Positions 1-38,727 of a stretch of DNA of 38,727 nucleotides are shown here, piece by piece. The position numbers and the translations under genes are program-made. Numbering within the stretch: position 1 is the stretch's first letter; each line of letters opens with the position of its first letter. Location: the NCBI GenBank assembly GCA_002790655.1, contig PFVO01000007.1, positions 1 through 38,727 of the forward strand, read 5' to 3'. The notes below the pieces were generated by a model. That model was not told the DNA's origin, made no database searches, and saw only the letters and a program-made list of their open reading frames with translations. The stretch is from Candidatus Moranbacteria bacterium CG_4_9_14_3_um_filter_44_28 (GTDB lineage: Bacteria; Patescibacteriota; Minisyncoccia; Moranbacterales; UBA11712).

Positions 1-22
1 CCCCGAGCACGGAGGCTCGGGG
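1..22. terminator. GC-rich hairpin (CCCCGAGC...GCTCGGGG) followed by T-rich sequence
   Basis: Perfect 8-bp inverted repeat at the window edge. Confidence 0.5.
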
Positions 23-178
23 AATATCTTTTAAGATTCAATATAGGAAAAGTATCGAGAAGAAAAAAAGCGGGTGAAATCCTAGACATCGAATGTCTAC
101 GATGCCCACAACAAAAAAACAATCTCAACCTTGCGTCTAGGCTGTTTTTCTTCTGTAGGTGTCGGACACCTATAAGCT

Positions 179-1441
179 TTATTTCCGCTCCTCCAGCTTC
201 ACCGGCACAGTTTTTTCTTCGCCTTTATGCCAGATTTTGAGGGAAATCGTGTCGCCGATGTTGAATTTAGCAATCAAGTCGCCCAATTGGTGGTTTTCAT
301 CAATTTTCTGTCCGTTCAGCTCAAGAATAATATCATTTTCCACGACCCCCGCCTTGTCCGCCGGGCTTCCCGGAACAACCGCTAAATCGGTCATTTTCTC
401 GCCGCGAAGAACCAGCGCGCCGTAATCAAACGGCAAATTATTTTGTTTCTGCAAATCTTTTGTCACCGGAATATAGCGCACGCCGATGTACGGCTGAACG
501 ATCTTGCCTTTTGATTTCACGCTTTCAATGTCTTTTTTCACAAGATTTATCGGCAAGGCAAATCCAATATTTTCCGCGCCCTGCGCCATCGCCACGTTCA
601 CGCCGATCACCTGCCCGTTGATGTTCAGCAGCGGTCCGCCGGAATTTCCCGGATTAATAGCCGCGTCGGTTTGAATCACTTCGCTCAAAGTTTCCGCTTG
701 GCCAAACCCATCGCCGGCCGTCACGTTTCTCTTGAGGCCGGAAATAATCCCCTTGCTGACCGTATTCCGGAACTCGCCGAGCGAATTCCCAATCGCGATA
801 ACCGTCTGGCCAATTTTGAGATTTGCTGAATCGCCGAGATCAAGCACAGGCAAACCGCTGGCGCTTATTTTGAGAATCGCGACGTCATTAGTCGGATCAA
901 TCGCCATCACTTGAGCATCGTATTTCTTTCCATCGTTTGTCATCACCGTATAGCTGGCTTCCTGATCAGAAACAACGTGTCTGTTTGTCGCGATCAAACC
1001 GTCCGCAGAAACTATAAAACCTGATCCCCCGCCGATTTCCTGTTTTTCTGTTCCTCTCTGATTATTTTGATTGCCGCTGCCGGAACCGAAAGGATTAAAA
1101 AAAGGATCAAAATCAAAAGGATTCTCAAAAAAATTCTGAATTTTGGGAACATCTTTGGAAATAATGATGCTCACCACCGCAGGAGACGCCTTTTCTACCG
1201 CTTTCACGATCGCCGATTCTTCATCGGGAACACTAACTGTTTGACTGGAGCTGCCGATATTACTGCTTTGCCTGGTCTTTCTTTCAAAAAATTTCGGCCA
1301 GAATTTCCCCTGCCCGAGATTTCCCGCCATAAAACCGAAAAGAGCGCCGAAAAAAGAGGAAAGAATAAATGAGATAATAACAACCGCGACCAGAAATTTT
1401 TTGTATGTTTTTATAATTTCTTTATTTTCTGAATTTAGCAT
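179..1441 (-). CDS. HtrA/DegP-like trypsin-type serine protease with C-terminal PDZ domain
   Basis: N-terminal TM; GSGFIVSADGLIATNRHVV, TNDVAILKI, INPGNSGGPLLNINGQVIGVN catalytic motifs; PDZ-like C-terminus (GSPADKAGVVENDIILELNG). Confidence 0.95.
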   Translation of the reverse strand: MLNSENKEIIKTYKKFLVAVVIISFILSSFFGALFGFMAGNLGQGKFWPKFFERKTRQSSNIGSSSQTVSVPDEESAIVKAVEKASPAVVSIIISKDVPKIQNFFENPFDFDPFFNPFGSGSGNQNNQRGTEKQEIGGGSGFIVSADGLIATNRHVVSDQEASYTVMTNDGKKYDAQVMAIDPTNDVAILKISASGLPVLDLGDSANLKIGQTVIAIGNSLGEFRNTVSKGIISGLKRNVTAGDGFGQAETLSEVIQTDAAINPGNSGGPLLNINGQVIGVNVAMAQGAENIGFALPINLVKKDIESVKSKGKIVQPYIGVRYIPVTKDLQKQNNLPFDYGALVLRGEKMTDLAVVPGSPADKAGVVENDIILELNGQKIDENHQLGDLIAKFNIGDTISLKIWHKGEEKTVPVKLEERK

Positions 1442-1452
1442 AAAAACAAAAT

Positions 1453-1556
1453 TGTCATTCCGACCGAGCGCAGCGAGTGGAGGAATCTTCGTGCATTTGC
1501 AAATGGGCAGTTATTAAGTTGCGCACGCAGATCCCTCGACTTCGCTCGGGATGACA
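1453..1556. repeat. Bipartite palindromic repeat family R, copy 1
   Basis: TGTCATTCCGACCGAGCG...GGAGGAATCTTCGTGCAT and ATCCCTCG...CGCTCGGGATGACA terminal hairpins. Confidence 0.9.
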
Positions 1557-1584
1557 AAAATAATATATTTATAACTTAACCAGT

Positions 1585-1767
1585 TTAACTTTCCAACGAT
1601 ATCGCGTTTACCGGACAGCTCGACACCACTTCATCGCAATTGCAATCCTTGCAAGATTCTGCGATCACATGTGATTTTCCGTTTTCCACTTTAAATACTT
1701 TGGGGCAAAGCGCTTCGCAAGTCCCGCAGCCGATGCAAAGTTCTTGGTTTACTTTGGGTTTTGGCAT
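1585..1767 (-). CDS. Small 4Fe-4S ferredoxin
   Basis: CIGCGTCEALCPKVF ... CKDCNCDEVVSSCP. Confidence 0.9.
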   Translation of the reverse strand: MPKPKVNQELCIGCGTCEALCPKVFKVENGKSHVIAESCKDCNCDEVVSSCPVNAISLES

Positions 1768-1819
1768 AGATTTCGTCTAATTATTACGATAATATTGATA
1801 ATTTTATTTCGATATTCTC

Positions 1820-1907
1820 TACGAACTACGGAACAATTACGAAAATACGAAAAGCTAAAAGTAAAATATTCGTATATTCGTATGAGATTCGTAATTCGTA
1901 AAGAAAT
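1820..1907. repeat. TACGAATTACGAAT repeat family E, copy 1
   Basis: Shares ATTCGTATATTCGTAT..GATTCGTAATTCGTAAAG with copies near 4264, 10418, 31852 and 37253. Confidence 0.8.
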
Positions 1908-1914
1908 TTCCGTG

Positions 1915-2826
1915 CTATACATCTACTAATTTTACCAACTTTCCCCAATTCTCATCAATCTCTTTTTGCATTTCGTCAATTATTTTTTCCCCTCCCGACT
2001 TAAAGAGGTGTTTGAATCTCCCCTGCGTTTTGAGAAATTCCTCAAGCGGTTTTGGATTCTCGGTCGCCCAGTTTATCTTGTATTTTCCGTCAAAATATTC
2101 CCAAAGGGGCCAGAAATTCGTTTCCGTTGCCAATCTGCCAATATTCACATACTGCGAAGTGGGGAATTTCCAGAGATTCGTGCAGGGCTGAAGTACGAGC
2201 AAAAATCGCGGTCCTTCGATCTCGAAAGCTTTTTTAGCTTTCATTTTCAAATCATCAAGATAAGCAGCATTGGCTTGCGCGGCGTACTTTAAGTGATGAG
2301 CGATTACGATTGACATCAGATCTTTTCTTTTTTCTTTTTTCCCGAAGCTCATTTTTCCGGCCGGCGTTGTTTCCGTATCCGCTCCATAGGGAGTTGCTCC
2401 ACTCCGTTGTCCGCCCGTGTTCATATAGGCTTCATTGTCGTAACAGACATAAATAAAATCATGTCCTCGTTCCAAAGCGCCGGATAAACTTTGCAGGCCA
2501 ATGTCATAAGTTCCCCCGTCTCCGGCAAATACTACAACCTGAATTCTTTTTTCTTTGGAAATTTTGCCGCGCTTGCGGAGCGTCTTGATCGCTCCGTCAA
2601 TCCCCGCCGCTGTCGCTCCTCCGTTTTCAAACGCGCTGTGGATATAGGGAACTTTCCATGAGGTATAAGGATAAAGCGTCGAAGTAACTTCAAAACACCC
2701 GGTTACATTCACCACCACGACCGGATCCGCCGTCGCGTCAAGAACCGTCCTCACAATCGCCGGAATCCCGCATCCGGCGCAGGTAGAATGACCAGGGGCA
2801 AATTTTTGAGCTAGATTTTTATTCAT
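1915..2826 (-). CDS. porB: Pyruvate/2-oxoacid:ferredoxin oxidoreductase beta subunit
   Basis: GHSTCAGCGIPAIVRTVL, TPP-binding GDGGTYDIGLQSLSGALERGHDFIYVCYDNEAYMNTGGQRS. Confidence 0.93.
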   Translation of the reverse strand: MNKNLAQKFAPGHSTCAGCGIPAIVRTVLDATADPVVVVNVTGCFEVTSTLYPYTSWKVPYIHSAFENGGATAAGIDGAIKTLRKRGKISKEKRIQVVVFAGDGGTYDIGLQSLSGALERGHDFIYVCYDNEAYMNTGGQRSGATPYGADTETTPAGKMSFGKKEKRKDLMSIVIAHHLKYAAQANAAYLDDLKMKAKKAFEIEGPRFLLVLQPCTNLWKFPTSQYVNIGRLATETNFWPLWEYFDGKYKINWATENPKPLEEFLKTQGRFKHLFKSGGEKIIDEMQKEIDENWGKLVKLVDV

Positions 2827-3996
2827 CTATTTTAATCCGATATATTTTATTTCTCTCCCTTTTTGATCATCCTCAAAAACTTTTTTGATATCGTCTTTGA
2901 AAATTTCCCGACCGCCCAAGCCATAGATGTAAGATTGAATTGAAAATTGAGAATTGAGAATTGAGAATAAACTATTTTTTATCTCACTATACAATGGCGG
3001 AATGCTACCAAGCGAAACAGTTCTATCAAAAACAGCTATTTTTTTTACGTTCTTAAGCGCTTCGGTGATTTGCTCGTAGGGAAATGGACGAAAAAGTTTT
3101 ATTTTCAATAATCCCACCTTTTCTCTTTGTTCCCGGAGCTCATCTACCGCCACTTTGGCCGTTCCGGCAGTTGAACCGGCAACCACAATCGCTTTTTCCG
3201 CATCATCCAGTTGATAACTTTCAAGGACATCATAATTTCTCCCGGAAATTTTCTCGTATTCTCCAAATATTTCCCCAATTTCCCCTATCACCCCATCCGT
3301 CGCCTCAATCTGCGCCCGCTTGAATTCAAAATAGAAATTGGGAAGCGCCACCGGCCCGAAAGTTTTCGGATCTTCGAAGTCTAATAAATAATTTTTCGGA
3401 TTATATTCGCCGATAAATTTTTTCACGACTGAATTTTCCAAAATTTCCAAATTTTCAACCGAATGAGAAGTTGTAAATCCGTCCATAATCACCATCGCGG
3501 GAAGCCTCACTTTTTCCGCGAGCCGAAGAGCGATGAAAGTGTTGTCATAAACTTCCTGCACGTTCTCGCAAAAAATCTGGATCCAGCCTGAATCTCTCAC
3601 AAACATCACATCCTGATGGTCGCCGTGAATATTGATCGGCGCCGAAAGCGCCCGGGTGCTCACCAGCATCAGAATCGGAAGCCGCATACCCGCGGCAATC
3701 GGCAAAACCTCGCTCATGAGCATTATCCCTTGAGAGCTGGAGGCCGTCATCGCCCGCGTGCCCGCCGCCTGCGCCCCCACGGCCGCGCTCATCGCGCTGT
3801 GTTCCGATTCAACATCAATAATTTCCGTATCGGCTTCACCATCAGCCACCATTTTAGCAAAAGTTTCGATAATCGGCGTTTGGGGCGTGATCGGGTAAAC
3901 CGGCATCACGTCGGGGTTGATTTGCCGAAGAGCTTCCGCGGCAGCGGCTCCGCCGGTGAGAGCTTTTTTATTTGTCTTATCTGTCTGATAGGTCAT
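2827..3996 (-). CDS. porA: Pyruvate/2-oxoacid:ferredoxin oxidoreductase alpha subunit
   Basis: GGAAAAEALRQINPDVMPVYPITPQTPIIE, ESEHSAMSAAVGAQAAGTRAMTASSSQG. Confidence 0.93.
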   Translation of the reverse strand: MTYQTDKTNKKALTGGAAAAEALRQINPDVMPVYPITPQTPIIETFAKMVADGEADTEIIDVESEHSAMSAAVGAQAAGTRAMTASSSQGIMLMSEVLPIAAGMRLPILMLVSTRALSAPINIHGDHQDVMFVRDSGWIQIFCENVQEVYDNTFIALRLAEKVRLPAMVIMDGFTTSHSVENLEILENSVVKKFIGEYNPKNYLLDFEDPKTFGPVALPNFYFEFKRAQIEATDGVIGEIGEIFGEYEKISGRNYDVLESYQLDDAEKAIVVAGSTAGTAKVAVDELREQREKVGLLKIKLFRPFPYEQITEALKNVKKIAVFDRTVSLGSIPPLYSEIKNSLFSILNSQFSIQSYIYGLGGREIFKDDIKKVFEDDQKGREIKYIGLK

Positions 3997-3997
3997 A

Positions 3998-4261
3998 TTA
4001 GTTTTTCCCCATTTTTATCGCTTTTTGCGGACAAACAGTCGCGCAAACGCCGCAACCTTTGCAAATATCATAATCAATGTCGGCTTTTCTTTCCGAATCA
4101 AAATCAATCGCCGCTTCTGGACAAAACAAAAAACACGTCCCGCAGCCGATGCAGGTTTTCTTGTCCACCGCCGGTTTCATATACCGCCAATTGCCGGTTT
4201 TGGGAGACTTTTTTATGTCGTGTTTGATGATGGCGCCTTCTTCGATTTCTTGCCAATTCAT
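3998..4261 (-). CDS. porD: Pyruvate:ferredoxin oxidoreductase delta subunit (2x[4Fe-4S])
   Basis: CIGCGTCFLFCPEAAI ... CKGCGVCATVCPQKAI; position in operon. Confidence 0.9.
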   Translation of the reverse strand: MNWQEIEEGAIIKHDIKKSPKTGNWRYMKPAVDKKTCIGCGTCFLFCPEAAIDFDSERKADIDYDICKGCGVCATVCPQKAIKMGKN

Positions 4262-4263
4262 AA

Positions 4264-4356
4264 TTTTACGAATTACGAATACGCTTCGCTTTACGAATAT
4301 ACCAATTACGAATTTGCTGTATTCGTATATTCGTACAGATTCGTAATTCGTAAAGA
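4264..4356. repeat. TACGAATTACGAAT repeat family E, copy 2
   Basis: TTTACGAATTACGAAT... and ...ATTCGTATATTCGTACAGATTCGTAATTCGTAAAG inverted arms. Confidence 0.85.
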
Positions 4357-4926
4357 CTACAAACTATCATAAGCTTTCTCAATCGCCTGCACATTTTTTT
4401 CCGTTTTTTCGGCGCCGATTTTTCCCGTATATTTTTCCCGAAAAACATCAACCACGTTTTCAAGTTTCACGATTTCTGTCACTTTCACCAGCTTTCCCAA
4501 AACGGCCGTATTCGGCCGCGGCTCGCCGATTATTTCAAGCGACAATCCGGTCGCGTCAATAGGATAAATATTCCCGATATAACCAGTTTTTTGCTTGACC
4601 GTTTCGCGGTCCGAGGTCGTGTTCACAATCATTGATTCATTTTCATCGAGATTTTTCGTCGCGTCAACAATGCCGAGCAGGGTTTCATCCAAAATAACCA
4701 CTACGTCCGGATCCACCACCGGCTCGTGAGTCTTGATCGGCTCATCGGAAATTCGAACATATGTGCGAATTGGCGCCCCCGTCCGCTCTGGCCCAAAATC
4801 CGGAAAAGCCTGTACGAATTTTTGCTCGTGAAGAGCCGCCTGCGCCAAAATTTCCGCCGCCGTTTTCGCCCCCTGCCCTCCGCGGGCATGAAAAATTATT
4901 TCGAAGATTTTCTTGTCGAGTTTCAC
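4357..4926 (-). CDS. porC: Pyruvate:ferredoxin oxidoreductase gamma subunit (probable GTG start at 4926, inside the longer ORF 4357..5028)
   Basis: IIFHARGGQGAKTAAEILAQAALHEQKFVQAFPDFGPERTGAPIRTYVRISD. Confidence 0.9.
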   Translation of the reverse strand: MKLDKKIFEIIFHARGGQGAKTAAEILAQAALHEQKFVQAFPDFGPERTGAPIRTYVRISDEPIKTHEPVVDPDVVVILDETLLGIVDATKNLDENESMIVNTTSDRETVKQKTGYIGNIYPIDATGLSLEIIGEPRPNTAVLGKLVKVTEIVKLENVVDVFREKYTGKIGAEKTEKNVQAIEKAYDSL

Positions 4927-4989
4927 GAAACAATTATACCACAAAGAAATCCAAAAAGAAATCGGGCCGCAAAGCCCGATTTCCAAATA

Positions 4990-5041
4990 AAATACTAGAT
5001 ATTTAATATCCCCCTCGCGGGGGACCACCCGCTAGGGTGGC
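4990..5041. repeat. Double-hairpin repeat (CCCCCTCGCGGGGG + CCACCCGCTAGGGTGG), copy 1
   Basis: Near-identical to 8659..8711; both abut the stop codon of a minus-strand gene. Confidence 0.85.
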
Positions 5042-6123
5042 TACTTCCCCAATTCCTCATCCAAAGTCTTCTTTAGTTCCTCATAGCTCACTACTCCCCC
5101 GAAAAACTGGTCGTTCACAAAAAAGGCGGGAGTGCCGGAAATTCCGAAATCCTGCGCCATTTTCTGGTCAGCTTCGATCCTGTCTTTCGGCTTGTTTTCA
5201 TCGACACACTGATTGAACTTGGCCGCATTGAGTCCGAGAGTTGCGGCATAAGTCTTGAATTTCGCTGTTCCTTCCGTATTCTGCCAGTCGCTTTGCGTGG
5301 CATAAAGTTTGTCCGCCATCTCCCAAAATTTCCCCTGCTCTCCGGCGCAATCAGCCGCGACTGCCGCGTTCATCGCTTGCTTGTGAAAATCAAGCGGGAT
5401 ATGTTTATAGACAAACAAAACTCTGTCTTTGTACTCGCTCATCGCTTTTTTATAAGAATCGTAAAAAGTCTTGCAGTACGGACATTGAAAATCACTGAAG
5501 AGCACTACTTTCACTTTCGCCTCTTTCGCGCCAATTTGCGGGTCATCATCTTTCACTTCGGGAGTTTCCAAAAATTTTCCCGCTTTGATGCCAACCTGCT
5601 CCGTGTCCATAAGATAAGACGAATCTTTTTTGGAGAAAATTGCCTCTGCCTGGGCGTAAACATCCGTCTTGGTCACGTTTTCATCAAAGATGAAAGCGGG
5701 AAGGCTTTTGATTTTATATTTTTTAATAACTTCCTTCCCTTCATCCGAATCAGCCTCGACTTTTCTGGCAAGCATCGTTGGAATGACCCGCTTCATCCAC
5801 TTAAGCGGTTCGGTCGGATCGCAGGCCTCGCATTTGCTGTCAGTAAAAACCTGCACATTGACAACCGGCTCATTGAAGGAAACCCAGGTTTTCCCGTCAA
5901 AAGGAAAAACATCGACGCTTTTCAAGACGCGCGGGGAAACTCCCTGCTGGCCGAAAAATTGGGCTACGTCCACAAAAACGCTTCCGATCAGCAGACCTGA
6001 AAGCAAAATGACAATTGAGACATAGTTTTTCATTTTCTTCTTGCACAGCTCGCTACAGGCAGAATTATCTTTTTCTCTGCTTTCTCCCTCCCTTTGAATC
6101 ATTTCTTCTTTTTGTTCTTCCAT
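5041..6123 (-). CDS. DsbA-family thioredoxin-fold protein with an additional N-terminal thioredoxin-like CxxC domain; membrane anchored
   Basis: TM segment YVSIVILLSGLLIGSVFV; VFTDSKCEACDP; VVLFSDFQCPYCKTFY; GISGTPAFFVNDQFFGG. Confidence 0.88.
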   Translation of the reverse strand: MEEQKEEMIQREGESREKDNSACSELCKKKMKNYVSIVILLSGLLIGSVFVDVAQFFGQQGVSPRVLKSVDVFPFDGKTWVSFNEPVVNVQVFTDSKCEACDPTEPLKWMKRVIPTMLARKVEADSDEGKEVIKKYKIKSLPAFIFDENVTKTDVYAQAEAIFSKKDSSYLMDTEQVGIKAGKFLETPEVKDDDPQIGAKEAKVKVVLFSDFQCPYCKTFYDSYKKAMSEYKDRVLFVYKHIPLDFHKQAMNAAVAADCAGEQGKFWEMADKLYATQSDWQNTEGTAKFKTYAATLGLNAAKFNQCVDENKPKDRIEADQKMAQDFGISGTPAFFVNDQFFGGVVSYEELKKTLDEELGK

Positions 6124-6147
6124 GGAAATATTCTTAATGATAAATTG

Positions 6148-6423
6148 CTACTGGCTTTCCGGCTGGCTGGCGCCACCGCCCTGATTATTTTCTTGCGTAT
6201 CCGCCGGCGCTTCCTGCGTGCTCTTTGTTTCCGGCTTCATCAAATCAAAATCCTGTTTCATATCGGCTGTCAGATAATCACCATACCCGATGGTAATTCT
6301 TTTTTTGGCCTCTGTTTTCACGGCTACTCCCACTAAAAAACCCAAAATGAAAATGAGAAGATAATTGATCATCTTTTCGTTAATCCTCATTTTTTTGCCG
6401 AATTCCGAAATTTTTTCTTTCAT
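6148..6423 (-). CDS. Hypothetical small membrane-anchored protein
   Basis: N-terminal TM (MINYLLIFILGFLVGVAV), acidic tail; sits codirectionally between annotated genes. Confidence 0.6.
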   Translation of the reverse strand: MKEKISEFGKKMRINEKMINYLLIFILGFLVGVAVKTEAKKRITIGYGDYLTADMKQDFDLMKPETKSTQEAPADTQENNQGGGASQPESQ

Positions 6424-6508
6424 ACTAGGCAGAGTAGCAAAAGAATCAATTCAGCGCAACATTGACAGAAACGCAAAAATGTGATTTTGGAATACTTAAT
6501 TTATATTG

Positions 6509-6970
6509 TCACTGAATTCCCGCCTGATCATTGATGTTGACATCATACCGGTCGCAAAACCCTTCCGGAACCTCCAAAACCAACCCCGCCGCGGAAGGCG
6601 AAGTGAAAACCCGGTCATCTTGCGGAGAAATATTTTTCTCGCAACCAATTACCCGACCCCTTTCGATCCAGATAATATCAATCGCAAACTGCATGCCCTT
6701 CATCCAAAATCTCTGAAAATCGTTTTTTGGCATCGCAAAAAGCATCCCGCGATTTTCCAAGAGTTCCCTTCTTCCCGCCAGCCCCTGCTCGATTTTTTCG
6801 GCTGTATCAACAACTTCCGCTTTGACAAAAGTGTTTTTGAAATAGACGCGGCGAATCGGATTCCAGTATTTGAGTGAATATAATTCACTGGAAATGTAGT
6901 TGAGAAGAATGGCAAGTATGACTACGCCGATAACAATGCTGAAAGTGATGATTTTTGATTTCGTTGACAT
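6509..6970 (-). CDS. DUF192 family protein with N-terminal TM anchor
   Basis: AEVVDTAEKIEQGLAGRRELLENRGMLFAMPKNDFQRFWMKGMQFAIDIIWIERGRVI. Confidence 0.85.
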   Translation of the reverse strand: MSTKSKIITFSIVIGVVILAILLNYISSELYSLKYWNPIRRVYFKNTFVKAEVVDTAEKIEQGLAGRRELLENRGMLFAMPKNDFQRFWMKGMQFAIDIIWIERGRVIGCEKNISPQDDRVFTSPSAAGLVLEVPEGFCDRYDVNINDQAGIQ

Positions 6971-6973
6971 AAT

Positions 6974-7972
6974 TCAGCCCCTGATTGCCCCAATTACCCT
7001 GATTATCCTAACCAACCCGAAATAAAAAATTGAAAACAAAACAATGAAAATCACTTTTCCCATCGCCGAAACATTGAGCGCGACGAGTCCGATCAAAATG
7101 CTCGCCGCCGCGACCAAAACCACAATCAATCGCTCGTCTAATCCCAATTTTAGCAGTTTATGGTGCAGATGTCGATTGTCTCCGCCGGAAAATATCGACT
7201 GTCCGGCTCGATGCCTTTCCCAGACCACATTCGCAAGATCCAAAACTGGAATAAGCGTCGCCATGAGAACGGTCGCGATTTTGGCTCCGGCGAAAATGGA
7301 GAGGCTCGCCAGAAGAAAGCCGAAAAACCAAGCTCCCGATGTTCCCGCCAGAATTTTGGCCGGATGCCAGTTGAAAACCAGAAATCCCAAAATTGCCCCA
7401 CCGGCAATCGCGGCGAGTATCGCCACTGCCGGCTGGTTGACGTGTGGCAGAAGGCTCAAGAAAAAAATCGTCCCAAGAGCCACGAGCGTCACGCTTGCGG
7501 AAAGACCGTCAATTCCGTCGAGCCAGTTGAGGGAGTTTATGAAAAGTAAAAAGTAAAAAGTAAAAATGAAAAAGTACAGAAATGGATTATTTAAATTTAT
7601 TATGCCACCGAAAGGATTAGTAATGTAATCACTTTTCACTCCAAAACTTATCGCAGAAACAGCAATAACAATTTGAGCCGCCAACTGCCATTTCCAGTTT
7701 ATATTCTTGAGATCGTCCCAAAAGCCAAAAATGAGAATCATGAGACTCCCAACGATTATTCCGGATATGGGCCGAGTTATCACTAGATCGGCGTTGAAAA
7801 AAATTGCTAAGACAAAAATGAGAATCACAACTCCCCCGCCAAGTCTTTTAAGGCTAAGCCTTAGCGGCGAAGGCTTAGCCTTAAAATTGCAACCTATCCG
7901 CAACAAAAACCAAATCGCGATGGTCGAAAAAATAAAAGAAAAAAGAAATGGGAGAATAAATTTTGTCTGCAC
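6974..7972 (-). CDS. Glycosyltransferase family 4 / MraY-WecA-like undecaprenyl-phosphate sugar-1-phosphate transferase
   Basis: Multi-TM; RLGGGVVI, GFWDDLKNINWKWQL, NSLNWLDGIDGLSA, RHRAGQSIFSGGDNRHLHHKLLKLG. Confidence 0.9.
   Translation of the reverse strand: MQTKFILPFLFSFIFSTIAIWFLLRIGCNFKAKPSPLRLSLKRLGGGVVILIFVLAIFFNADLVITRPISGIIVGSLMILIFGFWDDLKNINWKWQLAAQIVIAVSAISFGVKSDYITNPFGGIINLNNPFLYFFIFTFYFLLFINSLNWLDGIDGLSASVTLVALGTIFFLSLLPHVNQPAVAILAAIAGGAILGFLVFNWHPAKILAGTSGAWFFGFLLASLSIFAGAKIATVLMATLIPVLDLANVVWERHRAGQSIFSGGDNRHLHHKLLKLGLDERLIVVLVAAASILIGLVALNVSAMGKVIFIVLFSIFYFGLVRIIRVIGAIRG
7846..7886. repeat. 41-nt palindrome (15-nt arms) inside the MraY/WecA-like CDS
   Basis: TTTTAAGGCTAAGCC-TTAGCGGCGAA-GGCTTAGCCTTAAAA. 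Confidence 0.95.
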
Positions 7973-8048
7973 TTGACCGAAAGTTAGAATTATGATACTA
8001 TTGCATATCGTAAGGCCTTGCCTTTACGATATAATTTTGGCTTAATAA

Positions 8049-8148
8049 ATCGGGACGCGTGGAGGGATCTGCGCTCATAAGCAAATAGCAAGCCATAGAT
8101 TTAATTACCAAGATTTCTCGACTCCGCTTCGCTCCGCTCGAAATGACA
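8049..8148. repeat. Bipartite palindromic repeat family R, copy 2 (left end degraded)
   Basis: CGTGGAGGGATCTGCGCTCATAAGCAAATAGC...AGATTTCTCGACTCCGCTTCGCTCCGCTCGAAATGACA. Confidence 0.8.
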
Positions 8149-8172
8149 ACAAAAAAATCATTCAGAAAAAAA

Positions 8173-8460
8173 TTATAGTGAATCCCCCAAATCAACCCAT
8201 TCCGGATTATTTTTCTCAATCAATTTTACTTTCTTTTCTCTTCTCCATCTCTTTAGTTGCTTCTCTCTTTCGATCGCGCTTGCGATGTTTGTGGTTTGTT
8301 CGTAGTACACCAGTTTGTCCATATTGTACTTTTTCGTAAATCCCGGTATTAATTTATTTTTGTGCTGCCAGACTCTTTTCGGTAAATTACTAGTGACGCC
8401 GATATACAAAGTTCTTGAATTATTAGTCATTATATAAACTGCGCAATAGTCATATTTCAT
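8173..8460 (-). CDS. GIY-YIG nuclease superfamily protein (UPF0213-like); likely start at 8460
   Basis: CAVYIMTNNSRTLYIGVTSNLPKRVWQHKNKL...YYEQTTNIASAIEREKQLKRWRREKKVKLIEKNNPEWVDL. Confidence 0.9.
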   Translation of the reverse strand: MKYDYCAVYIMTNNSRTLYIGVTSNLPKRVWQHKNKLIPGFTKKYNMDKLVYYEQTTNIASAIEREKQLKRWRREKKVKLIEKNNPEWVDLGDSL

Positions 8461-8471
8461 CTTTATTTTAC

Positions 8472-8609
8472 TTGTCATCCCGAGCGGAGTCCCGCCTCGG
8501 CGGGACGCAGTCGAGAGATCTACGCGCATTAGCAATTGCTGGCCATACACTTATGCACAAAAATTTCTCCACTCCTCCGGCTTACGCCGGAGTTCGGTCG
8601 AAATGACAA
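8472..8609. repeat. Bipartite palindromic repeat family R, copy 3, with a secondary palindrome nested in each arm
   Basis: TGTCATCCCGAGCGGA[GTCCCGCCTCGGCGGGAC]GCAGTCGAGAGATC ... TTTCTCCACT[CCTCCGGCTTACGCCGGAG]TTCGGTCGAAATGACA. Confidence 0.85.
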
Positions 8610-8658
8610 TAAAAAAATAATCGCTCGGGATGACAAAATAAATACAATATACAAAATA

Positions 8659-8711
8659 CCGGATACTAAATACCAGATATCCCCCTCGCGGGGGACCACC
8701 CGTTAGGGTGG
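8659..8711. repeat. Double-hairpin repeat, copy 2
   Basis: ATCCCCCTCGCGGGGGACCACCCGTTAGGGTGGCT; same as 5010..5041. Confidence 0.85.
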
Positions 8712-10409
8712 CTCTTTCCTCACCTTTTCCGTTACCCAGAATTCGCCGAAATATTTGCCGAAAAGAATACGCGTTTGAGCGTCAACAGCCGGCATAGCAC
8801 CCAAAAAAGGCGCAATGATCGGAACCAATGTCCACTGGAGGAACATATAAATATATCTTTTGCGGGAATATTTCGCCGGCCGTGGCGGAAGAAGCATCAG
8901 ACTCAAAAACATCGAAATGACCAGACCCACCAAAGCCATGTTCATCAGATAGCGGGTTATATAGGGAAGATTGTGCGCCAAAACGCTTTGCCCGAATACC
9001 GATCCTCCGATTATAACCGGCAGCCACCCAAGAAGAGCAATGATGAAAGCGTTGGTCGCCCAGGACCAGTGACCCTCAAGCATAATGAAAAGATGGCGAA
9101 TTTTTTTGCGAAAAGGAATTTTCCGGTTGGCGAGAAGCGCCCGCGCCAAAAGCGGGAAGTTTTCAATTCCGTAAGCCCAGCGCCGTTTCTGTTTGTACTG
9201 ATTGACGATTGTTTTCCAGTAACCCTTTGCCAGCACCGCGTCGAGGGAAACCGGAAGATAGATGGGCTTGACTTCATAATCGCCGTTAAAATAGGCGTAA
9301 CATTTCCAAAAAATGAGACTGTCTTCCGAAATCACGTTCACCGGCCAATAGCCGACGTCAACAATCGTTTTCAGAGGCTCCGAATGAGAGGAAAAGGTGA
9401 CCATATGTTCCGGCCGCATTGCTTCGACCATATGCCAAAACGAGGAACCGGTGACGATGATCCTCACGAAAGCGTTCGTATCCCAGATATTGTTGTGGTA
9501 CATCGGGAGCGGCTGATAGGCAAATTGGAGGCGTCTCGGCTCGGTAATATACTTAAGAGTCAGCGCCGCAAAATACTGGGGATGAGCGCAGGTGTCGCAG
9601 TCAAAATTGGAAAGAATGACGTTTTCAAGAGGAATATTTTTAGCTTCAAGATACTTCTTCAATTCTTTTGCCGCATAGGTCGCATTTGCCGATTTCATTT
9701 TCATCTCGCCCGGCATAACTTTGTGAACCGTCGTGATAAAATCAAAAAATTTTCCCTCAAATTTCTCCTTAAGATATTTAATTTTGCGATTTCTTCTTTG
9801 AGAATCCTCTCTTTCCTCAGTCGCCAGCAGTATGATGAATTTTTCGTTGGGATATTTTGAATCCGCGACAGCCTGGATGGCCGGCTCGATTATTTGAGCG
9901 TCTTCATTGGCCGTAGGAAGCATAACGGCGTGATAAACTTCCTCCCACCCCAGAAATTTTGACTTGTCTCTTTTGAGAACTTCATTTATTTCCTTTCTCA
10001 ATTCTCTCACAGCGCGCAATTTCTTTTTGATTTTTTTCCGCTTTCGGGAGAAAAAGAGCCAGCGTTTTCCAAAGTACTCTTTTTTTATTTTTTTATACTC
10101 ACTTGAGATTTCATCGAAAAAATTCTCCGGTTTGTCCAGTTTCCGGCAGGCATTCATCCAGTCAATTCTCTTATGGCGCTGCATTTTTCGGAAAGCGACT
10201 ATTGAATAAGCGGCAATATAGATTGTTCTGTAAAGCCAGTAAATATCGAAAGCAATTATAAAAACTGCCACCCATACCGGCAGCAGAAAGGAAAAAACAA
10301 ACATACCGATCAGCGTGAACCAAGTTAGGACGCCGGGAATCACCTCAAAAAAACGCTGGAGGCGGTGGTCGCGGGGATCAGTTGCGCGAGGATCGGGATA
10401 GGAAAACAT
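8703..10409 (-). CDS. Membrane-bound family 2 glycosyltransferase (processive-GT-like)
   Basis: NFDCDTCAHPQYF (DxD-like), SEDSLIFWK, QKRRWAYGIENF (QxxRW), flanking TM helices. Confidence 0.88.
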   Translation of the reverse strand: MFSYPDPRATDPRDHRLQRFFEVIPGVLTWFTLIGMFVFSFLLPVWVAVFIIAFDIYWLYRTIYIAAYSIVAFRKMQRHKRIDWMNACRKLDKPENFFDEISSEYKKIKKEYFGKRWLFFSRKRKKIKKKLRAVRELRKEINEVLKRDKSKFLGWEEVYHAVMLPTANEDAQIIEPAIQAVADSKYPNEKFIILLATEEREDSQRRNRKIKYLKEKFEGKFFDFITTVHKVMPGEMKMKSANATYAAKELKKYLEAKNIPLENVILSNFDCDTCAHPQYFAALTLKYITEPRRLQFAYQPLPMYHNNIWDTNAFVRIIVTGSSFWHMVEAMRPEHMVTFSSHSEPLKTIVDVGYWPVNVISEDSLIFWKCYAYFNGDYEVKPIYLPVSLDAVLAKGYWKTIVNQYKQKRRWAYGIENFPLLARALLANRKIPFRKKIRHLFIMLEGHWSWATNAFIIALLGWLPVIIGGSVFGQSVLAHNLPYITRYLMNMALVGLVISMFLSLMLLPPRPAKYSRKRYIYMFLQWTLVPIIAPFLGAMPAVDAQTRILFGKYFGEFWVTEKVRKEPP

Positions 10410-10417
10410 GAAAAGTC

Positions 10418-10524
10418 TCTACGAATTACGAATCAAATACGAATATACGAATGAATGTTCAGGCTTTAATCGCATGAAATAAGATTGATTCGTATATTCG
10501 TACAAAATTCGTAGTTCGTAGAGA
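10418..10524. repeat. TACGAATTACGAAT repeat family E, copy 3
   Basis: CTCTACGAATTACGAATCAAATACGAATATACGAAT ... ATTCGTATATTCGTACAAAATTCGTAGTTCGTAGAG. Confidence 0.88.
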
Positions 10525-10526
10525 AA

Positions 10527-10922
10527 TCAAAAATTAATCAGTATCACGCTTCCCAATCCAACCGCCATCAGACATTGAATCACCAGCGCCATCAGGGCAA
10601 AAAGATACGAGATCAGCCTTTCTTTGTAATAGAAAAATCTCGAGAGGACAACGTTTACCAAAAGAAAAGCGAGGGCAAGCGCCGGCATAAGAAAAACATT
10701 TCGCCAGTCGCCAATAGCATCTATTCCAAAATAGACATTGTAGTGCAGAATCATCGGCTGATCTGTCGGCTTGACTATCCGCCAAATCGCAAACCACATT
10801 CCCGCGTTAGCCAAAAGAGCCAGAGCAAAAGAAAAAAACACCGTCGGATCGGTCCAATACCCGTGCCAGAAGAATCTATGAAATTTTTTCCGAAGTTTGT
10901 TTTTCCAGTCTTTGTTCATCAT
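10527..10922 (-). CDS. Hypothetical membrane protein (3-4 TM)
   Basis: Hydrophobic segments; fills gap between codirectional genes; overlaps the RmuC-like stop by ~47 nt. Confidence 0.65.
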   Translation of the reverse strand: MMNKDWKNKLRKKFHRFFWHGYWTDPTVFFSFALALLANAGMWFAIWRIVKPTDQPMILHYNVYFGIDAIGDWRNVFLMPALALAFLLVNVVLSRFFYYKERLISYLFALMALVIQCLMAVGLGSVILINF

Positions 10923-11985
10923 CCTGTCCGCTAGTTAATTTATCTTGTTTTTCTTCTTCCAGTTCAATTACTCTCGTTTTTTCTAAGCGCATTTCATATC
11001 TGTCCATTTTTTTCTCCGTATCAATATATTTATTGTGAGCATTTTTCAGGTGCCCTCCCAGTATCAAAAAATCATCTCTTATTTTTCTAAAATCATTTTC
11101 AATCCGACCAATTTCCTGAAGAATTTTACTTATATTTTTTGCGATCTGATACTGCCGAATTCCTCTCATTACGGTCACAAGATAGACATAAAAAGTGCTG
11201 GGAGAAACCGGAAAGACTTTTTTTCTGGTCGCGTAGGCATAAAACTCTCCAAAATTATGACTTATCATCTGATGATAAACATTTTCTGCCGGAATATACA
11301 TAAAAGCAAAATTGGTGGTTCCCTCTCCCGGCAAAATATACTTTTTTGATATTGAATCGATGTGTTTTCTGACGTCAATTAAAAATTGCTTTGCAAACAT
11401 CTTTTTTTCGTCTTCATTGTCAACTTCAATTGTTTTCTTAAAATTTTCCAGAGGGAATTTAGAATCAACAGGTATGATTTCTTTATCTAATTTTACAATT
11501 GCGTCCACTATATCACCGCTCTTAAAAGAATATTGCAATTCATATTGGTCTCTGCTTAACACCTGTTTTAGCATATTTTCAAGAAAGAATTCTCCTAATC
11601 CTCCTCTCATTTTTGGAGTTTTTAACACTTCTTGCAATGAAGCGATATCTTTCCCCACATCATGCAATTTTTTCGTCTCCTCGTGAAGAGACACCAAGTG
11701 CGTCTTTACATCCGTAAATGAACGGTAAACCCTATCTACGCTCACCGAATGCTCTCCTAATCTCTGATCAACGCTCTTCTGGATCGTTCCCAGGTTTTGT
11801 GAAAGAAGCTGAATCTGGTTAGTGATATTCGAAACTATTTCCGCATTTTTCCGGTCAAGCTCCTGGCTCGCTTTTTCATTAAGTTTTCGGCGCAAAGAGA
11901 GAATAAAGCCCGCGAGGGCCAGGATAATGAGGATGAGAAGAAAAATAAAAAAGTATATAAGAGACATAGAAATTTTTATTGTCAT
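10876..11985 (-). CDS. rmuC: RmuC family protein
   Basis: N-terminal TM, coiled coil, KTPKMRGGLGEFFLENMLKQVL, VDSKFPLENFKK, GTTNFAFMYIPAENVYHQ. Confidence 0.92.
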   Translation of the reverse strand: MTIKISMSLIYFFIFLLILIILALAGFILSLRRKLNEKASQELDRKNAEIVSNITNQIQLLSQNLGTIQKSVDQRLGEHSVSVDRVYRSFTDVKTHLVSLHEETKKLHDVGKDIASLQEVLKTPKMRGGLGEFFLENMLKQVLSRDQYELQYSFKSGDIVDAIVKLDKEIIPVDSKFPLENFKKTIEVDNEDEKKMFAKQFLIDVRKHIDSISKKYILPGEGTTNFAFMYIPAENVYHQMISHNFGEFYAYATRKKVFPVSPSTFYVYLVTVMRGIRQYQIAKNISKILQEIGRIENDFRKIRDDFLILGGHLKNAHNKYIDTEKKMDRYEMRLEKTRVIELEEEKQDKLTSGQDDEQRLEKQTSEKIS

Positions 11986-12093
11986 CCCGAGCGCAGTCGA
12001 GGGATCTTCGTAAATTATCTAATGGCAAGCTACTGCCTATTCATATAGATTCCTCCACGCATCCCGATAAATCAGGATTTGGTCGGAATGACA
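11980..12093. repeat. Bipartite palindromic repeat family R, copy 4 (arm types in opposite order)
   Basis: TGTCATCCCGAGCGCAGTCGAGGGATCTTCG ... AGATTCCTCCACGCATCCCGATAAATCAGGATTTGGTCGGAATGACA. Confidence 0.88.
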
Positions 12094-12104
12094 ACCCAAG
12101 AAAC

Positions 12105-12704
12105 CTACTTTCTCCTATTCGCTATCTCCTTCAAATTCGGGATTTTGCAGATGATTTCTTCATAGGGATTTTCCAGAAATTCCATAATGAATTTGTCGAG
12201 CATGTCGGTCCGGTACTTAAACTCTTCCAAACTCAAAAGAGAATAATTTATTTCCTTTCCCACTTCAGCTTCCATATTTTCCAAAAGATGCTTCAGCTTG
12301 GCCTTGCTTAATTCGTCGCCGACAATAAGAAGATCTGCCTTTCCTTTCGGATAATTCAAAAATACTCCCGAAATCAGGGCCAGTTTCACTCTTCCAAGGT
12401 TTTTTATCTGGCTCAGACTGCGGCATTCGGGCATAGTGTTTGATTTCATGACAAGATTGCGAAGCTCCGGATAGAAAATAAAATCCCGATTGGTGTGAAA
12501 AAACCTTCGCCTCTTCCTCATCCGGGTAATGATCATTCTCATTTTTGCAAGCTTTCCGAGCTCCCGATTAATATGCGCCGCATTTATTCTGTTTTTCTGG
12601 ACCAATTCCGAAAACGAATATTCCTGCTTGTCGTTGAGCATGAAGAATTTTATGAGCCGCGCTTTCACGCGGGAGTCAAAAAGCTGGGAAAATATTTCGG
12701 ACAT
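12105..12704 (-). CDS. Winged-helix DNA-binding protein with degenerate nucleotidyltransferase-like C-terminus (likely start MSEIFSQLF near 12704)
   Basis: SRVKARLIKFFMLNDKQEYSFSELVQKNRINAAHINRELGKLAKMRMI; GKADLLIVGD. Confidence 0.65.
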   Translation of the reverse strand: MSEIFSQLFDSRVKARLIKFFMLNDKQEYSFSELVQKNRINAAHINRELGKLAKMRMIITRMRKRRRFFHTNRDFIFYPELRNLVMKSNTMPECRSLSQIKNLGRVKLALISGVFLNYPKGKADLLIVGDELSKAKLKHLLENMEAEVGKEINYSLLSLEEFKYRTDMLDKFIMEFLENPYEEIICKIPNLKEIANRRK

Positions 12705-12927
12705 CGCATTAAAAAAGTTAATTTTAAGCTTCGAAAAACTGGTAACAGTATAATCGTTTTTTGGAAAAAAGTCCAATCTCTTCGCGAAATACATAACTTG
12801 TAACGCGCAATACAAGAGTTTTCAGGCAGGCTCCTTTTTTTCTTGCGTTATGCGTTGTAAGTCATACATCGCATGTCGAATTGATATTTTTCGTTGTTTT
12901 CTCTATAATGTTCCCAAAAGCCCGACT

Positions 12928-14916
12928 ATGACTCATCTATCCAAAAAACGCAAAAATGGCTATCCCAAGGGGGTTTTTAGGGATGTTTTTATCTGTTCCA
13001 AACAGGAGCTTTCCCCGTTTGGAACTGTTTTCACTTTCAGCGCGGACAACATCGAAGAGCAAAAACTGGGAACTATTTTCGGTATCATAAAAATCGACGA
13101 CCATTCGGAAAATTCTTCTTATGTGGCAAATTTGCTGACCTCCGTCATAAAAAAAGAATATTTTTCAAAACCTCATCGCCCGGCTGAAGAAAGTTTTGAG
13201 GCAAGTCTTCGCAAAGCCAACCTGGCTCTGGCGGAACTGGCCCGCCATGGATCGCTGGGCTGGTCCGGAAAATTGAATTTCACAAGCGGCGCGCTGGAGA
13301 GAAACAATCTGCATTTCGCCTGTCTGGGAAAAGTTTCCGTATATCTTTTGCGCGGCGGGCAAATTGCCGAAATAAGCCGCGATCTTGAAGAGGGGCTGGA
13401 TGCCGAAACGCATCCGCTCAAAACTTTTTCCAATATTTCAAGCGGCAAGCTGGAAAAAGGCGACAAATTGATTCTAACAACCTATGACCTTTCGGAAATA
13501 TTTTCCAAAGAAGAGCTCCGCCAGAATGCGGCTCACTTTTCCCGCGAGGAATTTCCGGGACTTCTTGAAATGTCACTTCGGGCCAACAGCGAGCTTGCCG
13601 GAATAATTGTCATTGATCTTGTTGACGAATCCGAAGCCAAGCCCGCCATTGTCGAGGCGCCCCTTATCGGCGGGGAAAAAATAAGGAAAATTGACTCGTT
13701 CGTCGGATTTCCCGAAGAAGAATCTTCAGCCGGCCCCGGTGCTTTGGCGCCTGGGGAAGAATTTCGTCTGACTTTCCGGCAAAAATTCCCGACGCTTTTG
13801 AAAAATCTTCCCGCTTATGTTTCTGACAAAGCAAAAAGGCTCTTTTTAAAGTTAGCTTCATTCTTTCAGCGCTCTTTATATAGAGAAAAGACGCTGTCGG
13901 CCATATACAGCTCGGGAAGAAAAATCGGACGGGGGCTGGCAGGCGCAAAAAACAAATTTCACTCACTCGAGCCCGCTAAAAAGAAGGCCGTTTTGGGAAT
14001 TTTGGGAGGCGTTGCCGCGATTGCGGCTGTCGCGCTGATTGTTTTCTGGACAAAGGGCAAAAAAGCCGCTGAACCGGCCCCGCAGCCGGGAAATGTTCCG
14101 GCTGAAACCCAGCTCCCTCTGGCTTTGGACGACATTGAAGCCAGAGCCGTTGAAAATATTGAAGAGGTTGCCAGTCTTCCGCAAGAAGGCAATCGGTTCG
14201 CCATTCTCGGCGAATCTTTGTACGCCATATCCGGAAAAGACAGAATCGTGACCAAAATCAATCTCGATTCAAAAGCTACAGAAGAAATAAAAAGCAGTCT
14301 TTCTTCCGGAAATTTCGGATTGATATCCGCTATGCCCCACCTAAAGGCCCTTTTCATTCTTACGGAAGACAAAAAAGTTATTGCCCTCACTCCCATCAAC
14401 AAAAATTTTCAGGACAACACCATCTCGCTTCCCGCAAATACAAGGGCGCGGGACATCAAAAGTTACCTGACCTACCTCTACATCTTAGACATAGCCAATA
14501 ATCAGGTCTACCGCTATCCCCGCGCCGAGGGCGGATTCGGTGAAGGCCAGGCCTGGCTAAGGTCTGTTTCTGACCTCAAAAACGCAAAAGGCATTGCCAT
14601 AAACGATGATTTATATCTTGCTGAAAACGAGAAAATCACCCCCTATCTTCAGGGCAAAAAAGATGAAAAAATCAATTTCGATTCTTCGCAAACTCCGCTT
14701 TCCATTGACATAATATATTCCGAACCGGAAATGGAATTCGTCTATGTTCTCGACAGCAAAAACCGCCGCATAGTGCGCTACACAAAAGACGGGAAAATCT
14801 CGGCGCAGTATCTGAATGAATCAATTTCAGAAGTCAAAGACTTCGCCGTTGACGAAAAAAACAAAACAATATATCTTCTTCAGGGAAATGAAATAAAGAA
14901 ATTTTCAATCGAATAG
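12928..14916 (+). CDS. PP2C-like (probably degenerate) domain + TM + C-terminal beta-propeller-like domain
   Basis: N-terminal GTIFGIIKIDDHSENSSYVANLL..., central TM AVLGILGGVAAIAAVALIVFW, repeated propeller-like blades (LYILDIANNQVYRY, VYVLDSKNRRIVRYTKDGKI). Confidence 0.7.
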   Translation: MTHLSKKRKNGYPKGVFRDVFICSKQELSPFGTVFTFSADNIEEQKLGTIFGIIKIDDHSENSSYVANLLTSVIKKEYFSKPHRPAEESFEASLRKANLALAELARHGSLGWSGKLNFTSGALERNNLHFACLGKVSVYLLRGGQIAEISRDLEEGLDAETHPLKTFSNISSGKLEKGDKLILTTYDLSEIFSKEELRQNAAHFSREEFPGLLEMSLRANSELAGIIVIDLVDESEAKPAIVEAPLIGGEKIRKIDSFVGFPEEESSAGPGALAPGEEFRLTFRQKFPTLLKNLPAYVSDKAKRLFLKLASFFQRSLYREKTLSAIYSSGRKIGRGLAGAKNKFHSLEPAKKKAVLGILGGVAAIAAVALIVFWTKGKKAAEPAPQPGNVPAETQLPLALDDIEARAVENIEEVASLPQEGNRFAILGESLYAISGKDRIVTKINLDSKATEEIKSSLSSGNFGLISAMPHLKALFILTEDKKVIALTPINKNFQDNTISLPANTRARDIKSYLTYLYILDIANNQVYRYPRAEGGFGEGQAWLRSVSDLKNAKGIAINDDLYLAENEKITPYLQGKKDEKINFDSSQTPLSIDIIYSEPEMEFVYVLDSKNRRIVRYTKDGKISAQYLNESISEVKDFAVDEKNKTIYLLQGNEIKKFSIE

Positions 14917-14940
14917 AAAAATTGCAACGCGCAAAAAGAA

Positions 14941-14965
14941 AAAGAGCGATTAACGCTCCTTTTTC
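14941..14965 (+). terminator. Rho-independent terminator for the 12928-14916 gene
   Basis: AAAGAGCGattaaCGCTCCTTTTTCT. Confidence 0.75.
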
Positions 14966-14985
14966 TAATTTCTTATTTGCAGATA

Positions 14986-15018
14986 TCATTTCAAGTTAAC
15001 TGTTGCTCCCGCTTCTCC
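14986..15018 (-). pseudogene. Remnant of an rplL 3' end (encodes [10 protein letters not shown])
   Basis: Reverse strand GGAGAAGCGGGAGCAACAGTTAACTTGAAATGA matches the intact rplL tail [10 protein letters not shown] with synonymous differences in the last codons. Confidence 0.7.
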
Positions 15019-15043
15019 CTTGTTTTTCTAAATCTTTGATTTA

Positions 15044-15084
15044 GCCAAAAACAAGAGGACCCCGCCGAATGGCGGGGTTCCAGC
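15044..15084 (-). terminator. Rho-independent terminator of rplL
   Basis: Reverse strand GGAACCCCGCCattcGGCGGGGTCCTCTTGTTTTT. Confidence 0.8.
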
Positions 15085-15085
15085 T

Positions 15086-15532
15086 TTACTTAAGATTAAC
15101 TGTTGCTCCCGCTTCTTCCAGTTTTTTCTTTATTTCCTCCGCTTCGGCTTTGGCAACTTTTTCCTTGATTACCTTCGGAGCGGCGTCGACAAGGTCTTTG
15201 GCGTCTTTCAGGCCTTTGCCGGTAATTTCGCGGACAGCCTTGATGACGTTGATTTTGGCGTCGCCCGCCGCGGCAAGTTCGATGTCGAACTCGCTTTTTT
15301 CGGGAGCCGCTTCACCGGCCTCCGCGCCAGCCGCCCCGCCAGCGGCGGGGCCAATTGCCATAACTGGAGCGGCCGCGCTCACGCCGAATTTTTCTTCGAG
15401 AACTTTCACCAGCTCCGAAAGCTCAAGAACAGACATTTTTTCAATCTGTTCAACAAGAGCTTTGAATTTCTCTGGTACTTCGACCGGCTTTTTTTCCTCG
15501 TCAGTCGTTTCATTTTTTGCTTCTTTGGTCAT
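15086..15532 (-). CDS. rplL: 50S ribosomal protein L7/L12
   Basis: [13 protein letters not shown]...[71 protein letters not shown]. Confidence 0.98.
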
Positions 15533-15569
15533 AATAATTGAATTAAAAATTACGAATTATGAATTATGA

Positions 15570-15656
15570 GGTGAAAATATGGTATTTCGAGAGTATTGCG
15601 TTTTGGACTGCTCTGCAGGACAGGTTAGCCTACTCGAGAAATATCATATTTTCACC
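15570..15656. ncRNA. Structured element K, copy A (between rplJ and rplL)
   Basis: 19-bp outer helix, tandem G.A pairs, 5-bp helix, internal loop TATTGCGTTTTG/CAGGTTAGCCTA; covaries with copy B. Confidence 0.6.
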
Positions 15657-15663
15657 GATTTTA

Positions 15664-16179
15664 TTACTTGGTATCTCCAATTACCTTCAACACCCCGACC
15701 AAATTTCTCAAATTTCCCGCTAAAGCGTTTACAAATCCCGAAACCGGCGCATTGATCAAACCGACCAGCTTCGAGAGCAATTCCCCGCGCGAAAGCAGTT
15801 TGGAGAGCGCAATAACTTCTTCGCCGGAAATAACCTTGTTTTCCAACACGCCCTGCAAAATTTTGAAATTTTCATTTTCTTTTGAAAAATTTGCCAGAAC
15901 TTTCGCGGCCGATACTTCGTCGGCATTGCCGATCGCCACTCCGATTTGCCCTTCCATATTTTTCACATCTGTTTCGATGCCGGCGTTCTTGAAAGCCAAC
16001 TCGATCAATTTTTTCTTGGTGATTTTGTAGCTCGAGTCATTCTTTCGCAGTTCATCGCGAAGATTTTTCATCTTGGCCACACTTGTTCCGGTATAATCAG
16101 AAAAAATCATAACCTTTCCGGCCTTTATTTTTTCGGACAAATCTTTAACCAAATTCTCCTTTTGAGATCTTGATAACAT
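15664..16179 (-). CDS. rplJ: 50S ribosomal protein L10
   Basis: MLSRSQKENLVKDLSEKIKAGKVMIFSDYTGTSVAKMKNLRDELRKNDSSYKITKKKLIELAFK. Confidence 0.97.
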   Translation of the reverse strand: MLSRSQKENLVKDLSEKIKAGKVMIFSDYTGTSVAKMKNLRDELRKNDSSYKITKKKLIELAFKNAGIETDVKNMEGQIGVAIGNADEVSAAKVLANFSKENENFKILQGVLENKVISGEEVIALSKLLSRGELLSKLVGLINAPVSGFVNALAGNLRNLVGVLKVIGDTK

Positions 16180-16184
16180 AAAAG

Positions 16185-16262
16185 CCTGCTTCCCACAGAC
16201 TTGAAATCACGGCAAATGCCGCCGCTTCCTAACCAGGACTTATGTTTATGCCTGATTTCTGT
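16185..16262 (-). promoter_or_regulatory. Probable ribosomal L10 leader
   Basis: Position immediately 5' of rplJ; reverse strand CCACAGAAATCAGGCATAAACATAAGTCCTGGTTAGGAAGCGGCGGCATTTGCCGTGATTTCAAGTCTGTGG has a closing helix CCACAGA/TCTGTGG and inner GCGGCATTTGCCG hairpin. Confidence 0.65.
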
Positions 16263-16291
16263 GGAAAGTTTTATTCAATTTCAACTTCACT

Positions 16292-16320
16292 ATTCTATAA
16301 AATCCCGTAAATTATGTCAA
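16292..16320 (-). promoter_or_regulatory. Sigma-70-type promoter of rplJL
   Basis: Reverse strand TTGACA-17 nt-TAGAAT. Confidence 0.75.
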
Positions 16321-16328
16321 TAGACCGA

Positions 16329-16416
16329 GGCAAGAAATTAGAATTTTGAAAGTATCGCGTTCTGCCCGACTTCGTCGGGGCAGGTTAGCCTACTTGAAAA
16401 ATTTTAATTTCTTGCC
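16329..16416. ncRNA. Structured element K, copy B (between mltG stop and the rplJ promoter)
   Basis: Same architecture as 15570..15656 with a different outer-stem sequence; conserved GTATCGCGTTCTG/CAGGTTAGCCTAC. Confidence 0.6.
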
Positions 16417-16430
16417 TTATTTTTTCAACG

Positions 16431-17477
16431 CTATAACCCATATTTCACCTTATTCTCCTCATGCTCCTCGAGTGTCTTTGAAAAAATCGTTTTTCCGGTT
16501 TCGGGGTCGGTGAGAAAATAATTATAATCAGTTTCTTTCGGATAAACCGCCGCCAGAATCGAATTCATTCCCGGATTATTTATCGGACCCGGGGGAAGGC
16601 CTTTATTGATATAAGTATTATAGGGCGATGGCGTCCGCGTGTCCTCATAAGAATACTGCTTTTTTTCTCTTCCTAAAACATAGGCGATAGTGGCGCAACT
16701 CTGAAGCGGCCTACCCTGATCGATTCGCTTCCAAAAAATTCCGCTTACTATCTTCATATCTTCGGGAGTTTTCACTTCTTTTTCAAGAATGCTCGCCATT
16801 GTCACAATCTCATAAATAGTTTTCTCTCTCTTCTCTATCTCAACTCTCATATCTCTTGTTAGTTTCTCATCAAAATTAAGAAGCATCCGATTGATAATAT
16901 CCGCCGCGCTGGCCTCCCTGAAAAAAATATACGTGTCGGGAAATAAATAACCTTCAAGACTGGCCTTGGCCGGCTTATCTTTCAGAAAATTATAGTCTGA
17001 CTTAACTCCGCAACTGCATTTAACTTTCTCCAAGAATCCATTTTTTTCAAAGCCTTTTTCCTTCAAGACTTCTTCCATTCTTTTGGCGCTGGTTCCTTCC
17101 GGAAAAGTTACTTTGATTTCATTCGGAACGACTTCACCGATTGAGATCACCTGCACAATTTCCGGAATGGTCATCGAACCGCGAAGCTCGTACTTTCCAG
17201 CTTGAAGTTTCTCCCGGCTTCCGGTTTTCCAGATGTAATAATCGAAATACAAATCATTTTCGATAAGTTGCGCTTCTTTGAGCCTTTCCCCGATTTCCTT
17301 CACGCCCTCTCCATCTCTGATTTCGAAAGCTTGGGAAATATTTCCAGTGCCGTGCGAAAAGTACACTTGGCGGTGAAACCAGTATCCAAGAAGCAAAACG
17401 ATGGCCAAAAAAACAAAACCTTTTTTGAAAAAAGATTTTGGCCGCAGTTTATCGTTTTCGATCCGGATATAGTGCAC
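16431..17477 (-). CDS. mltG: Endolytic transglycosylase MltG (YceG-like)
   Basis: LEGYLFPDTYIF, MASILEKEV, SGIFWKRIDQGRPLQSCATIAYVLG, SPYNTYINKGLPPGPINNPG. Confidence 0.95.
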   Translation of the reverse strand: MHYIRIENDKLRPKSFFKKGFVFLAIVLLLGYWFHRQVYFSHGTGNISQAFEIRDGEGVKEIGERLKEAQLIENDLYFDYYIWKTGSREKLQAGKYELRGSMTIPEIVQVISIGEVVPNEIKVTFPEGTSAKRMEEVLKEKGFEKNGFLEKVKCSCGVKSDYNFLKDKPAKASLEGYLFPDTYIFFREASAADIINRMLLNFDEKLTRDMRVEIEKREKTIYEIVTMASILEKEVKTPEDMKIVSGIFWKRIDQGRPLQSCATIAYVLGREKKQYSYEDTRTPSPYNTYINKGLPPGPINNPGMNSILAAVYPKETDYNYFLTDPETGKTIFSKTLEEHEENKVKYGL

Positions 17478-17566
17478 AGAAATAATTATAGCAGATTTTT
17501 TGATTTGGGCAAAATTTTAGCGCGACCCAACATGTGTGCCGCGCTTTGCTATGCAATAAATCTCGC

Positions 17567-17830
17567 TTAGATTTTTTTTGCTTCTTCTTTGTGTAAATAG
17601 CAGTAATAGTCCCGCGGTTCGGCTTTGCCCTCCTTTATTCTCTTGACTTTAGGCCAGGCTAGATAGGTTGGACAGCCTGAGAAAGAACATCTGCGTCTTG
17701 GCAAATTATGCGATAAATGATTGGCCGACACGTCGAGTGAATATACCAGCGCGCTATCCAGTCCATTTTGACCACCCCGACGCTTTCTGCTATGATGATT
17801 TATTCCCGCCGTGTCTCGTCCATCCCTCAT
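17567..17830 (-). CDS. Hypothetical small protein, possible Cys/His metal-binding motif
   Basis: CSFSGCPTYLAWPKVKRIKEGKAEPRDYYCYLHKEE. Confidence 0.4.
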   Translation of the reverse strand: MRDGRDTAGINHHSRKRRGGQNGLDSALVYSLDVSANHLSHNLPRRRCSFSGCPTYLAWPKVKRIKEGKAEPRDYYCYLHKEEAKKI

Positions 17831-17977
17831 TTTTAATCCTCCTTGTGTAATATTTTTAAGGCTGATTTACATTTTTACATTTGAGCCGTTGCTCATTATC
17901 CCTATTTATGCACAAAAAAACAGGCTTGTCAACCCAAAAAAATTTTTCTATTTTCTTTCTCCTATTTTATATGAATA

Positions 17978-18421
17978 TTATTCCCCAATTATTTGCAGTG
18001 CGATTTGGCGCGAGCGGGCGTTGTCGAGTTCCACCGCGAAAATTCTCTGCCATTTTCCAAGCTGCAAATCGCCTTTCATGATATTCAAATAGCAGCTCGT
18101 TGGCAGAAACGTCGCTTTGCAATGAGCATGTCCGTTGGCGCATTCGTCGCCGCACATATTTACCGTGCGGATGTCAAAATTATCATGCATATATTTCGTT
18201 GTTCGAGGAGCGACTTTTTCCAGAACTTTCTTGATATCCGAAATCAAAAGCGGTTCCGCTTCTTGAACTAAAACTGCCATCGTCGTGTGGAGACTTTGAA
18301 TATTTATTACACCTCTCTTTATTCCGGCTTTTTTCAATTTTGCCTTGATTTTGTCCGTGATGTCGATGAAATCCAATGTCGTCGCGGTTTTAAGCCTGAT
18401 AATGTGATTGATAAGCTTCAT
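17978..18421 (-). CDS. YjbQ/UPF0047 family protein
   Basis: GVINIQSLHTTMAVLVQEAEPLLISDI... NGHAHCKATFLPTSCYLNIMKGDLQLGKWQRIFAVELDNARSRQI. Confidence 0.93.
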   Translation of the reverse strand: MKLINHIIRLKTATTLDFIDITDKIKAKLKKAGIKRGVINIQSLHTTMAVLVQEAEPLLISDIKKVLEKVAPRTTKYMHDNFDIRTVNMCGDECANGHAHCKATFLPTSCYLNIMKGDLQLGKWQRIFAVELDNARSRQIALQIIGE

Positions 18422-18511
18422 AGATTTAACTAAAACTTAATCTAACATTTTATGCCCAATAATACAAGAGGCAAAATATCTGATACTTAAGGCGAAATAT
18501 AATATACGAAA

Positions 18512-18907
18512 TTAAAATCTTGCTTCTTTATCAATGGTCATTCTCTTCTTAAGCGACCGGCCGCCGCGGCGCTGAAGCGTGATGATGCGATCTTTGTCGT
18601 GGTGGATTTGGTTTTCCAGCTCTTCATAAACGCTGTCAATCGAGCCCTCAATGAATTCGGTTGTGTCTTCCCCACGATAATCCTGATAGGGCGTGTGAAA
18701 CATCACCTCCACCCGAAATTTCCCCTTTTTGTCAAGATTAATTTCCACCTCCACTGAAATCACCGCGTCTTCGCTAAAAGATTTGAAAAATTTTCCCAAT
18801 TTTTCGATTTTTTCAGTGACATAATTCTTTGTTCGTTCATCAATTCTTACCTCCTTGAATAGAAAACGAATGTTCACAATTTCTTTATGTAAAAACTTAA
18901 TCCCCAA
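18512..18907 (-). CDS. hpf: Ribosome hibernation-promoting factor, HPF/YfiA family
   Basis: VTEKIEKLGKFFKSFSEDAVISVEVEINLDKKGKFRVEVMFHTPYQDYRGEDTTEFIEGSIDSVYEELENQIHHDKDR. Confidence 0.88.
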   Translation of the reverse strand: MGIKFLHKEIVNIRFLFKEVRIDERTKNYVTEKIEKLGKFFKSFSEDAVISVEVEINLDKKGKFRVEVMFHTPYQDYRGEDTTEFIEGSIDSVYEELENQIHHDKDRIITLQRRGGRSLKKRMTIDKEARF

Positions 18908-18943
18908 AATATTTTTTCTATTTTATATCTACTATTTTATATG

Positions 18944-21274
18944 TTACCTTATTTCTCCTTCTTCCCCTACTTGATCCAGCTTCACCGACAAAACTCTTGA
19001 AACCCCGTCAGTACTCATTGTAACGCCATACAAAACCGAGGCCTGGCGCATTGTTTCCCGGTTGTGGGTGATGAGGACAAACTGGGTCTCGTGCGAGAAC
19101 TCCTGCAAAATTCTTCCGAAGCGCCGGGAATTAGCCTCGTCGAGCGCCGTTTCAATCTCATCCAGAATCGCAAAGGGCGGAGGACTATTGGCAATAATGG
19201 CAAACAATAATGCCTGCGACGTCAAAGCCCTTTCCCCGCCCGAGAGTATATTGAGCCCGGAAATTCTCTTCCCGGGAGGGCAGACTTTGATTTCAATTCC
19301 AACTTCCTTCGGCCCCTCCTCTTCCTCCGCTGCTTCTTCATCCATATTTTCCGCACTATCCGCCTCATCCGCTTTTTCTCCGCTAATATCCTTGATATTT
19401 CTCCTCATTTCGATTTTCGTTTTCACGAGCTCCGCACTCCCTCCCCCGAATATTATTTTGAAATACTTCGAAAATTCAGAATCCACTTTTTTGAAAGTTT
19501 CCTCGAAGGAACCTTTTATTCTCTCATCCATTTCCTTGATGACTTCCGCAAGCGACCCAATCGCTTTTTCAAGATCTTTTGACTGGCCGGTGAGAAAATC
19601 ATACCTTTTTTGAGTTTCTTCGTATTCTTCAATAATCAGCGGGTCAATCGCCCCGATCTGTTCAGAAAGGGTTTTCAGCCTTCCGATATCCCGCTCGTAT
19701 TTCGGAGCATCGAGTGTTTCCGGAACAGCTCCTTTTGAAAGCAATTCATCAGGTTCATGAACACCCAAATCCTGTTTTATTTTTTCCTTCAAATCTTCTT
19801 CCCGAACTTCTACTTTTGCAAGCCGTATCCGAATTTCATTAATCTTTTCCCGAATCATTGAGACCTCGTGCCGTTTTTTTCGGAGTTCCCCCTCAAGTTC
19901 AAAATAGTGCCTGCGCGATTCCCTGTCATGGGAAATGAGCTCTTCCATTTTCTTCTTGCTCGCGTCAGCTTCACTTTTGAGCCTGGCCAATGATCCGGCA
20001 AATTCTCTTTTTCTTTCTTCAAGCTCGCCTGTGACTCGGAGATCGACCACATTCTCCATTTCTTTTTTTTTCTCTTCCTTTTTCTTCCCTTCTGAAACCT
20101 CCCGATAAAGCGACTGAAGCTCTTCGCCAACTGCCAGAAAATTTTGCTTAAAACGTATAATGTCTTCCAGATTTTTTACTCTTTCAATCTCTTCCCCCAA
20201 ATTTTTATACCTCGCCTGGATTTTACCGATTTTCCCCCTGACATAAGGAAAATCAACCGGTATTTCGCTTATCAATAAAAAATTTTTCGATTTTTCCTTT
20301 TCAATTTCAATTTTTGCGCCAATGATGGCCAGTTCTTTTTCCACCTGGTTGATTTTCTCAAAAATTTCTTGTCTTTCTCGTTCAAGAATGTCTCTTTTAT
20401 TCTCAAAGTCGATGCTGGTTTTGCCCTCTTTTTGAATTTTCGCCTCAAGCTCGTCAATTTTCCTCTGAATTTTTATTTCTTCCCGCCCCGCTTCTTCTTT
20501 CTCCTCGTGTATGCTTTCTTTTTCGGTTTTCGTTTTTTTCCAGAGAAATCCAAAGAATTCCTCTTGTTTTTGACGAAGTTCACGCACCACATCTTTGCCT
20601 TTCTTGGCTTTTTCCGACTGGCGCTTAAGCACCCGGAGGTGCGGACTTATCTCTTTTACAAGATCAGCGACTCGCGCCAGATTCTGGCGGGTTGATTCAA
20701 GTTTTCTTATGGAACGCTCTTTTTTTAGCTGATAGGGCTTCACACCGGCCGCTTCTTCAAGAATGATTCTTCTTTCAACCGGCGTCGCGTTGAGAACCGC
20801 ATCGGCCATTCCCTGATTAATAATGCAATAGCTTCTTTGACCAACGCCGGCCTTGGCAAGAAGATCAATAATGTCAATAAGACGAACTCTGCTTTTGTTG
20901 ACATAATACTCACCCTCGCCGCTCCGATAAACTTTTCTGGTGATAATCACTTCTTCAAATTCAATTGGGATTCTTTTGTCGGAATTGTCAAGAAAAAGCG
21001 AAACCTTGGCGCTTCCCAACTGCGATTTTTTACCGGAACCGGCGAAAATCACGTCTTCTGATTTTTTTCCGCGAATATTTTTGAGCGACTGCTCGCCCAT
21101 TGTCCAGCGCACCGCGTCAGCGATATTCGATTTCCCGCTCCCGTTGGGGCCTACAATGGCCGTGATTCCGCATTTTTTTCCATTTTTCGCGAGACTGCAG
21201 GAAGGCAAAAAATCCAAGACGGTCTTGGTTGCAAAAGACTTAAAACCAGATAATTCTATCCTTTTTAGATACAT
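18944..21274 (-). CDS. smc: SMC family chromosome segregation ATPase, short (776 aa) and apparently lacking the hinge domain
   Basis: N-head MYLKRIELSGFKSFA...VGPNGSGKSNIADAVRWTMGEQ; C-head LSGGERALTSQALLFAIIANSPPPFAILDEIETALDEANSRRF; coiled coil with no hinge-like globular region. Confidence 0.93.
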   Translation of the reverse strand: MYLKRIELSGFKSFATKTVLDFLPSCSLAKNGKKCGITAIVGPNGSGKSNIADAVRWTMGEQSLKNIRGKKSEDVIFAGSGKKSQLGSAKVSLFLDNSDKRIPIEFEEVIITRKVYRSGEGEYYVNKSRVRLIDIIDLLAKAGVGQRSYCIINQGMADAVLNATPVERRIILEEAAGVKPYQLKKERSIRKLESTRQNLARVADLVKEISPHLRVLKRQSEKAKKGKDVVRELRQKQEEFFGFLWKKTKTEKESIHEEKEEAGREEIKIQRKIDELEAKIQKEGKTSIDFENKRDILERERQEIFEKINQVEKELAIIGAKIEIEKEKSKNFLLISEIPVDFPYVRGKIGKIQARYKNLGEEIERVKNLEDIIRFKQNFLAVGEELQSLYREVSEGKKKEEKKKEMENVVDLRVTGELEERKREFAGSLARLKSEADASKKKMEELISHDRESRRHYFELEGELRKKRHEVSMIREKINEIRIRLAKVEVREEDLKEKIKQDLGVHEPDELLSKGAVPETLDAPKYERDIGRLKTLSEQIGAIDPLIIEEYEETQKRYDFLTGQSKDLEKAIGSLAEVIKEMDERIKGSFEETFKKVDSEFSKYFKIIFGGGSAELVKTKIEMRRNIKDISGEKADEADSAENMDEEAAEEEEGPKEVGIEIKVCPPGKRISGLNILSGGERALTSQALLFAIIANSPPPFAILDEIETALDEANSRRFGRILQEFSHETQFVLITHNRETMRQASVLYGVTMSTDGVSRVLSVKLDQVGEEGEIR

Positions 21275-21286
21275 TTTTGTTTTTCT

Positions 21287-21979
21287 TCACCAATCCTTTA
21301 CTTCAAGAGCGTTTCTCGCCGCTTCTCTCTGCGCCTGCTGTTTTGAAACTCCTTCTCCCTGCGCCACTTCCTCGTCTTCAAGATAAACCCCGACAATAAA
21401 TTTTTTGTCGTGGTCGGGACCCGATTCGGAAAGAACCCGGTAATTCGGAGTGATTCCCACCCGGGCTTGGGCTTCTTCCTGAAAGTTGGATTTCGGGTCA
21501 ATATAGAGTTTGCTTTTTATAACCTCGTCAAGATGAATCAAGACACTTTCTGAAATAAATTTCTTCGCGGCTCCGTAACCTTTGTCAAGATAAACCGCGC
21601 CAATTATCGCTTCGAGCGCGTTCGCCAAAAGATAATCCCTTGCCCGTCCGGTATCTTTGGCTTCTCCCCGGCTCATAAGAAGAAAATTTTCCACCCTCAG
21701 CCCGCGGGAAACATTTGAGAGCATGTCCTTGTTCACCAGCGCCGCCCGCCAGTTGGTAAGTTCTCCTTCCGGGTTGGGAAAATTTTGATATAAATGCTCC
21801 GTCACCACCAGCTCTAAAACCGCGTCTCCAAAAAATTCAAGGCGCTCATTATGATCCAACTTATAGCTCCTATTCTCATTCAGATACGACCGATGCGTGA
21901 CGGCAGTCCGAAGCAGATCGAGATTTTTGAATTTTACTTTTGTTTTCTTTTCCAGATCTTCGATGTTTTTTACAGCCAT
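21287..21979 (-). CDS. rnc: Ribonuclease III
   Basis: HNERLEFFGDAVLELVVTEHLY, dsRBD at C-terminus. Confidence 0.97.
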   Translation of the reverse strand: MAVKNIEDLEKKTKVKFKNLDLLRTAVTHRSYLNENRSYKLDHNERLEFFGDAVLELVVTEHLYQNFPNPEGELTNWRAALVNKDMLSNVSRGLRVENFLLMSRGEAKDTGRARDYLLANALEAIIGAVYLDKGYGAAKKFISESVLIHLDEVIKSKLYIDPKSNFQEEAQARVGITPNYRVLSESGPDHDKKFIVGVYLEDEEVAQGEGVSKQQAQREAARNALEVKDW

Positions 21980-21984
21980 ACCCT

Positions 21985-22100
21985 TTCAAATCCCAAGCTC
22001 AAAGCTCAAATGTCAAATCAAGATCAAAATCCAAAATCTAAATTTGATATTTAGTTATTTGGATTTGATTTGAAATTTGGATTTTGAAATTTGGATTTAT
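21985..22100. repeat. AT-rich intergenic inverted repeat (CAAATCC/GGATTTG type)
   Basis: CAAATCAAGATCAAAATCCAAAATCTAAATTTGATATTTAG...GGATTTGATTTGAAATTTGGATTTTGAAATTTGGATTT. Confidence 0.6.
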
Positions 22101-22105
22101 AAAAA

Positions 22106-22594
22106 TTATTTATTAGCTTCAGTTTTATTATTTTCTTTGCCATCTTCCTTCTCCTTCTCGTCATTCTTCATTGGTTCTCCCATCTCGCGGTAAATTGTCC
22201 CCAAAACCCCGTTTACGAATCTCCCTGAAGATTCCCCGCCGTAAGTCTTGGCCAGTTCAATCGCCTCATTGATGGCCACCTTCGGCGGAACTTCTTCGTA
22301 ATTCCCAAACACAAGCTCAAAAATCCCAAGTCTCAAGACATTTCGGTCAACTACTGTCACTTGTTCCAGCGGCCATTCCGGCGCGCATTTTTCAATAAGT
22401 TTGTCGATTTTCCCCTGATTTTTGAGAACTCCCTGAATAAGATAGTGAATAAAAGAAGCGTCCTCCACGCCGGGGCCGAATTCTTCGATATTGTGTTTTA
22501 CTATATTCTCAACCAGATTTTTCTTCCTGCCCCGAAAATCCCACTCGTAGAGGCACTGCATGGCGACGGAACGGAGAAGATGTCGGTTGGCCAT
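22106..22594 (-). CDS. nusB: Transcription antitermination protein NusB (likely start 22594; the upstream ORF extension lies in repeat R)
   Basis: [70 protein letters not shown]. Confidence 0.95.
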
Positions 22595-22613
22595 TTTTTC
22601 TGTTGTCATTCCG

Positions 22614-22740
22614 ACCAAGTTCCGACTTATCGGAACGCGCGGAGGAATCTTCGTACATACGCAATGGATTAGCCATTAGATTACGCACGCAGATCCCTCG
22701 GCTGCATCCCGATAAAATCGGGATTCCGCTCGGGATGACA
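22614..22740. repeat. Bipartite palindromic repeat family R, copy 5, palindromes nested in both arms
   Basis: TGTCATTCCGACCAA[GTTCCGACTTATCGGAAC]GCGCGGAGGAATCTTCG...AGATCCCTCGGCTGC[ATCCCGATAAAATCGGGAT]TCCGCTCGGGATGACA. Confidence 0.88.
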
Positions 22741-22748
22741 ATTAAGTT

Positions 22749-23936
22749 TTATTTAAAAATAATCTTGCTAAAATGCAATTTCCCAACTTTTATTACTTTG
22801 TTATTATAATCCTTTTTGTTTAATTCAAATTTATAATCAATTATTTTTTCCCCGTCCACCGAAACTCCACCCTGCTCTATTTTTCTCCTCGCATCGCCAA
22901 TACTTGTTGCCATCCTCGCTTTTACTATAAATTCTGTAAGTTTAATCCGAGTCGAAGCAATCTTTATGGATTTAATTTTATCCGGCAGTTCTTTTTTTTG
23001 AACAGTCTTCACAAAATAATCCTGCGCCTTCTTCGCCTCTTTTTCCCCGTGATAAATTTTCACAATTTCGTATGCCAGACGCATTTTTGTATCCCGCGGG
23101 TTGGATTTTCTTGCTTTTCTGTAATCCAAATCCGTCGCGAGTTCAAAGTATTCTTTCATCGCCGTGTCCGGAATGGACATAATTTTCCCGTAGATTTGGT
23201 CGGCGCTTTCGGTGATGCCAACGTAGTTGTCAAGAGACTTGCTCATTTTCTCCTTTCCGTCCGTTCCGACCATAATTTTTATAATGACCATACACTGCGG
23301 GTCCTGGCCGAACTTTTGCTGATAGTGGCGCCCGAAAAGTTCGTTAAATTTTTGATCGCTTCCCAGAAGAACCACATCCGCTTTGAGTTTCACGCTATCG
23401 TAGCCCTGCATAATTGGATACACCAGTTCGTGAAGACCTATATCCCTTCCGGATTTCATGCGCCTCTGAAACATATCCCGCTCCAAAATCCGCGCCGCAG
23501 TTGTCATTGTCATGAGACGCAGAAATTCATAAAAACTCATCCTCGAAAACCACTGGGAATTGTATTTTATTTCCAATAAATTTTTGTCAGTTTTCAAAAT
23601 TTTCGAGGCTTGTTTGACGTAGGTCGCCGCGTTTTTTTTGATTTGGGCATCGCTCATCATCGGCCGGGTTTTGTCCTGACCTGTCGGATCTCCAACTTTT
23701 GAGGTCGCATCGCCAATGAGAAAAACGACCTTATGCCCCAAATCCTGAAACTCTCTCATCTTGCGAAGCGCCACCGCGTGCCCCAAATGCAAATCCGGAC
23801 GGGTCGGATCCGCGCCGAATTTCACTATCAATTTTTTCCCTAAGCTAAGCTTCTTCTCTAACTCTTTTCGGCCGATAACCTCTTCGACTCCGCCTTCGGA
23901 AAGAAGCTTTTTGATTTTTTCTTTGTTGGATTTCAC
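22749..23936 (-). CDS. tyrS: Tyrosyl-tRNA synthetase with C-terminal S4 domain
   Basis: KFGADPTRPDLHLGHAVALRKM (HIGH), GKEKMSKSLDNYVG (KMSKS), S4 tail. Confidence 0.96.
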   Translation of the reverse strand: MKSNKEKIKKLLSEGGVEEVIGRKELEKKLSLGKKLIVKFGADPTRPDLHLGHAVALRKMREFQDLGHKVVFLIGDATSKVGDPTGQDKTRPMMSDAQIKKNAATYVKQASKILKTDKNLLEIKYNSQWFSRMSFYEFLRLMTMTTAARILERDMFQRRMKSGRDIGLHELVYPIMQGYDSVKLKADVVLLGSDQKFNELFGRHYQQKFGQDPQCMVIIKIMVGTDGKEKMSKSLDNYVGITESADQIYGKIMSIPDTAMKEYFELATDLDYRKARKSNPRDTKMRLAYEIVKIYHGEKEAKKAQDYFVKTVQKKELPDKIKSIKIASTRIKLTEFIVKARMATSIGDARRKIEQGGVSVDGEKIIDYKFELNKKDYNNKVIKVGKLHFSKIIFK

Positions 23937-24012
23937 AATAAAAATACTACCACTTTTCTAGCCAAATTGCAAAAATTATGTGGTAAATTCCAAATCTCCC
24001 GCGTGATTTTGA

Positions 24013-24822
24013 TTATCTTGAAATTTTTTTCTTGAGCGCCTGGGAAATCTGCGCCTGCCGGGCGTCAATCCATAAAGTATCAAGGTCAACAATATAGTAG
24101 CTCCCTATTTTGCTTTCGAGCGTCAGGGAATTGCCGACGGTGTACTTCACTTCGTGATAGATCGTGAAATATTCCGTATGCCAGTGGCCGGCAAGAACCA
24201 GTTTTGCTTTTCCCTCTTCACTAAACCAGTTTTCCGTCTCCCGGTATCTCTTGTAGACCGATGAGAGATCTTTTTTGTTAAAAATAGGATAGTGCATCAC
24301 GGCGAGTACCGGTCTGTCGGTTTTTTCCAGTAAATCTTCCAGCCACTCCGCCTGATTCGAATCCATGCCTCCTTCTCTGACCGCGCATCTCTGGGAATTG
24401 TCAAGGGCGATTATTCTCCAGCCGTAGCGGTCGAGATAATAATAGCTCTTTTTTTGCTTCATGTATTTTTTTATCGTTTTTTCCCGATCATGATTTCCTC
24501 TTGCGAGAATCATCTCCATCCCCCTTGCTCTGATTATTGACCTTATCCTTTTTACGTATCTTACTTCCCGGCTGTGGTCTGTTATGTCGCCGGAAATAAC
24601 GATAATTTCAATTCCTTCATTTTTCATTTCCGTCAGAGCTTGAGCCAGATATTGCTTATAATAACGGGGGTAGAAAATATTCGTCGCGCTTTTCTTTTTT
24701 TTCTTCGCGCTCCCGGCGTGAATGTCGGTTATCCAGCCGATTTTCTGGGCGAATACGAGATTAGGCAGCAGAAAAACCAGCGTCAGTAAAACAAAAATTG
24801 TCGCAAATTTCTTGAATTTCAT
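24013..24822 (-). CDS. Exported metallophosphoesterase
   Basis: Signal peptide; TDIHAG, ISGDITDHS, ARGNHDREK, VMHYPIF, LAGHWHTEY. Confidence 0.9.
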   Translation of the reverse strand: MKFKKFATIFVLLTLVFLLPNLVFAQKIGWITDIHAGSAKKKKKSATNIFYPRYYKQYLAQALTEMKNEGIEIIVISGDITDHSREVRYVKRIRSIIRARGMEMILARGNHDREKTIKKYMKQKKSYYYLDRYGWRIIALDNSQRCAVREGGMDSNQAEWLEDLLEKTDRPVLAVMHYPIFNKKDLSSVYKRYRETENWFSEEGKAKLVLAGHWHTEYFTIYHEVKYTVGNSLTLESKIGSYYIVDLDTLWIDARQAQISQALKKKISR

Positions 24823-24945
24823 TTTTACTCAATAAATCTATCTGGGATCTTGAAGTCCAGATTTTACTTCCTACAGCATTTCTTAATAATTGCTAGTGAG
24901 CCCGCAAGCGAAAGCTTGCTTTCATTTGGGACGAATGACGCAATT

Positions 24946-27627
24946 TCAAGCGCCGCAACAGCGCTTATATTTTTTCCCACTCCCACACGGGCAAGGGTCG
25001 TTTCGTCCAATTTCTGTTTTGTTTCGGATAGTCTGTCCGCTGGATGGGATGGATTTTCCTTCCGAAGCGTCTTTTGCCGCGCCCGCCAACAACGCTTCGC
25101 GTAGCGATGCGGGCTGGCCGAATTGAGCCGGTTGTTCTTCCGCGCCTTGATATTTCGCCTCTTCGAGAATGTTTTTTTGCGGCGCGGGCTCTTCACGCAC
25201 GACTCCAATCTTAAATATCGTATTGATGACCGCCGAGCGGATATTGGCCATCAGATTTTGAAACAGCAAATAGGCTTCCTTTTTGTATTCCACCAGCGGG
25301 TCGCGCTGGCCATAGCCGCGAAGCCCGATTCCTTCGCGAAGATAATCAATATCATCCAAATGATTCATCCAAAAAGTGTCAATGGAGCGAAGATACATCG
25401 CGCGCTCAATCTGGCGCATAATTTCGGGAGTGATTTCCTGCTCCTTTTTTCCGTAGCTTTCTTTTGCCAAACCTTTTAAAAATTCAACGAGCGCCGAAAT
25501 TTTTTGGGCGTCGTTGGCGTGATTCTTTGATTGCCTGATTTCCAGCAATTTTTTGAACGATTCTTCGCTCACTGGAAAAATCTGGTTTAAATTCTCCTTG
25601 ATTTCACCAGCGTTCCAGTCTTCAATATGCCCCGCAGTATGAAGTCCGACAACCTGTTCAATTTCTTCTTCAATCATCTGAATGATATCGTCTTTGATTG
25701 ATTCTTTTGTTAGAATTTCTTTGCGCCTTTTGTAAATCACTTCCCGCTGTTTGTTCATCACGTCATCGTATTCAAGAACATGCTTTCGGATGTCAAAGTT
25801 AAATCCTTCAATTTTAGCTTGAGCTGACTCGATTGATTTTGAAATAATTTTGTTTTCAATCGGCTGGTCCTCGGGAAGCCCGAGCCGATCCATAATATTT
25901 TTCACCCGGTCGCCCCCAAAGCGCCGCATCAGCTCGTCCTCGAGCGACACAAAAAACTGGGACGATCCCGGATCGCCCTGCCGGCCGGAACGCCCCCGAA
26001 GCTGATTGTCAATGCGGCGCGCCTCGTGACGCTCCGTTCCAAGAATGTGCAGGCCGCCCAGCTCAACGACGCCCTCGCCGAGCTTGATGTCCGTTCCGCG
26101 CCCGGCCATATTCGTCGCGATTGTCACCGCACCGTGTTCACCGGCCTTGGCGATTATCAAGGCTTCCCGTTCATGATTTTTGGCATTTAGCACTTCATGC
26201 TGGACACTTTCGCGCGCGAGCATTTCTGACAAAATTTCCGATTTTTCAATGGCGATTGTTCCAACCAAAACCGGCTGGCCTTTTTCGTGACGACGCTTTA
26301 TTTCCCCAATCACCGCTTTGAATTTCCCCGTCTCTGTTTTATAAACCATATCAGGCAAATCTTTCCGAATCATCGGAACGTTGGTCGGAATCGGAACCAC
26401 ATCAAGATTATAGACTTTGGCAAACTCCTCGGCGGAAGTCAGCGCCGTCCCGGTCATGCCGGCCAGTTTGGCGTACATGCGGAAATAATTCTGAAAAGTG
26501 ATGGTGGCCAGCGTCCGGCTTTCGCGCTGCACTTCGACATTTTCCTTAGCCTCAATGGCTTGATGGAGACCTTCAGAATAGCGCCGGCCGGGCATCAAGC
26601 GCCCGGTAAAATCATCAACGATAATTACCTGCCCGTCGCGGACGACGTAATCCCGATCGCGCTTGAAAAGAATATTAGCTTTCAAGGCTTGTTCAAGTTG
26701 GTGGACATAGGTGATTGTTCCGGCAGTATAGATATTTCCCACGCCCAGCATCTCCTCAACCCTGGCAATTCCTTTTTCGGTGAGAGTCACCGCCCGCATT
26801 TTGTGATCAACGGTGAAATCGTCATTTTCTTTGAGTCGCAGGACGATTTGGGCAAAGCGCCGGTAAAGCTTTGTTGATTCGGTGTCCGGCGCGCTGATGA
26901 TAAGCGGCGTGCGAGCCTCATCAATGAGAATCGAGTCCACTTCGTCAACGATGGCATAATTCAACTCACGTTGCACCATTTGGCCAAGACTTTGCACCAT
27001 ATTATCCCGCAAATAATCAAAACCGAATTCATTGTTCGTGCCATACGTAATATCCGCCGCGTAAGCCTCGCGCCGCGAAACAGGCCGCAAATTTTCCATT
27101 TCCACGCTTACTTCATCGCTATCCTCAATTTTCGGCTCATATATAAAAGACGCATCGTGCTGAATACACCCCGTTGAAAGTCCAAGAAAATGATAAATCG
27201 GTCCCATCCAGTTGGTGTCACGTTTGGCCAAGTAATCGTTGACGGTAATAACATGAACGCCTTTTCCCTCAAGCGCGTTGAGATAAACCGCCGTCGTCGC
27301 CGTATGGGTTTTTCCTTCCCCCGTTTTCATCTCGGCGATTTTACCCTCGTGAAGAGTGATTCCACCCATGAACTGCACGTCGAATAACCTTTTCCCGTCC
27401 ACCCTTTTCACCGCCTCGCGGACTACGGCAAAAGTTTCAGGGAAAATATCATCCGTTTTTTCCCCTTTTTCAAGCCTTTTTCTGAACTCGTCAGTTTTGG
27501 CTTTCAGTTCTTCGTCGGACAACTTGCTGATAACCGATTCGAAATTATTGATTTTACCAACAATCGGCTTGAGTTTGTTCACTTGTCTTTCGGCCCCGCC
27601 GAAAAGGCGTTTTAGAATCATAATCAT
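24946..27627 (-). CDS. secA: Preprotein translocase ATPase SecA with C-terminal SEC-C zinc motif
   Basis: [68 protein letters not shown]. Confidence 0.98.
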
Positions 27628-27718
27628 GGTTTTTCACACTTTTCAATGTTAGCTGATTTAGTGAGGAAAGTAAACCTTAAAAATAAAGACAGTCCACCAA
27701 TTTACAGATGGACTGCTT

Positions 27719-27782
27719 GCCCCGTACTAATTCTATTGCAGTACCCAAAACACGCACGCACTACACAAAATTAGTGCGGGGC
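27719..27782. repeat. Inverted repeat GCCCCGTACTAATT...AATTAGTGCGGGGC upstream of secA
   Basis: 14-nt arms with one mismatch. Confidence 0.7.
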
Positions 27783-27824
27783 CCTTTGAGCCCCCAAATT
27801 TTATTTTATTTAAGCCCATTCTCT

Positions 27825-28517
27825 CTAATCGTGTTTCTCTGTAATCTCCTGCCTGATTTTTTTGAGAATCGCCGCCGCTTCGTCTTTTCCGCCCAGGCCG
27901 AAAGCCAAACCGCCGGCCAGAGCCAGCATGGCAACCAGTCCGATGAAAAGCGTATTAATAAGCGAGGAGGCGATTCCGAGCTGAATAAGCGCCGCCAGAA
28001 ACCCGAAAATCACAATCGCCCACTTCGCGACCGTCGCCAGAAGCGTCGCCGAAACAATTCCGGCCACTTTTGTGCTTCCTTTCACAACCGCGTAGACAAA
28101 ATTGGCAACTAAAAAGGCGACTGCCAAAATCACCGCCGCCACAACGACATTCGGGAGATAGAGAATGATGCTGTTTAGAAAATTGGTAACCTGCACGAGT
28201 TTCAGAATGTCGGTTGCCGCCATCAAGAAAACAAGAATCAAAAACCACTTTACAAGGCCTCCGAGAAATTTGGCGACATCGAGCTTCACACCGGCCTTTT
28301 CAAATCTGGCCTTTGTGCCGGCCTTTTCCATCACATCGTCAACTTTGATCATCTTAAAGATGTGTTCGACAACTTTCCCAAGAGCAACCGCCACAATCCA
28401 GCCGGCTACAAAAACCAAAACCGCGCCGACGAGCGCCGGCAGAAAATTGATAAACCTTTCCCAAAGATTCAAAAAAGACAAGGTTATCGCTTCCCCCCAG
28501 GTTTGCACTGATTCCAT
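27825..28517 (-). CDS. Mechanosensitive-channel-like conserved TM helix protein
   Basis: LPALVGAVLVFVAGWIVAVALGKVVEHIFKM; multi-TM; ALAGGLAFGLGGKDEAAAILKKI. Confidence 0.8.
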   Translation of the reverse strand: MESVQTWGEAITLSFLNLWERFINFLPALVGAVLVFVAGWIVAVALGKVVEHIFKMIKVDDVMEKAGTKARFEKAGVKLDVAKFLGGLVKWFLILVFLMAATDILKLVQVTNFLNSIILYLPNVVVAAVILAVAFLVANFVYAVVKGSTKVAGIVSATLLATVAKWAIVIFGFLAALIQLGIASSLINTLFIGLVAMLALAGGLAFGLGGKDEAAAILKKIRQEITEKHD

Positions 28518-28607
28518 TTAATCACCTCCTTTCGGAAATGGTTTGTATCTGCTAGAATCATTATATCAAAAAAATCATCCCCTCGCTAACTGCCTGTGGA
28601 TAACTCA

Positions 28608-29168
28608 ATGAAAAACAAAAAACTCTTCCTGAAAGCTTTTTTGAAAAATCCGCGCCGGGTAGGCGCCCTGAATCAAACTTCAAACTTCGTGGCCAAAGAA
28701 ATCATCAATTCCATAGATTTCGAAAAAGCCCGTTGTCTGGTTGAATTAGGTGCTGGAATGGGCAATATTACCAAAAAAATAGTGAGAAAAATGCACCCGG
28801 AGTGCATTTTATTTTGTTTTGAGATAGACCCGGATTTAGCCGAGCAGATTGCCAAGAACATTCAGGACCCGCGCGTGAAAATAATCTCGGACAGCGCAGA
28901 AAATATGGGAAAATATCTGCACCAATCAAAAATAAAAAAAGTAGACTATATAATCTCCACTGTCCCGCTCACCACTCTTCCTTACCGCAAAATGAAAGAA
29001 ATCCTCAAATCATCTTTCCAGTATCTCCGAAGCGGGGGAAAATATATTCAAGTTCAGTATTCTCTCCTCGGCCGGCGCCACTTGCGAATGCTTTTTCCCA
29101 AAATGGGCATTAACTTCGTCTTTCTTAACTTCCCGCCGGCTTTCGTCTATGTTTGCGTGAAAATCTAG
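28608..29168 (+). CDS. SAM-dependent methyltransferase (phospholipid N-methyltransferase/rRNA dimethylase-like)
   Basis: NPRRVGALNQTSNFVAKEII, LVELGAGMGNITKKI, CFEIDPDLAEQI. Confidence 0.8.
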   Translation: MKNKKLFLKAFLKNPRRVGALNQTSNFVAKEIINSIDFEKARCLVELGAGMGNITKKIVRKMHPECILFCFEIDPDLAEQIAKNIQDPRVKIISDSAENMGKYLHQSKIKKVDYIISTVPLTTLPYRKMKEILKSSFQYLRSGGKYIQVQYSLLGRRHLRMLFPKMGINFVFLNFPPAFVYVCVKI

Positions 29169-30211
29169 TCAATTTTTTCCCACGGAAATTCTTCCCTTCC
29201 GAAATGGCCGTAAGCGGCGGTTTTTTTATAAATTGGTTTTCGGAGATCGAGTTTTTCAATTATGGAAAGCGGCTTGAAATCAAATTTTTCCCGGACAATT
29301 CCATTGATGTCTTCCCCTTTTTCGTTTATCGCTTCAATCATTAGAGGCTCGGCCCGGCCGATGGCATAGGCGACAGCCACAAGACACTCTTTTGCCGCCC
29401 CCTGGGCGACAAGATTTTTGGCAGCGTAACGCGCCATATAGGCACCCGAGCGGTCAACCTTGGTCGGATCTTTTCCGGAAAAACAGCCTCCGCCATGGGG
29501 AATGAGTCCGCCGTAAGTATCAATCATAATCTTTCTTCCAGTGAGTCCGGTGTCGCTCGCAAATCCGCCAATGGCGAATTTTCCGGTAGGATTGACAAGA
29601 ATTTCAATTTCAGAAATATCCCCGACCAGGGACTTGATTAATTTTTTAATAAGCACTTCCTGAACTTGTTTTTGAGAAATATCTTCCCGATGCTGAGCGC
29701 TGACAAGAATTGTCCTGTATTTTCCTCTCTCGACCGTTATCTGGGCCTTCCCATCCGGGCCTAGCCATTCAATTTCTCCATTTTTTCGCAAATCTTCCAG
29801 TCCCTTGGTAAGTTTGTGAACCAAAACTACTCCCTTGGGCATATATTCCGGAGTTTCGTCTGTAGCAAAACCGTACATAATTCCCTGATCGCCCGCTCCG
29901 CCCGTATCGACTCCCTGGGCAATGTCCGGTGACTGTTTCACGACATTTGTAATCACCCTGATCTCATCCGTGTATCCAATCTCCCGATAAACATCGAGAG
30001 CAACTTTCTCAAAATCAACTCTTGCTTTAGTCGTTACTTCGCCTCCGACGATCAGGAGTCCATGCCCGCCAAAAGCTTCCATGGCGACCCGGCTTTTGGG
30101 ATCCTGTTCGAGGCAGGCATCCAGAATGGCATCGGAAATCTGGTCACAGACTTTATCCGGGTGACCGGAGGTTACGCTCTCGACGGTGTAAATTTTCGGG
30201 ACGTACTTCAT
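29165..30211 (-). CDS. metK: S-adenosylmethionine synthetase
   Basis: ESVTSGHPDKVCDQISDAILD, GAGDQGIMYGFA, GGGCFSGKDPTKVDRSGAYMARY. Confidence 0.98.
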   Translation of the reverse strand: MKYVPKIYTVESVTSGHPDKVCDQISDAILDACLEQDPKSRVAMEAFGGHGLLIVGGEVTTKARVDFEKVALDVYREIGYTDEIRVITNVVKQSPDIAQGVDTGGAGDQGIMYGFATDETPEYMPKGVVLVHKLTKGLEDLRKNGEIEWLGPDGKAQITVERGKYRTILVSAQHREDISQKQVQEVLIKKLIKSLVGDISEIEILVNPTGKFAIGGFASDTGLTGRKIMIDTYGGLIPHGGGCFSGKDPTKVDRSGAYMARYAAKNLVAQGAAKECLVAVAYAIGRAEPLMIEAINEKGEDINGIVREKFDFKPLSIIEKLDLRKPIYKKTAAYGHFGREEFPWEKID

Positions 30212-30222
30212 TTTTTTGTATT

Positions 30223-30251
30223 AAAAATAAAAAACTTTCCTTGCAGGAAAG
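30223..30251 (-). terminator. metK: Intrinsic terminator between SAM-I aptamer and metK (probable expression platform)
   Basis: Reverse strand CTTTCCtgcaaGGAAAGTTTTTTATTTTT. Confidence 0.8.
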
Positions 30252-30263
30252 ACAAATGACTTC

Positions 30264-30402
30264 TGGTATCTTTCCCGCGAACGGGCTAGAGGTAGCACCT
30301 TCCCCTGACGTAATGTCGGGGAGGTTGCTGGCAGGTCTCGCCTCTCCGACGTTACGTCGGAGATAAACTTCGGGCTAGTTCCCTTCCTGCGCTCTTGATA
30401 CA
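30264..30402 (-). promoter_or_regulatory. SAM-I (S-box) riboswitch aptamer with an added hairpin in the P2 loop
   Basis: Reverse strand TATCAAGAG..GGGAACTAGCCCGAAG..GAGACCTGCCAGCAACC..GGTGCTACCTCTAGCCC..AAAGATA; pseudoknot CUAG/CUAG; directly upstream of metK. Confidence 0.9.
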
Positions 30403-30572
30403 AAATTATTCAATTTTGGCTACATGTAGAGTGATTATATATTTTCCCCGAACGCGTGTCAAATTTTAAATTTATTTGCCAGAAATTCTATTAAATAATA
30501 AAATCAGATTATGATTGAGAGTTGACTAAATTTTATTTAGTTGTATAATTTTTTAGTTGTGCTGTTAATCGC

Positions 30573-30645
30573 GGGTCGTTAGCTCAGTCGGTAGAGCAGC
30601 AGCCTTTTAAGCTGATGGTCGCAGGTTCGATCCCTGCACGACCCA
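30573..30645 (+). tRNA. tRNA-Lys(TTT)
   Basis: GGGTCGT/ACGACCC acceptor, CTTTTAA anticodon loop, GTTCGATCC T-loop. Confidence 0.95.
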
Positions 30646-30796
30646 ATGCAATGAGTTTTGTGCGAGAGTAGTCCCGCTATTTTTGCGGGAATGGTCGCAG
30701 GTTCGATCCCTGCACGACCCAATGCAATGAGTTTTGTGCGAGAGTAGTCCCGCTATTTTTGCGGGAATGGTCGCAGGTTCGATCCCTGCACGACCC
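30645..30796 (+). repeat. Two exact tandem 76-bp units, each ending in a copy of the tRNA-Lys 3' end
   Basis: aatgcaatgagttttgtgcgagagtagtcccgctatttttgcgggaatggtcgcaggttcgatccctgcacgaccc x2. Confidence 0.95.
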
Positions 30797-30867
30797 ACAA
30801 GACAAATTAAAAATTAAAGATGAAAAAGTAAAAATTTTGGTGTCGCTTCGCGACAATTATTTTATAA

Positions 30868-30941
30868 GGGTGCGTAGCTCAGCTGGTTAGAGCACTTCAC
30901 TGATAATGAAGAGGTCGATGGTTCGAGTCCATCCGCACCCA
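30868..30941 (+). tRNA. tRNA-Ile(GAT)
   Basis: GGGTGCG/CGCACCC acceptor, CTGATAA anticodon loop. Confidence 0.95.
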
Positions 30942-30995
30942 CTGCAACAATGACGAGGCTTGCCCCGCACTTATCGCGAAGCGATATAGTGCTGG

Positions 30996-31024
30996 GGTCC
31001 GAGGTTCGAGTCCTCGATCGCCCA
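30996..31024 (+). pseudogene. Orphan tRNA 3' half (T-arm + acceptor strand) preceded by a large hairpin
   Basis: ggtccgaggttcgagtcctcgatcgccca; no GGGCGAT 5' partner seen nearby. Confidence 0.7.
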
Positions 31025-31041
31025 CAATGCAACATCTTCAT

Positions 31042-31281
31042 GGGCCGATAGCTCAGTTCCCGCCAGAGGCGGGCAGGGTCCGAGCGCCTGTGGAGTTTAT
31101 CCCGCACCAAAATTAAGTTTCTTTCTTATCCATTCACGGGCTTGTAGTTCAATGGTAGAACGCCTGTTTTGCATACAGGAGGTTGAGGGTTCGATTCCCT
31201 CCAAGTCCAAAGAAAAAAACAGTATGGGAATTTTGGTGCGGGACAGGCAGGAGGTCTGGGGTCCGAATCCCCATCGGTCCA
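31042..31281 (+). pseudogene. Interrupted tRNA-Ala: 5' half 31042..31093 (palindrome in D-loop) and 3' half 31246..31281 flanking a complete tRNA-Ala
   Basis: Acceptor GGGCCGA/TCGGTCC including G3.U70; D-stem GCTC/GAGC; anticodon stem CCTGT/GCAGG. Confidence 0.7.
31138..31209 (+). tRNA. tRNA-Ala(TGC)
   Basis: GGGCTTG/CAAGTCC acceptor with G3.U70, anticodon loop TTTGCAT. Confidence 0.95.
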
Positions 31282-31342
31282 AAAACAAAATTCGAGATTT
31301 GACCTCGAATTTTTTGAATTTAGTTTTTACTGATCATTGATA

Positions 31343-31840
31343 TCAGTCAATTCTTTTTCTCACTATTCCCAAATATACCAGCGGGGCGATGCCCCAAAGG
31401 AATTGATAGAGATCGCCCGTGAAGAATTTGCGAATATTCGGCGTGACAAAATCAGCCGTTTCCTTGGCGGAATACCAGTTGAAAATTATGGAAAGGGAAA
31501 GTCCGACTACAATCGCCGTGCCGACGACCAGTTTTGTCATCAGCATTGGCCCGTGCCCGGAAACATTGGCCCTAATAATACGGGAAAAAAGAATAACAAA
31601 CCCGACCAAAACCGCCAGAAACAGCAGAGTCTTGTTATTTGCGCTCCTCACAAATTCAAAATCAGCCATATTCACCACCGCGTAAGCCACGTAAACTCCA
31701 AGAAGCGAAACCAGCAAGCGATGTTTCCCGAGAGCAAAGGAAACAACGAAACTCACCAGCAGAAACAAAATCAAGAAAGACATATCGCCGGCGAGATTGC
31801 TTTTAATGCCGAGACTGCTGATAAGATTGTTGAGATTCAT
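31343..31840 (-). CDS. Hypothetical multi-TM membrane protein
   Basis: About 5 hydrophobic segments; codirectional with dnaJ operon. Confidence 0.65.
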   Translation of the reverse strand: MNLNNLISSLGIKSNLAGDMSFLILFLLVSFVVSFALGKHRLLVSLLGVYVAYAVVNMADFEFVRSANNKTLLFLAVLVGFVILFSRIIRANVSGHGPMLMTKLVVGTAIVVGLSLSIIFNWYSAKETADFVTPNIRKFFTGDLYQFLWGIAPLVYLGIVRKRID

Positions 31841-31851
31841 ATTATTCTTTA

Positions 31852-31939
31852 CGAAATACGAAACTAAACGAAATTACGAAATTATGCAAAAATATTGACT
31901 AGTGGTTTTCGTATTTCGAAATTTTCGTAATTCGTAAAA
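31852..31939. repeat. TACGAAATACGAAA repeat family E, copy 4 (variant)
   Basis: CTTTACGAAATACGAAAC ... TTTTCGTAATTCGTAAAAG between a gene start and the dnaJ stop. Confidence 0.75.
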
Positions 31940-31940
31940 G

Positions 31941-33071
31941 TTAACCTTTTAATTTTTCAAAAATTTCTCTTTGCTCCCTTGTTAAATTCTTTGGTGTTAC
32001 CACCTGTATTCTAACATACTGATCTCCGTGGCCAAAGCGGCTTAAGTGTTTGACTCCTTTTCCTTTGAGACGAAAGACTTCACCAGATTGCGTTCCGGCG
32101 GGAATTTTGAGCTTCAGAGAGCCATCAATCGTTTCGACTTCAATCTTATCTCCCAGCGCCGCCTGGGAAAAAGAAATTTCTTCTTCGCTATGAATGTCGT
32201 CATTTTCGCGGATAAATTTTTCGTGCGGTTTTACATGGACCGTAACGTATAAATCCCCCGTTTCCCCGCCTTTTTCGCCGCTTTCGCCAAGTCCTTCCAG
32301 TCGAATTGACTGTCCATCCTTGATTCCCGCCGGTATTTTTATCTTCACGTCTTCGTATTCCCGCACTCGCCCGTCTCCGCCGCATTTCTGGCATTTTTTC
32401 TCCGGAACCTTTCCCTCGCCGCCGCATTCGGAGCAAACCGAAACTTGCGAAAATGTCCCAAGAATAGTCCGTCGCGAGGTTTGCACTTCGCCTTCTCCTT
32501 CGCAGATTAGGCACTCCACTTTTTTCGATCCCGGCTCCACGCCCTCGCCATGGCAATGAGCGCATTTCATCCGTTTGTATAAATTCAATTCTTTCTCCGC
32601 GCCGTGGGCCATCTCGAGAAAATCAATTTCCGCGTCAATCTGAATATCCTCACCTCGATACCACCGCCTTCTATTCCGACCGCTTCGCGCGTCGGAGCCA
32701 AATCCGGCCTGCTTAAAAATATCCCCGAAAATATCTTCAAAACCGGAAAATCCCTGACGGCCGCCTCGCCCGCCGCCAAAGTTAAAATCAAATCCTTCGG
32801 CAAAGGACGAAAAATCGCGAAAGCCTTCGAATCCGCGAAATCCGCCGCCGGCCTGGGCCTGCTCGAATGTCTGGCCAAACTGGTCGTACTGCGAACGCTT
32901 TCCCTTGTCAGAGAGAACCTGATAAGCTTCATTTATTTCCTTAAAACGCGCCTCATCCCCGCCCGATTTGTCGGGATGATGTTGGTGCGCCAGCTTGTGA
33001 TAGGCCTTTTTTATCTCATCGTCACTCGCTTCGCGCGAAACGCCGAGAATATCGTAGTAGTCTTTGGACAT
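31941..33071 (-). CDS. dnaJ: Chaperone protein DnaJ
   Basis: [35 protein letters not shown]; four CxxCxGxG motifs. Confidence 0.97.
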
Positions 33072-33109
33072 AAACAAAAAATTTCAAATTTAAAATTTCA
33101 AATTTAAAA

Positions 33110-34144
33110 TTAAATGCTGTATTCAATCATCACCACTTCCCTCTGTTCATGCTTAATTTCTACCACCCTTAAAACACGTAGTAATTTAATAATAAGCAAC
33201 ACGAATAATCCGAGAAAAATATCAACGGCCGTTCCCAAAATTCTCGCCGTCAGAAACAGCCCAAAAGCTAAGATTATAGGAACATAAAACTTTTCCGACC
33301 CCGAGTACTCAAAAAAGCTTCTTTCCGTTTTATCGATATAAGCCAAAAGCACATCCCTCATAGGCTGTTCGCCAATCACCGGAACTCCCAACTGCTTCGA
33401 AAGGTCGCTTTTCGCTTTTGAGAGTATTTCCTCCTGAATTTTTTGGGCTGTCGCATTTCCGATCATCTTTGTCACGTCTGTCGGACTACCAATCGAAGCT
33501 TTTTCAGCAAGGTCATTCTTCACGCCCGCCAGAGGCGGGTCCACCTTTGGCGGAAAATTTTTCAGCAAAAATTCATCAACGGTAATATCATTCCTGATAT
33601 CTTTGATCATTTTTTTCTTGTCATTGGGCAAAATGAAACCCGCCGCCTTAAGTCCCCAGTCAATTTCCGTCTCAAGAGATTTCACTTCAATCATTGAGGC
33701 TGAAGGGGCCGGTTCAGTAGTTATGGAGAAATAATAAGCAATCGCGGCAATAAGGCAGACTGCCGTGACAAAATATTTGAGGCTGTGACTGACCAAATGA
33801 TAGAAATCAATCTTAATTCCCCTTTCGATTTCCTTTTTGATCCGCCTTTCGGTGAGAACAAGGAATAAAACGGCTAAAAAGGCGGCTGCCCACGACCAGC
33901 CGGACCTAATGAAAACAAGGTATCCAAGCCCCGAGACAGCGTAGCAGGAATGAATATAAATTCTGTTTTTGAGAAATATCGCACTTAAAGTGAACACAAC
34001 CGCCCAAAAACTGAAGGTCAGAACCGGATAAAGCCAAGAATGAGCCGACCGGCCATAAATCGCATTGGCTAAAATCCACCAACTGACCCAGGCGGCGATA
34101 ACATTCAATCCCAAAACAGAATAGGCAAAAATTTTATTTTTCAT
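33110..34144 (-). CDS. Hypothetical membrane protein within the heat-shock gene cluster
   Basis: N-terminal TM helices, long soluble insert, TM helices near C-terminus; between dnaK and dnaJ. Confidence 0.75.
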   Translation of the reverse strand: MKNKIFAYSVLGLNVIAAWVSWWILANAIYGRSAHSWLYPVLTFSFWAVVFTLSAIFLKNRIYIHSCYAVSGLGYLVFIRSGWSWAAAFLAVLFLVLTERRIKKEIERGIKIDFYHLVSHSLKYFVTAVCLIAAIAYYFSITTEPAPSASMIEVKSLETEIDWGLKAAGFILPNDKKKMIKDIRNDITVDEFLLKNFPPKVDPPLAGVKNDLAEKASIGSPTDVTKMIGNATAQKIQEEILSKAKSDLSKQLGVPVIGEQPMRDVLLAYIDKTERSFFEYSGSEKFYVPIILAFGLFLTARILGTAVDIFLGLFVLLIIKLLRVLRVVEIKHEQREVVMIEYSI

Positions 34145-34153
34145 GCGACACCA

Positions 34154-34186
34154 TTGTCATCCCCGCGAAAGCGGGGATCTAGACAA
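34154..34186. repeat. Short palindromic repeat TTGTCATCCCCGCGAAAGCGGGGATCTAGACAA
   Basis: TCCCCGCgaaaGCGGGGA hairpin; TGTCAT end resembles family R ends. Confidence 0.7.
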
Positions 34187-34208
34187 TTTTTTATTTATCT
34201 TTATGTTT

Positions 34209-36146
34209 CTATTTTACTCTTTTTTTCTCTTTTTCATCTACAACTTCCCCCTCTTTCACATCTGATTTTTCATCTTTCTTTTCTTTGGTTTTTTCGCCGG
34301 CTTTAGCTTTATCGGCGGCTTGGGCTGCCTGATAAAGTTCCTGCCCAATCTTCTGCGCTTCCTGCGAGAGTTCTTCGGTCGCTTTCTTGATTGCCGCGAC
34401 ATCGTCGCTATCCTTAACTTTTTTGAGCGCTTCGATTTTTTCTTCAACCGGTTTTTTCTTGTCGGCCGATATTTTTTTTCCGGCTTCGCGTAAAGCTTTT
34501 TCGGTCGTGTAGGCTAAAGTATCAGCCAAATTTCGCGCTTCTACCAGTTCTTTTTTCTTTTTATCCTCTTCGGCATGCACCTCCGCGTCTTTCGCCATTT
34601 TTTCGACTTCTTCTTTGGAAAGTCCCGTTGAAGCTTCGATGCGGATGGATTGCTCTTTTCCGGTCGCTTTGTCTTTGGCTTTGACGCTCAAAATTCCGTT
34701 GGCGTCAATGTCGAACGTCACTTCAACTTGAGGAACGCCTCGTGGAGACGGGGGAATCCCATCCAGCATAAATCTTCCCAAAGTTTTGTTGTCCGCCGCC
34801 ATTTCCCGCTCGCCCTGAAGCACGTGTATTTCCACGCTTGGCTGATTATCAGCTGCCGTGGAAAATACCTGCGATTTAGAAGTGGGAATAGTAGTATTTC
34901 TATTAATGAGCGGCGTTCGCACTCCCCCAAGAGTCTCGATTCCTAAAGTTAATGGAGTAACATCCAGAAGCAGAACGTCTTTGACGTCTCCACTCAAAAC
35001 TCCGCCCTGTATTGCCGCTCCAATGGCAACCACTTCATCCGGATTGACCGTCGCGTTTGGTTTTTTTCCGAAAAATTTCTCGACCGTTCGCATCACCAGC
35101 GGCATTCTTGTCATTCCGCCGACCATAACTACTTCATTAATATCTCCCGAAGATAATTTCGCGTCTTCAAACGCCTTTTTACACGGCCCGAGCGTTTTTT
35201 CAACCAAATCCCCGACAAGCTCCTCCATTTTAGCCCGCGACATTTTCATTACCATATGCTTTGGCCCGCCCGCGTCGGAAGTTATGAAGGGCTGATTTAT
35301 TTCTGTTTCTTGAGCCGTTGAAAGTTCAATCTTAGCTTTTTCGGCCGCCTCTTTGATGCGTTGAAGAGCCAGGGAGTCTTTGGAAAGATCAATGCCTTGC
35401 TCTTTTTTAAATTCGTCAATAATCCAATTAATAATCCGCTGATCAAAATCATCACCACCCAAATGCGTATCACCGTTCGTGGCTTTTACTTCCACCGTGT
35501 CGTCGCTCACTTCCAAAATGGAAATATCAAAAGTTCCGCCGCCCAGATCATAAACGGCGATTTTTTCGTTCTTTTTCTTGTCAAAACCGTAAGCAAGCGC
35601 CGCCGCAGTCGGTTCATTGATGATTCTTTTCACCGTAAGTCCCGCGATTTCTCCCGCTTCTTTGGTGGCTTTTCTTTGCGAATCGTCGAAATAAGCAGGA
35701 ACGGTGATGACCGCTTCGGTGATAGTCTCCCCGAGCTTTGCTTCCGCATCAGTCTTCAGTTTTTGCAATATCATCGCTGAAATTTCCTGCGGAGTATATT
35801 CTTTTGCCTGCCCCGCACTTGATGCGGGGTCGCCCATTTTCACTTTCACTCCGCCGTTGGCTTTGATAATTTTATACGGCATCAACTTCACATCCCGCTG
35901 GATTTCTTCGTCCTCAAACCGGCGCCCGATTAACCTTTTAATCGAGAATAAAGTATTTTCCGGATTAGTCACCGCTTGTCTTTTCGCAAGAAGACCGACC
36001 AACCGCTCATTTGATTTCGAAATGGCGACCATCGAAGGCGTCGTTCGCGCTCCTTCTTTGTTTTCGACGATTTTTGGCGACCCGGCTTCCACCACCGCCA
36101 TGGCGGAGTTGGTCGTTCCGAGATCGATTCCCAGTATTTTGCTCAT
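34209..36146 (-). CDS. dnaK: Chaperone protein DnaK
   Basis: [43 protein letters not shown]-type motif, ends in charged tail. Confidence 0.98.
35811..35829. repeat. Palindrome CCCCGCacttgatGCGGGG embedded in dnaK
   Basis: Encodes part of GDPASSAGQ on the reverse strand. Confidence 0.9.
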
Positions 36147-36301
36147 GGCTTAATTTTAATTTCAAATTTCAAGTTCTAAATTTTAAATGAATTTCAAATG
36201 ACTGAATTTTAAAACATTTGAAATTTGGTAATTTAAAATTGAATTGAAATTTAAAATTTTAAATTTAAAATTTATTTCTCTAGTTAATTGTGATAATTTT
36301 T

Positions 36302-37132
36302 CTACTCTATATCTACCCTCGCCGCTCTCAATATTCTCCCATTTAACCTATATCCCTTTTGCAAAACTTTTTTCACTTTCTCTCCTTTTCCCGAAATCGC
36401 TTCGTGAATTTCGGGATTGAATTTATCACCAACTTTCACTTCAATTTCCAAAACTTCATTATTCTTCAAAACATCCTCAATTTGCCTTTTTATATGCGTA
36501 ATTCCAGCTACCCACGCCGATTTGCTTTGATCCTCTGGAACATGCGAAAGTGAAGCTTCAAAATTATCCAAAACCGGCAGAATCTGTAAAATCATGTCCA
36601 TTTTGGCAAATTTTGCGAATTCTTCCCGCGCCTTCGCCTGGTCTTTTTTATAATTCTCAAAATCGGCTTGGCAGCGCTTCCAGGAGTCAAGATATTTTTT
36701 AGTCTCCAGGTATTTGATATAACTCTCAATGATATTTCTTGTTCCAAAGGCCAAGTCAAGTTTTAACGCTTCATTGATCGTATACCAATCAAATTCATTT
36801 TCGTATTCCTTATTTGTTCTTACCGAACTATTATTCCCACCGTATTTACATAAAAAATCAGTGAACACAAAATGTTTTTTCTTATGAAAATCCTTTTCAA
36901 ATACGCTATCTTGAAACAGCAATTTATCTATAACTTCTACATCAAGACCTGCTTCTTCCTTGACCTCTCTCTTTATGGCATCCTCAAGACTTTCGCCAAG
37001 CTCAACATGACCTCCGAAACAAGTATATTTTCCTCCCCATTTTTTCCCGCGCGCCAATAGTACTTTACCTTCCTTGTTCACAATCAGCGCCCCCACAATC
37101 GGCTCCGGATATTTTTTTTCTTCTTTTTTCAT
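36302..37132 (-). CDS. grpE: Nudix hydrolase domain fused to GrpE
   Basis: Nudix box GHVELGESLEDAIKREVKEEAGL; GrpE region RCQADFENYKKDQAKAREEFAKFAKMDMILQILPVLDNFEASL...GDKFNPEIHEAISG...GYRLNGRILRAARVDIE. Confidence 0.92.
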   Translation of the reverse strand: MKKEEKKYPEPIVGALIVNKEGKVLLARGKKWGGKYTCFGGHVELGESLEDAIKREVKEEAGLDVEVIDKLLFQDSVFEKDFHKKKHFVFTDFLCKYGGNNSSVRTNKEYENEFDWYTINEALKLDLAFGTRNIIESYIKYLETKKYLDSWKRCQADFENYKKDQAKAREEFAKFAKMDMILQILPVLDNFEASLSHVPEDQSKSAWVAGITHIKRQIEDVLKNNEVLEIEVKVGDKFNPEIHEAISGKGEKVKKVLQKGYRLNGRILRAARVDIE

Positions 37133-37141
37133 CTATTGCCT

Positions 37142-37245
37142 TGTCATTCCGACCGAGCGTAGCGAGCGGAGGAATCTTCGTGCATAAGCAAATGGCTAGA
37201 CATTAAATAATTCACGAAGATCCCTCGGCTACGCTCGGGATGACA
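37142..37245. repeat. Bipartite palindromic repeat family R, copy 6
   Basis: TGTCATTCCGACCGAGCGTAGCGAGCGGAGGAATCTTCGTGCATAAGCAAATGGC...CGAAGATCCCTCGGCTACGCTCGGGATGACA. Confidence 0.9.
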
Positions 37246-37246
37246 G

Positions 37247-38017
37247 TCAAAAATGTATTCGTATATTTGTAATAGATTCGTAATTCGTAAAGAATATCGC
37301 AATCACCGCCGCTCCTCCCAGCAACTTCTTCATATACTGAATCAGCGACTTGTTTTTCGCGTAGCGCATCCTTTTGGGCCCAATGAGGGCCAGAATTCCT
37401 TTTTCGCCGCTCTTGGTTTTGTAGGGAGAGATTATCATTGAACAATTGGAAATTTCCTTGATCGGATTTTCCTTGCCGATGAAAATTTTTATTTCATTGT
37501 CTTTGAGATTTTTGACGAGTTTATCAACCCGCTCATCAATGAAGTCCAGCGTTTCCGCCAGCCGGCACAAGTCATCCATTTCCCGAAACTCCGGCTCGTC
37601 GAGAAGTTCTTTCATCCCGAAGTCATAAAATTCGTCTTTCACTCCGCTAATTGCCAGATTGCCGGAAAGACTGGAAAGCAGTTTTGCCGCCGTGCGAGTG
37701 AGCCGCGTATTTTTCGCTTTGAGTTTCAAAAGTTCCGCCTGCAGTTTTTTTTGCTCGGCTTTCGTGAGGTTTTTGTCAGGCATAATATGCTCGACAAAAT
37801 AACGGTATCCTTCGTCCGTCGGAATCCGCCCCGCGCTGGTGTGGGGTTGAAACAAATATCCTGCGTCTTCAAGCTCGTTCATTTCGGCGCGGATCGTCGC
37901 CGAACTCAAATCGAAATCATATTCTTTCGCAATATGCTTCGACCCGACCGGCACAGCCGTTTCGGTGTATTCTTTCACGACAACGGAAAGCAAATTTTTC
38001 TGGCGATCTGTCAACAT
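37247..38017 (-). CDS. hrcA: Heat-inducible transcription repressor HrcA
   Basis: MLTDRQKNLLSVVVKEYTETAVPVGSKHIAKEYDFDLSSATIRAEMNELEDAGYLFQPHTSAGRIPTDEGYRYFVE; LALIGPKRMRYAK; CIRCE upstream. Confidence 0.95.
   Translation of the reverse strand: MLTDRQKNLLSVVVKEYTETAVPVGSKHIAKEYDFDLSSATIRAEMNELEDAGYLFQPHTSAGRIPTDEGYRYFVEHIMPDKNLTKAEQKKLQAELLKLKAKNTRLTRTAAKLLSSLSGNLAISGVKDEFYDFGMKELLDEPEFREMDDLCRLAETLDFIDERVDKLVKNLKDNEIKIFIGKENPIKEISNCSMIISPYKTKSGEKGILALIGPKRMRYAKNKSLIQYMKKLLGGAAVIAIFFTNYESITNIRIHF
37253..37292. repeat. TACGAATTACGAAT repeat family E, copy 5 (single arm), encoding the HrcA C-terminus
   Basis: Reverse strand TTCTTTACGAATTACGAATCTATTACAAATATACGAATACA. Confidence 0.85.
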
Positions 38018-38049
38018 TCAATGTTGGGGAAACCCTAACATTGAATGTT
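38013..38049 (-). promoter_or_regulatory. hrcA: 13-bp inverted repeat covering the hrcA start codon
   Basis: AACATTCAATGTT...AACATTGAATGTT. Confidence 0.8.
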
Positions 38050-38064
38050 TGGGTATTCCCGCGA

Positions 38065-38091
38065 TTAGCACTCACATCACTCGAGTGCTAA
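38065..38091 (-). promoter_or_regulatory. CIRCE element (HrcA operator)
   Basis: TTAGCACTC-N9-GAGTGCTAA, exact consensus. Confidence 0.97.
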
Positions 38092-38130
38092 TTCATATTC
38101 TATTATTACCCTAAAACCTTGTCAAGGCTT

Positions 38131-38364
38131 TCAATTAAGCGGATCATTCCCTCCCTTACTCCACGGGTGGCACCGCACTATTCGCTTGAATCCGCGCCAC
38201 CCGCCCCGCAAAATCCCGTATTTCGAAATCGCTTGATAGGTATATTCACTGCAGGTCGGGTGAAACCGGCAGATGCGTTCGGAGTATAAAAATGATAAAA
38301 ATCCGGTATCAAGCGACAAATACTTCTGATACCAGCGAATCATTTTGAGAATTATTGATTTCAT
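38131..38364 (-). CDS. yidD: Membrane protein insertion efficiency factor YidD
   Basis: MIRWYQKYLS...CRFHPTCSEYTYQAISKYGILRGGWRGFKRIVRCHPWSKGGNDP. Confidence 0.95.
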   Translation of the reverse strand: MKSIILKMIRWYQKYLSLDTGFLSFLYSERICRFHPTCSEYTYQAISKYGILRGGWRGFKRIVRCHPWSKGGNDPLN

Positions 38365-38378
38365 GGTATTATTGTAGC

Positions 38379-38727
38379 ATGCGACAAATAGAAACAAAAA
38401 ATATCACTTGGATAGATTTTCTAGAGCCCAGTGCCGATGAGGTTCTCGCGCTCAAGAAAATGAAAATTCATCCGCTGGCGCTGGAGGAATTTTCCACGCC
38501 TTCGGCGCGGCCTAAAGCCAGCCTCTATGGCAACTGCCTTTATCTCACGGTTCATATTCCCCTCTTCGACAAACTGAACCGCCGCACATATCCCAGCGAA
38601 CTGGATATCGTGATGACCGACACTCATCTCATCACTGGCCATGACCAGGATATTTTTCAGTTGCGCGAATTTTTCACCAAGCTCCAGCGAAGCAAAAACC
38701 TGCGGGAAAAATATATGAGCCAGTCGC
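38379..38727 (+). CDS. CorA-like magnesium/cobalt transporter, N-terminal part (truncated by window end)
   Basis: ATG at 38379 opens MRQIETKNITWIDFLEPSADEVLALKKMKIHPLALEEFSTPSARPKASLYGNCLYLTVHIPLFD...TDTHLITGH to window end; missing from the ORF track because it is incomplete. Confidence 0.75.
   Translation, partial: MRQIETKNITWIDFLEPSADEVLALKKMKIHPLALEEFSTPSARPKASLYGNCLYLTVHIPLFDKLNRRTYPSELDIVMTDTHLITGHDQDIFQLREFFTKLQRSKNLREKYMSQS

Follow-up and report, generated by a model that had tools for sequence, protein, structure and literature searches.

The closest described counterparts of the elements considered here are small hairpin repeats that lie between bacterial genes. The REP, BIME and REPIN repeats of the RAYT (TnpA_REP) system are imperfect intergenic hairpins, present in many copies and with a variable apical part, that are placed mostly near stop codons between co-directional genes (PMC3733652). 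The REP features used for comparison in this work are taken from PMC3733652 and PMC6006769. ERIC, Correia (NEMIS), BOX and RU-3 repeats are hairpins of ~100 nt in transcribed intergenic regions, where orientation can matter, and are probably mobilised non-autonomously. Cleavage after transcription has been proposed for ERIC and Correia repeats, for ERIC in an orientation-dependent manner (PMC3049150, PMC2229807). Integron attC sites, which also lie between genes, are imperfect hairpins of variable sequence and conserved structure whose folded strand is antisense, and the RNA families of Rfam combine covarying structure with conserved internal loops.

The hairpin family described here resembles each of these systems in part. 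As in REPs, the copies are imperfect intergenic hairpins with a variable apical part, mostly near stop codons between co-directional genes, and the minus-strand core carries GTAG at the base of an imperfect hairpin (GTAG GC TAA CCTG...CAGAACGC). Unlike REPs, the element is 88 rather than 20-40 nt long, occurs in only 1-11 copies, varies in its stems by compensatory change, and has no cognate transposase that could be found, one carrier genome (G006) being without Y1_Tnp. In GTAG REPs, a hairpin of 20-40 nt carries GTAG or GTGG in unpaired form at its 5′ foot, whereas the minus-strand GTAG is here paired within a 5-bp helix of an 88-nt hairpin. In size and setting the present element comes closest to ERIC, Correia and BOX (PMC3049150, PMC2229807), yet those repeats have conserved ends, whereas it has variable terminal arms and a conserved centre, and neither a target duplication nor a fixed terminal inverted repeat could be recognised in it. 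The conserved terminal inverted repeats that define MITEs are likewise missing, as the arms differ between copies. Integron attC sites differ in that the conserved part of the element is central, not terminal, and in that its flanking genes are housekeeping genes; inspection of 33 copies found no RYYYAAC / GTTRRRY boxes. The comparison with Rfam 15 proposed in a first-pass annotation of the sequence matched no known family: at gathering score only three tRNAs were found in the window, and at E <= 10 over 15500-16500 nothing credible. A literature search that omitted most subscription journals turned up no paper on an element of this sort in these bacteria, and within the papers searched small intergenic repeats of this kind appear undescribed in Patescibacteria.

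The window, the whole stretch of 38,727 nucleotides analysed here, constitutes contig C14 of a Ca. Moraniibacteriota genome (G000) of 0.79 Mb. The first-pass annotation had reported two hairpins in it, and both were found at those coordinates by sequence and fold: copy 1 at 15570..15656 and copy 2 at 16329..16416, both on the + strand, with covariance model scores of 92.7 and 96.3 bits. The neighbouring genes are on the minus strand. Copy 1 lies between rplJ (L10; 15664..16179; stop 15664) and its downstream gene rplL (L7/L12; 15086..15532; start 15532), two ORFs named by sequence inspection, and an rplJ orthologue is present in all eight family genomes. Copy 2 lies between its upstream gene mltG (YceG; 16431..17477; Pfam PF02618, E 9.5e-82), with a stop codon at 16431, and a good putative rplJ promoter (TTGACA...TATAGAAT). 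Because copy 2 is upstream of this promoter, it stands where the mltG transcript ends and not between co-transcribed genes. The helices end 7 nt from the rplJ stop codon and 14 nt from that of mltG, in keeping with the earlier estimate of about 15 nt at most.

The rplJ leader (window 16180-16290, minus strand) is itself conserved across the family as TTTCCGCAGAA..GGGC..CCCAACGAGGAAA..TCTGCGGA, partly with a T run after it. It matches neither the Rfam L10 leader nor any other Rfam family, and is probably a divergent ribosomal-protein autoregulatory leader.

On the + strand, the fold of each copy is one 88-nt hairpin, with energies of -44.4 kcal/mol (copy 1, z = -7.9) and -47.4 kcal/mol (copy 2, z = -8.1) that none of 200 dinucleotide shuffles equalled. 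The minus strand folds less stably, at -32.8 and -38.9 kcal/mol, or ~9 to 12 kcal/mol weaker. In copy 1, the 5′ arm of the outer stem (15570..15588) pairs with the 3′ arm (15638..15656) by sequence and fold. The GA strands of a tandem G.A step follow (15589-15590 / 15636-15637) and continue into a 5-bp helix, GAGTA on the 5′ side (15589..15595 with its GA) and TACTC on the 3′ side (15631..15637 with its GA). Inside it are the conserved core strands, TTGCGTTTTG (15596..15605) and CAGGTTAGCC (15621..15630), which enclose a variable apical hairpin (15606..15620). Copy 2 repeats this order, with outer arms at 16329..16347 and 16398..16416, GA strands at 16348-16349 / 16396-16397, the AAGTA strand with its GA at 16348..16354, TACTT and GA at 16391..16397, core strands TCGCGTTCTG (16355..16364) and CAGGTTAGCC (16381..16390), and an apical hairpin at 16365..16380.

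The same plan, read on the + strand, describes the whole family of ~88-90 nt elements. The outer stem is usually 18-22 bp and private in sequence to each copy, and in several copies has a bulge or mismatch ~5 bp from its inner end. The tandem G.A step is usual (GA/GA exact in 21 of 31 copies as scored by script), and a minority of copies, copy 1 among them, repeat the GA/GA step at the base of the element. The core is near-invariant, GTATYGCGT...AGCCTAC, its strands TATYGCGT and AGCCTA forming asymmetric internal loops. Three core variants occur (GCGTTYTG...CAGGTTAGCC, GCGTTAG...CCAGCC and GCGTGNG...TAGCC), and in one copy (L120) an internal loop holds an extra helix.

A hairpin alone is not distinctive here, because long inverted repeats are common in these AT-rich genomes; the core served for finding further copies, whose absence the first-pass annotation had named as grounds for rejecting a selected structure. 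With one mismatch allowed, CAGGTTAGCCTA occurs at 10 places in this genome versus 1 for a reversed control. All ten places sit in the same hairpin, with loops and pairing preserved, and eight are on contigs other than the window. A covariance model built from these ten copies (R1) recovered them at 84.6 to 100.5 bits, together with one divergent copy. Among the seven other genomes of the family sample, which holds eight genomes, one per species, R1 gave 1-11 matches in six and none in G003; some of these matches report one copy a second time, on its opposite strand, and the model's E-values are rough.

Beyond the family, R1 had no match in 29 genomes from other families of the order and, under stricter filters, none among 384 genomes sampled from the phylum except in its own genome. 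A wider model (R2), run on 132 genomes of the order, gave one match in the 124 outside the family. That match (G443, 37 bits) is a simple AT-rich hairpin lacking the core and was set aside as spurious; a viral contig match (L126) without arms was also discarded. A pattern search of GTDB contigs returned three records only, all Moraniibacteriota and corresponding to G002, G004 and G006. Since R1 found nothing elsewhere and the sole R2 match beyond the family lacks the core, the element is restricted, as far as tested, to one taxonomic family of tiny uncultured bacteria.

Two copies alone are little proof of a selected structure, and the larger set gives stronger ground than the first-pass annotation had for its claim of variable stems with retained pairing around an invariant core, a claim now borne out. 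Across the ten copies of the window's genome, in an alignment not fitted to the model, 94.9% of pair cells are paired and 23 of 35 pairs show two-sided changes. Across 26 aligned copies the values are 94.4% and 29 of 35, in an alignment that was fitted to the model and so favours structure. Neither level was reached in any of 500 shuffles, which ignore kinship among the copies, and the pairing signal was lost when partner columns were slid by 1 to 3.

The outer stems of the 26 copies also reveal which strand is structured. Read on the + strand, they contain 422 Watson-Crick pairs, 28 G.T and 1 A.C. Given that symmetric DNA properties alone would yield similar numbers in the two wobble classes, it is the + strand that is held to pairing rules, as had been proposed earlier from the tandem G.A step. 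In mRNA of the flanking genes, the same G.T wobbles are A.C mismatches, and pyrimidine mismatches take the place of the tandem G.A step. The wobble count is compatible with RNA and single-stranded DNA alike. The further suggestion that a transcript may run opposite to the flanking genes found no such footing: the mean best sigma-70 match on the + strand is 7.73 versus 7.65 in shuffled sequence, with no enrichment, and the antisense orientation is a general rule of the family. As no promoter signal was found and the orientation is a family rule, explanations by single-stranded DNA or other events at the DNA level may apply.

The genomic setting is broader than rplJ, rplL and mltG, the genes named in the first-pass annotation. 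The elements fill gaps between co-directional genes at ~20 different gene pairs, including ligA-gatC, frr-rseP, lysS-serS, infB-rbfA, secD-secF, mreB-mreC, trxA-trxB, thyA-folA, rplJ-rplL, an M16 peptidase gene and others, named partly by Pfam and partly by inspection. At ~18 of 20 sites, counted from ORF calls and inspection, the + strand is antisense to both flanking genes, so that the strand on which pairing is kept is the template strand of the host operon. Two sites are exceptions. At dksA-lspA the copies, which are divergent, are in sense orientation in two genera. At mreB-glycosyltransferase the core is antisense in G005 and sense in G000; because arms and flanks correspond between the two genomes, the core is, by this comparison of sequences, inverted in place within conserved arms. 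The next start codon usually lies 7-21 nt past the helix, and at one site (L019) the stop codon of the upstream gene lies in the element. Features of intrinsic terminators are missing, the outer stems being AT-rich and the mRNA strand having no U run after the helix. A reading as a displaced Shine-Dalgarno sequence was dropped, as most genes in these genomes are without one anyway.

Occupancy varies between the eight genomes at mltG-rplJ, rplJ-rplL, thyA-folA and trxA-trxB. The mltG-rplJ element is present in G000 only, and in G002, G003, G004 and G006 mltG directly adjoins the promoter; copy 2 would thus be either a gain in the G000 lineage or the survivor of several losses elsewhere. Between rplJ and rplL, G000 and G001 have elements with similar arms and different core variants, G005 has a scrambled remnant, G002 a left-arm remnant only, and G004 and G006 have none. 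The trxA-trxB element is present in five genomes of four genera, and at thyA-folA the arms are 97% identical between G000 and G006 with differing immediate flanks. Arm likeness follows the site (permutation p 0.025), and core likeness does not do so significantly (p 0.15). An apparent homogenisation of the core by genome was discarded, as it rests on the ten G000 copies and vanishes without them. Comparison of occupied with empty sites showed no target-site duplication, a weak test, as the empty sites come from other species. In the thyA-folA gap of G007 (L074) and G005 (L075), another palindrome, ACTCGCGAATGAGGAGCGAATAAAA...TTAGCGAGT, stands in the element's place.

The explanation preferred here, tentatively and at slightly less than an even chance, is that these are lineage-specific small intercistronic hairpin repeats, akin to REP, ERIC and BOX, that spread at the DNA level and were partly retained. 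Such a repeat accounts for the multiple copies, the gains and losses, the remnants and the inversion, and selection of a + strand hairpin (28 G.T to 1 A.C) fits a single-stranded substrate of one strand. The element would have spread as a non-autonomous unit, its single-stranded hairpin serving as the substrate of a DNA-processing enzyme and its core as the recognition motif; a Y1/HUH-type transposase is the obvious, though unproven, candidate. Insertions between co-transcribed genes, in the orientation that spares the mRNA the stronger fold, may have been almost the only ones to survive, and counter-selection of insertions that place that fold in the mRNA would produce the orientation rule. 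Mobility alone has a counterpoint: copies kept in place over genera, as at trxA-trxB, with matched stem changes, argue for selection in place. The hairpins probably began as small mobile repeats that now lie between genes of the same operon, and their retention with matched changes suggests use after insertion. Copies kept for long, at trxA-trxB, thyA-folA and rplJ-rplL, may in addition have come to shape the intercistronic mRNA.

A possible, though on balance doubtful, alternative is that the hairpin acts in cis within the operon transcript, as a processing or stability site for RNase III or another nuclease, or as an uncoupler of translation. Such an mRNA processing element accounts best for the operon position, with its single fixed orientation at ~18 of 20 sites between co-directional genes and its short distance to the next start codon. 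The mRNA strand also folds stably at the energies given above, copies are retained at trxA-trxB and thyA-folA, the window has an RNase III gene (21287-21979, named by inspection), and ERIC and Correia provide precedents for cleavage after transcription (PMC3049150, PMC2229807). The wobbles, however, are on the wrong strand, with 28 that are mismatched in mRNA for 1 of the opposite kind, the tandem G.A step is there reduced to pyrimidine mismatches, and copy 2 is upstream of the putative rplJ promoter.

It is rather unlikely that the hairpins form a structured nucleic-acid element of a new class, under in-place selection on the operon template strand, in which a lineage-specific factor would read the GTATYGCGT...AGCCTAC core, as single-stranded DNA or antisense RNA, and thereby control intercistronic expression or genome mobility in Moranbacteria.

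The family is an unusually clean case in which stems diverge by matched changes at fixed sites and one strand alone is held to pairing rules; for that reason the long-standing question of whether repeats of this kind serve as single-stranded DNA substrates or as RNA signals is directly testable by comparing the strands.

That the copies are genes for small antisense RNAs, transcribed from the + strand and bound to a protein through the core, is improbable. The pairing, the G.U wobbles and the tandem G.A step are all on that strand, and the extra helix in the L120 copy shows that one internal loop tolerates an insertion. Against this, the sequence upstream is the start of another gene and has no sigma-70 signal, there is no consistent terminator, and the dksA-lspA copies are in sense orientation. 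Quasi-palindrome correction perfects palindromes without selection, and a neutral origin of the matched changes by template switching during replication would suit the DNA-level palindrome instability revealed by remnants and inversion, but it is very improbable given that internal mismatches (tandem G.A, asymmetric loops) are preserved and not corrected, that the 28 to 1 wobble bias requires a strand-specific cause, and that the core is near-invariant across genera.

The first-pass annotation had listed a match to a transposon end among the findings that would count against it. The element does behave like a small mobile repeat, although no transposase could be linked with it. Genes for Y1_Tnp are present in seven of the eight family genomes, the exception being G006, which has ~10 elements and no Y1 match at 90% completeness. 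An element lies within 1.5 kb of a Y1 gene at one of 30 Y1 loci (contig C20 of G000), where a GTAG hairpin of another kind flanks the gene. As the cognate transposase, Y1_Tnp is suggestive at a single locus, where it has a GTAG hairpin of its own, and G006 speaks against it. In G000 every place of the 3′ core belongs to a full element, and no larger autonomous version turned up there.

Several other features were seen in the course of this search. The Y1_Tnp gene on C20 (L119:2300-3060) is of RAYT type, with GTAGAGACGC...GCGTCTCTAC hairpins in its flanks and interior, a REPtron-like arrangement of the classic kind, here in a reduced genome. Beside it on the + strand (L119:1900-2300), a strong promoter-like sequence (TTGACA-17-TAAACT) precedes one hairpin element and a stretch of ~190 nt with complementary ends and a closing T run; this has no Rfam match and is a possible unannotated noncoding RNA. 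Paralogues of Y1_Tnp of ~220 aa with the motif EYYHIxNRGxDKR number about five to seven per genome in G001, G002, G004, G005 and G007 (L089-L117); they are absent from G003 and G006 and have no hairpin element nearby. A short palindrome, AACATTCAATGTT(A/T)GGG...CCCTAACATTGAATGTT, found at window 38013-38049, L136:388 and L184:9309, recurs in G000 and G005 and is another small repeat family. Inverted stretches of the TTACGAATTACGAAT type, at window 4265-4354, 10416-10524 and 31841-31932, recur in many intergenic gaps of the family genomes.
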